The notes beneath the pieces were generated by a model. It was given only the letters and a program-made list of their open reading frames with translations, was not told where the DNA came from and ran no database searches. This document shows positions 1 to 64,000 of a stretch of DNA of 64,000 bases, in pieces. The stretch covers positions 496,001 to 560,000 of the forward strand of contig NZ_CP132932.1 of NCBI RefSeq assembly GCF_040358985.1, read 5' to 3'. Position 1 is the stretch's first letter, and each line of letters begins with the position of its first letter. Made by a program: the position numbers and the translations under genes. The stretch is from Tunturibacter empetritectus. Its GTDB lineage: Bacteria; Acidobacteriota; Terriglobia; Terriglobales; Acidobacteriaceae.

Positions 1-1632
1 CGCACCGCCTACGCCGAACTTCTCGCCACCGCCTTCATCCCACTCCTCCTCCACGCCATCCTGCGTCAGCGAGTCACCATCCCTCGAATCGCCATCCCCA
101 TAGCGCTCCTCTGGCTCACCAACGCCCCCGCCGCCGTCATGAGCTGCTACACCCTAGCCCTCCTCACCCTAGTCCGAGTAGCCACAGATCTGGGTACAGA
201 TCCGGATACAGGTCCGGGTCCAGATGCGGATACAGATCCGGGTGCCCCATCCTATGCAGTCTCATCGCATAGGATGGGGTATTCGCGCCACGCGCGAACC
301 GCAGTCACAGAAACATCCGGCAGCATCCACAAACCGGGTGCCCCATATCTCGACTCTGAGATGTGGGCATCGCGCGCAAGCGCGATCGCTCTCGCCACCA
401 CCAGTAACGCCCGATCTCAAACACCGCTCAGCCTAACCCTCAACACCATCGCCGGCACCGCCCTCGGCCTCGCCCTCGCCGCCTTCTATCTCCTCCCCGC
501 CGCTTACGAACGCCGCTACGTCCAAATCGCGATGGCCATCATCCCCAACATGCGCATCCAGGACAACTTCCTCTTCCACCACACCGGCGACACCCTCCAC
601 GATCAAGTCCTCCACACCGCATCTCTCCTGGCCCTCATCCTGCTTGCCACAACCCTCACAGCCCTCATCATCTCCATCACCAAACTTCGTTCACCCAGCA
701 AACCACAATCCCAGACACCCAATCCAGCACCGCAGAAACCATCCAACCCGGAACGACAAATACCTGCCGGCACAAACCACCAGCCGTCATCTCTACCAAA
801 GCACGATATCGTCATCTCGACCGAAGCGACGGACAGCATCATCGTCCGTCGCGAAGTGGAGAGCCCCCCGCATCTCGTCCACATCGGCAACGCACTCCTC
901 GCATCCCTAGCCATCCTCACCATAACCATCGCCCTCCTTCTCACCCCACTCACCTCCATCCTCTGGAACCACACCCCCGAACTAGCCTTCCTCCAATTCC
1001 CCTGGCGTCTCCTCGCGATCCTCGCCGCCATCATGAGCCTCGCCGTCGCCCTCGCCATCCGTCGCACAAACCTCAACCCCACAATCAGCACAGCAATCAC
1101 CATCGCCCTCGCCGCAGCTCTCACCTCCCCGGCCTACGCCCTCTTCCACCAATCCTGCGACGAAGAGGACACCCCCACCGCCCGCGAAGCTCTCTTCCAC
1201 TCCAACCGCGGCACCGACCCCACCGACGAGTACACCCCCACCACCGCCGACAACGACTCCCTCGCCCAAACCGACCCACCCTATTGGCTCTCGGAAGACC
1301 CCAACGCCAAAGCCCCCACCGAAACCCAACCCGCCCCTGCACCCACGCACCTTACCCTCAACCCGCCAACCCCCGAAGACCTCATCCTCAACCTTCGCGA
1401 CTACCCCGCCTGGCACATCACCGACAACGGGTCTCTCCTCGCCACGCGCGACCAGCGCGACGACGGCCTCATCGCCATCCACCTCCCCGCAGGCCCAGCC
1501 CGCATCGCAATCACCTACGCCCGCACCCCAGACCAAACCCTCGGCGACGCCATCTCCCTCGTCTCCCTCGCCGTTCTTCTCTTCATCCTCCGTCGAAATC
1601 CCTCACCATCAAGCCCACATCCTTCAAGCTGA
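1..1632 (+). CDS. Multi-pass membrane protein, 5' end outside window
   Basis: The frame is open from base 1 to the TGA at 1630-1632, so the gene begins upstream; the first internal ATG is at 139. The product has hydrophobic segments around codons 5-25, 40-55, 145-165, 200-225 and 295-345, and a final one near the C-terminus, which suggests an integral inner-membrane protein of the glycosyltransferase-like or YfhO-like type. I cannot assign a substrate. Two stretches look foreign to the protein: codons about 60-135 are built from a tandem repeat and hairpin repeats, and codons about 270-290 match a dispersed REP-like hairpin. Both keep the frame. The polyprenyl synthase gene follows 16 nt downstream, so they may be cotranscribed. 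Confidence 0.6.
   Translation, partial: RTAYAELLATAFIPLLLHAILRQRVTIPRIAIPIALLWLTNAPAAVMSCYTLALLTLVRVATDLGTDPDTGPGPDADTDPGAPSYAVSSHRMGYSRHARTAVTETSGSIHKPGAPYLDSEMWASRASAIALATTSNARSQTPLSLTLNTIAGTALGLALAAFYLLPAAYERRYVQIAMAIIPNMRIQDNFLFHHTGDTLHDQVLHTASLLALILLATTLTALIISITKLRSPSKPQSQTPNPAPQKPSNPERQIPAGTNHQPSSLPKHDIVISTEATDSIIVRREVESPPHLVHIGNALLASLAILTITIALLLTPLTSILWNHTPELAFLQFPWRLLAILAAIMSLAVALAIRRTNLNPTISTAITIALAAALTSPAYALFHQSCDEEDTPTAREALFHSNRGTDPTDEYTPTTADNDSLAQTDPPYWLSEDPNAKAPTETQPAPAPTHLTLNPPTPEDLILNLRDYPAWHITDNGSLLATRDQRDDGLIAIHLPAGPARIAITYARTPDQTLGDAISLVSLAVLLFILRRNPSPSSPHPSS
187..392 (+). repeat. In-frame tandem repeat plus two hairpin repeats
   Basis: Positions 187-241 are an imperfect tandem of a roughly 12-base unit (ACAGATCCGGAT-like), encoding an Asp/Thr/Gly/Pro-rich run. 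The 13-mer CCGGGTGCCCCAT then occurs twice, at 238-250 and 334-346, each time opening a hairpin. The first hairpin has perfect 13-bp arms at 245-257 and 267-279; the second, about 341-367, is imperfect and is followed by a GCGC-GCAA-GCGC mini-hairpin. The whole stretch lies inside the membrane protein reading frame without a stop. Confidence 0.75.
811..867 (+). repeat. REP-like hairpin inside a coding sequence
   Basis: The segment starts GTCATCTCGACCGAAGCGAC and ends with AGTGGAGAGCCCC, with a perfect 9-bp stem (GCGACGGAC / GTCCGTCGC) between. A diverged relative (CATTTCGACCGAAGCGAA ... GCGCAGTGGAGAAA) lies at about 30036-30091 in intergenic DNA. Here the element is translated as part of the hydrophilic linker of the membrane protein. 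Confidence 0.6.
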
Positions 1633-1648
1633 TTTATCATCGAACCCG

Positions 1649-2662
1649 ATGCAACCCACAGTAAAAGACCTGCTTCTCTCCGGCGCCCAGCTCACTGATG
1701 CCGCCCTCGAACGCCTCCTGCCCGCAACCGACACCCTCCCGCACTCCATCCACCGGGCCATGCGGCACAGCACCTTCGCCGGCGGCAAGCGTCTCCGTCC
1801 CATCCTCTGTATGGAAGCAGCCCGCCTCGCCGCCTGCACCGACGCCTATCCCGAGGGAATCGCCGACCTCGGCGCCGCATTGGAGATGATCCACACCTAC
1901 TCCCTCATCCACGACGACCTTCCCGCCCTCGACAACGACGACCTCCGCCGCGGCCAGCCCACCTGCCACGTCGTCTTCGGTGAAGCCACCGCCATCCTCG
2001 CCGGCGACGCCCTCCAGACCCTCGCCTTCCAAACCATCGCCGCCCTTCCCATCCCATCCCCGGCCACAATCGCCATCCTTCGCGAGATCACCCTCGCCAT
2101 CGGCACCGGCGTGGGCCGCGTTGGCGACCTCGATACCAAGCTCCCTCCCGGCATGATCGGCGGCCAGGTCATGGACATCGAATCCGAAGGCATCCCACCC
2201 ACCGCGGCTCTGGTCGAAGCGATCCACCGCTCCAAGACTGGCGCCCTCATCACCACCAGCATCGTTGTCGGCGGTCTCTATGGCCTCAGCCTGCGTCATC
2301 GCTCCACCAGCAGCTACCCCCGTGACGAACACTTCATCGGACCCAGGCCAGGCCGCGTAGCCTACGCTCCCTATGCCGACACCACCGCCCGCCTCCGCAC
2401 CTTCGGCGAAAAGGCAGGCCTCGCCTTCCAAATCGTCGACGATGTCCTCGACATGACCCAAAGCTCGGAAGAGCTCGGCAAGACCGCAGGCAAAGACACC
2501 GCCAGCACCAAAGCCACCTGGCCCGCCGTCTTCGGCATCGACCAGTCCCTCCACGACGCGAAAGAACTCATCGCCGACGCCTTCGCCGCGTTAGCCCCCT
2601 TCGGCTCCGCCGCCGACCCGCTCAAATCCCTCGCCCAATATCTAGTCGAGCGAAAAAACTAG
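1649..2662 (+). CDS. ispA: Polyprenyl (farnesyl/geranylgeranyl) diphosphate synthase
   Basis: A cytosolic Mg-dependent prenyltransferase that condenses isopentenyl diphosphate with allylic diphosphates to make C15-C20 precursors of undecaprenol and quinones. The 337-residue product has the GGKRLRP substrate-binding segment (about 45-51), the first Asp-rich motif DDLPALD (89-95), an RRGQPTCH segment and the second motif in QIVDDVLD (near 262). The first motif spacing, DDx4D, fits bacterial short-chain synthases. About 30 extra residues (roughly 213-246, SLRHRS to PYADTT) sit between the KTG-containing helix and the FGEKAGLAFQ helix, where relatives have a short loop. No good Shine-Dalgarno precedes the ATG, which lies 16 nt after the upstream membrane-protein gene. 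dxs in the same window feeds the same isoprenoid pathway. Chain-length specificity cannot be read from sequence alone. Confidence 0.88.
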   Translation: MQPTVKDLLLSGAQLTDAALERLLPATDTLPHSIHRAMRHSTFAGGKRLRPILCMEAARLAACTDAYPEGIADLGAALEMIHTYSLIHDDLPALDNDDLRRGQPTCHVVFGEATAILAGDALQTLAFQTIAALPIPSPATIAILREITLAIGTGVGRVGDLDTKLPPGMIGGQVMDIESEGIPPTAALVEAIHRSKTGALITTSIVVGGLYGLSLRHRSTSSYPRDEHFIGPRPGRVAYAPYADTTARLRTFGEKAGLAFQIVDDVLDMTQSSEELGKTAGKDTASTKATWPAVFGIDQSLHDAKELIADAFAALAPFGSAADPLKSLAQYLVERKN

Positions 2663-2693
2663 AGTCTCTCCCTGCCGCTACCGTTCCTTCTTG

Positions 2694-2934
2694 GTTGTCA
2701 TCCCCGCAGGGGATCTGCTTTTGCTTTTCTAGTTGTCATCCCCAAAGGGGATCTGCTGTTGCTTTTGTAGTTCTAGTTGTCATCCCCAAAGGGGATCTGC
2801 TGTTGCTTTTGTAGTTTTAGTTGTCATCCCCAAAGGGGATCTGCTGTTGCTTTTGTAGTTCTAGTTGTCATCCCCAAAGGGGATCTGCTGTTGCTTTTGT
2901 AGTTCTAGTTGTCATCCCCGAAGGGGATCTGCGT
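2694..2934 (+). repeat. Six-copy tandem REP-like hairpin array
   Basis: Units start at 2694, 2732, 2776, 2820, 2864 and 2908, giving one 38-bp step and then four exact 44-bp steps. Each carries GTC-ATCCCC-(aaa/gca/gaa)-GGGGAT-CTGC, a perfect 6-bp hairpin, followed by a T-rich TTGCTTTTGTAGTTCTA spacer. The array begins 31 nt after the ispA stop and fills the gap before the convergent cupin gene. No gene or promoter was recognised here. Confidence 0.92.
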
Positions 2935-2962
2935 TTCCTTCACGCGCCAAAGCAAGCCACCC

Positions 2963-3367
2963 CTACCCAGCCGCACCATACTCCTCATCCGTCACCTTCG
3001 CGCCCCAATCCACCGTCTTCCCCGAATCATCTGCCTGCTGCATCGCCAGGTGCACCATCGTGCGCCCAGCCTGCGCCCCATGCCAATGATTCTCCCCCGC
3101 CCCAATCACCACCACATCCCCCGGATGAATCGCCTGCGCCGCCTGCCCTTCAAGCTGCACCCAACCCAACCCAGAGACCACCTCCAACACCTGCACCACC
3201 GGATGAGTATGCCAGGCCGTCCGCGCCCCCGGTGAAAACATCACCCGAGCCGCCTGCAACCGCGAAGGCGCAGCCGCCTCCACGATCCCATCGATCCAAA
3301 CATCGCCGGTAAACCAATCCCCCGGCCCCTTCCTGCAACCTCTGTCACCACTCTTCACAATCTTCAT
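2963..3367 (-). CDS. Cupin protein, hydroxynitrile lyase-like
   Basis: A 134-residue single-domain cupin, probably a Mn- or Fe-binding cytosolic enzyme. Visible ligands are His53 and His55 in WHTHP, Gln59 and His94 in NHWHG, with His96, His106 and Gln110 nearby. From memory, the cupin hydroxynitrile lyase of Granulicella tundricola (GtHNL) has the same residues at the same numbers, plus matching KGP-DWFTG N-terminal and VDW-KVTDE C-terminal segments. That enzyme releases HCN from cyanohydrins or runs the reverse addition. The natural substrate is unknown even for characterised members, and related small cupins are often labelled carboxymuconolactone-decarboxylase-associated, so the lyase call is an inference from residue identity. 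It is convergent with ispA across the repeat array and divergent from the MIP18-family gene. No signal peptide. Confidence 0.75.
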   Translation of the reverse strand: MKIVKSGDRGCRKGPGDWFTGDVWIDGIVEAAAPSRLQAARVMFSPGARTAWHTHPVVQVLEVVSGLGWVQLEGQAAQAIHPGDVVVIGAGENHWHGAQAGRTMVHLAMQQADDSGKTVDWGAKVTDEEYGAAG

Positions 3368-3418
3368 CCCGCCACTCTAGCACTTCGCCACTCCGCAGGA
3401 ACGCTATCATCGAAGCTG

Positions 3419-3814
3419 ATGCTCACCCAGTCCGACATCCTCCAAGCCCTTCGCGACTGCTACGACCCCGTCCTTCCCTGCAACATCGTCGACCTCGGTC
3501 TCATCCACTCCATCACCATCACACCCGACACCGAAGCCCCCGGAGTAAACATCCCAGGCGTCCCACAAAAGCACATCATAGAAATCTCCGTCACTCCCAC
3601 CCAAACCGAAGAAGCCGCCAACGCCCAACTCAGCGCACAGATCTCAAACCGCCTCGCTGGCCTCGAAGCCGTCAGCCGCACCACCATCACCCTCCTCGAC
3701 ACGCCCATCTGGTCCCCCCTCAACATCACACCCGCCGGCCGCAAGACCCTCGGCCTCGACGGCAACCCGCACCTGGTCCAGATCCGCCAGAGCAAATCTC
3801 CTGAAGGTGTATAG
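3419..3814 (+). CDS. MIP18/DUF59 family protein (Fe-S assembly type)
   Basis: A 131-residue protein opening with the conserved MIP18-family pattern: ILQALRDCYDP, then NIVDLGLIHSI, followed by an IEISVTPTQ strand. The family includes SufT, PaaD and eukaryotic MIP18, which help deliver Fe-S clusters to target proteins. The usual TTxxCP cysteine motif after the second strand is replaced by SVTPTQTEE, so direct Cys-based chemistry at that position is unlikely. The C-terminal 30 residues (WSPLNITPAGRKTLG onward) resemble the tail of PaaD-like proteins. The methyltransferase gene starts 15 nt downstream, suggesting an operon. Function is inferred from family only. Confidence 0.7.
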   Translation: MLTQSDILQALRDCYDPVLPCNIVDLGLIHSITITPDTEAPGVNIPGVPQKHIIEISVTPTQTEEAANAQLSAQISNRLAGLEAVSRTTITLLDTPIWSPLNITPAGRKTLGLDGNPHLVQIRQSKSPEGV

Positions 3815-3829
3815 GGAGTCTCGACCGTC

Positions 3830-4681
3830 ATGGCCGTTTTTTCTCAAGAAAAACGGCGCTTCTCGGAATTATCCGCTCCACAGATCAGGAGATTTGCTCT
3901 AACCATGCCGCCACGCAAATCAAAGTCCCCGCTGGTCATGCCCACGCCTCCGCCGCCGCAACATCCCTTCGACCAGATCCACGGCGTCGAAACCAGCGGC
4001 CTCATCGCAGCCGGCAACCTCACCACCGGCCACCCCAATGACGCCCACGTCACCGCCTACTACGGCGTCGCTCCCAGCATCCTCCGCACCCTCGTCCAAC
4101 TCTGGCGCGACACCAATCCTCCCCACCCCACCCACCACTACACCTTCGTCGACATCGGTGCCGGCAAAGGCCGCGCCATGCTCGTCGCCAGCGAACTCCC
4201 CTTCCACCAGGTCATCGGCATCGAACTCAATCCCACCCTGGCCGACACCGCACAAACAAACGTAGATCACTGGCGCACCTCCCACTCCGCCGACTCCACA
4301 GCTTCCCCGCTCGCCCCCATCCGCCTCCTCGAGCAAGACGCCCTCACCTTCGACTTCCCCAGAACCCCAACCCTCGCCTTCCTCTTCCATCCCTTCGAAG
4401 CCCCCGTCCTCAAACTTCTCCTCCGCCGCATCGAAACCCAATTCGCCCCACGCCGCGGCATCCCCCCACCAGCGTTCGACCTCCTCTACGTCAACTCCGA
4501 GTGTCGCGCCGTCCTCGACCGTCACCCCGCCTTCACTCGCCTCTTCCTCGGTCCCGTAGCCATGTCGCCCGAAGACCACGCCGCCGACCTCGCCGCCATC
4601 GCCCAGCAAAAAGAGTACGGCTCCACCGGCGACGAAGAATGCGCCATCTACCGCCTCACCGGCCGCTCCACCAAACTCTAG
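3830..4681 (+). CDS. Class I SAM-dependent methyltransferase-like protein
   Basis: The 283-residue product contains the SAM-binding motif I FVDIGAGKGRAM (around 105-116) and the acidic motif II GIELNP about 20 residues later, the signature of a Rossmann-fold methyltransferase. An ITTGHxND-like N-terminal segment (NLTTGHPNDAHVTAYYGV) is typical of uncharacterised bacterial members. The substrate is unknown. The start at 3830 has AGGGAG 11 nt upstream; an alternative ATG at 3905, giving MPPRKSK, has AGGAG 13 nt upstream and would remove a poorly structured leader. It is 15 nt downstream of the MIP18-family gene. Confidence 0.68.
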   Translation: MAVFSQEKRRFSELSAPQIRRFALTMPPRKSKSPLVMPTPPPPQHPFDQIHGVETSGLIAAGNLTTGHPNDAHVTAYYGVAPSILRTLVQLWRDTNPPHPTHHYTFVDIGAGKGRAMLVASELPFHQVIGIELNPTLADTAQTNVDHWRTSHSADSTASPLAPIRLLEQDALTFDFPRTPTLAFLFHPFEAPVLKLLLRRIETQFAPRRGIPPPAFDLLYVNSECRAVLDRHPAFTRLFLGPVAMSPEDHAADLAAIAQQKEYGSTGDEECAIYRLTGRSTKL

Positions 4682-4715
4682 AGCAACGCTACAAATGGTG
4701 TAGAGCCTTTCGTCT

Positions 4716-4790
4716 GTCATTCCCGAAGCGAATCTGCGTTTGCAGTTGCTGTTCTGATTTGTCATTCCCGAAGGGAATCTGCGTTTGCAG
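4716..4790 (+). repeat. Two-copy tandem REP-like hairpin
   Basis: Two 45-bp units begin at 4716 and 4761. The core is GTC-ATTCCC-GAA-GGGAAT-CTGCG; in the first copy the right arm has one change (GCGAAT). It is a sequence variant of the array at 2694-2934 and likewise sits about 34 nt after the stop of a plus-strand gene. Confidence 0.85.
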
Positions 4791-4970
4791 TCTCTACTCC
4801 ATCAGGCAACTGCGTAATTCCCCCCAAAAAAGGCCCGCCGCAAGTGGTACGCTGTTCGTGCCTATGATTGCCTGAATCATCCAGCGAGCTGCCAGCGACG
4901 CCTCGGCCACAACCGGGCATCGCTATCCCATGCCATCCAGCCCCGCAAGATCCTTCAGGAGAAACGCAAA

Positions 4971-5509
4971 ATGCCATCCTCAGGCAAAGCCACACCCAAT
5001 ATCGCAACGCCCCGTCTCCAACTAGTCGCCATCACCCCCGAGTCCCTAACCTCCGAGCAGAACTCCGACGGCAAACTAAGCGAGATCCTCCACTGCCGCG
5101 TCACCCCCGAGTGGCCCCACGCCGACTGGGAGCCGCACGTCCTCCAACTCCTTCAGCAGCGCTTCGCCGAAGACCCCACCGACATCGGCTGGCACCGCTA
5201 CATCCTCCTTAGCCCAACCAGTAACCAACCCGCAACCCTCATCGGCTCTGTCGGGGCTGTTGCTGGCCCGACGATCCCCGCTCCGCTGAGATCGGCTACG
5301 CCATCCTCCCCGAGTTCCGCCTCCACGGCTACGCCCTCGAAGCAACGAAAGCCATAATCGCCTGGATCGAAGCCAACGATTCAACACCCAGAATCTTCGC
5401 CCACACCTTCCCCCACCTCACCGGCTCCATTCGCATCCTCGAGCACTGCGGCTTCACCCTTGAAGGCCCAGGCAAAGAAGAGAACACTATTCGCTATCGC
5501 AGAAACTAA
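4971..5509 (+). pseudogene. GNAT acetyltransferase, single frameshift
   Basis: The start ATG at 4971 follows AGGAG with 9-nt spacing. Codons 1-99 read as the N-terminal half of a RimJ-like GNAT protein (TPRLQLVAITPESL, then HADWEPHVLQLL and LIGSVGAVAG). The frame is then lost at the CCC run 5267-5269. One extra base there gives GPDDPRSAEIGYAILPEFR, LHGYALEATKAII and a C-terminus ending at the TAA 5507-5509, with the usual acetyl-CoA region and the RILEHCGF helix. As written, the gene ends early at 5357 in an unrelated Pro/Ser-rich tail. It is either a recent one-base deletion in a C run or a sequencing error. The rest of the gene looks intact. Confidence 0.82.
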
Positions 5510-5530
5510 ACACCCGAAGAACGTAAAAAG

Positions 5531-5560
5531 ATAGGGCGCGACCACCAGGTCGCGCCCTAT
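5531..5560. terminator. Bidirectional hairpin between convergent genes
   Basis: A perfect 13-bp inverted repeat, ATAGGGCGCGACC / GGTCGCGCCCTAT, with a 4-nt ACCA loop, lies between the GNAT stop (5509) and the stop of the convergent ferritin-like gene (5573). There is no long T run, so it may act as a shared terminator or mRNA 3' stabiliser. Confidence 0.75.
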
Positions 5561-5572
5561 CCTTGCACTAAC

Positions 5573-6505
5573 TTACCAGCCTCTATCATGATCCTTCGGA
5601 TAGACCGGAGGCGCTGGAGGTGCACCCGTAGCAGCCAGCGACACCGTACCCGCCTTGCTCAACGCAAGCTGCAGCGAGTAAGCCGTCAACCCAGGCCCGG
5701 GAGCAAGAAACGGAGTCAACGCAACCACCGCACTCTTCTTCCCGTTGTAGACCGAGGTCAGTCCATCCGTCTGTTCGTAGTTCAGGTTGTTCGCAGGATT
5801 CGTATTCGAGACCACTCGTCCCAGCACGCGATGCTCCGCCTCAACACCCATAATCGACGCAGCCACCTGGGCAAAGTACTCCAGATCCCGGCTCGTATAA
5901 GGCTTGCCGTTCGCATCCCTCTGTCTGCCCTCATAGCCCTTCGTATCCACGGCCATCTGCGCAAACTCGATCGTAGCGTTCAGATACGCGCCAATGAACG
6001 CATCCTCCAGCGCATTCAAAACGCCCGTAAACGCCGCCAGCGTATCGAAGGTTCCCGTCGGCAGATAAAACGTCTGCACCGGGTCCGTCGTCGAAGACGT
6101 CTTCCCAATCAACGAGCGCAGCAAATTCGCATGAGCAATCTCTTCGCTCAAAGCCGCCTGAAAGTACTGCACATTTCCCGCATTGCCTGCAGACGTTACA
6201 TCGTTCGCAGAGCCACCCGGTCCTGCAAGATTCGGATCCATAATCACTGGCCCGACCAGACCGTTGTAATAGAACGTTGACGCAAGATCCTCCGCAATCA
6301 GAGCTGCAGTAAAGATCTCCTGCGCCGTATCGCCGCTCAGATTGTCGCGATCGTCATGATCGTCGCGATCGAACTCAGCACGAACCGGAGTTCCTGGAAG
6401 AAACGCCGCCGCTGCCGCAGACAATCCGAAGAGTCCAGCGCGTGTGACAAAGGAACGACGTGGCAGCTGGCCCGCTGCCGGTTTAAAAACATTGATTTCA
6501 TTCAT
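5573..6505 (-). CDS. Tat-exported ferritin-like domain protein
   Basis: A 310-residue protein with a twin-arginine signal (RRSFVTRAGLFGLSAAAA, residues 16-33) and probable cleavage after PVRA near 44, so it should be exported folded. The mature part is a ferritin-like four-helix bundle of the desiccation-related PCC13-62/DUF4439 type: candidate metal-binding acids fall in ALSEEIAHANLL, ALEDAFIGAYL and GVEAEHRVLGRVV. A proline-rich tail (GAPPAPPVYPKDHD) follows. The enzymatic role of this family is unsettled; iron binding or stress protection is a reasonable guess. The ATG at 6505 has GGAGGG 8 nt upstream, and that site is inside a small hairpin (6510-6526). It stands alone between convergent and same-strand neighbours. 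Confidence 0.8.
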   Translation of the reverse strand: MNEINVFKPAAGQLPRRSFVTRAGLFGLSAAAAAFLPGTPVRAEFDRDDHDDRDNLSGDTAQEIFTAALIAEDLASTFYYNGLVGPVIMDPNLAGPGGSANDVTSAGNAGNVQYFQAALSEEIAHANLLRSLIGKTSSTTDPVQTFYLPTGTFDTLAAFTGVLNALEDAFIGAYLNATIEFAQMAVDTKGYEGRQRDANGKPYTSRDLEYFAQVAASIMGVEAEHRVLGRVVSNTNPANNLNYEQTDGLTSVYNGKKSAVVALTPFLAPGPGLTAYSLQLALSKAGTVSLAATGAPPAPPVYPKDHDRGW

Positions 6506-6509
6506 AAGC

Positions 6510-6526
6510 TGGCCCTCCCCGGGCCA
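6510..6526 (-). promoter_or_regulatory. Hairpin exposing or masking the ribosome-binding site
   Basis: Reading on the minus strand, TGGCCC-GGGGA-GGGCCA forms a perfect 6-bp stem ending 4 nt before the ATG of the ferritin-like gene. The GGAGGG Shine-Dalgarno straddles the loop and the start-proximal arm, so folding could limit ribosome access. This is inferred from sequence complementarity only. Confidence 0.45.
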
Positions 6527-6848
6527 TCAAACACACTGCTACCTGCTAGATTTCATTTTTAAATTGAACGTGAATTAAACGAGGCCCGGTCGAACCGGAA
6601 TCGGGAGGGGTACGATGCCTGCGAACAAAATGGCAAGACAGCAGATCCTTGCGGCTCCGACATCTTCAGAACGCGCCGGACCAGACAGCGGATTGCCCAG
6701 GTTTGTGAATTTTCATCGGCTCAAACATCCGAGCCTTTTATCGCATACACAAGAACGATGCGCCTCGTAGTCTCACCAGGAAATAACCAAGTTCAGGACG
6801 GCCCTGGCGCCCTGGAGCTGCGACAGAAGCAGAGTCATAACTGGAAAC
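6527..6848. other. Intergenic region, no gene recognised
   Basis: This stretch lies between two minus-strand genes and holds an AT-rich patch (about 6550-6580) that may contain the promoter of the ferritin-like gene, plus a short CCGGT-CGA-ACCGG palindrome near 6586. I see no convincing -35/-10 pair, RNA gene or long reading frame. Confidence 0.5.
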
Positions 6849-7301
6849 CTACTTGATGTAGTAACCCGCCACCCGCCAGATCTTATCTTTCTCGCGGCTC
6901 ATGATCACAGTCTCCTGCGCCGTAGCTTTATGTTCAAAGCTCGTCTCATACAGAATCACCACATAATCTCCATCCGGAGCACCCGGCAGCAGCGTCGTAT
7001 AGGTGGCACTCTGCAGCTTCCTGCTCTCCAGCTTTCCCATCGGCTCACGCACAGTCTTCATCGAAGATTCAAACTTCTCCATCGTGACCGCGTTCTTCAC
7101 AACCTCCGAAGCCTCCGTCCAGCACTCCGCATACTTGCCCGCATCCAGCTTCGACATCCACTCTTCTGCCCCACGAGCAGCCAGTTGCACTGCATCCTGT
7201 TGCGCTTGCGGAGCATGTTCCTGCATCGCAAGACTCACTCTTCCGCGCGTCGCTCCCGCAATCACACACGCCGCCAGGACAATCCTTAAAACTCTACGCA
7301 T
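6849..7301 (-). CDS. DUF4019 family secreted protein
   Basis: A 150-residue protein with an N-terminal signal peptide (MRRVLRIVLAACVIAGATRG). The mature part matches the DUF4019 pattern: an EEWMSKLDAGKYAECWTEAS helix, then the KSxM-like region, a GxYVVILYETSFEHK strand and a terminal WRVAGYYIK strand. The fold is probably an NTF2-like or cystatin-like alpha+beta domain; function is unknown. GGGAGG lies 5 nt before the ATG. Neighbours give no functional clue. Confidence 0.78.
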   Translation of the reverse strand: MRRVLRIVLAACVIAGATRGRVSLAMQEHAPQAQQDAVQLAARGAEEWMSKLDAGKYAECWTEASEVVKNAVTMEKFESSMKTVREPMGKLESRKLQSATYTTLLPGAPDGDYVVILYETSFEHKATAQETVIMSREKDKIWRVAGYYIK

Positions 7302-7422
7302 TCAGGCCTCCCGTTAGTTACAAATCATCACTAAATCCAAATCCGCAAAACGACTTCAATCAAACCAGTCGCATACGCCTCGTCCAGCCTCCAATCCGAA
7401 GCTCACACAGTAAACCACATCC

Positions 7423-7899
7423 CTACCCCTTCACCCGAACATAAAACATCCGTTCATCCCCACCCGCATCTTCAATCGCAATCTCCCCATCCGCCCGCGC
7501 CACCACACTCGGAAACTTCTCCCCCCACTCCACCAGCACCAGCGCATCCGGCTCCTCCGCCATCTCCTCCAGCCCCAGCGTCAACAACTCCCGCTCTGTC
7601 TCCAGCCGATAAAGATCCAGATGAAACAGCCGCACCTTCCGCCCCGCATACTCATGCACCAGCGTAAAAGTAGGGCTAGTCACCTCGTCACTCTCCGCCG
7701 CCCCCAGCGCCGCGGCAATCCCCTTCACCAGCGTCGTCTTCCCCGCCCCCAGATCCCCCCGCAGCACAAACATCTTCGGTGCCGGCAGCAACATCTCCGC
7801 CACCCGCTCCCCCATCGCCAGTGTCCCCGCCTCACTCCGCGTCTTGAACCGTTTCTTCTCCCGCAACTCCAAACTCACGCGCTCGCCCTCTTCCATCAT
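7423..7899 (-). CDS. tsaE: tRNA t6A37 synthesis ATPase TsaE
   Basis: TsaE is the small P-loop ATPase that works with TsaB-TsaD to complete threonylcarbamoyladenosine at A37 of ANN-decoding tRNAs in the cytosol. The 158-residue product shows the Walker A GDLGAGKTTL (about 48-57), the switch-like SPTFTLVHEY, the HLDLYRL segment and the VEWGEKF motif, all diagnostic for TsaE. Length is normal. Two ATGs are adjacent at 7899 and 7896. nnr, which is fused or adjacent to tsaE in many genomes, is about 4.4 kb upstream on the same strand. Confidence 0.92.
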   Translation of the reverse strand: MMEEGERVSLELREKKRFKTRSEAGTLAMGERVAEMLLPAPKMFVLRGDLGAGKTTLVKGIAAALGAAESDEVTSPTFTLVHEYAGRKVRLFHLDLYRLETERELLTLGLEEMAEEPDALVLVEWGEKFPSVVARADGEIAIEDAGGDERMFYVRVKG

Positions 7900-7931
7900 C
7901 TTCTCACCGGGCGAACCCGCATCAGCCCAGA

Positions 7932-8735
7932 CTAATTCGGCTTCTCCTCCCCCTTCCGCCGATCGACCACCCTGTATCCTTCAGGCACCACGAAGTACCT
8001 CGGATCCGGCTCCGACGTAGTCAACTCCGTCGCCGAGAAAAACTGCTTCCCGCTCGTCGGATCGTCGACCTTCGAGATCAGATTGATGCCGAGCTTAGCC
8101 GAGTACCAGAACTCCCGCGTGCTCACCATCGGCAGATCGTTTCCCAGCACCCCGGGATTCAGCGTCACCGTCTCCCGATACCCGACCGTGTCCACTCCGT
8201 TCGAATTGCTTAGCCCCAGATCGTCATGCTGACGAAAACCTTGCCCGTCCGGCAACGGCCCGGTAGTCCCCATCCCTGGCTTATAGACCATCTCCGGCAC
8301 TAACCCATAGGGCCGCACCTCGCAGACCTTTTCGTCGACGCCGCAGTTCAACCACGTGTGCTCCTTCGGATCGGTGATCTGAATGACGTCCATGCGCGAC
8401 TCGATCTTGCTCCCCTTCGGCACCAGCAGCCAGCGCTCCTGGTAGATCCGCCCGCGTCCATCCCGCACAATGCGTCTCTTGTTGACCAGCGTGAACGAGC
8501 CTCCATTTCCCAGGGGCCGCGACCACTCCGTCACCAGCATCATGCTGAACGGAGCACCCGTCAGCGGCGGGATAAAGATACTCTCCATCCTCCCACTCGT
8601 TCCGCCATCCTGTGAGTGAACCACCGGAGGCTCCGGCTTGTTCTCACTCTGAGCAAGAACAAAAGGAGCCACAGCCAGCACAATCAGTGTAACCAGCACA
8701 ATCAAAGGGAGCAGTCTCAACGACAGAACGCGCAT
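7932..8735 (-). CDS. Exported hypothetical protein
   Basis: I do not recognise the family. The chosen ATG at 8735 has GGAGGG 5 nt upstream and starts a 267-residue product with a clear signal peptide (MRVLSLRLLPLIVLVTLIVLA ... FVLAQ). An upstream in-frame ATG at 8870 would add 45 residues, but it lies within the terminator of the next gene and would bury the signal peptide. The mature protein is beta-rich with paired cysteines (NCGVDEKVCEV) that could form a disulfide, and repeated Asn/Gly turns. The tsaE start lies 33 nt beyond its stop, so they may be cotranscribed. Confidence 0.65.
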   Translation of the reverse strand: MRVLSLRLLPLIVLVTLIVLAVAPFVLAQSENKPEPPVVHSQDGGTSGRMESIFIPPLTGAPFSMMLVTEWSRPLGNGGSFTLVNKRRIVRDGRGRIYQERWLLVPKGSKIESRMDVIQITDPKEHTWLNCGVDEKVCEVRPYGLVPEMVYKPGMGTTGPLPDGQGFRQHDDLGLSNSNGVDTVGYRETVTLNPGVLGNDLPMVSTREFWYSAKLGINLISKVDDPTSGKQFFSATELTTSEPDPRYFVVPEGYRVVDRRKGEEKPN

Positions 8736-8832
8736 CCGAACCCTCCGCACCACGGCGAAAGTATAGCCCTGAAATCTCTCAAAGCGACTGGAAAAACAAC
8801 ACACGCAGCCCGGCATCGAGCAACGCATCTCG

Positions 8833-8863
8833 AAAAAAAACGGATGCCCACTGGGAGCATCCG
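8833..8863 (-). terminator. Rho-independent terminator of the phosphodiesterase gene
   Basis: On the minus strand, CGGATGC-TCCCAGTGG-GCATCCG is followed directly by eight T residues. It sits 31 nt after the stop at 8894 and is one of the cleanest intrinsic terminators in the window. Confidence 0.9.
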
Positions 8864-8893
8864 CCTTCAACTATTCCATCTGGTAGAAACCTG

Positions 8894-10591
8894 CTACTGC
8901 AACGGCACTGCCGGAAGAACGCTCGTTCCTTCGATGCGAACAGCATCCAGCGCCCTGGGATCGAGACCCAGAGCCTTCAGGATGGTAGGCGCAACCTGAG
9001 CGGTGCCTACCTCTTCACGAACCGTACGCGCCCGGAAGGAGGAGTGCGACAACAGCAGCACAACATTCGTATCGTCATGCGCAAACCCGCCGTGTTCAGA
9101 CAGCTTTGCACTGCTACCGGAATAGGTAACGCCCACATTCGGAGTCACGATGATATCCGGCGTGCGCGGATCTTCCGTCGGCTTGTTGAAGTTCAACGCG
9201 AGCGAAGGGCCATAGTAAATCTGACCAAGCGCGATGCCGGTGGCAGAAGCATTCTCTTCCAGAATCTTCACGCTGGCCTCCGTCTCAGACGAACTCTTCA
9301 GCCAGAGCAGCGAGACATCATCTTCCGTCGGTCCGATGCCAGTGGGGTTGTTCGTCGACTCCGAGTACGGAATAAAGCCTGCATTCGAGAGTAGCGTAGC
9401 GGGCGAAGTTCCGTTGATCAGCTGAGAGACATACCGGCTGGAGTCGATCGGCGACTGACCGTGCTTGGCCGTAATCACGATCATCGTCGAGTCGTAAAGA
9501 CCCTGTTCCTTCAGCTCTCTTACAAACTCGCCAATTGACGCATCGACAAACTTGATCTCCCCCAGAAGTGCCGCGGTCGGTGTCCCCGCTGCATCCAGAT
9601 ATCCACCCTTCACTCCATTGCTCTTCTCAACCAGCTTCTGTCCTACGCTGACTGCCTGGAAGTTCATCCCGAAGATATTAGGAACGTGAGTCTTTTTGGT
9701 GCCGAGGTGATTCTTGCCTTCAATCTCGTTCAGGATCGCATTGACCTTCAGGGTGTCGTAGCACTGGATGTTATCGAAGCTGTTGGTCCAGGACGAAAGA
9801 TCTGAACCGGAATCGCGGATCGTCTCGCAGGAGTCGCCCGTCGGCGTCTTTACGTTTGGCAGGGCGACTACGTTCGAGTTGATTTCGGGTGAGTAGAAAT
9901 CGTCGAGCGCAATCGGTCCAAGGCCCGAGGAAACCGACGCATAAGCCGGATGTTTATCCGACCACGCCGCATAGCCCCCCGCTGCGTGGATGACGCTGAA
10001 GATGCTGTTGGCACGGACGAAATCCCACGGAAAAACTGGATTGCAGCCGTTGTTCGGATCGCGAACAAGTCTCCGCGAATCGATCGAGTTCAGTCCGCCA
10101 TCGGTCAACGACGCACCCGGTGCCCCACCGTTCAACTTGGTCTGATCAATGTCGATCCCTTCTTCATACTCGGTTCTCGTACCGGTGGGCGTTGTATAAG
10201 GAGTGCAGGGGCCAGCCGCAACGCCATTGCCGGTAGTCTTCGCCGGGGCATCCAGGTTCCGCGCGTAGGCGACATCGTAGTAAACCCCGGTCAGGGCAGG
10301 GCTGCCTCCAGTAACGATCGCCTCCAGGCCGGGAAAGGAATCGGACGGCTTCGAGGTGCTGGCCGAAACATAATTGACCCCGGTCTTGCCAAGCGCCGCA
10401 AGCGCGGGGCAATACGGCTCGCCGTAGTTGACCGTGCTGGTGCCGTTCGCGCAGTTCGCGAAGTCAACAGCATGCAGGCCGTCAACACTGATAAGCAGGA
10501 CCCGCTTAATAGGTGAGTCGTGGTCTTCCGCGATCGCCGAACCGGCCGAACACACAAATGCCGCTAGAGACAGAGCAACTAACTTTTTCAT
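8894..10591 (-). CDS. Exported alkaline phosphatase-family phosphodiesterase
   Basis: A 565-residue protein starting at the ATG 10591 (GGAGGG 4-5 nt upstream), with a signal peptide (MKKLVALSLAAFVCSAGSAIA). It belongs to the alkaline phosphatase superfamily, type I phosphodiesterase/nucleotide pyrophosphatase branch. The first metal site is LLISVDGLHAVDF, the nucleophile region is KPSDSFPGLEAIVTGG (Ser or Thr nucleophile), a metal His lies in ITAKHGQSP, and HGGFAHDDTNVVLL is the conserved C-terminal metal motif. It is expected in the periplasm, cleaving phosphodiester or phosphomonoester bonds of an unknown substrate. It has its own terminator at 8833-8863. Confidence 0.85.
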   Translation of the reverse strand: MKKLVALSLAAFVCSAGSAIAEDHDSPIKRVLLISVDGLHAVDFANCANGTSTVNYGEPYCPALAALGKTGVNYVSASTSKPSDSFPGLEAIVTGGSPALTGVYYDVAYARNLDAPAKTTGNGVAAGPCTPYTTPTGTRTEYEEGIDIDQTKLNGGAPGASLTDGGLNSIDSRRLVRDPNNGCNPVFPWDFVRANSIFSVIHAAGGYAAWSDKHPAYASVSSGLGPIALDDFYSPEINSNVVALPNVKTPTGDSCETIRDSGSDLSSWTNSFDNIQCYDTLKVNAILNEIEGKNHLGTKKTHVPNIFGMNFQAVSVGQKLVEKSNGVKGGYLDAAGTPTAALLGEIKFVDASIGEFVRELKEQGLYDSTMIVITAKHGQSPIDSSRYVSQLINGTSPATLLSNAGFIPYSESTNNPTGIGPTEDDVSLLWLKSSSETEASVKILEENASATGIALGQIYYGPSLALNFNKPTEDPRTPDIIVTPNVGVTYSGSSAKLSEHGGFAHDDTNVVLLLSHSSFRARTVREEVGTAQVAPTILKALGLDPRALDAVRIEGTSVLPAVPLQ

Positions 10592-10816
10592 GAAACCCTC
10601 CGGCAACGAAAACTACAGAGTCGCCACCAGACTGTCATTGCGGAATGATGAAAATTCGATAAACCAGAAAAATCGCCTGAAAAGAATCCCCTAATCGGGT
10701 GACGTTTTCATAGCGTCGAATTTGTCTGTTACCCGTTCGACAAAAAGATGCCGCCAGGCGCGTCCTGACACTAGAACCGTCTCCCACAACACTGAACTAG
10801 AGGCGCATCGACTCAA

Positions 10817-11320
10817 TCAGTCCTCTCGTCTCAGAAAACGAAACGTCTCAAGCCATCGCCACGGTCCCCCCAGATACTCCCAAAGGTCGAACCCGCAAGC
10901 CTCCACCCGCATCGGTTGAAAACTCTGCCGCAGATCCTCCAGCAGAACGCGCGCTGCCTCCACTGTCGCTTTGTTCTGTACCACAATGTGAGGCGCGAAT
11001 CGCTGCCGATCTTGCGCAGAAAGCCATGCTGCAAAGACACCCGCCAAATCCCCATGCAAGCGCTGCAGCACAGGCGATGCCAGCGTATACGCCACCCCAT
11101 AACCCAGCGACCGGACTCCTGTCACTTCGACAGCAAACTTCGCCTCAACCCTGGCCGCCTCAGCCAGAGCCGTCCGAACCTCAGGAACATCAGGCAGCCG
11201 ATGGAACAAGGTCAGATGAGCAGGAATCAAATTGCGCGCCACCGGAAAGTGAAGCCGCCGCAGCCGCTCGAAATGCCTCTGAGAAGCCTCATCCAGCCGC
11301 AACGTAACAAGGCAAGTCAT
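10817..11320 (-). CDS. 2'-5' RNA ligase superfamily protein
   Basis: A 167-residue cytosolic protein of the LigT/2H phosphoesterase superfamily, with two HxT/V-type catalytic motifs: HLT (35-37) in IPAHLTLFHRLP and HIV in RFAPHIVVQNKA about 85 residues later. Such proteins ligate or hydrolyse 2'-5' or cyclic phosphodiester bonds in RNA or nucleotides; the substrate here is unknown. I chose the ATG at 11320. A frame extension to the ATG at 11386 would add 22 residues that are encoded by a displaced copy of the nnr 3' end and match nothing in the family. Confidence 0.78.
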   Translation of the reverse strand: MTCLVTLRLDEASQRHFERLRRLHFPVARNLIPAHLTLFHRLPDVPEVRTALAEAARVEAKFAVEVTGVRSLGYGVAYTLASPVLQRLHGDLAGVFAAWLSAQDRQRFAPHIVVQNKATVEAARVLLEDLRQSFQPMRVEACGFDLWEYLGGPWRWLETFRFLRRED

Positions 11321-11353
11321 AGCGCGAAACAGTTGCGCGTCATCATCAACTCC

Positions 11354-11449
11354 GCAATCCGCAGATCCAAACCAGCTCATCGTCATCCGATACCGAAACG
11401 CTCCGAAAGATGTGTAACCGTATCATCGCAAGTACAGTATCCTCATTAT
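11354..11449 (-). repeat. Displaced copy of the nnr 3' end
   Basis: This segment aligns over about 100 bases with the last part of nnr (12357-12466), with scattered substitutions and a few small gaps. A 23-bp stretch is identical between the two (11402-11424 and 12414-12436), in direct orientation 1,012 bp apart. The copies bracket the AT-richer degraded gene at 11504-12278. The pattern resembles the displaced end of a gene used as an integration target, although no integrase is present. Confidence 0.75.
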
Positions 11450-11468
11450 TTCTTGAAGTTGAAACAAC

Positions 11469-11484
11469 GGCTCCGAAGGGAGCC
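11469..11484 (-). terminator. Weak hairpin downstream of degraded gene
   Basis: GGCTCC-GAAG-GGAGCC is a perfect 6-bp stem 20 nt past the stop of the degraded gene on the minus strand. Only a weak T-rich tail (GTTGTTT) follows. Confidence 0.4.
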
Positions 11485-11503
11485 AGTCCCAGCTTCAAAA
11501 AAT

Positions 11504-12278
11504 CTAGCTCAACAATTCATCTCCACTGAAATCGAAACTATCTACGTGATTTCCGTTCTCGTAACGCTCAAAGCGGAGAGCATCGTGAAAAATCGTCTCT
11601 ACAATCCATATCTCATGAACCTTGGCCAGTTGGGGAAACGATGTTCTCCGCTTCTCAAATTTCCTCTAACATGCTCGTCGGAAAAAGATTCATGTGTTGG
11701 CGTTCAAGAAGAAGAATGCGTTTATCGGCTTCGACATTCGCCAGCTTCGCCGAGGTCGTTTTCAATCTGCTGCCGACGAATTTGCAAAATTCCCTTTCTC
11801 TCAGCGGAATTGGTGTCATTGAGTGGGACCACTTTGACGTTTAGCGTGATGTCGCTAGCCTCCGTGACTGGACAGATATATTGCGAATGCCCTTGGCGAC
11901 TAAGGAGTTTCCTATTAGATTTAAGCCAATCGTGTACTGCGTTTACCATTACGATGCGCTCGCCTCTTGCTCTTCGATTTAAAACACCGACGGGTATGAA
12001 TACTTGTGTCCGAGAATGGTCAACGATTTATCATTTTCAATCTCGAGGAAAAACTCTTCGAAAGATACAAAATCCTCTTTGTCGCGCTGAAATGGTTCAA
12101 TAAGCGTGTGCTCGATGGCGAGGGTCCTTCCGTCGGAACTTCTAGTCACAAATGCATCAACCCCGCCGGGCATCGTGAGATCGGGGCAAAAGATATCCTC
12201 GCCGGCCCAAGAACCATTTTCATAGGCAGAACAAAATCGTTGAATTAACGTATCTTCTCGTAATTCTTTGGTACGCAT
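11504..12278 (-). pseudogene. Degraded unknown gene with three frameshifts
   Basis: From the ATG at 12278 the frame encodes 99 residues (MRTKELREDTLIQRF ... LTILGHKYSY) and then shifts near 11990 into IPVGVLNRRARGERIV, MVNAVHDWLKSN and onward. A second shift near 11740 leads into KLANVEADKRILLLERQ and MNLFPTSMLEEI. A third near 11668 leads into EKRRTSFPQLAKVHEIWIVE and ends FSGDELLS at the TAG 11504-11506. Joined, this makes about 255 residues that read as one sensible protein. I do not recognise the family; the VDAFVTRSSDGRTLAIEHT segment is the most motif-like part. The region is visibly less GC-rich than its flanks, which suggests acquired DNA now decaying. Three independent shifts make sequencing error unlikely. 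Confidence 0.75.
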
Positions 12279-12343
12279 AGCTTGAATGTTCTTTTTGATG
12301 ATCGCTCCGCTGAGCCCCTCTATCCAAAACGAAGCGTATTAGT

Positions 12344-13963
12344 CTAAAAGCCCGCCCGCAAACCACAGATCCAGATAAGCCCATCCGCATCCCGCACCCG
12401 ATAGCGAAACGCATCCGAAAGATGTGTAACCGTATCGGTTGCAAGTACAGTATGCTCATCCATTGCATGCGCCGCAAAATCAGCCGCCAGTCCATGCAGA
12501 TACACCGCAGCCTCCACCGCCCGCGCCACATCGTTCGGATACTGCGCCAGCATCCCCGCCACAATCCCTGTCAGAATATCTCCGCTCCCACCCTTCGCCA
12601 TCGCCGGATTCCCACTCGTATTCACCCCAATCGAGCCATCCGGATGCGCAATCAGCGTCCGCCACCCCTTTAGCACCAGCGTCAGCTTGTGCTCCATCGC
12701 AAACCTCCGCGCCAGTCCCACCCGATCCGCCTCCACCTCCTTCACCGTCATCCCAGCCAGCCGCGCCATCTCCCCCGGATGCGGCGTCAGCACCATCACC
12801 CGCCCCTCGCCATTCAGCAGCTCCGTCTTTCCCTCAAACGCATTCAGCGCATCTGCATCGATCACCACCGGCACCGACGTCTTCTCCACGATCTGCCGTG
12901 CAAACGCCGGCGCATCCCCCTCAGTCGACAGCCCCGGCCCCACCGCCACCACCGAGATCTTCTTCACCAGCGCATCCAGCTTCGCGCCATCCAGGTTCTT
13001 GAATGAAACCGAACCCTTGGTCCCCTCCGCCAGCGGCACCGTCATCAACTCCGGCGCAATCCCCGCCACCAAATCCAGAATGCTCTTCGGCACCGCAGCC
13101 GTCACCAGCCCAGCTCCCGCCCGCAGACACGCCAGCGACGCCATCGCCGGAGCCCCCGCCTTCCCGTAACTCCCCCCAACCACCAGCACATGACCAAACC
13201 TGCCCTTATTCGAGTTCACATCCCGCGGCCTCTCCGCCATCGCCTTCGCCGAACCCGCCCAGGTAAACCCGCTCGCCGAAACCACCGCATCCTCAGGCGA
13301 CCCGATCCCCGCGACCACCACCGGACCAAACACCCCGCCGGTCCTCTCATTGCGCGTCAGATGCCCAAACACATGCGCAATCTTGGGCGCGGTAAACGTC
13401 ACCACCCCATCCGCCCGAAACGACCCCTCCGCCGTCTGCTCCTTCGAGTTCGCATCCCAGCCCGAAGGCAGATCCACCGCCACCACCGGTGTTCCCAGCC
13501 CCTCCACCATCCTCCGCAACGAAACCGCAAGCCCGCGCAGCGGCGGCTTGAATCCCGTCCCCACCACAGCGTCCAACAGTAACTCCGCCTCGTTCATCAC
13601 ACCTGCACAAGCCGTCAGACCACCCTCATCCACCACCTCATCCACCGCAACCGACGAGAACTCCTGCCTTAGCCTCCTAAGCGCCGTCGCCGCCTCCCCC
13701 TTCACCTCAGCCACCCGTCCCAGCAACACCACGCGAACCGAACGTCCCGCCTGCGCCAGCACTCGCGCCGCAACAAAACCATCCCCACCGTTGTTCCCCC
13801 TCCCGCACAATGCCACCACCCGAATCGCCGCCGGATACTGCCTCAGACAAAACTGCGCTACCGCCCCACCAGCCGCCTCCATCAATCTGTCCAGCGAAAT
13901 CCCAAACTCTTCTGCAGTCCATCGATCCACCGACTGCATCTCTGTCGCCGTAAGAATCTTCAT
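12344..13963 (-). CDS. nnr: Bifunctional NAD(P)H-hydrate epimerase/dehydratase
   Basis: This cytosolic metabolite-repair enzyme epimerises S/R-NAD(P)HX and then dehydrates it back to NAD(P)H. The N-terminal YjeF_N epimerase domain (1-220) shows GRGNNGGDGFVAARVL and the VDLPSGWD segment. The C-terminal ribokinase-like dehydratase domain (about 240-510) has VVGGSYGKAGAP, LTPHPGEMARL and the anion-hole motif GNPAMAKGGSGDILTG. The 539-residue length is normal for the fused form. About 20 residues past the last helix (DADGLIWICGLRAGF) are probably not conserved, and this 3' end is duplicated 1 kb away beside a degraded gene. A hairpin lies 81 nt upstream of the ATG. Confidence 0.93.
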   Translation of the reverse strand: MKILTATEMQSVDRWTAEEFGISLDRLMEAAGGAVAQFCLRQYPAAIRVVALCGRGNNGGDGFVAARVLAQAGRSVRVVLLGRVAEVKGEAATALRRLRQEFSSVAVDEVVDEGGLTACAGVMNEAELLLDAVVGTGFKPPLRGLAVSLRRMVEGLGTPVVAVDLPSGWDANSKEQTAEGSFRADGVVTFTAPKIAHVFGHLTRNERTGGVFGPVVVAGIGSPEDAVVSASGFTWAGSAKAMAERPRDVNSNKGRFGHVLVVGGSYGKAGAPAMASLACLRAGAGLVTAAVPKSILDLVAGIAPELMTVPLAEGTKGSVSFKNLDGAKLDALVKKISVVAVGPGLSTEGDAPAFARQIVEKTSVPVVIDADALNAFEGKTELLNGEGRVMVLTPHPGEMARLAGMTVKEVEADRVGLARRFAMEHKLTLVLKGWRTLIAHPDGSIGVNTSGNPAMAKGGSGDILTGIVAGMLAQYPNDVARAVEAAVYLHGLAADFAAHAMDEHTVLATDTVTHLSDAFRYRVRDADGLIWICGLRAGF

Positions 13964-14043
13964 CTTTCCCTTCTACCCGATTCCCCCGCCGAAGCCAAGA
14001 CGCCGCTGCTCCGCTTTCACCCCATCCACACACGAAACACAAC

Positions 14044-14080
14044 AGCAAAGCCCAACCTCAAACGAGGTCGGGCCTTTGCT
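14044..14080 (-). terminator. Hairpin between the penicillin-binding protein gene and nnr
   Basis: AGCAAAG...CTTTGCT forms the outer arms and CCTC...GAGG the inner arms, with one bulged base, around an AAAC loop. On the minus strand the tail is GTTGTGTTT. It lies 216 nt past the upstream gene's stop and 81 nt before nnr. The rest of 13964-14295 shows no gene. Confidence 0.5.
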
Positions 14081-14295
14081 GAATTCAACTCAAAAAAGAG
14101 AGGACTGGACTCAACTCAAGTAGAGGGAATAAAGATCCAGCTCCAATAAAGGGACAAAGACGAAAATAAATCCCAAAAAATGGCACTTTTTTAGCAACGC
14201 AAAAACACGCTGCCAGACACCACCTCTTCACCACCGAAACACCACGCTGCCACCACGTTCTTACCAGCGCTTTTCACCACGTTTTGCCCCAACCC

Positions 14296-15591
14296 CTACT
14301 CAGAACCGCCCATAACGCCATTGCTTTCAACCGTCTGCTTCTGCAAGAAATAATCCTTATTCCACAGCGCCCGGTAGAACTCCCCGGTCAACTCAGCCGC
14401 CTTCGGCCCAAAGGTAGGACGTCCCCCCTCGAGAAAAAACACTGTAACTATCTGACCCTTCGGAGTATCCGCAAACGACCCGAACCACCCAAATCGAGTG
14501 CCGTTATTTGAGCACGTCCCAGTCTTGCCCATCACCGGAAACTGGCTGAAGTTAGCCCGCAGAGACCGCGCCGTTCCATACTCTACCGCGCCCGACATCC
14601 CCACCGAGATCTCAGGAATCAGCGGAGCAATATCCAGAACCCGCTTCACCTTCGGTTCAAACGTAGCCACATCCTCTGCAGTTTCGGGATGTTGCAGATA
14701 ATAAAGAGTCCCGCCATTCGCGATTGCCGAAACCAGCGCACCCAATTGCAGCGGAGTCATCGAAACACTCTCGCCAAATGAGCACATCCTGCCCACTCCA
14801 CCCAGCGACGCCGGCAGCACCTCATCTGGATACGTCCCCAGCTGCTCACCTTGAATGTGATATCCAGCCAGCTCGCCAAGCCCAAATTCATTGGCGTAAT
14901 GTTTCACCCGCTCAAACCCGAGCTGCCGTCCAAGCGTCTCAAAATAAAGGTTATTCGAGTGAGCCAGAGCATCGGTCATGGTCATGTGGTAGCGTCCGCC
15001 CAGGTTCACAGGGGTATCCTTGCGAACGATCCCCTCCTCAAGCGCCGCTAAGGCCACCGTCAGCTTAATCGTCGAGCAGGGTTCAGCCCCCCGCGATAGC
15101 GCCAGCTTTTGGTTCACCATCGCCAGAATTCGCCCCGTCGAGGGATCAATCGCGATCGCCGTGCCATTCATATTGCCCAGAGCTTCAATCGCCGCCGCGC
15201 GAACCAGAGGATCCTCGCCCTCCACCACATCACCGAGCGTCAGATTGTCGGCAAACGAACTCGCCGAAAAGTGTTCCTGGTAACGCGTCCGCCGTACCGC
15301 CAAAGTCGGCCGGGCTCCCCGATGGCGCCCCACAACCCCATGCGTTGCAACAACGTGCGTCCTACCCCCATAAGAACCAGAACGAGTCGAACCTGAATGA
15401 GCCGAACCCGCGTGCGAAGCCCCCGAACGAGCCCTGACAGTAGTGGCAACTCGCGTCGTACCAGCGGAGTGTCGCCTGGCCTTCCCGGTTGGAGTCGTCC
15501 CACTTGCAGTCGTCGCGGCGTTAGCACCCACTCCAGCACCCAGAACAAGGCCGAAGAGGAGCGCGCCAAAAACCTTCAATGATCTCGACAC
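14296..15591 (-). CDS. Small exported penicillin-binding transpeptidase
   Basis: A 431-residue serine transpeptidase-fold protein starting at a GTG, with GAGGG about 8 nt upstream. The signal peptide (residues 1-25) is followed by a Ser/His/Arg/Gly-rich low-complexity stretch (35-100). The catalytic triad of motifs is complete: STIK (173-176), SNN (212-214) and KTGT (356-359). There is no PBP dimerisation domain, so the protein resembles class D beta-lactamase-like or stand-alone PBPs rather than FtsI. It should act in the periplasm on peptidoglycan stem peptides, or bind beta-lactams; which of the two cannot be told. It lies directly downstream of ftsZ on the same strand (141 nt gap), which favours a wall role. 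Confidence 0.8.
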   Translation of the reverse strand: MSRSLKVFGALLFGLVLGAGVGANAATTASGTTPTGKARRHSAGTTRVATTVRARSGASHAGSAHSGSTRSGSYGGRTHVVATHGVVGRHRGARPTLAVRRTRYQEHFSASSFADNLTLGDVVEGEDPLVRAAAIEALGNMNGTAIAIDPSTGRILAMVNQKLALSRGAEPCSTIKLTVALAALEEGIVRKDTPVNLGGRYHMTMTDALAHSNNLYFETLGRQLGFERVKHYANEFGLGELAGYHIQGEQLGTYPDEVLPASLGGVGRMCSFGESVSMTPLQLGALVSAIANGGTLYYLQHPETAEDVATFEPKVKRVLDIAPLIPEISVGMSGAVEYGTARSLRANFSQFPVMGKTGTCSNNGTRFGWFGSFADTPKGQIVTVFFLEGGRPTFGPKAAELTGEFYRALWNKDYFLQKQTVESNGVMGGSE

Positions 15592-15732
15592 AGGCGTTCC
15601 CTCTTAATGATTTGACTGCAATCGAACTGCCATCGATCCACAATTCGTCTAATAAAACACTAATTCAACACCATCTCTCAAAGTAGCGCCGTTCCCCATT
15701 CGTGCTACTCCCCACGAAATCAGTGGTACGCC

Positions 15733-17250
15733 TCAGTTCCCGCGTCGCAAAAACGCAGGAATATCAAGCTCATCCGGCTCTGCAGGATCCGCAGCCGCCA
15801 CTGCCGCCGCGCTCCCAAACGCCGGAACCCGGACCGAGGAGTCCCCCGCCTCGCCCGTCACACTGCGCACGTCCTTTTGTTGGACGCGCATTGGCGCCGA
15901 AAAGTGAGTATCCCTCGCCCGCTCAACCGGTCCAGCCTCCACCCGATCCACCTCAGCAGCTCTGTCCCCGCGCACCCCAGGAACCCCAGGAGCCCGGAAA
16001 AAATCGTCATCAAACACCGACGCCGGAACCGGAACCAACTCCGCCGGAGCATCCGCCTCCATCTTCACCACCGGCTCCCTCCTCTCGCTCGTCTCATGCA
16101 CCGGCCGCACCGCTTCTTTTGCCGGCTCTATCTCACTGGCAAATCTCGTACCCATTGGTCGGGCAGAAACCACGCGAGGCTGTATCGGCACGTCATACCG
16201 CATCGTTGGCAGCGTCGCCTCAGCCAGCATGCGCTCCCGCCGCTGCGGCATCTCCTGCTGCTTGAAGCCCGTCGCAATCACGGTAATCTTCACCTCATCG
16301 CCCATCGACTCATCCTGCACCGCGCCAAAGATGATGTTCGCATCCTCATGCGCCGCATTCTGAATGATGCTCGAAGCCTCATTCACCTCGCTCAGCTTCA
16401 GACTGCTCGACCCCGTAATGTTGATCAGAATCCCGCGCGCGCCATCGATCGCTCCCGCCTCCAACAGCGGCGAAGCCATCGCAGCCATCGCAGCCTCCAC
16501 CGCACGGTTCGCACCAGACCGCACACCCGTCCCCATCACCGCGTAACCCATCCCGGCCATCGTCGTCTTCACATCGGCAAAGTCGCGATTGATTACACCA
16601 GGAATCGTGATGATGTCCGAGATCCCCTGCACGCCCTGCCGCAGCACATCATCCGCAATCCGGAAGCTCTCGAAAAATCCAGCATCCTTCGCCACCGCCA
16701 GCAGCTTCTCATTCGGAATCACGATCACGGTATCGACCGACTCCAGCAGCTCCTGCATCCCGCGCTCGGCCTGCTGCATCCGTCGCTTGCCTTCAAACGC
16801 AAACGGTCGCGTCACCACCGCCACCGTCAGCGCGCCCATCTCACTCGCCAGGCTCGCAATCACCGGAGCAGCTCCGGTCCCCGTACCGCCACCAAGCCCC
16901 GCAGTCACAAACACCATATCCGCGCCCTCTAGCGCCTCGATGATCTTGTCCGAATCCTCAAGCGCCGCGCGCCGCCCCACATCCGGATTCGCACCCGCGC
17001 CCAGTCCACTCGTCAGCTTCACACCCAGCTGCAGCTTCACCGGAGCATTCGACACCTGCAGCGCCTGCACATCCGTATTCGCCGCAATAAACTCCACGCC
17101 CACAACGTTCGCCGCGATCATGCGATTCACAGCGTTGTTCCCGCCGCCGCCCACGCCGATCACCTTGATCCTCGCTCCACGCGGTATCTCATCGTGATAG
17201 TGAATGCGGAGATCGTTCGGATCGTTAGAATTATTGGGCAAATTCGACAT
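15733..17250 (-). CDS. ftsZ: Cell division GTPase FtsZ
   Basis: The tubulin homologue that forms the cytokinetic Z-ring. The start ATG at 17250 has AAGGAG 10 nt upstream; an in-frame extension to 17337 is unlikely. The 505-residue product has the N-terminal [15 protein letters not shown], the tubulin signature GGGTGTG (120-126) and the synergy-loop region [12 protein letters not shown] long Pro/Glu/Arg-rich linker (about 335-490) ends in the C-terminal peptide [11 protein letters not shown], which binds FtsA. The linker is longer than the roughly 50 residues of E. coli. ftsZ is separated from ftsA by about 6.8 kb of unrelated genes, so it probably has its own promoter in 17251-17559. Confidence 0.97.
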
Positions 17251-17559
17251 GGCAACAGGACTCCTTGAAAGTTGTTTAATTCTCCCATCTCCTTGCCCAA
17301 CGCACGACCCCCGTTTTCCACCGCCCGTACCACGCATGGTTCCAAACTCTGCAAACTTGCACCGCTTTTGATAGGGTGCGGCACTCGAGACAGTGCCATC
17401 ACCAATCGCGCGTCAACCTCTGTCGTCTCGACGGAGCAGGAAACACCTTTCCTCGCCGTCGCTCCGTCTCACGATCTTCTTTCCGCTTGCAAAGATCACA
17501 CCCGCACCTCAAACTGGAAAAGTCCCTCCCAAACTCAAGAGCCCATCGGAGCCATCGCA
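17251..17559. other. Divergent intergenic region upstream of ftsZ
   Basis: This 309-bp gap lies between divergent ftsZ (-) and the flavin oxidase gene (+), so it must hold promoters for both. Open reading frames run through it from both sides, but neither extension has family-like sequence. I see no -35/-10 pair that I would defend. Confidence 0.5.
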
Positions 17560-19146
17560 ATGAGCCTGACCCGACGTGTCTTCCTTCAGCGCATCGCCCA
17601 GATCGGCGGCTACTCCGCCGCATTCGCCACCATGCAGGCGCTCGGCCTCATGCCCGCCGTCGGCCAGTCTCCGCTCCCGCAGCTCCCCGCCGACTTCGGC
17701 AAAGGCAAAAAAATCATCATCCTCGGCGCAGGCATCGCCGGCATGACTGCCGCCTACGAGCTCCGCAAAGCCGGCTTCGACTGCACCATCCTCGAAGCAC
17801 GCAACCGCCCCGGCGGCCGCAATTGGACCGTCCGCGACGGCACCAAGGTCGAGTTCACCGACGGGACCATCCAAAACTGCGACTGGCAGGACGGCGGCTA
17901 CCTCAACGCCGGTCCCGCGCGCATCCCCTCCATCCACACCCACATCCTCGGGTACTGTCAGGAGCTCGGCGTTCGCCTCGAAGTCGAAGTCAACACCTCG
18001 CGCTCAGCCCTCATGCAGTCTCCAAAGCTCAACCACGGCGACCCCGTCCAGCAGCGACAGGTCGTCCACGACACACGCGGCTATCTCGCCGAACTCCTCT
18101 CGAAAGCGATCAACAAACACACCCTCGACCACGAGCTCTCCAAAGAAGAAACTGCCCGTCTTCTCGAATTCCTTCAGAACTTCGGCGACCTCAACAAAGA
18201 TGGACGTTACACCGGCACTCCTCGCGCAGGCTTCATCACTGGCCCCGGTGCAGGCCCTGTCAACCCCGTTCTGCACAAACCGCTCAACTTCTCCGAACTC
18301 CTCGCCGCCGACATGTCCACCGGCGAGTTCTACGAAGAGCAGATCGACTGGCAGGCCACCATGTTCCAGCCCATCGGCGGTATGGATCGCATCGCATACG
18401 GCTTCGCAAACTCTCTCGGCGACATGATCCACTACGAGTGTCCCGTCACCGAGATCACCACCTCCGGCCAAAGCGTCACCGTCGCTTACACCAAATCCGG
18501 CACACCCCAAACCATCTCCGCCGACTTCTGCATCTGCACCCTGCCGCTGCCAATCCTCGCCAAAACCAAAAACAACTTCTCTCCCGAAACCCAACAGGCA
18601 TTCACAGGCATGCCCATGGTTCCGCTCTATAAAATCGCCTGGCAGTCTCCACGCTTCTGGGAGAAAGAGAACAACATCTACGGTGGCATCTCCTTCCTCA
18701 AAGACAAAGTCGACCTCGTCTGGTACCCCACCGATAAACTCTTCTCTCCCACTGGGGTCCTGGTTGCTGGCTTCAACTCCGAGCAGGAGCTCATTGGCGG
18801 CCTCGGCGGCACTACCACCGGCAAGCTCTCCTCCTTCGGCGCACTCCCCACCATCGAAGCAAAGTTCGAAGCCTCCCGTCAGGCCGTTGAGCTCCTTCAC
18901 CCAGGCCGCTCCCACCTGCTCACCAAACCGATCTATGTCGCATGGGCCAAGATCCCATACTCCCTCGGCTGCCTCGCGAACAACTTCGTCTCCGGCAGCG
19001 CCCCGGCCTACGCACAGCTTGAAAAACCCGAGGGCAAAACATACTTCGCCGGCGACTACCTCTCTCACCTCGTCGCCTGGCAAGAAGGCGCTGTCCTCTC
19101 CGCCCACCACGCCATCGAACGCATCGCAAAACAGATGCAGAGCTAA
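17560..19146 (+). CDS. Tat-type flavin monoamine oxidase family protein
   Basis: A 528-residue FAD-dependent amine oxidase. The ATG at 17560 starts a twin-arginine-like leader (TRRVFLQRIAQIGGYSAAFA), so the protein is probably exported after cofactor loading. The dinucleotide-binding motif GAGIAGMTAAYELRKAGF (56-73) and the GG-motif ARNRPGGR follow. The C-terminal FAD-contact segment is TYFAGDYLSHLVAWQEGAV. The substrate (amine, amino acid or polyamine) is not evident; bacterial L-amino-acid and tryptophan oxidases have this architecture. It lies between ftsZ and ftsA but is transcribed in the opposite direction, which marks it as an insertion into the dcw order. Confidence 0.8.
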   Translation: MSLTRRVFLQRIAQIGGYSAAFATMQALGLMPAVGQSPLPQLPADFGKGKKIIILGAGIAGMTAAYELRKAGFDCTILEARNRPGGRNWTVRDGTKVEFTDGTIQNCDWQDGGYLNAGPARIPSIHTHILGYCQELGVRLEVEVNTSRSALMQSPKLNHGDPVQQRQVVHDTRGYLAELLSKAINKHTLDHELSKEETARLLEFLQNFGDLNKDGRYTGTPRAGFITGPGAGPVNPVLHKPLNFSELLAADMSTGEFYEEQIDWQATMFQPIGGMDRIAYGFANSLGDMIHYECPVTEITTSGQSVTVAYTKSGTPQTISADFCICTLPLPILAKTKNNFSPETQQAFTGMPMVPLYKIAWQSPRFWEKENNIYGGISFLKDKVDLVWYPTDKLFSPTGVLVAGFNSEQELIGGLGGTTTGKLSSFGALPTIEAKFEASRQAVELLHPGRSHLLTKPIYVAWAKIPYSLGCLANNFVSGSAPAYAQLEKPEGKTYFAGDYLSHLVAWQEGAVLSAHHAIERIAKQMQS

Positions 19147-19163
19147 TACACTCCCGCAACGAG

Positions 19164-19229
19164 TCGTCACCGTAAACGAAGTCATCACCCTAAACGAAGC
19201 CGTCATCCTGAACGAAGTGAAGGATCCCC
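19164..19229 (+). repeat. REP-like repeat, three degenerate units
   Basis: Three decaying units of about 20 bases (GTCACCGTAAACGAA, GTCATCACCCTAAACGAAG, GTCATCCTGAACGAAGTGAA) end in GGATCC. The last unit belongs to the GTCATCCTGAGCGAAGCGAA family seen also at 30150 and 51043. It begins 17 nt after the stop of the flavin oxidase gene. Confidence 0.75.
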
Positions 19230-19338
19230 GTATTTGCTTCTGCCGTTGTATCTGCTTCTGCCATTGCCGTTCTTTCTTCGTCATTCATGCAGAAGCACGA
19301 CACCTAAAACCACCACCACGCCTCGCCCCTTACCATCG

Positions 19339-19812
19339 ATGATCCTGATTCAAAAAATCGAATTACCAATAGCCGGACTGGAAGAACTTCACGTCGAAGC
19401 AAAAAGAGACGGCTACGACTTCATTGACACGCTCATTGACGAGTGGGCCAGCGGAGCCAATCGCTTCGAAGCCCCAGGTGAAGTCCTCTGCGGCTACCTC
19501 GACCACGGCCAGCTCGTCGCAGTCGGCGGGCTCACCATCGATCCCTTCACCACCGAACCACACACAGGCCGCATCCGCCGCGTCTACGTCCGCTCCGCAT
19601 GGCGCAACCAGGGAGTAGGCCGAGCCCTCGTCTCCACCCTGGTAGAACAAGCCCTGAAGAACTTCCGCCACGTACGCCTCCGCGCAGAAAACGAAAACGC
19701 AGCACGCCTCTACGAAAGCATGGGATTCACGCCCATTGAAGACCCAGGCGCAACTCACACCCTCTCCTTCGAAGATCACAAAGATCGGAAAGATTACGCC
19801 GCCCACAAATAA
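19339..19812 (+). CDS. GNAT family N-acetyltransferase
   Basis: A 157-residue acetyltransferase. The ATG at 19339 begins MILIQKIELPIAGLEEL; a longer frame from 19234 would start in repeat-flanking DNA and is rejected. The core GNAT motif A is RIRRVYVRSAWRNQGVGRALV (about 86-106, the pyrophosphate-binding R/Q-x-x-G-x-G/A), followed by LRAENENAARLYESMGF, the usual helix and beta-bulge ending. The acyl acceptor is unknown. No strong Shine-Dalgarno is seen. Confidence 0.82.
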   Translation: MILIQKIELPIAGLEELHVEAKRDGYDFIDTLIDEWASGANRFEAPGEVLCGYLDHGQLVAVGGLTIDPFTTEPHTGRIRRVYVRSAWRNQGVGRALVSTLVEQALKNFRHVRLRAENENAARLYESMGFTPIEDPGATHTLSFEDHKDRKDYAAHK

Positions 19813-19918
19813 CCGCATCGAAAGCAGCGCCCAATAAATTCACCAACGAAATCCCGCTACGCAAAAGCCTGCAATCCAACCTGCGGTATGCTTGCAAACA
19901 CTTAGGAGACACCACCTC

Positions 19919-20260
19919 ATGATCCTCGAAGCCGAGTTGGACCGCGCCGATGCAACCACCGCCATCTTCCGTCTCACCGGACGCATGACCCTCGGCATGC
20001 GCCTGCGCGAAGTCGAATCTAGGATCACCGAAGTCGCCGGCAATGGAGTTCGTAAGCTCGTCCTCGAGCTCTCCGGAGTCGAATTCCTCGACAGCGCCGG
20101 CCTCGGGCTCCTCATGATCCTCTACGGCAAAATGAAGACCCACAGTGGCGAACTCCGTCTCGTCGCCCCCACCGGCCGCGTCCTTGAAGTCCTCAAGTTG
20201 ACCTGCACCGACGCCATCCTTCCCATCGACCCGGATCTCGACGCCGCACTGGCAGCATGA
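19919..20260 (+). CDS. STAS-domain anti-sigma factor antagonist
   Basis: A 113-residue stand-alone STAS protein like SpoIIAA/RsbV. Such proteins bind a kinase/anti-sigma factor when unphosphorylated and so release a sigma factor or another partner. The conserved phosphorylatable Ser is in FLDSAGLGLLMIL (about residue 58), and an LVLELSGVEF strand precedes it. The ATG at 19919 has AGGAG with 10-nt spacing. No RsbW-like kinase or PP2C phosphatase gene is adjacent, so the partner is encoded elsewhere. Confidence 0.85.
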   Translation: MILEAELDRADATTAIFRLTGRMTLGMRLREVESRITEVAGNGVRKLVLELSGVEFLDSAGLGLLMILYGKMKTHSGELRLVAPTGRVLEVLKLTCTDAILPIDPDLDAALAA

Positions 20261-20371
20261 ACCACACCAAGAAGCAGAGCCTCAGACTCCCCTCGTGTGC
20301 ACCCGACAACACGCGCATCTCAGGAGAAATCTGAAGCTCGTAACGCACCAAACAGCTAAAGCCAAGCCACG

Positions 20372-20833
20372 CTAGACCAGAGCCACCAGCTCCGACAGCC
20401 GATCCAGGCTCTGGCACCACCCCTGCGACATCCCCTCAAGGTGCTTCGGCGCAGCAGCAGACGTCGTCTTGATCACGCGCGCCACCAGCGAGATCTCCGT
20501 TCCGCCCCGCGCTTCTGTAAAGGTCACCGTGTTCATTACCTCGAACATCGGCTTGCCATGCTCATCGATCGCTGCTGTCACAAACACCAGCCTGTGTGGC
20601 CGATCGATCGTCACAAACCGCCCCGTCATCGGATACACCACGCCCTCCGGCGATTGCATATCGATCAAAATCGCGCCGCCGACCCGTGCATCCACCTGGT
20701 ACACCCGGTTGGTGAAGCACTTCGGCCCCCACCACTTCGCCAGCTGTTCCCGATCGATCCACGCCGCAAACACCATCGCCGGCGGAGCCGCCACTCTTCG
20801 CGTTAGACAGACCTCAAGCAGCCCCGCTTCCAT
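20372..20833 (-). CDS. SRPBCC/AHSA1 domain protein 2
   Basis: A 153-residue START-like (AHSA1) protein: VCLTRRVAAPPAMVFAAWIDREQLAKWWGPK is the classic N-terminal pattern, VVYPMTGRFVTIDRPHRLVF is the middle strand pair, and GMSQGWCQSLDRLSELV the C-terminal helix. The fold binds hydrophobic ligands; function is unknown. The ATG at 20833 lies just after AAGGAGG; an alternative ATG at 20854 would overlap the upstream gene by 11 nt. It is the last gene of a four-gene minus-strand operon led by an ArsR-type regulator. Confidence 0.8.
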   Translation of the reverse strand: MEAGLLEVCLTRRVAAPPAMVFAAWIDREQLAKWWGPKCFTNRVYQVDARVGGAILIDMQSPEGVVYPMTGRFVTIDRPHRLVFVTAAIDEHGKPMFEVMNTVTFTEARGGTEISLVARVIKTTSAAAPKHLEGMSQGWCQSLDRLSELVALV

Positions 20834-20843
20834 CACTCCTCCT

Positions 20844-21353
20844 TCAACGGCCATCTCTCACCTCGCGCAAAAGATCATCGAGCTTCTCGAAGCTGCTGTT
20901 CCAGCCCTTCATATGCCCATCGCGATCTTCTTCAGTTACGAAGAAAGTCTGGTGGAAGTTCATCGTCGTCTTCCCCTTATTTTCCTCAAACGTGATCGTA
21001 ATCACAGTCTCGTGCTCCGGAAGTCCACTGCCCTCGTCCCACTGAAAGGTAAAGACCAGCCGTACCGGCTCAACCACCTCCAGATACTCACCGCCCTGCC
21101 ATAGGTCGAGCCTGCGTTTCTCCCCGTCTCCCGTGTCGAAGCCGTCGCTATGCAAGCAGTTACGCCATCTCCCGCCCGGCCGCGCCACCGCCGTCAGGTT
21201 ACGAGCCACAAAGTCGCGCGGCCCGAACCACTGTCTCATCTCATCGGGATTGGTCCACGCCTTCCACACCAGTTCGCGGGGTGCATCGAAGACCCTCGTA
21301 ATCTCCAGCTCTTGCCGTGTTCTCACCGTTGGCGATACCGTCGCTGTGCTCAT
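20844..21353 (-). CDS. SRPBCC/AHSA1 domain protein 1
   Basis: A 169-residue START-like protein. LEITRVFDAPRELVWKAWTN and EMRQWFGPRDF form the N-terminal signature, followed by LVFTFQWDEGSGLPEHET and the C-terminal helix GHMKGWNSSFEKLDDLL. The ATG at 21353 has GGAGGAG directly upstream; an in-frame extension to 21410 is not needed. It is followed 10 nt later by a second SRPBCC gene and preceded by a small SRPBCC-tail-like gene and an ArsR regulator, a common arrangement in which the regulator controls AHSA1 genes. The ligand is unknown. Confidence 0.85.
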   Translation of the reverse strand: MSTATVSPTVRTRQELEITRVFDAPRELVWKAWTNPDEMRQWFGPRDFVARNLTAVARPGGRWRNCLHSDGFDTGDGEKRRLDLWQGGEYLEVVEPVRLVFTFQWDEGSGLPEHETVITITFEENKGKTTMNFHQTFFVTEEDRDGHMKGWNSSFEKLDDLLREVRDGR

Positions 21354-21438
21354 TCGAAACTCCTCCCTGTATCTTCGAGGCCCGACCTCTTCCAGGCCCT
21401 GTGCTCTCATACCCCTGTGTTTACGCCGTCACCATCGT

Positions 21439-21585
21439 TCAGAAAAGACGGCCCGCCAAATACTCCGCCAGCTTCTCGAAGGTCTGCTTAATGCCCTCAA
21501 TCGAACCGTAGTCATGCACATTTTGTTCCCGAGCCTCAGCCATTTCAACGGCGCTTTCGACCACTCCCATTCTTCTTTCCGGCAT
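21439..21585 (-). CDS. 48-residue protein resembling an AHSA1 C-terminal tail
   Basis: A short gene inside the ArsR operon. The ATG at 21585 has AGGAG with 7-nt spacing and lies within the 3' end of the ArsR gene (41-nt overlap in another frame); the stop is TGA at 21439-21441. Most of the product (NVHDYGSIEGIKQTFEKLAEYL, residues 22-43) looks like the terminal amphipathic helix of an AHSA1 protein, GYxxTxxKLAEYL. It may be a remnant of a third SRPBCC gene whose front was lost by deletion, or a real small protein translated by coupling. The strong ribosome-binding site favours translation. Confidence 0.55.
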   Translation of the reverse strand: MPERRMGVVESAVEMAEAREQNVHDYGSIEGIKQTFEKLAEYLAGRLF

Positions 21586-21916
21586 CTCGCTTCTCCTTTT
21601 TCTGTAAGGCCTTCAAATACTCGTCCAATCGATCGAAACTCTGCTCCCAGAAGTTGCGGTACTCCTCCAGCCAGTCCGACGCCTGCTTCAAAGGCTCCGC
21701 CTTCAGCTTGCAGGGCCGCCACTGCGCCTCCCGTCCCCGCGTGATCAACCCAGCCTTCTCCAGCACCTTCAGGTGCCGTGAGATCGCCGGCATGCTCATC
21801 TCGAACGGAGCAGCAATCTCCGTCACCGAGGTCTCCCCCAACGCCAGCCGTGCAAGAATCGCCCGCCGGGTCGGATCGGCCAATGCAGAAAACGTCGAAC
21901 TAATCTGATCTGTCAT
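21545..21916 (-). CDS. ArsR-family transcriptional regulator
   Basis: A 123-residue winged-helix repressor of the ArsR/SmtB superfamily, of the type that precedes SRPBCC genes. FSALADPTRRAILARLALGETSVTEIA is the N-terminal helix pair, and MSMPAISRHLKVLEKAGLITRGREAQWRPCKL is the recognition helix and wing. No metal-binding ELCVCDL cysteine motif is present, so it is not a classic metal sensor. The Lys/Arg-rich tail (KKEKRDAGKKNGSGRKRR) overlaps the next small gene. It probably autoregulates the downstream SRPBCC genes. The ATG is at 21916; longer frames upstream are AT-rich noncoding DNA. Confidence 0.88.
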   Translation of the reverse strand: MTDQISSTFSALADPTRRAILARLALGETSVTEIAAPFEMSMPAISRHLKVLEKAGLITRGREAQWRPCKLKAEPLKQASDWLEEYRNFWEQSFDRLDEYLKALQKKEKRDAGKKNGSGRKRR

Positions 21917-22022
21917 ATCGCAATTAACAGCTAAGTTAAATAACCATAACGTTAAATACACAATCTGTAAACAAGAATCGCCACCAATAACTAAAAAAAT
22001 CGCTTCGAACAAAAGCCTTCGA

Positions 22023-23798
22023 CTATCGACTGGCGGAAGCCGACGGTTCCAACAGAAGTACCCATGCCCTGCTTCCAGGAACCCGCTGCCACCCCGGCGA
22101 CGAAACATCAAACGGAATCTCCGTCGCCACCACAGCCACAGCACCCTGCCGCCGGAACACCTCCAGTACCTCTGCCTGGATCGAGGGATTATCGAAGAAC
22201 AGATGCACATCCTGCACCTGATTCTGTGGGTCATACGCATCGTTCCCAATCGCTGCCACAATATGTAATCGAGCGGCGTAAGCCCACGTACAACGTATGT
22301 CGTTTCCTGGTGAGACCGAGGCCACTCTATCTCCCGCTTTCAAACCCAGTCCCCGCAGGTATTTAGCGATCTCCCACTGCCCCCCACTCTCCATATTCGT
22401 CCGCTGAACCGCCAGACGAACCGCACCATGCAGCCGCTCTGAAGAATTAAACACCGTAGCCGTCGCGAGAAGAGCGAGCGCAGCCGTACGCAATCCAACC
22501 CCGCCCGATCCCCGCCAGCGATCGAAGCGAAGAAACGGCGCCATCCCCAGCACACAGAGAAATCCCGTCACATACCGTCCTTCGACATGGATCAACAAAA
22601 GCATCAGATACCCAAGCAACGAAGGCAGGTACAAGATCCAGGGACTGATCGCCCCTCTAGCATCATCATCTTCGCTCTCGCGCGGCCAGAACGCGAGACA
22701 GCCGCAGAGAACAACAGCTACAGCGACGGGAAGAATATCTTGAAGCAAATACTTCGACGCAAGCAAGTTCCCGTAGACAGCTCGAACCATATTCTTCAAA
22801 CTGAAAAACGGATGGTACCCCTCGTACCAATACACCAGGTTAAACTGTGGCGGGTAAGTCACAGGAAACGGCTCTCCAAAACCAAAGACCGGAGGATGGT
22901 TGTAGAGCAACTTCACCGGATGAATCGGAGTTCCCAACTCCCCCAGCCCTCCCTGCCACCCCATCCAGTGGCTTAAATGATTCACGTGAAAGGCGTAGTT
23001 CAGTGCTCCAGTCTCACCAAGCGTCGGGCGCCCAAGCGACCAGGACATGCCCGCGCTATAGACAACAACAAAAAGGAGGAACACACCACCGACACGAAGA
23101 AGCGGAGAGATAACACTGCGCCGCCCCCTGAACACGATCACGACCGCAAAGAAAATGCAGGAAAGAGTCAGGAAGATCGCTTTACACAGAAACCCCATCC
23201 CAAGCACAAGGCCCAGCCACGCTGCTGTACTCCGGGCTGGATTGGAAAACAACTTAAGCAGAAGCGCCGAGGCGAAAAAAAACAGGCAGGCCACCAGAAG
23301 ATCAGGCCCAATCGTGGATACCCGTCCCACTCCTGTCTGCACACTGACAAAAATGCAGGCCGCACAAATCGATAGAAAGGGCGACAAGGAGTCGCGCTCT
23401 CCCCGCCCGGCACGCGCCATCCCCTGGAGTAGCCACAAAAACCCTACCCACGAAAAAAAGTAAATCGAAAGATTAAGCCAGAAGACCGCAGTCATCTCTC
23501 CTCGCGGAGTCGACGGAAACAACTGTCTCACCACCGACAACAGCAGAGGATATCCGATATTCCAAAGCGAATTCAGCGCCATCTTCCAGTCGCCCGCTTG
23601 AATCCTGTTGGCAACGTCGAGATAGGAGATGTCGTCCCCAAATAACTCCGGCTTCCCATACCTCCCTTCCAGAGCGCCGGCAATCATCACCGCGGCCCCA
23701 AGCAGGAGATAGAGCGATCGTTGCCGCCACCGCGACACGGCATCATTCTCTTTGGGATCCTGCTCATCCTCACCGGTCTGAAGCTTTTCGATCATCAT
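22023..23798 (-). CDS. ArnT/PMT-like multi-pass membrane glycosyltransferase
   Basis: A protein of about 591 residues with ten or more predicted membrane segments. After the first segment (SLYLLLGAAVMIAGALEGRYG) comes an acidic loop, FGDDISYLDVANRIQAGDW, which fits the catalytic Asp region of GT-C fold transferases such as ArnT and PMT. A soluble C-terminal part (about 480-591) ends in VLLLEPSASASR. Substrates of this family are polyprenyl-phosphate sugars; the acceptor is unknown. The start is uncertain: the ATG at 23798 has no good Shine-Dalgarno, and the frame extends to 24023 with sequence that does not look coding. It lies immediately downstream of ftsA on the same strand. Confidence 0.65.
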   Translation of the reverse strand: MMIEKLQTGEDEQDPKENDAVSRWRQRSLYLLLGAAVMIAGALEGRYGKPELFGDDISYLDVANRIQAGDWKMALNSLWNIGYPLLLSVVRQLFPSTPRGEMTAVFWLNLSIYFFSWVGFLWLLQGMARAGRGERDSLSPFLSICAACIFVSVQTGVGRVSTIGPDLLVACLFFFASALLLKLFSNPARSTAAWLGLVLGMGFLCKAIFLTLSCIFFAVVIVFRGRRSVISPLLRVGGVFLLFVVVYSAGMSWSLGRPTLGETGALNYAFHVNHLSHWMGWQGGLGELGTPIHPVKLLYNHPPVFGFGEPFPVTYPPQFNLVYWYEGYHPFFSLKNMVRAVYGNLLASKYLLQDILPVAVAVVLCGCLAFWPRESEDDDARGAISPWILYLPSLLGYLMLLLIHVEGRYVTGFLCVLGMAPFLRFDRWRGSGGVGLRTAALALLATATVFNSSERLHGAVRLAVQRTNMESGGQWEIAKYLRGLGLKAGDRVASVSPGNDIRCTWAYAARLHIVAAIGNDAYDPQNQVQDVHLFFDNPSIQAEVLEVFRRQGAVAVVATEIPFDVSSPGWQRVPGSRAWVLLLEPSASASR

Positions 23799-24087
23799 GT
23801 CCACCAGTCGTCTGACTGGCTGATCCTGATCTGCGAACCATCCATTCACCGCAGTCGGCACGGTCTCTAACCCGTCCGGGCGAGGAGCCGGCTGCGCACA
23901 CCAGAAACGCCAGCAATAGCTGCTGAAAGTTAGACGCTGATATTTTGCTTCATGTAATTTTTGGTTTGATCCGATGCAGTCTTCTGGAAGCCTGTTCCAC
24001 TTCTGCTCCCAGGCAAAGATCAATCAAGGACAATTATCAAAGCAGATCAACAAACGCTTTCACAAACGCTGAGAAACAAAAGCGGTT

Positions 24088-25329
24088 CTAGAAGCTACCC
24101 GCAAAGATCGCCTTCAACTTCGCCTTCAGCCCCTGCTCTTCGCTCGCACGCCGAACCTGCGTCCTGTGCGTATACAACAGCATCCCAATCGCCGCCGAAA
24201 ACTCCGGCACCGCCAGCTCAGCAGGCATCCGCGAGAGCGGCACCGGGTATCCGATCCGCGCCGGCACCCGCAACAAACTCTCCGCATTATCCAACAGCCC
24301 GGCCATGTTCGCGCCGCCGCCAGTCACCACACAGCCCGCGCCAAGTGCCTCCAGCACTCCACCCTGCCGCAGATTATCCCGCAGCATCGTAAACAACTCG
24401 CGCGCACGCGGCTCTAGAATCTCCGCCAGAAATCTCTGCCGCACCATCCGCGCCGACTGCCCGCCCCCACCCAGGGCACCGACCGCAAGGTTGCCGCCAA
24501 CCTCAATCTCATTCAACTGCGGCACCGCCGTCACCACGCAGTGCCCATACATCTTCTTCAGATACTCTGCTTCCTCAACCGTCACGTGCAGCCCAACCGC
24601 CAAGTCATTTGTAAAGTGATCTCCACCGATCGGCAGCACCGCCGTATGCGCAATCGATCCCTCAAAAAAAACCGCAAGCTCCGTCGTGCTCGACCCTATA
24701 TCAGCCATGCAGACGCCTAGCTCCCGCTCATCGGCGCTCAGCACCGCCTCAGCTGCGGCGATCCCCTCATACACCGTATCCATCACCTCGAGCCCCGCAC
24801 GGTTCGCGCACGTTATCACGCTCTGCGCCACACCACCCGAGCACGTCGACAGATGCAGATTCACCTCAAGCCTGTTCCCCACCATCCCCACCGGATCATG
24901 AATCCCCGGCTGATCATCCAGGATGAACTCCTGCGGCAACAGATGAAGCACCTCGCGATCCGGAGGCAGCGCCACCGAACGCGCACGATCCACCGCAGCC
25001 CGCACCTCCTCCCGCGTAATCTCCCGCATCCTGCTGCCCATGCTGATGCCGCCGCGCGAGTTCACTCCGCGCACATGCGTCCCGCCAATGCCCACAATCG
25101 CCGTCTCAATCCCAGCCTTCGCCACACGCTCCGCCGTCAGCGCCGCACGATTGATCGCCTCCGCGGCCGGCCCCAGCTCCGCAATCAAACCCTTGCGCAT
25201 TCCTCGCGACGGCTCCACGCCATGTCCCCGATACCGCAGCACACCATCCTGCAGCTCAGCCACCAGCACACAACTCTTCGTGCTTCCCGCGTCGAGCACG
25301 GTGATCAGATTGTCCTGCTTCTGATTCAT
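24088..25329 (-). CDS. ftsA: Cell division protein FtsA
   Basis: An actin-fold ATPase that tethers FtsZ to the inner membrane and recruits late divisome proteins. The 413-residue product has the phosphate-1 motif VLDAGSTKSCVLVAEL near the N-terminus, the SHS2 (1C) region (GIGGTHVRGVNSRGG), the phosphate-2 motif MADIGSSTTELAVF and the adenosine motif VVTGGGANMAGL. The C-terminal GLKAKLKAIFAGSF is an amphipathic membrane-targeting helix. Its ATG overlaps the ftsQ stop (ATGA, 25326-25329), so translation is coupled. In most genomes ftsZ follows directly; here it is 6.8 kb away. Confidence 0.96.
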   Translation of the reverse strand: MNQKQDNLITVLDAGSTKSCVLVAELQDGVLRYRGHGVEPSRGMRKGLIAELGPAAEAINRAALTAERVAKAGIETAIVGIGGTHVRGVNSRGGISMGSRMREITREEVRAAVDRARSVALPPDREVLHLLPQEFILDDQPGIHDPVGMVGNRLEVNLHLSTCSGGVAQSVITCANRAGLEVMDTVYEGIAAAEAVLSADERELGVCMADIGSSTTELAVFFEGSIAHTAVLPIGGDHFTNDLAVGLHVTVEEAEYLKKMYGHCVVTAVPQLNEIEVGGNLAVGALGGGGQSARMVRQRFLAEILEPRARELFTMLRDNLRQGGVLEALGAGCVVTGGGANMAGLLDNAESLLRVPARIGYPVPLSRMPAELAVPEFSAAIGMLLYTHRTQVRRASEEQGLKAKLKAIFAGSF

Positions 25330-26702
25330 GGTTGTACCGCCTGTGCAGGATGATACTGCGTCGAACCAGCCGACGGCTTCGCAACCACCGAATGGGGCTT
25401 CGCAACGACAACATGTTTCGCCTTTGGATCGACCTTCTTCGCCTTCACCGGCAAATGACTCTTCGCCGCACCATTTGCTGTCGCCTTGGCAGAAGCCTTG
25501 CTCTTCACCACAGCCGCGTGCTTCACTCCCGCAACGTGTGCCGCTGGCGCAGCTTTTGCGGGTGTCTTCACAACAGGCTTCGCCGCAGGCTTGGCCTCAT
25601 CGATACTTGTATGCTGAGCCGCTCCAGCAGGCGTCTTCGTATCAGCCGCCATCACCGCCGCGCCGTTCGGCGACGAAGCCACCGGCACACCAGCTCCCGG
25701 CTGCATCTCCAGTACCACCTGCCGCTCATACCGCATATCCACCGACGAGAGCTTCGGATAAACCGTCCGCCACTCCGGCAGATGCTCTTCAAATCTCCTG
25801 TAGCGGTCCAGAAAATCCGCATCGCCAAAGTGAACCAGCACCTCACTCGACTTATCCGGAATCAACGCCTTCACATCCTCAGGATTCGACAGGTCCACCT
25901 CGCTCAGCCCCTGCGAAATCTTCTCCCCGCCCGTCCCCGCCGCCCCGTCCAGCTCCGACGTAAATCGCTCATAGATCTTCATCCGTGCCGCACGCGTCGA
26001 CAGCGGATCATCCGCCGAGATCCCCGTCACCACCGGAAACGAATACTTCCCATCCGGCTTGGCCCCCACCGGCATATCCAGCAGCACGCCGTTCCCATCT
26101 ACCAATCCAATATGATTTCCCTGCCGCACAAACGCCACCGGCGTCCTCTCCACAATCGACACCCTCATCCGGTTCGGCAGCAGCCGCATCACCGTCGCAT
26201 GCGCCACCCACGGCAGCCGCTCCAGCTCCGCGCGCCTCTGCGTCAGCGACACCGTAAAGATATTCCGCTCCACATCCTCGCCAAAGATGCTCAACAGCTG
26301 CGCCCGCGTCACATGCGCATTCCCCTGAAACTCAATCGACGATGACGAAGGAATCACAAACCGCTCATCGTGCAACAAAAAACTCCTCGCCATCGCAAAC
26401 AGCCCGGCGCAGACCCCAAGCAGAACCAACACCCCACATCCCGCAGCGATCCTTCCCCACTTGGTCGCAGGCACTCCGCGAAACCGCACCCGTACCCCCG
26501 CCTTGCGTCGTCCCACCGGAGCGTCATCGTCCCAATGCGGATCGTCCGCAAAGTCCTCGCTGAGATCGCGACGCAGCCGCCGCTCCGGCGAAGCCGACAC
26601 CCGCCGCGGCCCCCGCGCGCCTCGAGACTCCGAGACGTAATTCTTTTCAGGCGCCTCTAGCACCGTTGTTCCACCCCTCGAAAAAGCATCGCTTTGTCGC
26701 AC
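25326..26702 (-). CDS. ftsQ: Cell division protein FtsQ with long cationic tail
   Basis: A bitopic divisome protein linking FtsB/FtsL to the septal synthase. GTG start; 458 residues. A basic cytoplasmic region (1-82) precedes the membrane segment GRIAAGCGVLVLLGVCAGLF (83-102). A POTRA domain (about 120-190; IEFQGNAHVTRAQLLSIFGE) and the beta-rich FtsQ domain (to about 340) follow. The last 104 residues (355-458) are a Lys/Ala/Val/His-rich repetitive tail (KPAAKPVVKTPAKAAPAAH and similar), absent from E. coli FtsQ (276 residues). That tail is periplasmic and strongly cationic, and could contact peptidoglycan or membrane phosphates. It overlaps ftsA by 4 nt; murC lies 111 nt upstream. Confidence 0.92.
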   Translation of the reverse strand: MRQSDAFSRGGTTVLEAPEKNYVSESRGARGPRRVSASPERRLRRDLSEDFADDPHWDDDAPVGRRKAGVRVRFRGVPATKWGRIAAGCGVLVLLGVCAGLFAMARSFLLHDERFVIPSSSSIEFQGNAHVTRAQLLSIFGEDVERNIFTVSLTQRRAELERLPWVAHATVMRLLPNRMRVSIVERTPVAFVRQGNHIGLVDGNGVLLDMPVGAKPDGKYSFPVVTGISADDPLSTRAARMKIYERFTSELDGAAGTGGEKISQGLSEVDLSNPEDVKALIPDKSSEVLVHFGDADFLDRYRRFEEHLPEWRTVYPKLSSVDMRYERQVVLEMQPGAGVPVASSPNGAAVMAADTKTPAGAAQHTSIDEAKPAAKPVVKTPAKAAPAAHVAGVKHAAVVKSKASAKATANGAAKSHLPVKAKKVDPKAKHVVVAKPHSVVAKPSAGSTQYHPAQAVQP

Positions 26703-26813
26703 GCCTGAGCAAGGCCGCGAGAATCGCCATCCTGAGCATAACTCGCACCGCGCCTGCCATTCCCACCCATCTTCAGCATGTACCCTTTCAGGAACTCACC
26801 CATTCGTCCCACT

Positions 26814-28205
26814 TCAAGATAAAGCCTCCAGCAACGCAGCCCCCGCCTGCGATACACTCCCCGCCCCCAGCGTCAAAATCACATCCCCTACCTTTGCCTC
26901 CCGCACCAGCGCCGCGACGCCCTCATCCACCGAAGCCGCATACTCCACCCCAGCTCCACCCGCAGCCCGAATCGCCTTCACCAGCGTCTGCGCATCAACC
27001 CCCGCAATTGGAGCCTCACTCGCCGCATAGATATCCAACACCTCAACCGTATCCGCGTCCCTGAAAGCCCCCGCAAACTCCGCCATCAAATCCAGCGTCC
27101 GCGTAAACCGATGCGGCTGAAACAAAACATGCAACCGCGAGTACCCACACTCCCGCGCCGCCCGCAGCGTAGCCAAAATCTCCGTCGGATGATGTCCATA
27201 GTCATCCACCACAGTCACGCCCCGCACCTCACCCTTGATCTGAAACCGCCGATCCACCCCACGAAACGTCTCCAGCCCCGCCGCAATCTGGTCCGGAGCC
27301 ACCCCCAGCTGCACCCCCACCGCCACCGCAGCCGCAGCATTCAACACATTATGCCGCCCCGGAACATGCAGCCGAAACTTCCCCAACACAAGCCCCTTGT
27401 AGTTCACAGCGAAACACGAGTGACACTCCGCATCCTTCGGCAACACCTCCACGCGAAAGTCCGCATCCACACTTTCGCCATAGGTATAAACCTTCCGCCT
27501 CACCCGCGGCAGCACCGTTCGCAGCAGGGCATTATCCACGCACGCCGTAGTCGCTCCATAGAACGGCAGCCTATCCATAAACTCGAGAAACGCTCCCTCA
27601 ACATCCTCCATATCGCGATAGCAATCCATATGTTCGCGATCCAGATTCGTCACCACCGCCAGCACCGGCGACAGCTTCAAAAAACTCCGGTCGCTCTCAT
27701 CCGCCTCCGCCACCAGGTACTGCGAGTTGCCCAGCCGAGCATTCGACCCCAGCGCATTCACCCTTCCACCCACCACCACCGTCGGATCCAGCCCGCCCCC
27801 TGCCAGCACCGCCGCCACCATCGAGGTCGTCGTAGTCTTCCCATGCATTCCCGCCACGGCGATCCCATACTTCAGCCGCATCAGCTCCGCCAGCATCTCC
27901 GCCCGCTGAATCACCGGAATCTTCCGCTCCCGCGCATCCAGCACCTCAGGATTGTCCTTAGCCACTGCCGAACTCGTCACGACAACATCGCTGGCAGCAG
28001 CATTGCTTGCAACGTGTCCCTCAAAGATTCGCGCCCCCATCCCCAGCAGCCGATCCGTCACCGCACTCCGCCGCAGGTCGCTCCCCGAGACCGAGTACCC
28101 CATCGTCAGCAGAATCTCCGCGATCCCGCTCATCCCAATCCCGCCGATCCCGATAAAGTGAATCCTCTGCGACGGGGCAAACAAAAAATGTCCAGGCACA
28201 AACAT
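26814..28205 (-). CDS. murC: UDP-N-acetylmuramate--L-alanine ligase
   Basis: An ATP-dependent cytosolic ligase that adds L-Ala to UDP-MurNAc, the first peptide step of peptidoglycan. The 463-residue protein shows IHFIGIGGIGMSGIAEIL (substrate-binding Rossmann motif), the Mur ligase P-loop GMHGKTTTTSM, VAEADESDRSFL and the C-terminal DDYGHHPTEI and LFQPHRFTRT motifs that distinguish MurC. I prefer the ATG at 28205 to an in-frame TTG at 28214. No fusion to Ddl or MurB is present, and neither gene occurs in the window. Upstream, a plus-strand gene and repeats separate it from murG. Confidence 0.96.
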   Translation of the reverse strand: MFVPGHFLFAPSQRIHFIGIGGIGMSGIAEILLTMGYSVSGSDLRRSAVTDRLLGMGARIFEGHVASNAAASDVVVTSSAVAKDNPEVLDARERKIPVIQRAEMLAELMRLKYGIAVAGMHGKTTTTSMVAAVLAGGGLDPTVVVGGRVNALGSNARLGNSQYLVAEADESDRSFLKLSPVLAVVTNLDREHMDCYRDMEDVEGAFLEFMDRLPFYGATTACVDNALLRTVLPRVRRKVYTYGESVDADFRVEVLPKDAECHSCFAVNYKGLVLGKFRLHVPGRHNVLNAAAAVAVGVQLGVAPDQIAAGLETFRGVDRRFQIKGEVRGVTVVDDYGHHPTEILATLRAARECGYSRLHVLFQPHRFTRTLDLMAEFAGAFRDADTVEVLDIYAASEAPIAGVDAQTLVKAIRAAGGAGVEYAASVDEGVAALVREAKVGDVILTLGAGSVSQAGAALLEALS

Positions 28206-28675
28206 GCTGACCAATCTCTACTTTCAAAAAATTGCGCGCAACGAGCTAATCCTTCACTCTATCAGCGCAAAGAATCTCTCTCTATCCCGACCAGCGGGAG
28301 GGCACAATCGATCCTTCCACCCCAGAAAAGGTACACAAGTCACGAAGTGACCGCCCCACGCGCAGTGGGCCCGTCCGGCAGGACAGAAGCACGCGCAGCG
28401 GGCCCGTCCGGTAGGACCGGTCATTTCCACTCTCCGCCGCGCCTAAATAATCACAAATCCCCCAACAAATCGATCAAATCCCTACAACCTTTTCAGCCAC
28501 ACCAAGGAACCCTGCTCTGTCAATATTTCGCAACAAACGATATATATTCGTGTCTAATCATTTGAGCACTTGACCCGGGAACTCCCAGCCGGGCTGGAAC
28601 TCGTCCTTGCTCTCCGCGAAGTCCGCCGCACGACGCAACCCCGGATAACCGAAGGCTGAGCAGGAAGGTAGCGCT
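28206..28675. other. Divergent intergenic region with dispersed repeat
   Basis: A 470-bp gap between murC (-) and the YXWGXW gene (+). It contains the direct repeat at 28321-28420 and, at about 28440-28560, AT-rich DNA likely to hold promoters. Two GGAACT boxes (28578-28583, 28596-28601) followed by CGTCC resemble ECF-sigma -35 elements, but the spacing to a -10 GTC is not ideal. No gene was seen. Confidence 0.45.
28321..28420 (+). repeat. Dispersed palindromic repeat, copy 1
   Basis: Core 28321-28385 contains GTCAC-GAA-GTGAC and GCCCCAC-GCGC-AGTGGGC hairpins followed by CCGTCCGGCAGGACA. A second half-unit (ACGCGCAGCGGGCCCGTCCGG) follows at 28390-28416. The same 65 bases, with one substitution, recur in the same orientation at 31782-31846, and a shorter copy lies at 53439-53498. 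No coding capacity or terminal transposase was seen; it behaves like a REP or MITE-type element. Confidence 0.88.
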
Positions 28676-29938
28676 ATGACGTTCACCCGCCTCTTCAGAA
28701 ACTCACTCGGTGTAGCAACACTAGCCGGCTTCACGCTGGCCATGCCGCTTATGGCCCAAGCTCAAGTCGAACCCTACAACCCCAACGATCAATACGGCTC
28801 TCCCGCCGCCCAGCAGGCTCAGCAGGATCCCCAATTCGCGGCCCAGCAGCAGGACAACACCGCGTCGCAGCAGTACGCCCCCCCTCAGCAATATGGCGAC
28901 CCCAACCAGGGACCTCCACAGCAGTACGGCGATCCCAACCAGGGCGCGCCCCAGCAGTATGGAGCACCTCAGCCCGGACAACCCCAGGGCATCGAGCAGG
29001 CCCCACCCCAAATCCCCGACTACGAGCAGCCCCCCGCCCCCGGTGATGGCTATATATGGACCCCCGGCTACTGGGCCTGGACCGCTGATGGCTATCAGTG
29101 GGTTCAGGGCGCATGGGTACTCGCTCCCTACTCCGGAGCCCTCTGGACCCCTGGCTACTGGGGTTTCAACGACGGCTACTACTGGAACGCAGGTTACTGG
29201 GGTCCCTACGTCGGCTACTACGGCGGCATCAACTACGGCTTCGGCTACTTCGGCATAGGCTTCTACGGCGGATACTGGGGCGGCGGCCGCTTTTACTACA
29301 ACCGCGCCTACTGCAACATCGGTCGCGGATGGCATGGCGGCAACTTCTACAATCACTCCTATAACGGTTACTCCGGCCGCCCTGGCGGAGCCAGCTTCAC
29401 TCACGTGAACAACACCGCCTATCACGGCAATAACTTCTCCGGCGCTCGCGGCTCCAGCATCAACGGCCACAGCTTCGCCCAATCCAACGTCGGCCGCGGC
29501 AATCCGGCAGGCTTCGGCGACCACAGCATCCACACCGGCTATAGTGGAGCAACCGCCAACAACGGAACCGCCCGCGCCTACAACGGCACCGACGCCAATG
29601 CAGGCCGCACCTACAGCAATGCCGGTGCGAACTACAACGCAAGCCGCGCTTACAGCGGTAGCAGCGCGAACTACAACGCAGGCCGAACCTATGCCGGCAA
29701 CAGCGCCTACAGCGGAGCCTCTCGCGGCTACTCGCAGCCAGCCGCTGCACAGAGTCACGCTAACTACGCCAGCGCTCCCCACGCCTCATACTCCGGTGGA
29801 GGTAACTACGGCGGAGGCGGTTCGCATGGCGGAGGCGGCTATAGCGGCGGCGGTGGAGGAGGTGGCTTCCATGGCGGTGGTGGCGGCGGAGGCGGTGGCG
29901 GCGGATCACACGGCGGCGGTGGCGGCGGTCATCGCTAA
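28676..29938 (+). CDS. YXWGXW-repeat exported protein, Gly-rich tail
   Basis: A 420-residue secreted protein with a signal peptide (TRLFRNSLGVATLAGFTLAM ... AQA, residues 3-30). A Gln/Pro-rich segment with tandem QYGDPNQG units (about 60-110) is followed by the YXWGXW-type repeat block: YIWTPGYWAWTADGYQWVQG, LWTPGYWGFNDGYYWNAGYW. Then come a Tyr/Gly-rich stretch, an Asn/Ala/Ser-rich repeat region and a poly-Gly/His tail (GGGGGGFHGGGG and similar). Such proteins are thought to be envelope or extracellular structural proteins; function is unknown. AGGAAGG lies 8 nt before the ATG and a strong terminator follows at 29973. It is monocistronic and opposite to the surrounding dcw genes, between murG and murC. 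Confidence 0.83.
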   Translation: MTFTRLFRNSLGVATLAGFTLAMPLMAQAQVEPYNPNDQYGSPAAQQAQQDPQFAAQQQDNTASQQYAPPQQYGDPNQGPPQQYGDPNQGAPQQYGAPQPGQPQGIEQAPPQIPDYEQPPAPGDGYIWTPGYWAWTADGYQWVQGAWVLAPYSGALWTPGYWGFNDGYYWNAGYWGPYVGYYGGINYGFGYFGIGFYGGYWGGGRFYYNRAYCNIGRGWHGGNFYNHSYNGYSGRPGGASFTHVNNTAYHGNNFSGARGSSINGHSFAQSNVGRGNPAGFGDHSIHTGYSGATANNGTARAYNGTDANAGRTYSNAGANYNASRAYSGSSANYNAGRTYAGNSAYSGASRGYSQPAAAQSHANYASAPHASYSGGGNYGGGGSHGGGGYSGGGGGGGFHGGGGGGGGGGGSHGGGGGGHR

Positions 29939-29972
29939 AACCCGAGCCAGCAAACCAAAGAACTGAAAATTT

Positions 29973-30006
29973 AAAGGGCTGAGGAATCAAATCCTCAGCC
30001 CTTTCC
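29973..30006 (+). terminator. Intrinsic terminator of the YXWGXW gene
   Basis: A perfect 13-bp stem AAAGGGCTGAGGA / TCCTCAGCCCTTT (29973-29985 and 29992-30004) with a 6-nt loop, followed by CCTTGGCTTT. It lies 35 nt past the stop codon. Confidence 0.88.
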
Positions 30007-30149
30007 TTGGCTTTCATCACCACTCAACAAACCGCCATTTCGACCGAAGCGAACCACAGTCTCATCGTAGTCAGCGCAGTGGAGAAACGCCCGCGCATTT
30101 GCCTCTGCTGCTGCCGTTGCCTCTGCTGTTGCTTTTGCCCGTTCCTGCC

Positions 30150-30240
30150 GTCATCCTGAGCGTAGCGAAGGATCCCGACACACCACCACTCACCCATACC
30201 GCTAGAACCCTTTCAACCCACATTCAACCGCTTGAGATTG
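30150..30240 (+). repeat. REP-like repeat of the GTCATCCTGAGCG family, copy 1
   Basis: Starts GTCATCCTGAGCGTAGCGAA and continues GGATCCCGAC, then about 60 bases that align with the region after the copy at 51043 (shared elements CACC, ACCGCT, CCCTTT, ACCCACA and TCAA in the same order). This suggests an element of about 90 bp rather than just the 30-base head. Confidence 0.7.
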
Positions 30241-30376
30241 CTCACCATTTCCCTCTGCTAAGTCCCATCAAAAACCGTGTCAAGCCCCCAAATCATCAAA
30301 ACCCGCGCCAATCCAGCAGATTCGCGTGGCGTATCAGTTATGCTCCAACCGCTATACTTGATACATAGATCAAAGA

Positions 30377-30403
30377 AGCCCCGGCCAAAATCGGGGCTTT
30401 CGC
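30377..30403 (-). terminator. Hairpin terminator downstream of murG
   Basis: AAGCCCCG-GCCAAAAT-CGGGGCTT gives an 8-bp GC-rich stem. On the minus strand the following bases are CTTTGATC, and on the plus strand TCGCC, so it most likely serves the murG-side transcript. It lies about 180 nt beyond the murG stop. Confidence 0.6.
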
Positions 30404-30524
30404 CATTAAAGCCCGTAACTCCTTTAGAAAGACGATTCTGCAAGTAACCTTTTTAGAATGAATATTTTACGAGGCCACATTCCACGCAAGTAGATGATTA
30501 TAAATGGGTTACGCGCCGATAATA

Positions 30525-30535
30525 GGGGGGGGGGG
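30525..30535. repeat. Eleven-base poly-G tract
   Basis: An uninterrupted G11 run sits 47 nt past the murG stop. It is the longest homopolymer noticed in the window. It could be a slippage hotspot or an assembly-error site. No reading frame with a good start depends on it. Confidence 0.9.
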
Positions 30536-30581
30536 TACCCCATGAAAGGAAACACCGAATGGCCACGCTCAAACAGAATCG

Positions 30582-31724
30582 TCAACACCCCGCCAGCTCT
30601 GCCACCATATGCCCAATCTCCGTTACCGCATCCGGGTGTGCCAGTCCCCGAACTCTCCGGCCCATCTCCGCCAGTCTCCCTGCATCCAGCAAAAGTCCAG
30701 ACAGGTCGCTTAACAGAAACGCTCCCATCAGGTCGTCCGCTTCCTGCACCCGCAGCTCCGCCGCCCCAACCCGCGCAAAGGCCTCCGCATTCTTCATCTG
30801 GTGGTCGTCCGCCGCTCCCGGAAAAGGCACCAGCACCGCCGGCCGTCCCGCCGCTGCCAGCTCCGCAACCGTACTCGCACCACTGCGGCAAAGAATCAGA
30901 TCCGCATCCGCAAACCTCCTCGGCATATCGTCGAGATACGCCGCTACCTCCCAGCGAGAGGGATCCGCACCGCTCGCCCCATACGCCTCCCCGGTCGACT
31001 CCGCCTGCCCCTTCCCAGTCTGGTGCAGAATCCTCAGCCCCGGCACATACTCCAACAGCCGCTTTGCAATCTTCGGCATCACCGAATTGAAGACCCGCGC
31101 CCCCTGGCTGCCGCCAAACACAAGCAACCGTCGAGCCGATGCCGGCCCATCCTGGGCAACACTACCTACGAAAGAGATGCGATCCTCCTTCGCATCCGGC
31201 ATCGGAGCAATCTCAAAAAACTCCTGCCGCACCGGAATCCCAGTTACCCGTGCACCGCGAAAGTACCTCCGGGTCTCCTCGAAGTTCACCGCCGCCGCAC
31301 TCACGCGTCGCCCTACCAGCCGGTTCGCCAGCCCCGGCACCGCATTCGGCTCAAACGCCAGCGTAGGAACCCGCAACAGAACCGCCGCCATCATCGCCGG
31401 CCCCGAAGCATACCCGCCCACCCCCACCACCACATCCGGCTTGAAGCTCCGCGCCAGTTCCAGGCACCGAGCAACGCCAAGCGGCAGATCAGCCACCGTC
31501 CGTACCCGCGTCGCTAAACTCACATTCTTCAACTGCCCTACGCGAATCAGCTCCAGAGGAAACCCAGCCTCCGGCACCAGGCGAGTCTCAAGCCCCCGCG
31601 CCGTCCCCACAAACCGCACCTCGGCCTCATGCGCATCGCGCAGCTCCCGCGCAATCGCCAGCGCCGGAATCACATGCCCCCCGGTGCCCCCGCCAGCAAT
31701 CAAAACTCGCAAAGCTTGTCTCAC
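30582..31724 (-). CDS. murG: MurG lipid II-forming GlcNAc transferase
   Basis: A peripheral inner-membrane GT-B glycosyltransferase that adds GlcNAc from UDP-GlcNAc to lipid I. I choose the GTG at 31724, which places RVLIAGGGTGGHVIPALAIA at the N-terminus, as in all MurG proteins; the longer frame runs into the dispersed repeat at 31782-31846. Other signatures are VVGVGGYASGPAMMAA, FEPNAVPGLANR, VFGGSQGARVFN and, in the C-terminal UDP-GlcNAc site, CRSGASTVAELAAAGRPAVLVPFPGAADDHQ. The 380-residue length is slightly above the usual 355. It lies 144 nt downstream of ftsW, the gap being filled by the repeat. Confidence 0.96.
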   Translation of the reverse strand: MRQALRVLIAGGGTGGHVIPALAIARELRDAHEAEVRFVGTARGLETRLVPEAGFPLELIRVGQLKNVSLATRVRTVADLPLGVARCLELARSFKPDVVVGVGGYASGPAMMAAVLLRVPTLAFEPNAVPGLANRLVGRRVSAAAVNFEETRRYFRGARVTGIPVRQEFFEIAPMPDAKEDRISFVGSVAQDGPASARRLLVFGGSQGARVFNSVMPKIAKRLLEYVPGLRILHQTGKGQAESTGEAYGASGADPSRWEVAAYLDDMPRRFADADLILCRSGASTVAELAAAGRPAVLVPFPGAADDHQMKNAEAFARVGAAELRVQEADDLMGAFLLSDLSGLLLDAGRLAEMGRRVRGLAHPDAVTEIGHMVAELAGC

Positions 31725-31781
31725 CGAGCTGTACTCCAAGCTAAATTCCGACCGAAGGAAGGACCAATGCCGCTCCTCCCA

Positions 31782-31846
31782 CCCAGAAAAGGTACACAAG
31801 TCACGAAGTGACCGCCCCACGCGGAGTGGGCCCGTCCGGCAGGACA
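31782..31846 (+). repeat. Dispersed palindromic repeat, copy 2
   Basis: Matches 28321-28385 with one clear substitution (CGCGGAG for CGCGCAG), in the same orientation. Together the two copies bracket murG and the YXWGXW gene as 65-bp direct repeats 3.46 kb apart. Confidence 0.88.
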
Positions 31847-31868
31847 AAGGATTTGACTCTCTTCCACC

Positions 31869-32963
31869 TCAATCGATCTCGCGAGTGATATTCAGCAGCA
31901 CGCCCATACTGGCCAGCGTAATAAAGATCGATGTCCCCCCCGAGGAGATAAACGGCAGCGGAATCCCCTTGGTCGGCAGCAGCGCCAGCACCACGCTCAT
32001 ATTGAAGAACGCCTGGATCAGAATAGCCGTCGTCAGCCCAAACGCAAGAAACCGCGCAAACGGATCGGTCGACAGAAACGCCGCCCGCAGCCCCCGATAC
32101 CCCAGCGCCACAAACAGCCCAACCACCAGCAGTGCCCCAATCAACCCCAGCTCCTCACAGATGTTCGCAAAGATAAAGTCCGTCTGAACCTCAGGCAGGT
32201 AGAACAGCTTCTGCCGCCCCTCCATCAACCCAAGCCCACGGATCCCACCCGTCCCAACCGCAATCAGCGACTGAAGAATGTGAAACCCAGTCCCGCGAGG
32301 ATCGGCCTCAGGATTCACAAATGCCAGCATCCGCGCCCGTCGAAACGCCACATGAAACAGCATGAAGTAAAGAACAGGAGCCGCAAACGCCGCACCCACC
32401 GCAAAGTACTTCGTCTTAGCCCCAGCCAGATACAGCATCAACGCCGTCACCGACATGCACACCAGCCCCGTCCCCAGGTCCGGCTCCTTCAAGATCAAAG
32501 CCGTAAACGCCATCGGCACCGCAACCGCCCGCAGAATCGTTCCCTTCCAGTCGTCCATCTGGTGGATTCGAGTCTGCAGAAAGTAAGCAAGGAACAGCAC
32601 CAGCACAGGCTTCGCCAACTCCGAAGGCTGAAACGTAAACAGGTTTCCAAACCGAACCCAGCGATGCGTCGCATGCGAGTCCTTCATCGCAAACACGCCT
32701 ATCAGCATCAGCATCGTCACCGCAACCGCAGGAAACACGACCTTCGGATTGTTATAGGTCCGATAGTCCACCTGCATCAACGCAACCAGCGCAATCAGCC
32801 CCAGCACCGCCCAGATCGCCTGCTTCATCACATAAGGATAGGGAGACCCTAGACTCGACTGCGCCATCACCGCCGACGCCGAGAACACCATCACCAGCCC
32901 AAACAGCACCAGCAGCAGCACCACTCCGAAGAGCCACTTGTCCACCCCAACTCTCTTCGCCAT
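31869..32963 (-). CDS. ftsW: SEDS glycosyltransferase FtsW
   Basis: A polytopic inner-membrane peptidoglycan polymerase of the SEDS family that works with FtsI at the septum. The 364-residue protein has about ten membrane segments. Family motifs include HRWVRFGNLFTFQPSELAKP, LKEPDLGTGLVC, and the C-terminal TKGIPLPFISSGGTSIF block. An N-terminal DKWLFGVVLLLVLFGLVMVFSASA segment is typical. It lies between murD and murG, the normal dcw position. There is no second SEDS protein in the window. Confidence 0.95.
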   Translation of the reverse strand: MAKRVGVDKWLFGVVLLLVLFGLVMVFSASAVMAQSSLGSPYPYVMKQAIWAVLGLIALVALMQVDYRTYNNPKVVFPAVAVTMLMLIGVFAMKDSHATHRWVRFGNLFTFQPSELAKPVLVLFLAYFLQTRIHQMDDWKGTILRAVAVPMAFTALILKEPDLGTGLVCMSVTALMLYLAGAKTKYFAVGAAFAAPVLYFMLFHVAFRRARMLAFVNPEADPRGTGFHILQSLIAVGTGGIRGLGLMEGRQKLFYLPEVQTDFIFANICEELGLIGALLVVGLFVALGYRGLRAAFLSTDPFARFLAFGLTTAILIQAFFNMSVVLALLPTKGIPLPFISSGGTSIFITLASMGVLLNITREID

Positions 32964-32978
32964 GCATCACTTCCACTT

Positions 32979-34352
32979 CTAAATTAATTGATTCACCAAC
33001 TGCCGAAACACGCGACCGCGATGCTCATAGTTCTCAAACTGGTCGAAGCTCGAACACGCAGGCGACAGCAGCACCACATCGCCCGTCACAGCAGCCTTAG
33101 CCGCCTCAGCCACCGCCGTCTCCATCGTTCCCGCTGCCACCATCTTCACGACTCCGTGCAGCTGCCGCTCAATCTTTTCTGCAGCTGAACCAATCGTATA
33201 AACAACCTTCACCCTCTCCTTCAGCAACTCGGCCATCAGCCCATAGTCCGAATCCTTATCCTTCCCGCCAAGAATCAGGTGAACACCCTTGCTGAACGAA
33301 GCCACAGCCTTCATCGTCGCATCCACATTCGTCGCCTTAGAGTCATTGTAGAACTCAACCCCATTCAGCTTCCGCACCAGCTCCAGCCGGTGCTCCACCG
33401 CCGTAAAGCTCGCCACAGAAGCCCGAACACTCTCCGCCGAAACCTTCGCCAAACGAGCCGCACACACCGCAGCCAGCACATTCTCGATGTTGTGCGCACC
33501 CTTCAGAGGCACTTCCGAGACCGGCATCACCGGCTCCGTCACCCCGCCCTCCTTCTCCACCCATACAATCACGCCATCCCGCACAAACGCGCCCTTCCGC
33601 ACGGCCTTGGTCCCACTGAACCAGAACACCTCGCTCTTCGCCCGCGCCGCACACATCTGCGTCACGCGATCATCTCCGTTCAACACCAGCGCGTCCCCAG
33701 CACCCTGCCGCTCGAAGATCCTCTCCTTTGCCGCCACATACCTCTCGAAGCTGCCATGCCGATCCAAATGGTCCGGCGTAATATTCAGAATCACGGCAAT
33801 CCGCGGATGAAACTCCTCCACCGTCTCCAGTTGGAAGCTCGAAACCTCCAACACATTCACCGTCTCAGGCGTACTCTTCGCCACCAGATCAATCACCGGC
33901 AGACCGATATTCCCGCCCACCTGCGTCGGCACCCCTGCATCACTCAGGATCTTCCCCACCAGCGTCGTCGTCGTCGTCTTCCCATTCGATCCAGTAATCG
34001 CCACCACCTGCCCTTGCAGATAGCGACTCGCAAGTTCCAACTCTCCAATCACCGTCAACCCAAACGCGACGACCTGCTTCACCTCCGGCGTATCCATCGG
34101 CACACCCGGCGAGACCACAATCAGATCCTGCCGCCGAAACGTCAGAAGCCCATGTCCACCCGACTCAACCATAATCCCCGCTTCCAGCAACGCAGGAATC
34201 TCTTGCGCCAGCGCAACCGCACTACGCGTGTCGCTTACCGTAACCCGCGCCCCCTGCGCACGCAGAAACATCGCCGCCGACAGCCCGGACTTCCCCAACC
34301 CCACCACCAACACCCGCTTATTCTTCAAATCCATCATGCCCAACACTCTCAT
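32979..34352 (-). CDS. murD: UDP-MurNAc-L-Ala--D-glutamate ligase
   Basis: An ATP-dependent cytosolic ligase adding D-Glu to UDP-MurNAc-L-Ala. I chose the ATG at 34352 because it overlaps the mraY stop (ATGA), giving coupling; alternatives at 34337 and 34334 begin MMDLKNKRVLVVG. The product (457 residues) has RVLVVGLGKSGLSAAMFL, the P-loop AITGSNGKTTTTTL, NITPDHLDRHGSFE and the C-terminal FYNDSKATNVDATMKAV and LILGGKDKDSDY motifs specific to MurD. The frame extends further upstream into mraY but is not needed. Confidence 0.95.
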   Translation of the reverse strand: MRVLGMMDLKNKRVLVVGLGKSGLSAAMFLRAQGARVTVSDTRSAVALAQEIPALLEAGIMVESGGHGLLTFRRQDLIVVSPGVPMDTPEVKQVVAFGLTVIGELELASRYLQGQVVAITGSNGKTTTTTLVGKILSDAGVPTQVGGNIGLPVIDLVAKSTPETVNVLEVSSFQLETVEEFHPRIAVILNITPDHLDRHGSFERYVAAKERIFERQGAGDALVLNGDDRVTQMCAARAKSEVFWFSGTKAVRKGAFVRDGVIVWVEKEGGVTEPVMPVSEVPLKGAHNIENVLAAVCAARLAKVSAESVRASVASFTAVEHRLELVRKLNGVEFYNDSKATNVDATMKAVASFSKGVHLILGGKDKDSDYGLMAELLKERVKVVYTIGSAAEKIERQLHGVVKMVAAGTMETAVAEAAKAAVTGDVVLLSPACSSFDQFENYEHRGRVFRQLVNQLI

Positions 34353-35485
34353 CGCAGCTTCAAAGTAGTCAACGCGAACAAAGCAAACACCAGCGCCAGA
34401 ATCCAAAATCGCGCAATCACCTTCGACTCCGACCATCCCATCAACTCAAAGTGATGGTGCAGCGGAGCCATCTTGAAGATGCGCTTCCCGTTCCTCAGCT
34501 TATAGCTCCCCACCTGCAGCATCACGCTCAACGCCTCAAGAATAAACACCCCGCCAATAAACGGCAGCAGCAACTCCTGCTTAATCACAACCGCCACCGT
34601 TCCAATCGCCCCACCCAGAGCAAGGCTCCCAACATCCCCCATAAAGATCTCAGCCGGATGAGCGTTATACCAAAGGAACCCGATACTAGCGCCCACCATC
34701 GACCCGCAAAAAACCGTCAGTTCGCTCACCATCGGCATTCGCTGCAGCTCAAGATAATCAGAAAACACCACATGCCCACTGACATAGGTCAGCACCGTCA
34801 AGGCTCCAGCCGCAATGATCGTGCACCCAATCGCCAACCCATCCAATCCATCGGTCAGATTCACCGCATTGCTCGCGCCCGCAATCACGATCATCACAAA
34901 CACAACGAACGGCACAAACACCAGCCAGTGCATATGTGGAATATGCCCCATCCACTCCCACACCAGGTCCGGCCTGAATCGCTTTGCAAACGGCACCATC
35001 AGCCGTGTCGAGTAGCCCCCGCGAATCTCCATCACCACCAGCGCAGCCGCGACCAGCCCACTCGCAATAAACTGCAAACCCAACTTCGCCCTCGCCGTCA
35101 GGCCTTGATTCTGCCGGTGCACCACCTTGATATAGTCATCCGCAAATCCAATCGCCCCAAACGCAAGCGTAGACAGCATCACCAGCCACACATAGGGATT
35201 CGAAAGATCCGACCACATCAACGTCGGCACCAAAATCGAGATGCAGATCAGCACCCCGCCCATCGTCGGTGTCCCACTCTTCTTTTGGTGCGACTGCGGT
35301 CCCTCTTCCCGGATGTATTGCCCAATCTGAAACTCGCGCAGCTTCTCGATCACATACGGGCCGATCAGCAACCCGATCAGCAGCGCCGTAAGGCTCGCAA
35401 ACACAGTACGAAACGTCAGATATCGGAATATGCGAAACAGCCGAAAGTAAGGGAACAGCTTCTGGTACAGCAACCAATAGAGCAA
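34349..35485 (-). CDS. mraY: Phospho-MurNAc-pentapeptide translocase MraY
   Basis: An integral membrane enzyme that makes lipid I from UDP-MurNAc-pentapeptide and undecaprenyl phosphate. Starts at a TTG with GGAGG about 5 nt upstream, giving MLYWLLYQKLFPYF, which aligns with the family N-terminus. Motifs: KKSGTPTMGGVLI, GFADDYIKVVHRQNQGL (Mg-binding DD), ASNAVNLTDGLDGLAIG (nucleophile/Mg Asp), MGDVGSLALGG and the C-terminal MAPLHHHFELMGW. The 378-residue length is normal. Use of TTG may lower its expression. An unknown gene lies between it and murF. Confidence 0.96.
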   Translation of the reverse strand: MLYWLLYQKLFPYFRLFRIFRYLTFRTVFASLTALLIGLLIGPYVIEKLREFQIGQYIREEGPQSHQKKSGTPTMGGVLICISILVPTLMWSDLSNPYVWLVMLSTLAFGAIGFADDYIKVVHRQNQGLTARAKLGLQFIASGLVAAALVVMEIRGGYSTRLMVPFAKRFRPDLVWEWMGHIPHMHWLVFVPFVVFVMIVIAGASNAVNLTDGLDGLAIGCTIIAAGALTVLTYVSGHVVFSDYLELQRMPMVSELTVFCGSMVGASIGFLWYNAHPAEIFMGDVGSLALGGAIGTVAVVIKQELLLPFIGGVFILEALSVMLQVGSYKLRNGKRIFKMAPLHHHFELMGWSESKVIARFWILALVFALFALTTLKLR

Positions 35486-35623
35486 AACGCCTCCGCCTTT
35501 ACCCGCAGCTAATGCCCGTTTTCGTTGCGAGTCACGGCTATCTTAACAGCACCATCCCCCACATCCTTGGTTTATCTCATCTGTGAACCAACTCGAATGC
35601 CCACCGAATCCGAGGTTCTCAGC

Positions 35624-36280
35624 TCAAAGCCCATGCTCCAGAGCAAAGCAGAGCGCATCCGCCGCCATCGCAAGTTCGAACGCCAGATGTGCATCGTGGT
35701 CCGAATCCTCCGCCTGCCGCAGCAACTCCACCGTCACCGGAAAAAGATCCGTCCCCTTGCCGCGCTCTGCGTTCTCGATCTTCTCCAGCCGATGATCCGC
35801 CTCCGCAATAAATCTCTCCAGCCACTCCGGCGAAGGCGACGCTACCCTCTGCCGGTGCTTGTCCCTAGCTGCATACAAACCCGCCAGCGACAGATGCTCC
35901 GCCGCGCGCAAAACCCCAATCGCCCGCAGCACAAACTTGTTGCCCTCTTCACCCTCGGTCGCCTTGCGGTAGAGCTTCACCCCACGCTCCAGCAGATCCC
36001 TCAGATCTTCCCCAGTCCCCTTCTCCATCAACGAGATCACCACCGAAGCCCGCTGCATGTGGTGAAACGCAGTCATAAGCCCATGATCGGTTGCATAGAC
36101 AAATCCAGAACCCGCAACCTTCTCTGCAGCTTTCTTCGCGGCCTTCGCAGCTTTTTTAGCATGCTTGGCGGCATGTTTTGCCGGGTGTTTTTTCGCGGCA
36201 TGTTTCATCGCCTTCTTCGCATGCTTCTTCAGCGCCGAATCGGACTCCCTTTTGACCAGCGCATTCCCATTGCTCGACAT
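35624..36280 (-). CDS. Unknown Lys/Ala/His-rich protein in the dcw cluster
   Basis: I do not recognise this 218-residue protein. Residues 12-55 are a histone-like run of Lys, Ala and His (LKKHAKKAMKHAAKKHPAK and KAAKAAKKAAEKVAG), strongly basic and helix-prone. Residues 60-218 form an all-alpha domain without cysteines: TDHGLMTAFHHMQRASVVISL, GEDLRDLLERGVKLYRKAT, VLRAAEHLSLAGLYAARDK and FELAMAADALCFALEHGL. There is no signal peptide or membrane segment. A clear GGAG-containing ribosome site precedes the ATG at 36280. It sits between murF and mraY in the same direction with gaps of 138 and 101 nt, so it is probably expressed with them. The basic tail could bind nucleic acid or anionic lipid; no function is claimed. 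Confidence 0.8.
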   Translation of the reverse strand: MSSNGNALVKRESDSALKKHAKKAMKHAAKKHPAKHAAKHAKKAAKAAKKAAEKVAGSGFVYATDHGLMTAFHHMQRASVVISLMEKGTGEDLRDLLERGVKLYRKATEGEEGNKFVLRAIGVLRAAEHLSLAGLYAARDKHRQRVASPSPEWLERFIAEADHRLEKIENAERGKGTDLFPVTVELLRQAEDSDHDAHLAFELAMAADALCFALEHGL

Positions 36281-36381
36281 ATCTCTCCACTCCCCTAGGT
36301 TCTAGTACCGCAAATCGGTAAACCAAGCTCGTCAAAATCAAGCCCGGCAAATCAGTCAGATGCGTTTAAACCCCAAGCGTC

Positions 36382-37767
36382 CTACAGCCTTCCGGCAATC
36401 GCCGCCAAAGCCTTCTCCAGGCGCACGCCCCGCGAAGCCTTCAACAACACTACGTCGCTCGGACGCACATTCGCAACCAGCCACTCCCCCGCCTCCTCAG
36501 GGCTCGTGACAAAAAGCGCCTCCGTACCCGCAGCTCTTGCCGCCTCGACAGTAGCCTCGGCCGCGCCCCGTACTCCAAGCACAAAATCTACCCCCCTCTC
36601 CTTCATCCTCGTACCGCACGCTGCGTGCAGCGCAGCCGAATCCGGACCAAGCTCCAGCATCTCCCCCGCAACCACAATATGTCGCTCCGCCGGAATCGCC
36701 ATCAACGCATCGATCATCGCATTCAGCGCCGTCGGATTGGAGTTATAGCAGTCATTGATCAGCGTCGCCCCCCGCCACTCCAGAACCTCGCCACGTTTGT
36801 CTCCTGCCCGCAGTTCACCGACAGCCGCAGCACAATCCCCCAGTCCCATCCCGCTCTGCAGGCCCACTGCAATGGCGGCCAGCGCATTCGGAACATTATG
36901 CCGCCCCAACATCTTCAACTGCACACTCGCACGCTGCCCCCTGGCCTCCACCGTAAACACCACGCCCTCGGTACCCACCTCCGCCACGTTCACAGCTCTC
37001 ACACCCGCACCCTCGCCAAACCCGTAAAACACCGCGCGTTCTCCCAGTCCACGGCCAAACGCCGCCACAAAAGCGTCATCGAAGTTCAAAACCGCGATGC
37101 CGTCCGCGGGCAGTGCCTCAATCAACTCATACTTCGCCCGTGCGATTCCAATTAGTCCCTCCGGAAAGAACTCGAGATGCACCGGCCCCACGTTCGACAC
37201 CACCGCCCAATCGGGCTCCGCAATCCTCGACAGCGCGGCAATCTCCCCCGCGTGGTTCATTCCCATCTCGATCACCGCAACCTCATGCTCCCGCTCCAAC
37301 TTCAGAAGCTGCAACGGTAGCCCAAACGCGTTGTTCAGGTTGCCTGCCGACTTCAGCACCTTGAATTTCGCGCCTAAAACCTGCGCCACGGCTTCCTTGG
37401 TCGTCGTCTTTCCGGCCGACCCGGTTACGCCGATCACCCTCCCGCCCCACTCTCGCCGCACCGCATGAGCCAGTTGCTGCAGCGCCATCAACACACAGTC
37501 ATCGCACGCTGCCACCCGCAACAACCGCCTTTCATCCACCTCAGCCGGCACGACCCATCGATTACTCACTACCGCAGCGACCGCCCCATTCGCAAGCGCG
37601 GCCTCTACATAGTCATGTCCATCCAGTCTCTCGCCGCGAACGGCGAAAAAAAGTTCCCCTGCGCCGATGGTCCGCGAATCAATCCCATAGCCTTCCGCCT
37701 CGGCCGACGTATCGAACTCGCCATCGGCATGAATCCAGTCAGCAATCTTCCCCAAGGTCAGCTTCAC
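36382..37767 (-). CDS. murF: UDP-MurNAc-tripeptide--D-Ala-D-Ala ligase
   Basis: A cytosolic ligase that adds D-Ala-D-Ala to the UDP-MurNAc-tripeptide. GTG start overlapping the murE stop (GTGA, 37764-37767), so translation is coupled. The 461-residue product has the N-terminal DSRTIGAGELFFAVRGERLDGH domain typical of MurE/MurF, the P-loop GVTGSAGKTTTKEAVAQVL, the MGMNHAGEIAALSRIAEPDW motif and the C-terminal LINDCYNSNPTALNAMIDAL segment diagnostic for MurF. No ddl gene is nearby to supply D-Ala-D-Ala, so that must be encoded elsewhere. Confidence 0.96.
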   Translation of the reverse strand: MKLTLGKIADWIHADGEFDTSAEAEGYGIDSRTIGAGELFFAVRGERLDGHDYVEAALANGAVAAVVSNRWVVPAEVDERRLLRVAACDDCVLMALQQLAHAVRREWGGRVIGVTGSAGKTTTKEAVAQVLGAKFKVLKSAGNLNNAFGLPLQLLKLEREHEVAVIEMGMNHAGEIAALSRIAEPDWAVVSNVGPVHLEFFPEGLIGIARAKYELIEALPADGIAVLNFDDAFVAAFGRGLGERAVFYGFGEGAGVRAVNVAEVGTEGVVFTVEARGQRASVQLKMLGRHNVPNALAAIAVGLQSGMGLGDCAAAVGELRAGDKRGEVLEWRGATLINDCYNSNPTALNAMIDALMAIPAERHIVVAGEMLELGPDSAALHAACGTRMKERGVDFVLGVRGAAEATVEAARAAGTEALFVTSPEEAGEWLVANVRPSDVVLLKASRGVRLEKALAAIAGRL

Positions 37768-39284
37768 GCTATCTCCCTCAAAACTTCAGCAGCTACTGCC
37801 ACATCATCAAACGGCACCGTCCCATCTCGCAGGATCTGCACCTTCTCATGGCCCTTTCCAGCGATCAGAACAATGTCTCCAACCTTGGCCGCGCGAATCG
37901 CAATCTCGATCGCCGCAGCTCGATCCTGCTCTACTATGCACCTAGCCGTCGTCTCCCGCACCCCCACCAGAGCCTCGTTGATAATTGTCATCGGATCTTC
38001 ACTTCGAGGATTGTCGCTCGTAAGCACCACAAGGTCGCTTCCCTCGCCCGCCGCCCTGCCCATCCGCGGGCGCTTCGTCTTATCCCGATCGCCGCCACAG
38101 CCAAATAAAGTGATCACCCTGGCCCCGCGCTCCGCCACCAACTCCCTCGCCAGCGAGATCAAGTTCCGCAAAGCATCGTCCGTGTGCGCGTAGTCCACCA
38201 CCACAGTAAAGCCGAGTTGATTCGCGATGGTCTCAAAGCGTCCCGGAACAGGCATCAACTTACCAGCAGCTTCCGCAATTTGCTCCAAACTCAAACCCCG
38301 AGCCAAGGCAGCACAAGATGCTGCTAGCAGGTTGTACACATTCACTCGCCCGGTCAGGGAAGATCTCATCTCCACTGTCCCCATTGGCGTCTTCCAATCA
38401 AAAGACGTTTCACCTGCTTGCAGGGTCACATTCTCCGCGCGAAACTCTGGAACCCCACCGTAGTTTTTCTTGAACCCGTAAGTCCAAAGTTCGCTGCATC
38501 CTATAGCTGCTTTCTCAATCAAGCCGCCATATTCATCATCATGATTTACAACAGCTATCCTCGGAGGAGTCGACCCAACTCCTTCGAACAGTCGCGCCTT
38601 CGCCGCAAAGTACTTCTCCATCGTCCCGTGATAGTCCAGATGATCCTGTGTCAGATTCGTAAACATCGCCACATCCACCGGCAGCCCCCAGACACGCTCC
38701 TGCTCCAGCGCATGGGATGACATCTCCATAACGGCCTCCGTAGCTCCCGCCTTCACACCATCCGCAAAGATCTCCAGAACATCCCGCGACTCTGGCGTCG
38801 TATGCGGAGAAACCCGCACCTCATCTCCAACATGTGTCTCAATTGTCCCGATCAACACACACGTCCGTCCCACACTACGCAGCATCGCCTCCAGCAAGAA
38901 TGCCGTAGTCGTCTTTCCGTTCGTCCCGGTCACTGCGCTCAAAGCAAGATCACGTTCCGGATGCCCCATGACCGCAGCGCTTACCTCTGCCAGCGCCCGC
39001 CTCCCCCGCTCCACCAACGCCGCGCCAACGCCCACATGCTCATGGCGCAGCTTCTCATAAGCCTCGCGAGAGTCCGTCACCACCGCCGTCGCCCCCTTCG
39101 CGACAGCCGCCTCTATATAGCGATTTCCATCCGTCGCCTCACCCCGCATCGCGACAAACACATGCCCGCTCTTCACCCGCCGAGAGTCATATTCCACCCC
39201 CGAAACCTCGACGGAAGTGCAATACCGATCCATGGCGCTCAAGCCCTCGCAAACTGTCTGCCAGTTCACCGTCTCACAACTCAT
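37764..39284 (-). CDS. murE: UDP-MurNAc-L-Ala-D-Glu--meso-DAP ligase
   Basis: A cytosolic Mur ligase for the third stem-peptide residue. The 506-residue protein has YDSRRVKSGHVFVAMRGEATDG in domain 1, the P-loop AVTGTNGKTTTAFLLEAML, EMSSHALEQERVWGLPVDVA, NLTQDHLDYHGTMEKYF and TVVVDYAHTDDALRNLI. The substrate-specifying motif DNPRSEDP (TSDNPRSEDPMTI) is the version that selects meso-diaminopimelate rather than L-lysine, so the wall should be A1-gamma type. It is coupled to murF by a 4-nt overlap and lies 47 nt after ftsI. Confidence 0.96.
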   Translation of the reverse strand: MSCETVNWQTVCEGLSAMDRYCTSVEVSGVEYDSRRVKSGHVFVAMRGEATDGNRYIEAAVAKGATAVVTDSREAYEKLRHEHVGVGAALVERGRRALAEVSAAVMGHPERDLALSAVTGTNGKTTTAFLLEAMLRSVGRTCVLIGTIETHVGDEVRVSPHTTPESRDVLEIFADGVKAGATEAVMEMSSHALEQERVWGLPVDVAMFTNLTQDHLDYHGTMEKYFAAKARLFEGVGSTPPRIAVVNHDDEYGGLIEKAAIGCSELWTYGFKKNYGGVPEFRAENVTLQAGETSFDWKTPMGTVEMRSSLTGRVNVYNLLAASCAALARGLSLEQIAEAAGKLMPVPGRFETIANQLGFTVVVDYAHTDDALRNLISLARELVAERGARVITLFGCGGDRDKTKRPRMGRAAGEGSDLVVLTSDNPRSEDPMTIINEALVGVRETTARCIVEQDRAAAIEIAIRAAKVGDIVLIAGKGHEKVQILRDGTVPFDDVAVAAEVLREIA

Positions 39285-39330
39285 AGAGCGATGCTAGCCG
39301 AGATTCCGAATATCTCCCAGCACCTGACCA

Positions 39331-41661
39331 TCATCGACTGAACCGCACCACGATCTCAGTTCCTGCCGGTACCATCGTCCCCGCCGCCGGAGCCTGCTCT
39401 CTAGCCAACCCACTTCCCACGGCCTGCACCCGCAAACCCACGGAATCCGCACGTTCCACCACCCCCCGCAGCCCCGACCCTTCAAACGAGGGCACAGGCA
39501 CACGTAGTCCCGCATCCACGACAACCGCGCCCTTCTCGTTTGCATCAACAGCAGGACGAGCCTTCTGCGCTGACAGTGGCGCAGACGCAGGAGACACAGA
39601 ACCGCTCCCATCCCCTGAATGGAACGCCGCCAGAACCTTCACCGGCAGCATGTTCAAAATCTCAGCTGTCTTACCCTGCGCCTTTTGCGTCACAGCTACC
39701 GGAGTCTTATTCACCGCAACCTCGGCAGCCGCGGCGGCCGCCGGGGTGCGCAGCGGATCATCCGCCGGTAAGCTGTTCACATCATCGAACATCGCATTCA
39801 GATCTGCTGTGTTTTCGCTCGGCGCATCCCCCTCCGCGTCCGCCTTTGCCGCAACAATCAGTTCTTTTTGGGTCTTCAACGGCTGATCATGCGGTACACC
39901 CAGATACTCCAGCACCTGCTGCGCCACATCCGCAAACACTGGCGCACTCGCTGCTCCTCCGTAGTGCGCTGCTTCACCACCAGCTGTCGGCGTATCGATT
40001 ACCACAGCGATCGAGATCGCCGGATTACTCACTGGCGCAAATCCCGCAAAGCTCGCTACGAGCTTCGTATGAGAGTATGTGTGCGTCGCCACATCTATCT
40101 TCTGTGCGGTCCCAGTCTTGCCCGCAGAGCTGTAACCGTTCAACGCAGCCAGTTTGCCCGTCCCCTCGGTCACGATGCCCTGCATCATCATCCGCATCTT
40201 CGCGGAGGTCATCTCTGAGATCACCCGATGAGCCCCATCCGGCAGTGTGGCCGGCAACTGATTTGATGGCCGAAATGCTGCGGGCTTCAATCTTGCGTCC
40301 CCCTTCATCTCATCAGTCGACTGCAATAGTACATGCGGCGGCATGTAGACCCCGCCATTCGCGAGCGCACTCACCATCGTCACCAGCTGTACCGGCGTTA
40401 CGCCAACCTCTTGCCCGATCGCCATCGACAGGATGCTCGTCGATCCCCACTTCTTCGGTGACCGCAGCAGCCCTCGGGTCTCGCTGGGCAATTCGATCCC
40501 TGACCGGTCGCCAAAACCAAATCCGCGCATATATCCATAGAACTTGTTCGGCCCCAGCTTCAACGCCATCTTCGCCGCACCTACGTCGCTCGAGTGCTCC
40601 AGCGCATACTGCACCGTCACCACGCCGAAGTGGTCGCTGTGATCGTCATGCAGCGTGCGGCCATACATCGTCATCGCCCCGTTCTGGCAGTCCACCAGGT
40701 CCGTCGGCTGCACACCTGCGCCATCGAGCGCCGCCGAATACGTCACTAGCTTGAACGTAGACCCCGGCTCATACACATCACTCACAGCCAGGTTTTGCAG
40801 CACACTCGCGTCCATGTGCCTCTGGTCGTTCGGATTAAATCGAGGTGAAATCGCCAGCGCAAGAATCTGCCCAGTATGCGGATCCTGCACCACCACCGTC
40901 CCGTGCAGCGCCTTTGTCTTGAGCATCTGTGCATCCAGCGCCCGTTCCGCCATGTACTGAATATTTGCGTCGATCGAGAGCACAAGATTTTCACCCGGCA
41001 TCGGCTGACTCTCTTCACTGCCCAACACGTGCCGCCGTGCATCGAGCGCAGTCAGCATATGACCGGGCTCACCATGCATATCTTCATCGAACTGTCGCTC
41101 CAGCCCGCCCAGCCCTACATCATCCGTACCCACATACCCCAACACCTGCGCGGCTAAATCATTGTTCGGATAAAACCGCTTGAACTCCTTCTGAAAATAG
41201 ACGCCTTTCAAATTCAGCTCGCGCAGACGATCAGCAATACCAGGATCAACCTTCCGTGCAACCCAGGCAAAGTTCCTCGAGGCGTTGAACCGAGCCAGCA
41301 TCTGCTGCTGCGATGTAAAGTTGTCCCTCGGATCCGCATGCACAATCTCAGCCAGTATCTCCGCCGCACTCGCACGATTATCCCCCAGCTCCGACGGCAC
41401 CGCATAGACGCTATCCACCTGCACCGTCACCGCAAGCTCCCGCAGATTACGGTCATACAGCATCCCCCGCCGTGGAGCCACTTCGAACGTCCTCTGCTGC
41501 TGCAGCGCCGCACGATGCACAAAGTCCGAGTGGCGCACCACCTGCAACCAGCCCAGACGTACCGCGATCAAAACCGTCCAGGCGCAAAAAAACAGCGCCA
41601 CATAGGCGAAACGGATCCTCCGTATCGGAGCGGTCAACGTCTGCCGTGGCGCCTTGTTCAT
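39331..41661 (-). CDS. ftsI: Septal transpeptidase FtsI (PBP3) with PASTA domain
   Basis: A class B penicillin-binding protein that cross-links septal peptidoglycan with FtsW. Of its 776 residues, 1-40 contain the single membrane anchor (FAYVALFFCAWTVLIAVRLGW). The dimerisation domain follows (RRGMLYDRNLRELAVTV), then the transpeptidase domain with STFK (301-304), SSD (357-359, in place of SxN) and KTGT (515-518). After the catalytic domain comes an Ala/Val-rich linker (about 600-715) and one C-terminal PASTA domain (VPSFEGSGLRGVVERADSVG ... GTEIVVRFSR). PASTA-tailed FtsI is known mainly from Gram-positives and some other phyla. ftsL lies upstream. Confidence 0.95.
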   Translation of the reverse strand: MNKAPRQTLTAPIRRIRFAYVALFFCAWTVLIAVRLGWLQVVRHSDFVHRAALQQQRTFEVAPRRGMLYDRNLRELAVTVQVDSVYAVPSELGDNRASAAEILAEIVHADPRDNFTSQQQMLARFNASRNFAWVARKVDPGIADRLRELNLKGVYFQKEFKRFYPNNDLAAQVLGYVGTDDVGLGGLERQFDEDMHGEPGHMLTALDARRHVLGSEESQPMPGENLVLSIDANIQYMAERALDAQMLKTKALHGTVVVQDPHTGQILALAISPRFNPNDQRHMDASVLQNLAVSDVYEPGSTFKLVTYSAALDGAGVQPTDLVDCQNGAMTMYGRTLHDDHSDHFGVVTVQYALEHSSDVGAAKMALKLGPNKFYGYMRGFGFGDRSGIELPSETRGLLRSPKKWGSTSILSMAIGQEVGVTPVQLVTMVSALANGGVYMPPHVLLQSTDEMKGDARLKPAAFRPSNQLPATLPDGAHRVISEMTSAKMRMMMQGIVTEGTGKLAALNGYSSAGKTGTAQKIDVATHTYSHTKLVASFAGFAPVSNPAISIAVVIDTPTAGGEAAHYGGAASAPVFADVAQQVLEYLGVPHDQPLKTQKELIVAAKADAEGDAPSENTADLNAMFDDVNSLPADDPLRTPAAAAAAEVAVNKTPVAVTQKAQGKTAEILNMLPVKVLAAFHSGDGSGSVSPASAPLSAQKARPAVDANEKGAVVVDAGLRVPVPSFEGSGLRGVVERADSVGLRVQAVGSGLAREQAPAAGTMVPAGTEIVVRFSR

Positions 41662-41756
41662 CTCATCCCTGCTTTATCGTTAGTGTACTTCCCGGTCCTC
41701 TTCGTCAGACATTCTCTGCAAAGTCGAACACCCTCTGCCGACGACCCGACGATCCA

Positions 41757-42281
41757 CTACTGAGCCATCTGCATCGCCGGAGCGCTCGCCTGCGCCAGCG
41801 CCGGGGCATTCGGATCTCCGCCGCCCTCCGGCCGCACTACCTGGCCCGGCTGGGGCTCGCCCAGACCAAGCTGTTTTGCAATCCGATCGATCCGGCCAGG
41901 ATCGGTCAGTTGCGCCTCGGACAAGCGAAGCTGCCGATTCTCCTCCCGCAACTGCTCCACCTGCGCCTTCTGCGCCTCAACGTGATACCCAATCTCAATC
42001 GCAGAAAAGTGCTGCCACACATAGACCATCACCAGCACAAACAACACGCTCATTACTGCGGTAAACGTGCGCATCTCGCGACGCCGTTCCGGATCGTCCG
42101 CCTTCACAATGCGGCTGTTGTCGATGTGCTTGGTAAAGAAGACCTCTGGCGTCGGTCCACGCCGCGCGCGCCGTTGCGCCTCATAGAGCTCACGATTCCG
42201 CGCCGTCAGCGACTCCGCACGGCTCTGCGCCCGCGAACCCAACATCTCTAGCTGTTGTCCTGCCATCGCCGAAGCTGCCAT
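41757..42281 (-). CDS. ftsL: FtsL-like bitopic division protein
   Basis: A 174-residue protein placed exactly where ftsL lies in dcw clusters (after rsmH, before ftsI). A charged cytoplasmic part (1-80) precedes one membrane segment (TFTAVMSVLFVLVMVYVWQHF, about 78-98). A short leucine-zipper-like coiled coil follows (AQKAQVEQLREENRQLRLSEAQL), then the RIDRIAKQLGLGEPQPGQVV segment, which matches the periplasmic end of FtsL/FtsB proteins. FtsL forms the FtsQ-FtsL-FtsB scaffold that activates FtsWI. A Pro/Ala/Met-rich tail ends the protein. The assignment rests on topology and context more than on sequence identity. Confidence 0.8.
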   Translation of the reverse strand: MAASAMAGQQLEMLGSRAQSRAESLTARNRELYEAQRRARRGPTPEVFFTKHIDNSRIVKADDPERRREMRTFTAVMSVLFVLVMVYVWQHFSAIEIGYHVEAQKAQVEQLREENRQLRLSEAQLTDPGRIDRIAKQLGLGEPQPGQVVRPEGGGDPNAPALAQASAPAMQMAQ

Positions 42282-42356
42282 GGTGCACCTCTCTAAAACT
42301 CGCCTCTGAATCTCTATCTCTCAATCAAACCTTGCCACTCTCCTTAACGTACGAAC

Positions 42357-42439
42357 CGGGCCGGGATCGCTATGGAGGAAGGGACTTTGTGTTGCAGAGT
42401 TGTCTTTCGCCTGAAAGAAGGTGGGACAACCCCGGCCCG
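42357..42439 (-). other. Structured noncoding element between rsmH and ftsL
   Basis: A perfect 9-bp outer stem, CGGGCCGGG (42357-42365) with CCCGGCCCG (42431-42439), encloses a second stem GTTGTC (42399-42404) / GACAAC (42425-42430) that abuts it, plus a CTTTC-GCCT-GAAAG mini-hairpin inside. It lies in the 218-bp gap after rsmH and about 76 nt before the ftsL ATG. It could be a leader, attenuator or processing site. I do not recognise a known riboswitch. Confidence 0.5.
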
Positions 42440-42499
42440 ATCACTTGTCTTCTCTATCTATAGACTGCACCATTTTTAGTGCAATAGAGAATCTTGTAC

Positions 42500-43393
42500 C
42501 TAAATTTTTTCGGCCGCCCTCAACTTCGCACTACGCGACCGCGGATTTCTCATCTGTTCCTGTTCAGCCGCCACAACCGGCTTCTTCGTTAAGACCTCAA
42601 ATACCTTCGCGTCCTTTGCCGCCTTGAACGCATCCTTCACCAGCCGATCCTCCAACGAGTGAAAGCTGATCAGCACCAGCCTTCCCCCCGGCTTCAACAG
42701 AGACCCCGCGCTCTTCAGCAGCGATTGAATCTCTCCCAACTCGTTATTCACTCGAATCCGAAGTGCCTGAAAGGTTCTAGTAGCCGGATGAATCTTCTCG
42801 CTTTTCATTGGTGGGGCCTCGGCCGATACGATTCGAGCCAATTCTGCTGTAGTCGTAATCGGCCGGGCCCTAACAATGGCTCTGGCGATTCTCCGCGACC
42901 TCCTTTCCTCTCCGAATTCGTAAATCAGGTCGGCGAGTTCGTTTTCGTCTTCCTGATTTACCACTTGCTCGGCCGTCTCTCCGCTGCGCGTATCCATCCG
43001 CATATCAAGCGGGCCATCGGTCCGAAAACTAAATCCTCTGTGCGCCTCGTCCAGCTGCAGGCTGCTCACGCCAAAATCGGCAAGCAATCCATCCAGGCTT
43101 CCCGGCTCGATCACTCCCGAGGCCTCCGAAAACGCCCTCGGCTCAAACACCACCTCCGGCATCTCGTCTCCAAGCTCGACCCGTAAATCTTCTAGCCTTG
43201 CCTTGGCCTTCTCCATCGCCTCCGGGTCACGGTCAAAGCCAATCAACCTGCCTCTGCCGCCCAGCCTCTTCGCAATCTCCAAAGAGTGCCCCGCCAGACC
43301 CAGCGTCGCGTCAACCACCACGCCGCCCGGCCGCACATTCAAGTACTCCAGAACTTCTTCTAAAAGAACCGGCACATGTTGCGGACTCTTCAT
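42500..43393 (-). CDS. rsmH: 16S rRNA m4C1402 methyltransferase RsmH
   Basis: A SAM-dependent enzyme (also called MraW) that N4-methylates C1402 in the decoding centre of 16S rRNA. The ATG at 43393 gives the canonical N-terminus KSPQHVPVLLEEVLEYLNV; a TTG at 43435 right after the mraZ stop is possible but would add an unrelated leader. SAM site: VVDATLGLAGHSLEIAKRLG and LIGFDRDPEAM; GLLADFGVSSLQLDEAHRGFSF and PLDMRMD are strong family signatures, as is the C-terminal FHSLEDRLVK. Length is 297 residues. It is immediately downstream of mraZ. Confidence 0.95.
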   Translation of the reverse strand: MKSPQHVPVLLEEVLEYLNVRPGGVVVDATLGLAGHSLEIAKRLGGRGRLIGFDRDPEAMEKAKARLEDLRVELGDEMPEVVFEPRAFSEASGVIEPGSLDGLLADFGVSSLQLDEAHRGFSFRTDGPLDMRMDTRSGETAEQVVNQEDENELADLIYEFGEERRSRRIARAIVRARPITTTAELARIVSAEAPPMKSEKIHPATRTFQALRIRVNNELGEIQSLLKSAGSLLKPGGRLVLISFHSLEDRLVKDAFKAAKDAKVFEVLTKKPVVAAEQEQMRNPRSRSAKLRAAEKI

Positions 43394-43438
43394 ATCAACC
43401 CGCCTTCCGTGCTGCCCCTGGGGGCCACCTTGCAACCT

Positions 43439-43900
43439 TTAAGCAACAACCTTTGTCTTCTCTGCGAACGCCATCAGATCCGCGTCCGTCAGCTCAACCG
43501 CGCCACTGGCCTTCTTCATCTCCGCGTCGAACATCTCCGCATTCACAACCTCAAGCAGCGTCTGCGACCCCAGAACATTCACCTCGCCTGTCACCTTCGC
43601 CAACTCCCGCAGCTTCTGCGGAATCAGCACCCGGCCCTGCGCATCCATCTCCGCCATCTGCCCGTAAAAGTTCGTTACATCCTGAAACTTCTTCCGTACC
43701 GGATCCATTGGGGACATCTTCGACAGCGACGCTTCAATCTGCTCCCACTCCTTCAGCGGGTAAACCTGCGCCCGCCTCCCATCCATGCTCGTTATGTAGA
43801 ACTGGGGGCCATACAGCTCATCCACACGGCGCTTGAACTCGGCAGGCAGCTTCAATCTGCCCTTCTCGTCCACGCGGGTTGGGTGATTTCCCCGAAACAT
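43439..43900 (-). CDS. mraZ: Transcriptional regulator MraZ
   Basis: The first gene of the dcw cluster; in E. coli it represses its own operon through two SpoVT-AbrB-like domains. The 153-residue product has both domains: FRGNHPTRVDEKGRLKLPAEF (2-22) and the second DAQGRVLIPQKLRELAKVTGEV (about 85-107), each with the DxxGR signature. GAGGT lies 4 nt before the ATG. It probably binds short repeats in the 43901-44060 region. Length is close to the usual 150 residues. Confidence 0.94.
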   Translation of the reverse strand: MFRGNHPTRVDEKGRLKLPAEFKRRVDELYGPQFYITSMDGRRAQVYPLKEWEQIEASLSKMSPMDPVRKKFQDVTNFYGQMAEMDAQGRVLIPQKLRELAKVTGEVNVLGSQTLLEVVNAEMFDAEMKKASGAVELTDADLMAFAEKTKVVA

Positions 43901-44223
43901 AACGACCTCGATACCTCTCCCGGCTCATCTTTGGTTCAAACCAGCTCCGCATCGTAGAATCTTGTTGTCAAGGAACCTAGTTTGGTCCACGAAACTCCAA
44001 AATCTTCTACTTCGCTCCACCAGCATCGCCGAGGTATCTAGCCCTGTAAAGGACTAATTTGTGCAACTTCTGTGTATTTCCCATATTGGAATGTGGAAAA
44101 CTCAGCTACTTGTGTATACCGAAGAGGTAACCGCTAGCTGTAGTGTTGGCTCGGTTGATTCATACCAACTCTGTTACTTGCAGAGCGCGAATCCATCTGG
44201 TAAGCGAAATAAAAGCGAAAACG
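43901..44223. other. Promoter region of the dcw cluster
   Basis: The 323-bp stretch upstream of mraZ. Reading on the minus strand it contains GGTGGAGCG, TTTGGAGTT and CGTGGACC spaced over about 40 nt (43985-44030), which could be MraZ-type direct repeats, and a TTGACA at 43966-43971 without a matching -10. The distal half (44060-44220) is AT-rich. No gene was found. Confidence 0.4.
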
Positions 44224-44754
44224 CTAGCTCCCACTTAGCAACTTCTTCCGCCGAAGCAGCCACACCAGGTACGCAAGCACTGCCAGATTGATGAGCAACA
44301 GGCTCAGGCGAAACCAGTCGGGCCTTCGAACCAGCTCATACAGCTCCCAAGGTAAAAAAGAGATCGTCAGGATCAGCGTCAGATACTCGGCCCACACCTT
44401 CTCCAGAAGCAGTCCAATCCCCTCTGTTAGAGCCAGCGCGGAGTAGCCAAACGTCGCGACACTGATCTGTCGCATCCGATGAGCATCGATAAGGTCAGCC
44501 TTGTGCAGCAACAAAGCAACCAGCCGGCTCTCAGGGTCAAATCTCAGCTTCAGCGCCAGCCGCGTCACCTCATCGCCGATATCTTTATGCAGCAGATGAA
44601 TCGCGCCCGCACCGATACAGAAGAAGAAGATCGCCTTCGCCAGCTTGAAAAGCCCGATCAGCATCAACCCACGATCATGCACTCCGGTCGCGTGATGCCC
44701 GTGCTCCGGTGCCTGTATCGACTCGCTCCTGCTGATCGGTTCTTTCAACATCAT
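44224..44754 (-). CDS. DUF2127 membrane protein
   Basis: A 176-residue protein with three or four membrane segments: GLMLIGLFKLAKAIFFFCIGAG, the hydrophobic YSALALTEGIGLLLEKVWAEYL, TLILTISFLPWELYELV and LSLLLINLAVLAYLVWLL. The RGLMLIGLFKLAKA and RPDWFRL segments and order of helices match DUF2127 proteins, whose function is unknown. The N-terminal 25 residues are His/Glu-rich. The stop codon lies in a tiny AGCG-AAAA-CGCT hairpin. It is upstream of, and in the same direction as, mraZ, with a 323-nt gap. Confidence 0.8.
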   Translation of the reverse strand: MMLKEPISRSESIQAPEHGHHATGVHDRGLMLIGLFKLAKAIFFFCIGAGAIHLLHKDIGDEVTRLALKLRFDPESRLVALLLHKADLIDAHRMRQISVATFGYSALALTEGIGLLLEKVWAEYLTLILTISFLPWELYELVRRPDWFRLSLLLINLAVLAYLVWLLRRKKLLSGS

Positions 44755-44988
44755 CAGACCTTCAGTTGACGAGGACGCGATGAAATTGTCAACGCCACCT
44801 TCGTGTCACGCATCTTCACCCCATCAACATCTTCCCCTCAACTGTTACGCGCACCCATTAGACCTCCTAACGCCGCCTCCTGAAAGGACATCTCACGAGC
44901 ATGATTGGAACGAGACCAATCCAGTCTCAGCAAGCGCACGTAGATGCTTATGAGTGCCCTTGCAGGGAACCAACTTCTAAGAATCAAG

Positions 44989-45020
44989 AACGATACAAGA
45001 ACGATACAAGAACGATAAAG
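44989..45020 (+). repeat. 11-bp tandem repeat before the fasciclin gene
   Basis: AACGATACAAG occurs at 44989-44999 and 45000-45010, followed by a third, shortened unit AACGATAAAG at 45011-45020. The third unit runs into the AAAGGA ribosome-binding site, so copy number would change the leader next to the ATG at 45031. Confidence 0.85.
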
Positions 45021-45030
45021 GATAACGACA

Positions 45031-45585
45031 ATGAAGAAGACCTTCCTCGCGACCTTGGCAGTTGCTGCCTTGGCCATCACCTCCCTCAGCGCCCACGCCC
45101 AGAAGGATCCCGAAGTCGGCGGCGCTGCGATGTACCCCACTAAAACCATCGTCGAGAACGCAGTCAACTCGCCGATCCACAAGACCCTCGTCGCTGCCGT
45201 CAAGGCAGGTGGCCTGGTCGACACACTCAACAGCCCCGGACCCTTCACCGTCTTCGCCCCAACCGATGACGCCTTCGCCAAACTCCCCGCCGGCACCGTC
45301 GACACTCTCGTCAAGCCAGAGAGCAAGGACACCCTCGATAAGATCCTCACCTACCACGTCGTAGCCGGCAAGATCAGCTCTAAGGAACTCGAGAAGATGA
45401 TCAAAAAGGGCGGCGGCAAAGCCACCCTTAAGACCGTCCAGGGTGAAGATCTCACCGCCAGCATGTCCGGCGGCAACATCATTCTGACCGATGCCAAGGG
45501 CGGCACGGCCACCGTCACCACCGCCGATGTCTTCCAGTCGAACGGTGTCATCCACGTCATCGACACCGTCCTCATGCCCAACTAG
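45031..45585 (+). CDS. Exported fasciclin (FAS1) domain protein
   Basis: A 184-residue protein with a signal peptide (MKKTFLATLAVAALAITSLS ... AHA) and one FAS1 domain. The H1 box is GPFTVFAPTDDAFAKLPAGT, the YH motif is ILTYHVVAGKIS, and the H2 box is SNGVIHVIDTVLMP. FAS1 domains mediate adhesion or ligand binding at the cell surface or in the periplasm. There is no lipobox or membrane anchor. A G/C-rich terminator follows at 45610. It is monocistronic. Confidence 0.93.
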   Translation: MKKTFLATLAVAALAITSLSAHAQKDPEVGGAAMYPTKTIVENAVNSPIHKTLVAAVKAGGLVDTLNSPGPFTVFAPTDDAFAKLPAGTVDTLVKPESKDTLDKILTYHVVAGKISSKELEKMIKKGGGKATLKTVQGEDLTASMSGGNIILTDAKGGTATVTTADVFQSNGVIHVIDTVLMPN

Positions 45586-45609
45586 TGTCTTCCTCCAGCA
45601 GTTCCCTTG

Positions 45610-45637
45610 GGGCGCCTCATAACGAGGCGCCCTTTTT
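45610..45637 (+). terminator. Rho-independent terminator of the fasciclin gene
   Basis: GGGCGCCTC-ATAAC-GAGGCGCCC (9-bp perfect stem) followed by TTTTT, 24 nt past the stop codon. Confidence 0.95.
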
Positions 45638-45720
45638 CTCACCCCATGAAAAACACTCTTTGCTCAACAGCCTTGCATCCCTCGCGCTCTCCCTTCGAAC
45701 ACGCTATAACCGACTCAGCG

Positions 45721-46257
45721 ATGCGCCGCACCTTCCACTCCGGACAGTGGCTCCCCTACCCTGTCGAACTAGTCTTCGCCTTCTTCTCAAACCCCGACAA
45801 CCTCCCCCGGCTCATGCTCCCTTGGCAAAAGGCCCGCATCGAGAAGATCTTCCTCGCACCCCCACCCACGCAACCCGTAACCTCCAACAGCATCACAGCC
45901 GGCGCCGGAACCAGGCTCACCCTCAGCTTTCGGCCCGTCCCATACTCCCCCATTCGAGTCTCATGGGATGCAGAGATCTCTGAGTTCGCCTGGAACGATC
46001 ACTTCTGCGACCAGCAGCTCCGCGGTCCCTTCGCCTACTGGCATCACTGCCACCACGTAAAGCCGCAGACGCGAACAGAACTTTCAGGCAGCGTCACTTC
46101 GGGCACCCTGCTCGAGGACGAAGTCAACTACGAACTGCCGATGGGCAAACTGGGCACCCTAGCCAACAGCCTCTTCGTCACCTCCCAGCTACGAAACACC
46201 TTCGCCTATCGTCACGCCCGCACCAGCGAGCTGCTCGCGCACTTGACCCATCGCTGA
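45721..46257 (+). CDS. SRPBCC ligand-binding domain protein
   Basis: A 178-residue START-like protein of the cell-division-inhibitor/SRPBCC type (as in slr1223-like and CDP-paratose-epimerase-linked families). FHSGQWLPYPVELVFAFFSNPDNLPRLM is the N-terminal strand-helix, the middle has RVSWDAEISEFAWNDHFCDQQLRGPFAYW, and LLEDEVNYELPMGKLGTLANSLF is the C-terminal segment. Ligand unknown. I chose the ATG at 45721; a longer frame starts before the fasciclin terminator. Confidence 0.8.
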   Translation: MRRTFHSGQWLPYPVELVFAFFSNPDNLPRLMLPWQKARIEKIFLAPPPTQPVTSNSITAGAGTRLTLSFRPVPYSPIRVSWDAEISEFAWNDHFCDQQLRGPFAYWHHCHHVKPQTRTELSGSVTSGTLLEDEVNYELPMGKLGTLANSLFVTSQLRNTFAYRHARTSELLAHLTHR

Positions 46258-46348
46258 AAGTCGCTCTTAACGGAACCCCCCATAAAGGCCGCTAAAGAAG
46301 TTGAAGAAAAAACACGCACCGCGAACTGCAGGCCGCCAGTCCTTCCAC

Positions 46349-48238
46349 CTAGTGCTTAGCCAGCACCTGCTCCATCATCTTGCTGAGATAAGGTCTCGAC
46401 CTCTCAAGCGCTGCCTCTGCCGTTAGGCCATACTTCTCCCGCAGCGACTCCACCTTGCCATGCTCGATGAACGCATCCGGCCAGCCCACCCTCACAACCG
46501 GCACCTGCAACTCAAGTTCGTTCAAGGTCTCCATCACGGCAGAGCCAAACCCACCTGCCAGCACATGATCCTCTAACGTAATCACCAACCCACAGCGTCC
46601 GCCAAACTCCCCAACGCAATCGCGATCCACCGGCTTCGCAAAGCGCGGATTGATCACCGCCGCAGAAAATCCTTCCAGCTTCAACATCTCTGCAAGCCGT
46701 ACCGCCTCCGGCAACATCGCACCCAGGCCGAAGATAGCGACATCCACTCCGTCGCAGATCACCTCAGCCTTGCCGATCGCGAGCGCCACCTGCTGCTCTT
46801 TCACTTGAACGCCCGGCCCAGTCCCACGCGGATATCGAATCGCGCTCGGCCCTTCATGCAGCATCGCCGTATACATCATGTCGGCCAACTCATCCTCATC
46901 CTTCGGCACCATGTGCACCAGGTTCGGCACGCTGCGCAGATAGCTGATGTCGAACAGGCCATGATGCGTCGGCCCATCGTCCCCGCTCAACCCCCCGCGA
47001 TCCATGCAGAACACCACAGGCAGATTCTGCAGACAGACATCATGCACCACCTGATCAAACGCCCGCTGCAAAAACGTCGAGTAGATCGCACAGAATGGCT
47101 TATATCCCTTCGTCGCCATTCCAGCCGCAAAGATCACCGCATGCTCCTCCGCGATCCCCACGTCGAAGTACCGTTTCGGATGATGCGGCCTAAAAAGATC
47201 GAGCGCCGTGCCGTTCGGCATCGCAGCCGTAATCGCCACCACCTTATCGTTCGCCGTAGCCAGCTTTGTCAGCGACTCCGCAAAGATCTCAGAGTAGGTC
47301 TTCTGCCCAGCAGGCTTGGTCTCACCCGTCTGCGCATCGTAAGGCCCCAGCCCATGAAACTTCTTCTGCTTTTCTATCGCAGGCTGAAACCCTTTTCCCT
47401 TTTGAGTGATTGCATGCAGCACCACCGGCTTGTTCTGCTGCTTCAAAAATTGGAACGTCTCAATCAGCAGCGGCAGATTATGTCCATCAAGCGGCCCGAA
47501 GTAGCTCAGCCCAAACTCTTCAAAGAGCGTGCCAGGCCCAATCAAACCCTTCGCCGCCTCCTCCGCCTTGCGAGCAACATGCCGCACCGTCTTGCCGCCA
47601 AACCGCTCCAGCAGATCGGCCGCTCGGTCGTGCAGACTCGAGATCGTAGGATTGGTCACGATCTTGTGGAAGTACTCCGCAATCGCCCCCACATTCTTAT
47701 CAATCGACCAGGCATTATCATTCAACACCACGATCAATCTCTTGGTCTGAGCCGCAATATTGTTCAGCGCTTCAAACGAAATTCCATTCGTAAACGCCGC
47801 ATCTCCGGCCAGCGCAACGATGTGTTCTTTCCCACCTGCCATGTCGCGGCCAACAGCCATCCCCAGCGCCGCACTCAGCGCCGTTCCTGCGTGCCCGGCA
47901 CCATAGCTGTCATGCTCACTCTCGGTGCGCAGCATAAATCCATTCAGTCCACCAGGCTGCCGAATCGTATGAAACAGCTTCTCCCGCCCCGTCAGCAGCT
48001 TGTGCACATACGCCTGATGACTCACATCAAACACAAAGCTATCGGTCGGGGTATCGAACACATAGTGCATCGCCAGAGTCAGTTCAACCACGCCAAGATT
48101 CGGGCCAATATGTCCGCCCGTCTTTGCCACCCCCACGATTAGCCGCGCCCGAATCTCTTCTGCCAACAGAGTCAGCTCCGCAATCGAAAGCTTCTTCACA
48201 TCAGCCGGAGAGTTAATTGTCTCGAGAATATTACTCAT
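46349..48238 (-). CDS. dxs: 1-Deoxy-D-xylulose-5-phosphate synthase
   Basis: A thiamine-diphosphate enzyme that condenses pyruvate and glyceraldehyde 3-phosphate, the first step of the MEP isoprenoid pathway. The 629-residue protein has KTGGHIGPNLGVVELTLAMHY, FDVSHQAYVHKLLTGR, the VGIAEEHAVIFAAGMA motif with catalytic Glu, MDRGGLSGDDGPTHHG and the transketolase C-terminal domain. The ThDP-Mg motif reads GDAAFTNGISFEALNN, with GDA instead of the usual GDG, and the later NDN motif reads NDNAWSIDKNVGAI instead of NDNEMSIS. The ThDP-binding fold is otherwise complete. It is monocistronic, with a divergent ABC transporter upstream; ispA in the same window is a later step. Confidence 0.93.
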   Translation of the reverse strand: MSNILETINSPADVKKLSIAELTLLAEEIRARLIVGVAKTGGHIGPNLGVVELTLAMHYVFDTPTDSFVFDVSHQAYVHKLLTGREKLFHTIRQPGGLNGFMLRTESEHDSYGAGHAGTALSAALGMAVGRDMAGGKEHIVALAGDAAFTNGISFEALNNIAAQTKRLIVVLNDNAWSIDKNVGAIAEYFHKIVTNPTISSLHDRAADLLERFGGKTVRHVARKAEEAAKGLIGPGTLFEEFGLSYFGPLDGHNLPLLIETFQFLKQQNKPVVLHAITQKGKGFQPAIEKQKKFHGLGPYDAQTGETKPAGQKTYSEIFAESLTKLATANDKVVAITAAMPNGTALDLFRPHHPKRYFDVGIAEEHAVIFAAGMATKGYKPFCAIYSTFLQRAFDQVVHDVCLQNLPVVFCMDRGGLSGDDGPTHHGLFDISYLRSVPNLVHMVPKDEDELADMMYTAMLHEGPSAIRYPRGTGPGVQVKEQQVALAIGKAEVICDGVDVAIFGLGAMLPEAVRLAEMLKLEGFSAAVINPRFAKPVDRDCVGEFGGRCGLVITLEDHVLAGGFGSAVMETLNELELQVPVVRVGWPDAFIEHGKVESLREKYGLTAEAALERSRPYLSKMMEQVLAKH

Positions 48239-48495
48239 TCAAAACCTGTCTGCAGTCTCGCTAACCGAGTGTCGCGTCCTGCGCAAAACCCAGCTATATC
48301 CTGAACCCAGCTAAACAACCTGACTTTTAAGTATACCAATCCGCAACTTCACGTGTCGCATCTTTCCATCTCGACTCTTAGACGTTGCCACACCTTTGTT
48401 GGATCTCTATCACGCACCTAAATCGGCCCCCCAGACAACCCAAAGCACCCTGAATTTGCCCTACCGGCGCATCCACTGCGATATGCTTCCCACAC

Positions 48496-49299
48496 ATGGT
48501 CCCCGCCGTCACCACCACAGGCCTCACCCGCCGCTTCGGCGAATTCACCGCAGTTCAGGACGTCAACCTCACCGTCGCTCCCGGCCAGTTCTTCGGCTTC
48601 CTCGGTCCCAACGGCGCGGGCAAATCCACCACCATCAAGATGCTCACCGGCCTGCTTGCCCCCACCTCCGGCTCCATCCAGATCCTCGGCCTCGACGCCG
48701 CCACCAACCCCATCGAGGTCAAGCGCCAGATCGGCGTAGTCCCCGAAGGCCTCGCTCTCTTCGGCCGCCTCACCGCCGCCGAATACCTCCGCTTCGTAGG
48801 CCGCATGTACGGCCTCGACGCCGCCATCACCGCCGCCCGCACCACCGAACTCCTCGACTTCATGAGCCTCGCCGGCGAAACCAAAAAACTCATCACCGAC
48901 TTCTCCCACGGCATGCAGAAAAAACTCGCCCTCGCCGCCGCCGTCATCCACGGCCCCCGCATCCTCTTTCTCGACGAGCCCTTCGAAGGCGTCGACGCCA
49001 TCGCCTCCGGCACCCTCAAAGCCATGCTCCAGGGTATGATCGCCCGCGGCGCCACCATCTTCCTCACCTCCCACGTCCTCGAGATCGTCGAGCGCCTCTG
49101 CACCCACATCGCCATCATCGACCGCGGCCACCTCATCGCCAACGGCTCCCTCGAAGAGCTCCGAGCCGGCGTCCAGGCCCGCAACCCCGAAGGCAACGGC
49201 AGCAACCAGATCCTCACCCTCGAACAAATATTCCTGGACATAGTAGGCAGCGATCCTGCCACTATCCAACCCGAGCAGGAGCTCTCATGGCTGGGCTAA
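48496..49299 (+). CDS. ABC transporter ATP-binding protein
   Basis: A 267-residue ABC-2-type ATPase. Walker A is GPNGAGKSTT (about 36-45), the Q-loop region is QIGVVPEGLALF, the signature is a variant FSHGMQKKLALAAA instead of LSGGQ, Walker B is ILFLDEPFEGVD, and the switch His lies in TSHVLE. It is partnered with the downstream permease, whose ATG overlaps its 3' end by 13 nt. A family with this FSxGMxQK signature exports drugs, lipids or pigments; the cargo is unknown. The start ATG at 48496 has no clear Shine-Dalgarno. Confidence 0.92.
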   Translation: MVPAVTTTGLTRRFGEFTAVQDVNLTVAPGQFFGFLGPNGAGKSTTIKMLTGLLAPTSGSIQILGLDAATNPIEVKRQIGVVPEGLALFGRLTAAEYLRFVGRMYGLDAAITAARTTELLDFMSLAGETKKLITDFSHGMQKKLALAAAVIHGPRILFLDEPFEGVDAIASGTLKAMLQGMIARGATIFLTSHVLEIVERLCTHIAIIDRGHLIANGSLEELRAGVQARNPEGNGSNQILTLEQIFLDIVGSDPATIQPEQELSWLG

Positions 49300-51005
49300 C
49301 CGAAACTCCAAGCCAACCTCCAAATCAACCCTGGACCTCCGCCCAAAGCCGCGCCCAGTTCGCCGCCCTCGCCCAACTGCGCTGGTGCATCTTCCGCAAC
49401 GCCTTCCGCCGCAAAGGTGGAACCGGCGAACTCATCGCCCGCATCCTCTTCGTCCCCTTCCTCGCCATCATCGCCATCTTCCCCATCCTCGGCGCAGGCA
49501 TCGGAGCACATCTTCTCGTCGTCACCAATCGCCTCGCCATGCTCTCCGCAATCACCTGGGGCGTCTTCCTGCTCTGGCAGCTCGTCGTCCTCAACATCTC
49601 CGCGCCGGGCCTCAGCTTCGACGTCAACACCATCATCCGCTTCCCCATCAGCTTCCCCCGCTACCTCCTGGCGCGCCTCTTCTTCGGCCTCCTCTCTGCG
49701 GCCAACGTCATTGGCACTCTCGCTCTCATCGCAACCGACATCGGCATCGGTATAGCCAGGCCCTCGCTCATCCCCTGGGCCACCCTCACTCTCCTCGTCT
49801 TCGCTTTGGCAAACATCTTCTTCACCCGAATGGCCACCACCTGGGTCGAGCGCTGGCTCTCCACCCGCCGCGCCAGCGAGATCTTCACCGCTCTCATCAT
49901 CTTCGGCTCCCTCGGTTTTCAGTACATCAATCTAAACTTCAACCCAGCCTTCCAACACGGCCACCACGCCAGCAAACTTCCAATCCTCATCAAAATCTTC
50001 AACCGCATTCGCCCCATCGCCGACTTCCTTCCACCCGGCCTGGCCGCCACCTCCATCGTCAGCTCTACGCAGGGACACCACCTCATCGCCATCGCATCTC
50101 TCCTCGGCCTCACCGCCTTCGGATGCCTCTTCCTGGCCATCTACGCCTGGCGTATGCATCGCGAGTTCCGCGGCGAAAATCTAAGCCAGGTCTCCCACCA
50201 ACCCACCGCAACCCGCATCTCGCCCCCGCAGCGCATCGCCGGCGCGCCGTCCGCAACGGCTCAGCCCACCCGCAGCCTCTTCAGCCTCAGCCCCATCCTT
50301 TCCGCATGTCTGCGTAAGGAGCTCCTCTACCTCCGCCGCAACACCAATCAGCTCTACGGCTTCATCGCGCCCATCTTTATGGTCTTCCTCTTCGCCAACC
50401 GCATGGGAGCCAGCGGTACCGGCGGCAGCCTCGTCTTCCCCGCCGCCGTCGCCTACTCCCTCCTCGGCGTCTCCATCCTCTCTTACAACGGCCTCGGCAT
50501 GGACGGCCCCGGCGTCCAGTTCTACTTCCTCAGCCCCACCCGCCTCCGCGACGTCTTCCTCGCAAAGAACCTCATAGGCTTCCTCCTCAGCCTTATCGAG
50601 TTCGGCCTCATCTTCGCAGTTCTCACCTTCAGCGCCGGCACTCCATCGCTCCTCATCGCCCTCGCAACCCTCTGCTGGCTCGTCTTCGCCACCTTCACCA
50701 ACGGAGCCATCGGCAATCTCCGCTCCCTCAGCGCACCAAAAAAAATCGACCTGTCGAAGATCAGCCGCAAACAGACCTCTCAACTCAGCGCTCTCATCGC
50801 ATTGGGCGTTGTTCTAGCCTGTTTCGGAATCGGCTTTGCCATCGTCCTTCTCAGCCAACACTTGGGCCAACCTTGGCTCATGATCCCCATCCTCCTCGCC
50901 CTCGCTGAGGCAGCCTTCCTCTTCTACCTCCACGTCCTCAACCGTCTCGACACCATCGCGCTGAACCATCGCGAGACCATCGCCGAAGAGCTATGCAAGA
51001 CCTAG
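49287..51005 (+). CDS. ABC-2-type transporter permease
   Basis: A 572-residue integral membrane protein. The ATG at 49287 has AGGAG 6 nt upstream and lies within the last 13 nt of the ATPase gene, so translation is coupled. Hydrophobic blocks at about 50-80, 85-105, 130-170, 195-215, 265-285, 355-425, 430-480 and 505-545 suggest ten or more helices in two halves separated by a Pro/Ala-rich loop (about 290-330). The C-terminus is LNHRETIAEELCKT. The frame continues far upstream in antisense-like sequence, which is not coding. With the ATPase it forms an exporter of unknown cargo. Confidence 0.82.
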   Translation: MAGLTETPSQPPNQPWTSAQSRAQFAALAQLRWCIFRNAFRRKGGTGELIARILFVPFLAIIAIFPILGAGIGAHLLVVTNRLAMLSAITWGVFLLWQLVVLNISAPGLSFDVNTIIRFPISFPRYLLARLFFGLLSAANVIGTLALIATDIGIGIARPSLIPWATLTLLVFALANIFFTRMATTWVERWLSTRRASEIFTALIIFGSLGFQYINLNFNPAFQHGHHASKLPILIKIFNRIRPIADFLPPGLAATSIVSSTQGHHLIAIASLLGLTAFGCLFLAIYAWRMHREFRGENLSQVSHQPTATRISPPQRIAGAPSATAQPTRSLFSLSPILSACLRKELLYLRRNTNQLYGFIAPIFMVFLFANRMGASGTGGSLVFPAAVAYSLLGVSILSYNGLGMDGPGVQFYFLSPTRLRDVFLAKNLIGFLLSLIEFGLIFAVLTFSAGTPSLLIALATLCWLVFATFTNGAIGNLRSLSAPKKIDLSKISRKQTSQLSALIALGVVLACFGIGFAIVLLSQHLGQPWLMIPILLALAEAAFLFYLHVLNRLDTIALNHRETIAEELCKT

Positions 51006-51042
51006 TGTCCTGAGTCCAGGCGAAGCCGTATTAGCCTTTGCC

Positions 51043-51130
51043 GTCATCCTGAGTGCAGCGAAGGATCCCGACGAACTCCACCTGCCCAAACCGCTCGCCC
51101 TTTTCCACCCACACGTTCAAGCCGTTGTCT
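51043..51130 (+). repeat. REP-like repeat of the GTCATCCTGAGCG family, copy 2
   Basis: Begins GTCATCCTGAGTGCAGCGAA, continues GGATCCCGAC, and stays alignable to the copy at 30150 for about 60 further bases. It starts 37 nt after the stop of the permease gene. Confidence 0.75.
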
Positions 51131-51259
51131 GTTCTTCATTTCCCAAGAAAGTTCACGACACCCGTGGCGAGACCTACGCTACACTGGCTCTCTCCGCACA
51201 CCAGCTCACCTACCGCCGCCAAACGCACCAAGTGAGTATCAGGAAGGAAAAAAGACGAG

Positions 51260-53389
51260 ATGCACCTCACGAGCCGCAGGGCAGCAGTCCTCATCGCATT
51301 CGCAACAGCAACCACCTTCGGCTCCATTCACGCCACCGCCCAAACCACACCCGAGCAGCCCGACAACTACCAATGGCTCGAAGACGTCTCCGGCGGCAAA
51401 GCCATGGCCTGGGTCAACGAAGAAAATGCCCGCTCCGCCAAAGTCCTGCAAGCCGACCCGCGATACCCCGCGCTCGCCGAAACAGCGCTCAAGGTGCTCG
51501 AATCGCCCACCCGCCTCCCAACTCCAGACTTCCGCGTCGGTGAGATCTACAACACCTGGCAGGACGCCCAGCACGTCCGCGGCATTCTTCGCAAAACCTC
51601 CCTCGACAGTTACCTCACCGACCAGCCCGACTGGCAGACCGTCATCGACTATGACGCCCTCGCCGCAAAGGACAACGAAAAATGGGTCGAGAAGGGCCTT
51701 AACTGCCTCTACCCCGGAGACGGGCTCTGCCTCGTCTCTCTCTCCGCCGGCGGCGAAGACGCAGACACACTCCGCGAGTTCGACCTCAAGACCGGAAAGT
51801 TCGTCGCAGGCGGCTTCGTCTTACCGAAGTCCAAGCAGGACGTAACCTGGGTCGATAAAGACACCCTCCTCGTAGCCCGCGACTGGGGCGAAGGCACCAT
51901 GACCCAATCCGGCTATCCCTTCGTCATCAAGCTCTGGAAGCGCGGCCAGACCCTCGACCAGGCCAAAGAAGTCTATCGAGGCACACCTACCGACGTAGAA
52001 GTCGGCGCAGCCGCAATTCACGACAGCCAGGGTCACACCGCTGTAATCCTCGACCGCGGAGTCAACTTCTTCGAGCGTGAGACCTTCCTCTACACCGACA
52101 GCGGTCCCAAAAAAGTCTTCGTGCCTGGCAAGTCGCGGACCCACGGCATGCTCGACGGCCAGCTCATCGTCGAACTCAACCAGGACTGGAAGCCCGAAGG
52201 CCACTCGAAAACCTTCCCTCAAGGCTCAGTCATTGCACTCGACCTCGAAGCCGTAAAGAAGGACCCCGTCCACCTCAAGCCCACCGTCATCTTCACTCCC
52301 ACTACTGAAGAGTTCTTTCAGGAGTCGGCCATCACCAAAGACCATCTCCTCCTCACCACGCTCGACCACGTACAAGGCCGCGCCTACCTCTACACCCACG
52401 AAGCCAACAACACCTGGACACGCAAGAAACTCGACATCCCCGACAACCTCAGCGTCAGCATCGCCACCACCAACACCTCCGACAACAAGTTCTTCCTCGA
52501 AACCACCGGCTTCCTGACGCCCTCCTCCCTCCTTCTCGGCGACGCCGCATCGACGAGTCTAAAGTCCGCCAAAACTCTCCCCGCCCAGTTCGACGCCTCC
52601 AATCTCATCGTCGAGCAACTCCAGGCCACCTCCAAAGACGGAACCAAAGTCCCCTACTTCCTCGTCCGCCACAAAGACATCAAGTACGACGGCTCGAACC
52701 CCACCCTCATGAACGCCTACGGAGGCTTTCAGGTCTCCATGACGCCCCTCTACAATCCCATCCTCGGCAAGCTCTGGCTTGAGCGAGGCGGCACCTTCGT
52801 CCTCGCCAACATCCGCGGCGGCGGCGAGTTCGGCCCCGCCTGGCACGACGCCGGCCTCAAGACCCACCGCCAGCGCATCTACGACGACTTCGCCTCCGTC
52901 GGCCAGGACCTCTTCACCCGCAAGATCACCTCACCCCGCCGCCTCGGCATCGTAGGCGGCTCCAACGGCGGCCTCCTCATGGGCGTCGAGTTCACCCAGC
53001 ATCCCGAGATGTGGAACGCCGTCGTCATCCAGGTCCCCCTGCTCGACATGATCCGCTTCGAGCACATCGCCGCCGGAGCCTCCTGGGTCGGCGAGTACGG
53101 CACCGTCACCATCCCAGATGAGCGAAAGTTCCTCGCCCACATCTCCCCCTACAATCAACTAAACCCCAACACCAACTACCCCGAGCCGCTCATCTTCACT
53201 ACGACCAAAGATGACCGCGTCGGCCCCGTCCACGCCCGCAAATTCGCCGCCCGCCTCGAAGAGTTTCACAAGCCTTTCTTCTACGACGAGATCGTCGAAG
53301 GCGGTCACGCCGCCGGAGCCAACCTCAAAGAACAAGCCAACACTCGCGCCGAACAATACACCTACCTAACCCGAAAACTCATGGACTAG
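51260..53389 (+). CDS. Exported prolyl oligopeptidase (S9A)
   Basis: A 709-residue serine peptidase of clan SC that cleaves short peptides after proline. It has an N-terminal signal peptide (RRAAVLIAFATATTFGSIHATAQ) and then a beta-propeller part starting NYQWLEDVSGGKAMAWVNEEN. The alpha/beta-hydrolase domain follows, with the nucleophile in GGSNGGLLMG (Ser568), the Asp in KDDRVGPVHARKF (about 651-652) and the His in GGHAAG (His683). Export to the periplasm distinguishes it from cytosolic POP. AGGAAGG lies upstream of the ATG at 51260. It is monocistronic. Confidence 0.9.
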   Translation: MHLTSRRAAVLIAFATATTFGSIHATAQTTPEQPDNYQWLEDVSGGKAMAWVNEENARSAKVLQADPRYPALAETALKVLESPTRLPTPDFRVGEIYNTWQDAQHVRGILRKTSLDSYLTDQPDWQTVIDYDALAAKDNEKWVEKGLNCLYPGDGLCLVSLSAGGEDADTLREFDLKTGKFVAGGFVLPKSKQDVTWVDKDTLLVARDWGEGTMTQSGYPFVIKLWKRGQTLDQAKEVYRGTPTDVEVGAAAIHDSQGHTAVILDRGVNFFERETFLYTDSGPKKVFVPGKSRTHGMLDGQLIVELNQDWKPEGHSKTFPQGSVIALDLEAVKKDPVHLKPTVIFTPTTEEFFQESAITKDHLLLTTLDHVQGRAYLYTHEANNTWTRKKLDIPDNLSVSIATTNTSDNKFFLETTGFLTPSSLLLGDAASTSLKSAKTLPAQFDASNLIVEQLQATSKDGTKVPYFLVRHKDIKYDGSNPTLMNAYGGFQVSMTPLYNPILGKLWLERGGTFVLANIRGGGEFGPAWHDAGLKTHRQRIYDDFASVGQDLFTRKITSPRRLGIVGGSNGGLLMGVEFTQHPEMWNAVVIQVPLLDMIRFEHIAAGASWVGEYGTVTIPDERKFLAHISPYNQLNPNTNYPEPLIFTTTKDDRVGPVHARKFAARLEEFHKPFFYDEIVEGGHAAGANLKEQANTRAEQYTYLTRKLMD

Positions 53390-53438
53390 GAAGCATGGAC
53401 CGCGGAAGATGGCTCGCGACCAACGGGAGCGCCAACCG

Positions 53439-53498
53439 AAGGGGTATACAAGTCACGAAGTGACCGCCCCACGCGTAGTGGGCCCGTCCGGCAGGACA
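53439..53498 (+). repeat. Dispersed palindromic repeat, copy 3
   Basis: A shorter copy of the element at 28321 and 31782: GTCAC-GAA-GTGAC, GCCCCAC-GCGT-AGTGGGC and CCGTCCGGCAGGACA in the same orientation. It fills the gap between the prolyl oligopeptidase and the convergent pgeF gene. Confidence 0.85.
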
Positions 53499-53513
53499 GA
53501 GCGCCTTTCGCAC

Positions 53514-54365
53514 CTACCCAGCCACACCCACCACGCTCAACATCCTCCCCGCAACACCCTTCTCCCCACGATGCGAAAAGTACTTCATCTCCCCCACCGG
53601 ATCCACCGCACAAGCCGTACACTCACCCACCACGGTGATCCGCTCCTCCCCTACACCAGCCTCCACCAACTGCCTGCGATTAGCCTCCCAAAGATCCAGA
53701 TACAGTTTCCCCTCCTCCTCCGCGGCACCCACCCGAAAAAGCTCCTCCCCATACCCAAATCGCTCCCCAAACTCCCGGCGCACCTCCCCACCCACCGAGT
53801 AGCAGCAAGCCCCGATACTCGGCCCCACCGCCGCCTCCAGGTCCTCCACCCGCGACCCATACTCCGCCACCATCATCGCCACCCCGCGCTCCACAATCTT
53901 CGCCACCGTACCCCGCCACCCCGCATGAAACGCCCCCACCGCCCTCTTCTCCCGATCCACCACCAGCACCGGAACGCAATCCGCCGTCCCCACCCCCAGC
54001 AGCACGCCCGACACATTCGTAATCAACCCATCCCCCTCCAGCACCGCCCTCCCCTCCGCAGTCTGCAGCCTCCCTTCCAGCGCCCCGTCCCCCTCCCGAA
54101 CCCCCAGCACAACATCTGAGTGAATCTGCCTCAATCCCACCAGCAACGAACCACGTCCCTGCACCAGATCACCATCAACACACCGCACAAAACGCACCCG
54201 ATTTTCCACCACCGAAACCGCCTCATCCTCCTTCGTCCACCCCAGATTCAGCGTTTTTCCCCCATAAACCGAAGAAACACCCCCACCCCGCGTACTGAAC
54301 CCATGCCGCAACCACCCCAGCCCCTCCCACGCCTCAACCCGCACCACCTCAATCTGCTCACTCAC
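53514..54365 (-). CDS. pgeF: Peptidoglycan editing factor PgeF (laccase-domain)
   Basis: A 283-residue protein of the YfiH/DUF152 family, a cytosolic amidase-like enzyme that removes L-Ser-containing UDP-MurNAc errors in E. coli; relatives have purine-nucleosidase or polyphenol oxidase activities. The metal site residues are visible: His in LRQIHSDVVLG, Cys in TADCVPVLVVD and His in FHAGWRGTV. I chose the GTG at 54365, with AAAGGAG 6 nt upstream, over the ATG at 54392. It is convergent with the prolyl oligopeptidase gene and divergent from aroDE. A role in wall editing fits the nearby dcw cluster, but it is not in the operon. Confidence 0.88.
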   Translation of the reverse strand: MSEQIEVVRVEAWEGLGWLRHGFSTRGGGVSSVYGGKTLNLGWTKEDEAVSVVENRVRFVRCVDGDLVQGRGSLLVGLRQIHSDVVLGVREGDGALEGRLQTAEGRAVLEGDGLITNVSGVLLGVGTADCVPVLVVDREKRAVGAFHAGWRGTVAKIVERGVAMMVAEYGSRVEDLEAAVGPSIGACCYSVGGEVRREFGERFGYGEELFRVGAAEEEGKLYLDLWEANRRQLVEAGVGEERITVVGECTACAVDPVGEMKYFSHRGEKGVAGRMLSVVGVAG

Positions 54366-54600
54366 GCTAACTCCTTTATTTTGAGCGCCCATAACCCTAA
54401 CGCACTCCTGGCAGTACCCGCTAGCAGGCGTCCCTGATCCCTAATGTTATCGCCGCCGATTCCATAAAACCCTTTCCGGTAACATTCCTCAATCCACAGA
54501 GTCTATTTTTAGTACCGCAACGAGGGTTACAGCATCAAAAAGACGGTAACAGCTGATGATGCAGGGGCACCAACTAACCCCCTTCTGTTGCAACAAAAAT

Positions 54601-54629
54601 TTGCATCCTTCCCCGCGGGTCTGTAATAT
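54601..54629 (+). promoter_or_regulatory. Sigma70-type promoter of aroDE
   Basis: -35 TTGCAT (54601-54606) and -10 TAATAT (54624-54629) with an ideal 17-bp spacer. Transcription would begin near 54636, only about 9 nt before the ATG at 54645, leaving little room for a Shine-Dalgarno; none is visible. Confidence 0.75.
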
Positions 54630-54644
54630 ACCGCGATTGTAGAC

Positions 54645-56237
54645 ATGAGAGTGAATGTGCCCACCGTAGCCCCCCAATTTATTCGTTCCCGTATCAGTAA
54701 AGTCTGCGTGCCCATCATCGGCGCCACGCCTGCCGAGATGCTTGAAAAAGCCAGCGCCGTCGCCAAAGAAACTCCTTTCCTCGAGTTTCGCCTCGACTAC
54801 CTGGAGAAGCCTCTCCTCGCCCTGCCAAAGCTAAAGCACTTCCTCAGTGAAAATACCGCTGTCACTGCTATCGCGACCTGCCGCCGCGCCGCCAACGGCG
54901 GCAAATTCTCCGGCAATCTCGCCGCAGAGATGGAGATTCTCTCCAAAGCTGGAACCTCCGGTTTCCACATCGTCGATCTTGAACTCGAATCCGCTGAGAG
55001 TCTGAAGAAAGGCGAGCTTCAGAAGCTTCGCGAGACTGGCGTTGCGCTCATTGTTAGCCACCACGACTTCACCGCAACCAAAGATCTCGACGGCGTCTTC
55101 AAACGCATCGAACCCTTCCGCCCCGACTTCATCAAAATCGTCCCCACGGCCAAATCGCTCACCGACAACGTCACCCTCATGCGCTTCATTGAGCGTATGG
55201 ACGATCACTCCAACATCGTCGGCGTCTGTATGGGCGATGCCGGCATCATCTCGCGCGTCCTCGGACTCCGCGCCGGCTCTGCCTTTACCTTCGCCGCAGC
55301 CACCGCTGGCGAAGAGACTGCCCCCGGCCAGATCGCCGCCCGCACACTCATCGAAACCTATCGCATCGATCAAGTGGACGCAGCCACCAAGGTCTATGGC
55401 GTCGCCGGAAACCCTATCCGCAGCTCACTCTCTCCCATCATGATGAACACGGCCTTTCGCCGCGAGACCGTCAACGCCGTCTATCTCGCGCTTCAGGCCA
55501 ACAAACTCTCCGACCTGCTCAAGCTCGTCCACGAGATCCCCATCCAAGGCCTCAGCGTCACCATGCCGCTCAAGCAGGAGATCATGTCGCATCTCGAGAA
55601 GACAGATCCCCTCTCGGCCAAGATCGGTGCCTGCAACACCGTGCTGCGTCAGGACGGCAAGCTCTACGGCTTCAACACCGACGTCGCCGGCATCACGGGC
55701 CCCATTGAGAAGCGGATGTCTCTTCGCGGAGCAAAGGCCCTTGTCCTCGGGGCCGGCGGAGCTGCTCGCGCTGCAGTCTTTGGGATGCGCGATAAGGGAG
55801 CAGACGTCTTCATCCTCAATCGCACCGCCGAAACAGCGCAGAAGCTGGCAAGGCAGTCCGGTTCGAAGACCATCAAGAAGGATGCCCTCGCCAAGACCAC
55901 CTTCGACGTCATCGTCAATGCGACTCCCATCGGCATGACCGGCATCAAGGGCGCGCCGGTCCTCGAAGCGGCAGACCTCAACACCAAACTGGTATTTGAT
56001 CTCGTCTACAACCCGCTCGAAACGCCACTGCTTCGTCTCGCGCGCCAACACAGCATCCCCATCATCACCGGCATCGAGATGTTCGTACAGCAGGGAGCGC
56101 GCCAGTTCGAGATCTTCACCGGCAAGCCTGCGCCGGAAGAGGAGATGCTGCGCGTCGTCATCCACGCTCTACGCCAGCAGGCCGAGTCTGCTGCAGAGAC
56201 ACCGGCACCTACTGCCAAAACGAAAAAAGCTTCCTGA
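54645..56237 (+). CDS. aroDE: Fused 3-dehydroquinate dehydratase/shikimate dehydrogenase
   Basis: A two-domain shikimate-pathway enzyme. Residues about 20-235 are a type I dehydroquinate dehydratase (EFRLDYLEKPL, SHHDF with the catalytic His, and DFIKIVPTAKSLTDN with the Schiff-base Lys). Residues about 250-510 are a shikimate dehydrogenase (YGVAGNPIRSSLSPIMMN, GLSVTMPLKQEI with the catalytic Lys, GFNTDVAGI with catalytic Asp, and the NADP motif VLGAGGAARAA plus NRTAETA). The same fusion is known from plants, Chlamydiae and some Planctomycetes. The C-terminal tail is Ala/Lys-rich. It is preceded by a promoter with a very short leader and followed by a terminator. Confidence 0.94.
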   Translation: MRVNVPTVAPQFIRSRISKVCVPIIGATPAEMLEKASAVAKETPFLEFRLDYLEKPLLALPKLKHFLSENTAVTAIATCRRAANGGKFSGNLAAEMEILSKAGTSGFHIVDLELESAESLKKGELQKLRETGVALIVSHHDFTATKDLDGVFKRIEPFRPDFIKIVPTAKSLTDNVTLMRFIERMDDHSNIVGVCMGDAGIISRVLGLRAGSAFTFAAATAGEETAPGQIAARTLIETYRIDQVDAATKVYGVAGNPIRSSLSPIMMNTAFRRETVNAVYLALQANKLSDLLKLVHEIPIQGLSVTMPLKQEIMSHLEKTDPLSAKIGACNTVLRQDGKLYGFNTDVAGITGPIEKRMSLRGAKALVLGAGGAARAAVFGMRDKGADVFILNRTAETAQKLARQSGSKTIKKDALAKTTFDVIVNATPIGMTGIKGAPVLEAADLNTKLVFDLVYNPLETPLLRLARQHSIPIITGIEMFVQQGARQFEIFTGKPAPEEEMLRVVIHALRQQAESAAETPAPTAKTKKAS

Positions 56238-56264
56238 TTGGACTGCTGCACAGGAAAAAAATGG

Positions 56265-56289
56265 AACCCCGGCGATCCCGGGGTTTTCC
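56265..56289 (+). terminator. Intrinsic terminator of aroDE
   Basis: AACCCCGG-CGATC-CCGGGGTT followed by TTCCC, 28 nt past the stop. A strong 8-bp stem with only a short T run. Confidence 0.8.
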
Positions 56290-56457
56290 CTGTCTTTGCT
56301 GGTGTTTTCGAGGGGTGTTTTAGAATTTCGCGTGTTTTCGTGTGGTGATTTTGTAGTGTGATCGTGGTGAGATGCGTGGTGGACGTGGCTCCCAAACAGC
56401 GTTCTCGGGGAACCTCAAAAATACGCCAAGATTTTTGATTATTTTTTCTAAAACAAA

Positions 56458-56483
56458 GGAGCCGCCTCGATCGAGGCGGCTCC
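56458..56483 (-). terminator. Intrinsic terminator of the ATP synthase operon
   Basis: A perfect 26-base palindrome with arms GGAGCCGCCTCGA / TCGAGGCGGCTCC, followed on the minus strand by TTTGTTTTAG. It lies 27 nt past the atpC stop. Confidence 0.9.
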
Positions 56484-56509
56484 TGATGGCTTGAGGACAG
56501 CAGACGGGC

Positions 56510-56941
56510 TTAGCTGCTCTTACCCTGCGCTGAAGCGAGCTTCTCCTCAGCCTTCCGGGTAACCGCATTGGCTTCGTCGTACTTCGCACCGTCGTCACCA
56601 GCCTCGTTCCAAAGCTTCTGACCCTCTTGAAGCTCCTTCTGGGCCTCGGCGGTGTCAATCTCGTTGGGGTGCAGCGCGGTCTCCGCCAAGATCGTCACAC
56701 GCTCCGGCAGCACCTCCACGAAGCCCCAGGCTACGAAAAACTTCTGATCGCCTGAGCTGCCACCATGTAAGCGCACCTCGCCCGCACCAAGCTCTGCGAG
56801 CAGGGGCGCCGCACCATAGAGCGCCTCCAGATATCCCGACATCGACGGCAACTCCACCGCCTCTGCCGTCGCATCCAGCAGAACACGGTCGGGAGTGACC
56901 AGCCGAACGCTGAGAAGACCAGATTGTTGTGTCTCTGCCAT
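56510..56941 (-). CDS. atpC: ATP synthase epsilon subunit
   Basis: The last gene of the atp operon, encoding the regulatory subunit of the F1 central stalk. I choose the ATG at 56941 (AAAGGA 4-5 nt upstream) over 56953. The 143-residue product has the N-terminal beta-sandwich (LLSVRLVTPDRVLLDATAEAVELPSMSGYLEALYGAAPLLAELGAG type pattern: positions about 8-50) and the C-terminal helical hairpin (EIDTAEAQKELQEGQKLW ... KLASAQGKSS). Gly in SGYLEALY is in the normal loop. It lies 103 nt after atpD across an inverted-repeat region. Confidence 0.92.
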   Translation of the reverse strand: MAETQQSGLLSVRLVTPDRVLLDATAEAVELPSMSGYLEALYGAAPLLAELGAGEVRLHGGSSGDQKFFVAWGFVEVLPERVTILAETALHPNEIDTAEAQKELQEGQKLWNEAGDDGAKYDEANAVTRKAEEKLASAQGKSS

Positions 56942-56953
56942 GTTTCCTTTCAT

Positions 56954-57041
56954 AGCGAGTCAGCAAGTTAGCGAAAACTGGTCAGCTGACTTGCTGTTTT
57001 CTCTGCTAACTCGCTGACTTGCTGCACTTCGCTGACTCGCT
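56954..57041 (-). repeat. Inverted heptamer repeats between atpD and atpC
   Basis: AGCGAGTCAGC (56954-56964) is a perfect complement of GCTGACTCGCT (57031-57041), and the interior repeats CTGACTTGCTG and CTAACTCGCTGACTTGCTG with small changes. The RNA would fold as a long cruciform-like stem covering most of the gap and ending near the atpC start. Confidence 0.8.
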
Positions 57042-57044
57042 GCT

Positions 57045-58499
<1,455 letters not shown>

Positions 58500-58518
58500 T
58501 TATTGCAGCCGTCTGTGC

Positions 58519-59610
58519 TTAGAGAGCAGCCGCGCCACTCACAATCTCAATAATTTCCTTGGTAATTGCTGCCTGACGTACGCGGTTCATGGTGAGGCTC
58601 AGGCTGTCGATCAGGTCGCCTGCGTTCTTGGTCGCAGCATCGGTTGCCGTCATACGCGCTGCGTGTTCTGCAGCGGTGGACTCGAGCAATGCATGAAAGA
58701 TCACTGTCGTCACATAACGCGGCATCAGGTGACGGAAGAGTCTCTCCGGCGATTGGTCGAAGATGTAATCGACATCGGCGGTGCCAAACTTCTTGGCTTC
58801 TTCTTCCATCTCGCTGGCTTCGGGTACATGAACGCTGATGCCTTCCGACTGCGCTGCCTTAACAGCCGCATCGCGCTCTTCCTGGGTCGGCTCCTGAGAA
58901 GACTCAACGTTGTGAGCTCCAAGCTCGACAATCGGCAGCAACTTTTCTACAACGATTCTCTGCTGCAGCACAGATTTGAACTCGTTGTAGACGAGATAGA
59001 CAGAGTCAATCTCCGACCGTTCGTAACGTTCGATGATGGAGTGCGCCAGCTTGGAGACAGCTTCAAATTCGGTCTTGACGAGAAGGTCCGGATGCTCCGC
59101 TGCAACTTCGATCTGTGCTGCGCGATGGCGAATCGTATCGTAGTGTATTGCGAGATCGTTGTCGTAGTGCTCTTCTGTCTTCTCGTAGTTCGCCGCTGGA
59201 AACTTCCTCTTGTAAAAGCCAATCGCCTTTTTCCCAATGGGCTCAAGGTCGATGTTCTGTCCTCTCGCCACGCGAGCGTCGATGAACTTCTGCGCTGCTT
59301 TGCCAACGTTCGAGTTGAAGCCGCCTGCAAATCCCTTATCGCCTGCGATCACGACGACGAGTACGTTCTTCTCTTCGCGCTCAATCAGCAGGGGATGAAG
59401 AATCTCGCCGGTCTGCTCGTTGTAGATATCGGTGCGGCGCACCAGAGACTCCAGCACGTTGATCAGCATCTGGGCGTAGGGTCGTGCCTGCATGGCACGC
59501 TCCTGCGCACGGCGCAGCTTAGCCGCCGAGACCATCTTCATGGCCTTCGTGATCTGCCGCGTGTTCTTCACACTGCGGATGCGACGACGTAAATCGAGTA
59601 CGTTTGCCAT
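58519..59610 (-). CDS. atpG: ATP synthase gamma subunit, extended
   Basis: The F1 rotor shaft. The N-terminal coiled-coil helix (LDLRRRIRSVKNTRQITKAMKMVSAAKL) and the C-terminal helix (MTATDAATKNAGDLIDSL ... LTMNRVRQAAITKEIIEIVSGA) are canonical. The 363-residue length exceeds the usual roughly 290 by about 70. The excess is mostly an acidic insertion (about 240-285, VESSQEPTQEERDAAVKAAQ and VPEASEMEEEAKKFG) just before VDYIFDQSPERLF. The insertion lies in the Rossmann-like globular part facing the foot of F1. Gap to atpD is 31 nt. Confidence 0.94.
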   Translation of the reverse strand: MANVLDLRRRIRSVKNTRQITKAMKMVSAAKLRRAQERAMQARPYAQMLINVLESLVRRTDIYNEQTGEILHPLLIEREEKNVLVVVIAGDKGFAGGFNSNVGKAAQKFIDARVARGQNIDLEPIGKKAIGFYKRKFPAANYEKTEEHYDNDLAIHYDTIRHRAAQIEVAAEHPDLLVKTEFEAVSKLAHSIIERYERSEIDSVYLVYNEFKSVLQQRIVVEKLLPIVELGAHNVESSQEPTQEERDAAVKAAQSEGISVHVPEASEMEEEAKKFGTADVDYIFDQSPERLFRHLMPRYVTTVIFHALLESTAAEHAARMTATDAATKNAGDLIDSLSLTMNRVRQAAITKEIIEIVSGAAAL

Positions 59611-59613
59611 GGT

Positions 59614-61182
<1,569 letters not shown>

Positions 61183-61235
61183 CTACTCGATTCGTGTCAA
61201 ACCTTCAAAAACTTAGCGCCGTCGCCGGCAAGACT

Positions 61236-61775
61236 CTACGCGTTCACAAGCTTCTGCTTCAACTGCTGCAACTGTCCGCGGATGGACCCGTCGTACACCG
61301 TGGAACCAAGCCGCACTACAGCTCCACCCAACAGAGTTGCATCCTGGAGATAAGTGGCCCGAACGCGACCCCCCGCGAGCTTCGCAACCTGAGCCTCGAG
61401 TTCGGCACGATCCTGATCATTCAACGGCCGGGCGCTGGTAATCTCCGCCTCCGCCATGTTCGATTGCTCATCGGCAAGGACGTGGTACTCCTCGAGAATC
61501 TCGTTCAACTCATCGAGGCGCTGATGATCCATGATCACTGCAATAAAATTTCGCACCTGCGGGAACATCCCGATGCGTCCTGCAATCGCATCGAGCACCT
61601 TCAACTTCTGTTCGTTCGCAATCGACGGATTCATCAAAACTTCACGAAGGTCATGACTACCCGCGAACGTTCCACTGAAATCACGAAGCTGTTGTTGTGC
61701 CGCGGCTGCATCAAGGTGCGCAGAGGCAGCCACTGCGGCAAACGCGTGAGCGTAACGCAACGAAAGGACAGACAT
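61236..61775 (-). CDS. atpH: ATP synthase delta subunit
   Basis: The peripheral-stalk connector (OSCP homologue). The 179-residue product has the N-terminal helical domain (LRYAHAFAAVAASAHLDAAAAQQQL) and the C-terminal segment GGAVVRLGSTVYDGSIRGQLQQLKQKL, the family signature. Its ATG overlaps the atpF stop (TGATG at 61773-61777), so translation is coupled. Confidence 0.94.
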   Translation of the reverse strand: MSVLSLRYAHAFAAVAASAHLDAAAAQQQLRDFSGTFAGSHDLREVLMNPSIANEQKLKVLDAIAGRIGMFPQVRNFIAVIMDHQRLDELNEILEEYHVLADEQSNMAEAEITSARPLNDQDRAELEAQVAKLAGGRVRATYLQDATLLGGAVVRLGSTVYDGSIRGQLQQLKQKLVNA

Positions 61776-62500
61776 CAGTTTTGTCCTTTCTTCGAATCGT
61801 CGCCGGTCAACCGCTGCGCAAAGCTCTGGATCAACAGACGGTCAGTCTCCGCCGTGACTACCAGCTTGCGTGCTGCCTGTTCGATAGCAAGCTCTGCCGC
61901 ATACTGCTGTATCTGTCGCTGCGCAAGAGCCGTCGCGGCAGTAATCTCCTGCTCGGCTGCCGCCAGAATCTTCTGCTTTTCCTCTTCCACGCTGGCCGCA
62001 ATGCGCTGTTCATCGAGCGCGGAGTCCTTCTCTGCCTGGGAGCGCATGGCCGCGATCTGGCTGTCCAGCTTGCTTAGGCGAGCTTCTACACTGTTCAACC
62101 TGGCATTGGCATCTTCGGTCGCAGTGCGCGCATCCACGAGCTGCTTCTGAATCAATGTGCTCCGATTACGAAAGGTCTTCGGCAACGTCTTCGCCAGAAA
62201 CCACCCTACGAGCGCGGCTAGAACTACAAAGTTGGCAACCGTAAACGCCGTAGCCGCCTGCTCCGCGTTCAAACCAACCTTCGCCCCAAGAGCGCGCACC
62301 GTGGCCGAATGAAGGTACTTGTCGTTTTCGTCTTCTTCCTGTTGATTCTTCTCGGAGGACTGCGTCTCGGAGACGGCGGGCCGATCAGTGCCTGCGCTGG
62401 GAGCACCTGCATCCTGTGCCTTCCCATGGCGTACTGGCGCGAAGAGAAATCCAAGCAAGAAAACAGCAGGCAAAAGCCTCTTCACAAAAGAATTCTTCAC
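61775..62500 (-). CDS. atpF: ATP synthase b subunit with N-terminal extension
   Basis: A peripheral-stalk subunit. GTG start overlapping the upstream b' gene (GTGA, 62497-62500). The 241-residue product begins with a signal-peptide-like segment (RLLPAVFLLGFLFAPVRHGKA, residues 8-28). A hydrophilic Glu/Asn/Gln-rich linker follows (to about 80), then the usual b-subunit membrane helix FTVANFVVLAALVGWFLAKTL (about 85-105) and a long charged coiled coil. The extra 75-80 N-terminal residues would be periplasmic; E. coli b has none. Confidence 0.9.
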   Translation of the reverse strand: MKNSFVKRLLPAVFLLGFLFAPVRHGKAQDAGAPSAGTDRPAVSETQSSEKNQQEEDENDKYLHSATVRALGAKVGLNAEQAATAFTVANFVVLAALVGWFLAKTLPKTFRNRSTLIQKQLVDARTATEDANARLNSVEARLSKLDSQIAAMRSQAEKDSALDEQRIAASVEEEKQKILAAAEQEITAATALAQRQIQQYAAELAIEQAARKLVVTAETDRLLIQSFAQRLTGDDSKKGQN

Positions 62501-62964
62501 TGCGCAACCTCCGCTGCCTGAACTCCAGCTGGAAGCACCGCATTGAGAACCCGCGAGCTTAACTCTTCGCTCATTCCTGCAATCTGCAGCCGCGCCTCAT
62601 GAGCACTCTGCTCTATCTCCTGCTTGGCTCCATGAACTCGGTCCTGCGTCTGCTGACGGGCCTGGGCGAGTGCTGCCTCCCGCTCCGCATTCCACTGCTT
62701 CAGCTTCTTATCGCGCATCTGGAAGATCTCAACCCTGGCGTGGCGCAACTTCTCTTCATAAGCCGCGGTCTCCGCCTCCGCTGCGGCAATCGCTCTCCGA
62801 GCCTGCTCAAGAGCACCTGAGGTACGGGCGCGCCGCTCAGCCAGCACGCGATCCAGCGGACGTCGAACAATCAGCCCATAAGCCACCACCAGCAAGATAA
62901 ACAAGACCATCGTCGGCACGGAGCCGAGCACAAGTCCACCGAGTTGATTCAGTATCTGATCCAT
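62497..62964 (-). CDS. atpF: ATP synthase b' (second b) subunit
   Basis: The first gene of the operon, encoding a second peripheral-stalk subunit so that b and b' form a heterodimer, as in photosynthetic and several other phyla. The 155-residue product has one N-terminal membrane helix (GSVPTMVLFILLVVAYGLIVRRPLDRVL, about 14-41) followed by an Ala/Glu/Arg-rich coiled coil to the C-terminus. No atpB, atpE or atpI lies upstream; the promoter candidate at 63077-63106 suggests the operon begins here. Confidence 0.9.
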   Translation of the reverse strand: MDQILNQLGGLVLGSVPTMVLFILLVVAYGLIVRRPLDRVLAERRARTSGALEQARRAIAAAEAETAAYEEKLRHARVEIFQMRDKKLKQWNAEREAALAQARQQTQDRVHGAKQEIEQSAHEARLQIAGMSEELSSRVLNAVLPAGVQAAEVAQ

Positions 62965-63076
62965 GAATGGGGTCGGCCGGGGCCGCTTGAAAGTCCTGTC
63001 GTGAGCGGTCTCACACCGCTACTCTGTTCCAGAAATCACTGGCGCAGGCGCTGCATGATAGTTCGAGGTACACCTA

Positions 63077-63106
63077 GTTTTAGCAAAGCGGTTACAAGGG
63101 TGTCAA
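63077..63106 (-). promoter_or_regulatory. Candidate sigma70 promoter of the atp operon
   Basis: On the minus strand, TTGACA (complement of 63101-63106) is followed after 18 bp by TAAAAC (complement of 63077-63082), about 110 nt upstream of the b' ATG. The -35 is perfect and the -10 imperfect. Confidence 0.6.
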
Positions 63107-63257
63107 CCAATCACCTGATGAATATCGGCCATCGTGAACGGTATTCGCACGTGGTTCACTCCCAAGCCCTTGAGCCAATTATTTGCACGTTTCCTTTGAC
63201 TTCCTCGGGCAAAGGACTAGACTTTGATGTACCACCTGGACCCTAAGCTCTGGGTCA

Positions 63258-63310
63258 CATAGGTCGCGTGATTGGGGACACCACCTCCGCTCCCCGTCAG
63301 GCGGCCTATG
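63258..63310. other. Long near-perfect hairpin between hflX and the atp operon
   Basis: Arms 63258-63278 and 63291-63310 (starting CATAGGTCGCG, ending CGGCCTATG) pair with one bulge, one G-G mismatch and two G-U pairs, around a 12-nt loop. Flanking GACCCTAAG (near 63238) and TTAAGGGTGTC (63316-63325) can extend it. It lies 18 nt past the hflX stop with no T run. It could be an unusual terminator or a structured RNA. Confidence 0.55.
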
Positions 63311-63327
63311 CTAGTTAAGGGTGTCTT

Positions 63328-63999
63328 CTATTCAATCGCCCGTTCCCGGAATCTTCTGAATCTGTTCAGCAATGAAGCGGGCCCTCGTGCCGTAACGTAG
63401 GCAAGATTTCCCTCGAAGCGCTTTCCCTCTACCACCGCCCCTGCCTCCAACGCCGCCAGTACGGCTCCCTCCGACTGCGGCAGACGAAACTGCATCTCAA
63501 TCAGCGGATCGACAACCAATGCAGCATCGATCGCTGCCAGCAGATGGTCCAGCCCCAGCTTTTTCAGTCCCGAGACCGCGATACTTCCGGGCGCTCCCAT
63601 GGGCATCCCTTCGTCATTCCCAACCAGGTCGATCTTGTTCAGCACCTCGATCACAGGCTTCTTCGAAACGTCCAACTCCGCCAGGACCTTCTCAACCTGA
63701 GTCTTCTGCTCATCCACCATGGGACTCGAAGCGTCGCGAATATGCAGCAGCAGCTCCGCGCGCTCTACCTCCTCCAGCGTCGCCCGAAAGCTGGTAACCA
63801 GCGTGTGCGGCAGGTTGCGAATAAATCCCACCGTATCCGACAGCAGAATCTTTCTCCGCGAAGGCAGCGTCAACTGACGCAGCTTGGGATCGAGCGTAGC
63901 AAACATCCGCGCAGACTCCAGCACTCCCGCCTCGGTCAGCGCATTGAACAGTGTGCTCTTCCCCGCATTCGTATAGCCCACCAGCGCAACCACAGGGAC
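63328..63999 (-). CDS. hflX: GTPase HflX, 5' end outside window
   Basis: A ribosome-associated GTPase that rescues or splits stalled 70S ribosomes. The frame is open to the window edge, so only the G domain and C-terminus are present: G1 [16 protein letters not shown]2/switch region with FATLDPK, G3 [13 protein letters not shown]4 NKIDLVGN and the C-terminal domain ending RRFRERAIE. The N-terminal HflX domain lies upstream. It is transcribed toward the atp operon with a 363-nt gap that holds the hairpin and promoter above. Confidence 0.93.
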
Positions 64000-64000
64000 C

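Follow-up and report, generated by a model that had tools for sequence, protein, structure and literature searches.

An undescribed gene behind murF in Tunturibacter empetritectus encodes a basic-tailed helical protein, possibly a polyanion-tethered adaptor

Introduction

What is the gene that lies between murF and mraY in the division and cell-wall cluster of Tunturibacter empetritectus, and does its place there tell us what its product does? The window analysed here is a stretch of 64,000 nucleotides (contig NZ_CP132932.1, positions 496,001 to 560,000 of the forward strand), and all coordinates below are those of the window unless another locus is named. An initial annotation, made from the letters alone, had reported an open reading frame in this slot and proposed a lineage-specific factor tied to wall-precursor synthesis or to the coordination of nucleoid and division. 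Here we refer to it as gene X. The form found behind murF is called type A, and a paralogue found elsewhere in the same genome is called type B.

Results

Gene X is a real gene

Gene X occupies positions 35624..36280, exactly the ends given in the initial annotation, and encodes 218 residues plus a stop codon; it lies on the minus strand, which the annotation had not specified. Its neighbors, murF (36382..37767; Pfam Mur_ligase, Mur_ligase_M and Mur_ligase_C) and mraY (34349..35485; Pfam Glycos_transf_4 and MraY_sig1), are both on the minus strand as well, so the shared direction was correctly described. X starts 101 bases past murF and ends 138 bases ahead of mraY. A ribosome site of its own had also been proposed, and a purine-rich stretch that resembles one can be read from the sequence at 36285..36295 (minus strand), with GGGGAG and GGAG placed 15 to 5 bases 5′ of the ATG. 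Elsewhere in the cluster, a gene for a Gly/Tyr-rich protein with WXXGXW repeats (28676-29938, plus strand) lies between murC and murG, opposite to the cluster.

A match to X was found in 13 of 61 genomes, namely that of the window and 12 of its 60 relatives, all within one of 17 genera. Because these orthologues keep the frame, and because dN/dS for residues 67-218 is only 0.034 to 0.054 against five close relatives (0.035, 0.034, 0.034, 0.054 and 0.038), X is more than a chance open reading frame. Against four more distant relatives the values for the same region are 0.14, 0.21, 0.23 and 0.47. For the preceding tail, dN/dS is 0.13-0.17 in the three of the five close pairs where it could be computed; in the other two the silent sites are saturated. 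We conclude that X is a real gene whose core experiences strong purifying selection.

The protein combines a basic tail with a predicted helical core

Residues 1-66 (36083..36280, minus strand) form a Lys/Ala/His-rich tail with three AKKA motifs, and contain 17 K/R, 6 H and 4 D/E. Residues 67-218 (35627..36082, minus strand) make up the core, with 20 K/R and 26 D/E. AlphaFold2 models, based on 27 and 26 aligned members for the two types, contain six core helices in each type, with a mean pLDDT of 77 and 78 overall. In type A these helices span residues 64-215, in core blocks of pLDDT 77-98; the tail is modeled with low confidence, specifically at residues 1-37 and 54-60, with one doubtful helix at 41-55, and is probably disordered. 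The annotated arrangement of a basic N-terminus followed by a helical, acidic C-terminal domain therefore stands as regards the tail and the predicted helices, although the core is only mildly acidic.

The six helices can be divided into two units of three. When helices 1-3 are aligned with helices 4-6 using hhalign, P is 3e-4 with both types pooled, with a probability of just 17%; taken separately, P is 0.001 for type B and 0.055 for type A alone. In a control run with other hhalign options than the P-value alignment, the real score was 29.9, compared with a maximum of 13.5 among column shuffles (0 of 60 reached the real score) and 10.6 for a reversed half. By these profile alignments, the core is an internal duplication of a three-helix unit. 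In the 27-member alignment, which covers both types, six positions are invariant (M1, H74, R77, H129, E202 and A207) and two are nearly so (R125 and E128).

The tail evolves differently from the core. Its Lys/Ala/His make-up is kept while the individual letters change fast, in the same clade in which the core changes very slowly. Across clades the core diverges; in G023, for example, X is 49% identical and MurF 81%. AKKA occurs in 20 of the 27 members, and KPAA in none of the 27. Of the type B tails some are short, as in L032, which has 5 Lys in its first 60 residues.

X belongs to an undescribed family

No model in Pfam, NCBIfam, PHROGs or PADLOC gave a meaningful score for X, bearing out the initial remark that no family was recognised; the X family is named by none of these libraries and is undescribed. 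Literature searches, which could not reach most subscription journals, found no paper on it. A sequence search of the PDB returned chance-level rows only. Foldseek searches of the PDB with the two types yielded no hit at E ≤ 0.001, and a second look with VIA-align gave best Z values of 6.5 and 6.7 for the two types, which may reflect only a common helical arrangement. The same caution applies to the three-helix domains of Borrelia BB0323/BB0238, a chain of which each half of the X core overlays (9q9v_A, Z 6.2, rmsd 1.8 over 69; 6rjx, Z 5.7, rmsd 1.9 over 69), a likeness of structure.

Several known families were considered and set aside. For the chlamydial histone H1-like protein Hc2 (PF07382; curated cut-off 40 bits), X gave no row, and the tail of one member, L014, reached 20.9 bits, below the cut-off. 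The CHAD domain (PF05235) gave no Pfam row, and hhalign against seven CHAD proteins of relatives gave P 0.10-0.33, no better than shuffled columns. PhoU (PF01895) gave no Pfam row, and hhalign against ten PhoU proteins of relatives gave P 0.14-0.36, so that profile similarity is absent. The PhoU fold consists of two three-helix bundles, and PhoU chains are among the second-look rows, though only at Z 4.4 with rmsd 8.4 and Z 3.7 with rmsd 10.0. The HEPN motif is Rx4-6H, from which the conserved spacing in X, R125-x3-H129, differs; no HEPN family appeared among Pfam rows to E 10, a range in which the HMMER filters drop most weak rows. A PADLOC row for JetC against one type B protein (E 8e-4, 15.1 bits, from a MukB-like model of 1365 positions) was taken as an effect of composition. 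Relatives of X were found neither in plasmids nor in viral contigs, and a mobile origin was set aside as well.

The distribution of the family was assessed by profile searches in three draws of genomes. Matches were found in 23 of 299 Acidobacteriaceae genomes, representing 8 of 79 genera, with 10 of the 23 in the genus of the window; in 25 of 399 genomes drawn from the class, 24 of them inside Acidobacteriaceae; and in 8 of 297 genomes from the phylum, all but one belonging to the window's genus. As at most 9 to 13 candidates were scored per genome, absences in these counts are weak. The two matches outside the family were not counted: that in G594 (class draw) is partial, with E 4e-4 over 46 profile positions in a 77-residue frame, and that in G662 (phylum draw; E 3e-4) falls in a 345-residue frame that looks like a TPR protein on reading. 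Among the genomes drawn, convincing members thus occur only in Acidobacteriaceae, and the proposal of a lineage-specific gene is supported. The initial annotation had named a match to a known unrelated family, or absence from relatives, as outcomes that would count against it; neither occurred.

Type A has a patchy presence behind murF

Type A is known from 24 genomes, that is, 23 of 62 in the window's genus and one of another genus, G249. The gene immediately upstream of X is murF in 21 of the 24. The exceptions are G016, where the contig ends; G627, where X lies between genes for a DegP-like protease and a peptidase (M3-type by reading), ahead of mraY; and G007, where a DUF3237-like gene (L010:632-1366, labeled by reading) separates murF from X. 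Downstream, mraY follows X directly in 21 of the 24; in G021 it lies on another contig, in G249 an acetamidase/formamidase gene intervenes, and G627 is the third exception. The division and cell-wall cluster is interrupted at the murF-mraY junction in G021 (L144) and G627 (L147); in G021 the break lies past X, which stayed with murF.

The initial annotation also held that murF and mraY normally adjoin, which is roughly right in the genus. Among 27 loci that lack X and hold both genes, 19 have spacers of about 112-163 bases, two of about 34-36 and six of about 294-775. Long spacers without X occur in G019, G506, G030, G028 and G899, and a translated search of the six long spacers found no relic of X. 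A 29-base REP-like element, taken as a query from the G028 spacer (L136), has three copies in the window (28341-28369, 31802-31830 and 53454-53482) with 0-1 mismatch, where 0.00 are expected.

The history of X was followed on a murF tree of 43 genomes, comprising G249 and the 42 of 62 genus genomes with murF on the fetched locus; X is present in 16 rows and absent from 27. Eight type A genomes are not in this tree (G263, G321, G007, G016, G491, G539, G561 and G627). The presence of X requires 8 changes, of which at least six are forced by well supported branches; the mean for shuffled presence is 13.1. Since X is found on several deep branches of the genus, and in the same slot in G249, one old gain followed by repeated loss is the simplest account. 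The slot of G007, with a DUF3237-like gene and X, compared with that of G015, with a DUF3237 gene (L129:2215-3000) and no X, also fits loss. Thus, X has probably been behind murF since before the genus split from a related genus, and has been lost repeatedly. Its place there on several deep branches and in a second genus lends some support to a lasting association of X with murF.

A conserved element precedes mraY with or without X

Between X and mraY lies a conserved element, CTGTTAAGATA (35539..35549, minus strand), which has one match in the window where 0.00 are expected. Its relaxed form, [CT]TGTTAA[CGT]AT, occurs no more than 200 bases ahead of mraY in 53 of 59 loci, made up of 20 of the 22 loci that have X and 33 of the 37 that lack it (G021, where X is on another contig, being counted among the latter). 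This pattern was chosen after viewing the same sequences; the 194,565 bases scanned, both strands included, contain no sites beyond these 53. Because the pattern is kept upstream of mraY whether or not X is present, the element is probably mraY's own signal, lying downstream of X. A scan of positions 35300-36600 for a sigma-70-type consensus found no promoter-like site, and the three terminator-like sites there, against 1.1 in shuffles, mean little.

The type B paralogue lies next to transporter genes

The genome of the window carries a type B paralogue at G000:C1:2358542, with 34% identity to X and E 1e-5 in a sequence search; the profile gives E 1e-40, having already included that copy. This locus (L151:9531-13908, G000:C1 from about 2358530) encodes an HHHDKHH-like linker and has MFS, metallophosphoesterase, CitMHS/ArsB-type and YdcZ-type genes downstream, and a sensor-kinase/response-regulator pair, by reading, on the opposite strand. 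A metal or anion function is possible for it.

An MFS transporter gene lies no more than 400 bases downstream, on the same strand, at 14 of 20 type B loci. In six of these 14 (G000, G132, G249, G342, G273 and G293), metallophosphoesterase and CitMHS/ArsB-type genes are also seen, a lower bound because several of the other loci end early. In G309 the MFS gene is upstream; G277 has phosphoesterase and CitMHS genes downstream without MFS; and none of these neighbors is seen at the type B loci of G625, G305, G243 and G284. One member, L030 (G099), fits neither type. In the type B gene L031 (G333), the first part of the core contains an in-frame TGA, which indicates a decayed gene or a sequencing error.

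Discussion

Our leading interpretation, to which we assign a probability of about one in three, is that X is a cytosolic two-part adaptor that is accessory to the murF neighborhood. The flexible tail would bind a polyanion, most likely nucleoid DNA, and possibly RNA, polyphosphate or an acidic lipid; such binding would be electrostatic and blind to sequence, given that the make-up of the tail is kept while its letters change fast. The doubled core would most likely bind a partner or a small ligand through its six conserved polar residues (H74, R77, R125, E128, H129 and E202), and so hold it at the polyanion. A nucleoid role, as proposed initially, is plausible in that it is compatible with the basic tail. 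An accessory role is suggested by the patchy presence of X and by an mraY motif that is independent of it. Weighing against the adaptor are the 7 of 27 members without AKKA, the short type B tails and a fold search in which no match backs a function.

This interpretation draws on known proteins that would work in a similar way with their parts in reverse order, and AlgP of Pseudomonas is the best working likeness. AlgP is described as a helical domain with a histone-H1-like tail; it binds DNA and is located on polyphosphate granules, and a similar tail is described for PhaF (PMC9239181). They share with X one helical domain and a long Lys/Ala-rich, probably disordered tail. In X, however, the order is inverted, with an N-terminal tail ahead of a C-terminal helical domain, and the C-terminal KPAA-repeat tail of the AlgP/PhaF type, whose members bind DNA, polyphosphate or PHA granules, has no counterpart in any of the 27 members; for these reasons we do not class X with them. 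Nor does X have a phasin or any other Pfam match. HbhA of Mycobacterium tuberculosis, reported as a DNA-binding nucleoid protein (PMC10665949), likewise combines a helical part with an AKKA-bearing basic tail. There, a coiled coil is followed by a C-terminal, DNA-binding, Lys-Pro-Ala-rich tail with five AKKA, whereas X has three AKKA at its N-terminus and a doubled three-helix core.

It is somewhat less probable that X is a passenger, an accessory gene of unrelated function that happens to sit in a variable slot where the murF and mraY units meet. The slot also takes a DUF3237 gene in G015, like the gene beside X in G007, as well as the acetamidase/formamidase gene after X in G249; it is long without X in five genomes, and the mraY motif marks the boundary. 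An old insertion with losses, however, fits the deep branches and the second genus better than chance placement does, and this account is silent on what X does.

Alternatively, the conserved polar residues could be the sign of a metal site or of enzyme activity. X would then be a metal- or anion-binding or enzymatic helical bundle, with a buried site formed by the conserved His, Glu and Arg and a His-rich tail that helps in gathering metal. We regard this as rather doubtful. The His-rich linkers of type B, near MFS and CitMHS/ArsB-type transporters, are consistent with it, and so is the presence of rubrerythrin and of symerythrin among the second-look rows (Z 6.3 and 6.0; rmsd 3.0 over 90); in the PDB sequence search the top row is SmbP, a metal-binding protein, at a non-significant E of 0.11. 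Ferritin-like sites, however, have an E-x-x-H spacing, which is absent from the 27-member alignment, and the Z values lie within the range of common helical arrangements.

The initial proposal of a wall-precursor or division role is weakened by our results. It would make X a helper that uses its core to bind MurF, MraY or their substrate, and its tail to place them at the membrane or nucleoid. The place of X directly behind murF in most type A genomes, including another genus and deep branches, argues for such a helper, as does its retention with murF in G021. Nevertheless, we consider it unlikely: type A is found in little more than a third of the genus genomes, the core varies more across clades than MurF, the type B paralogue adjoins transporters, and mraY has a conserved upstream motif of its own. 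Because the presence of type A changes at least six times, and because that motif is kept with or without X, the wall pathway does not require X.

Least probable by far is that X and its paralogue are a new class of nucleoid-tethered ligand sensors, in which the core would read a small molecule through the conserved polar cluster (a wall precursor made next door for type A, a transported anion for type B) and the Lys/His tail would relay this signal to DNA and so link supply with the nucleoid.

For the polyanion-tethered adaptor that we favor, two implications follow. Since the content of the slot behind murF varies and mraY seems to have a signal of its own, a position in the division and cell-wall cluster is by itself poor ground for a wall function. 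If our interpretation is correct, X would represent an undescribed, taxon-restricted family of Acidobacteriota with histone-H1-like tails, whose doubled three-helix domain, compact and bearing six conserved polar residues, would be directly testable.
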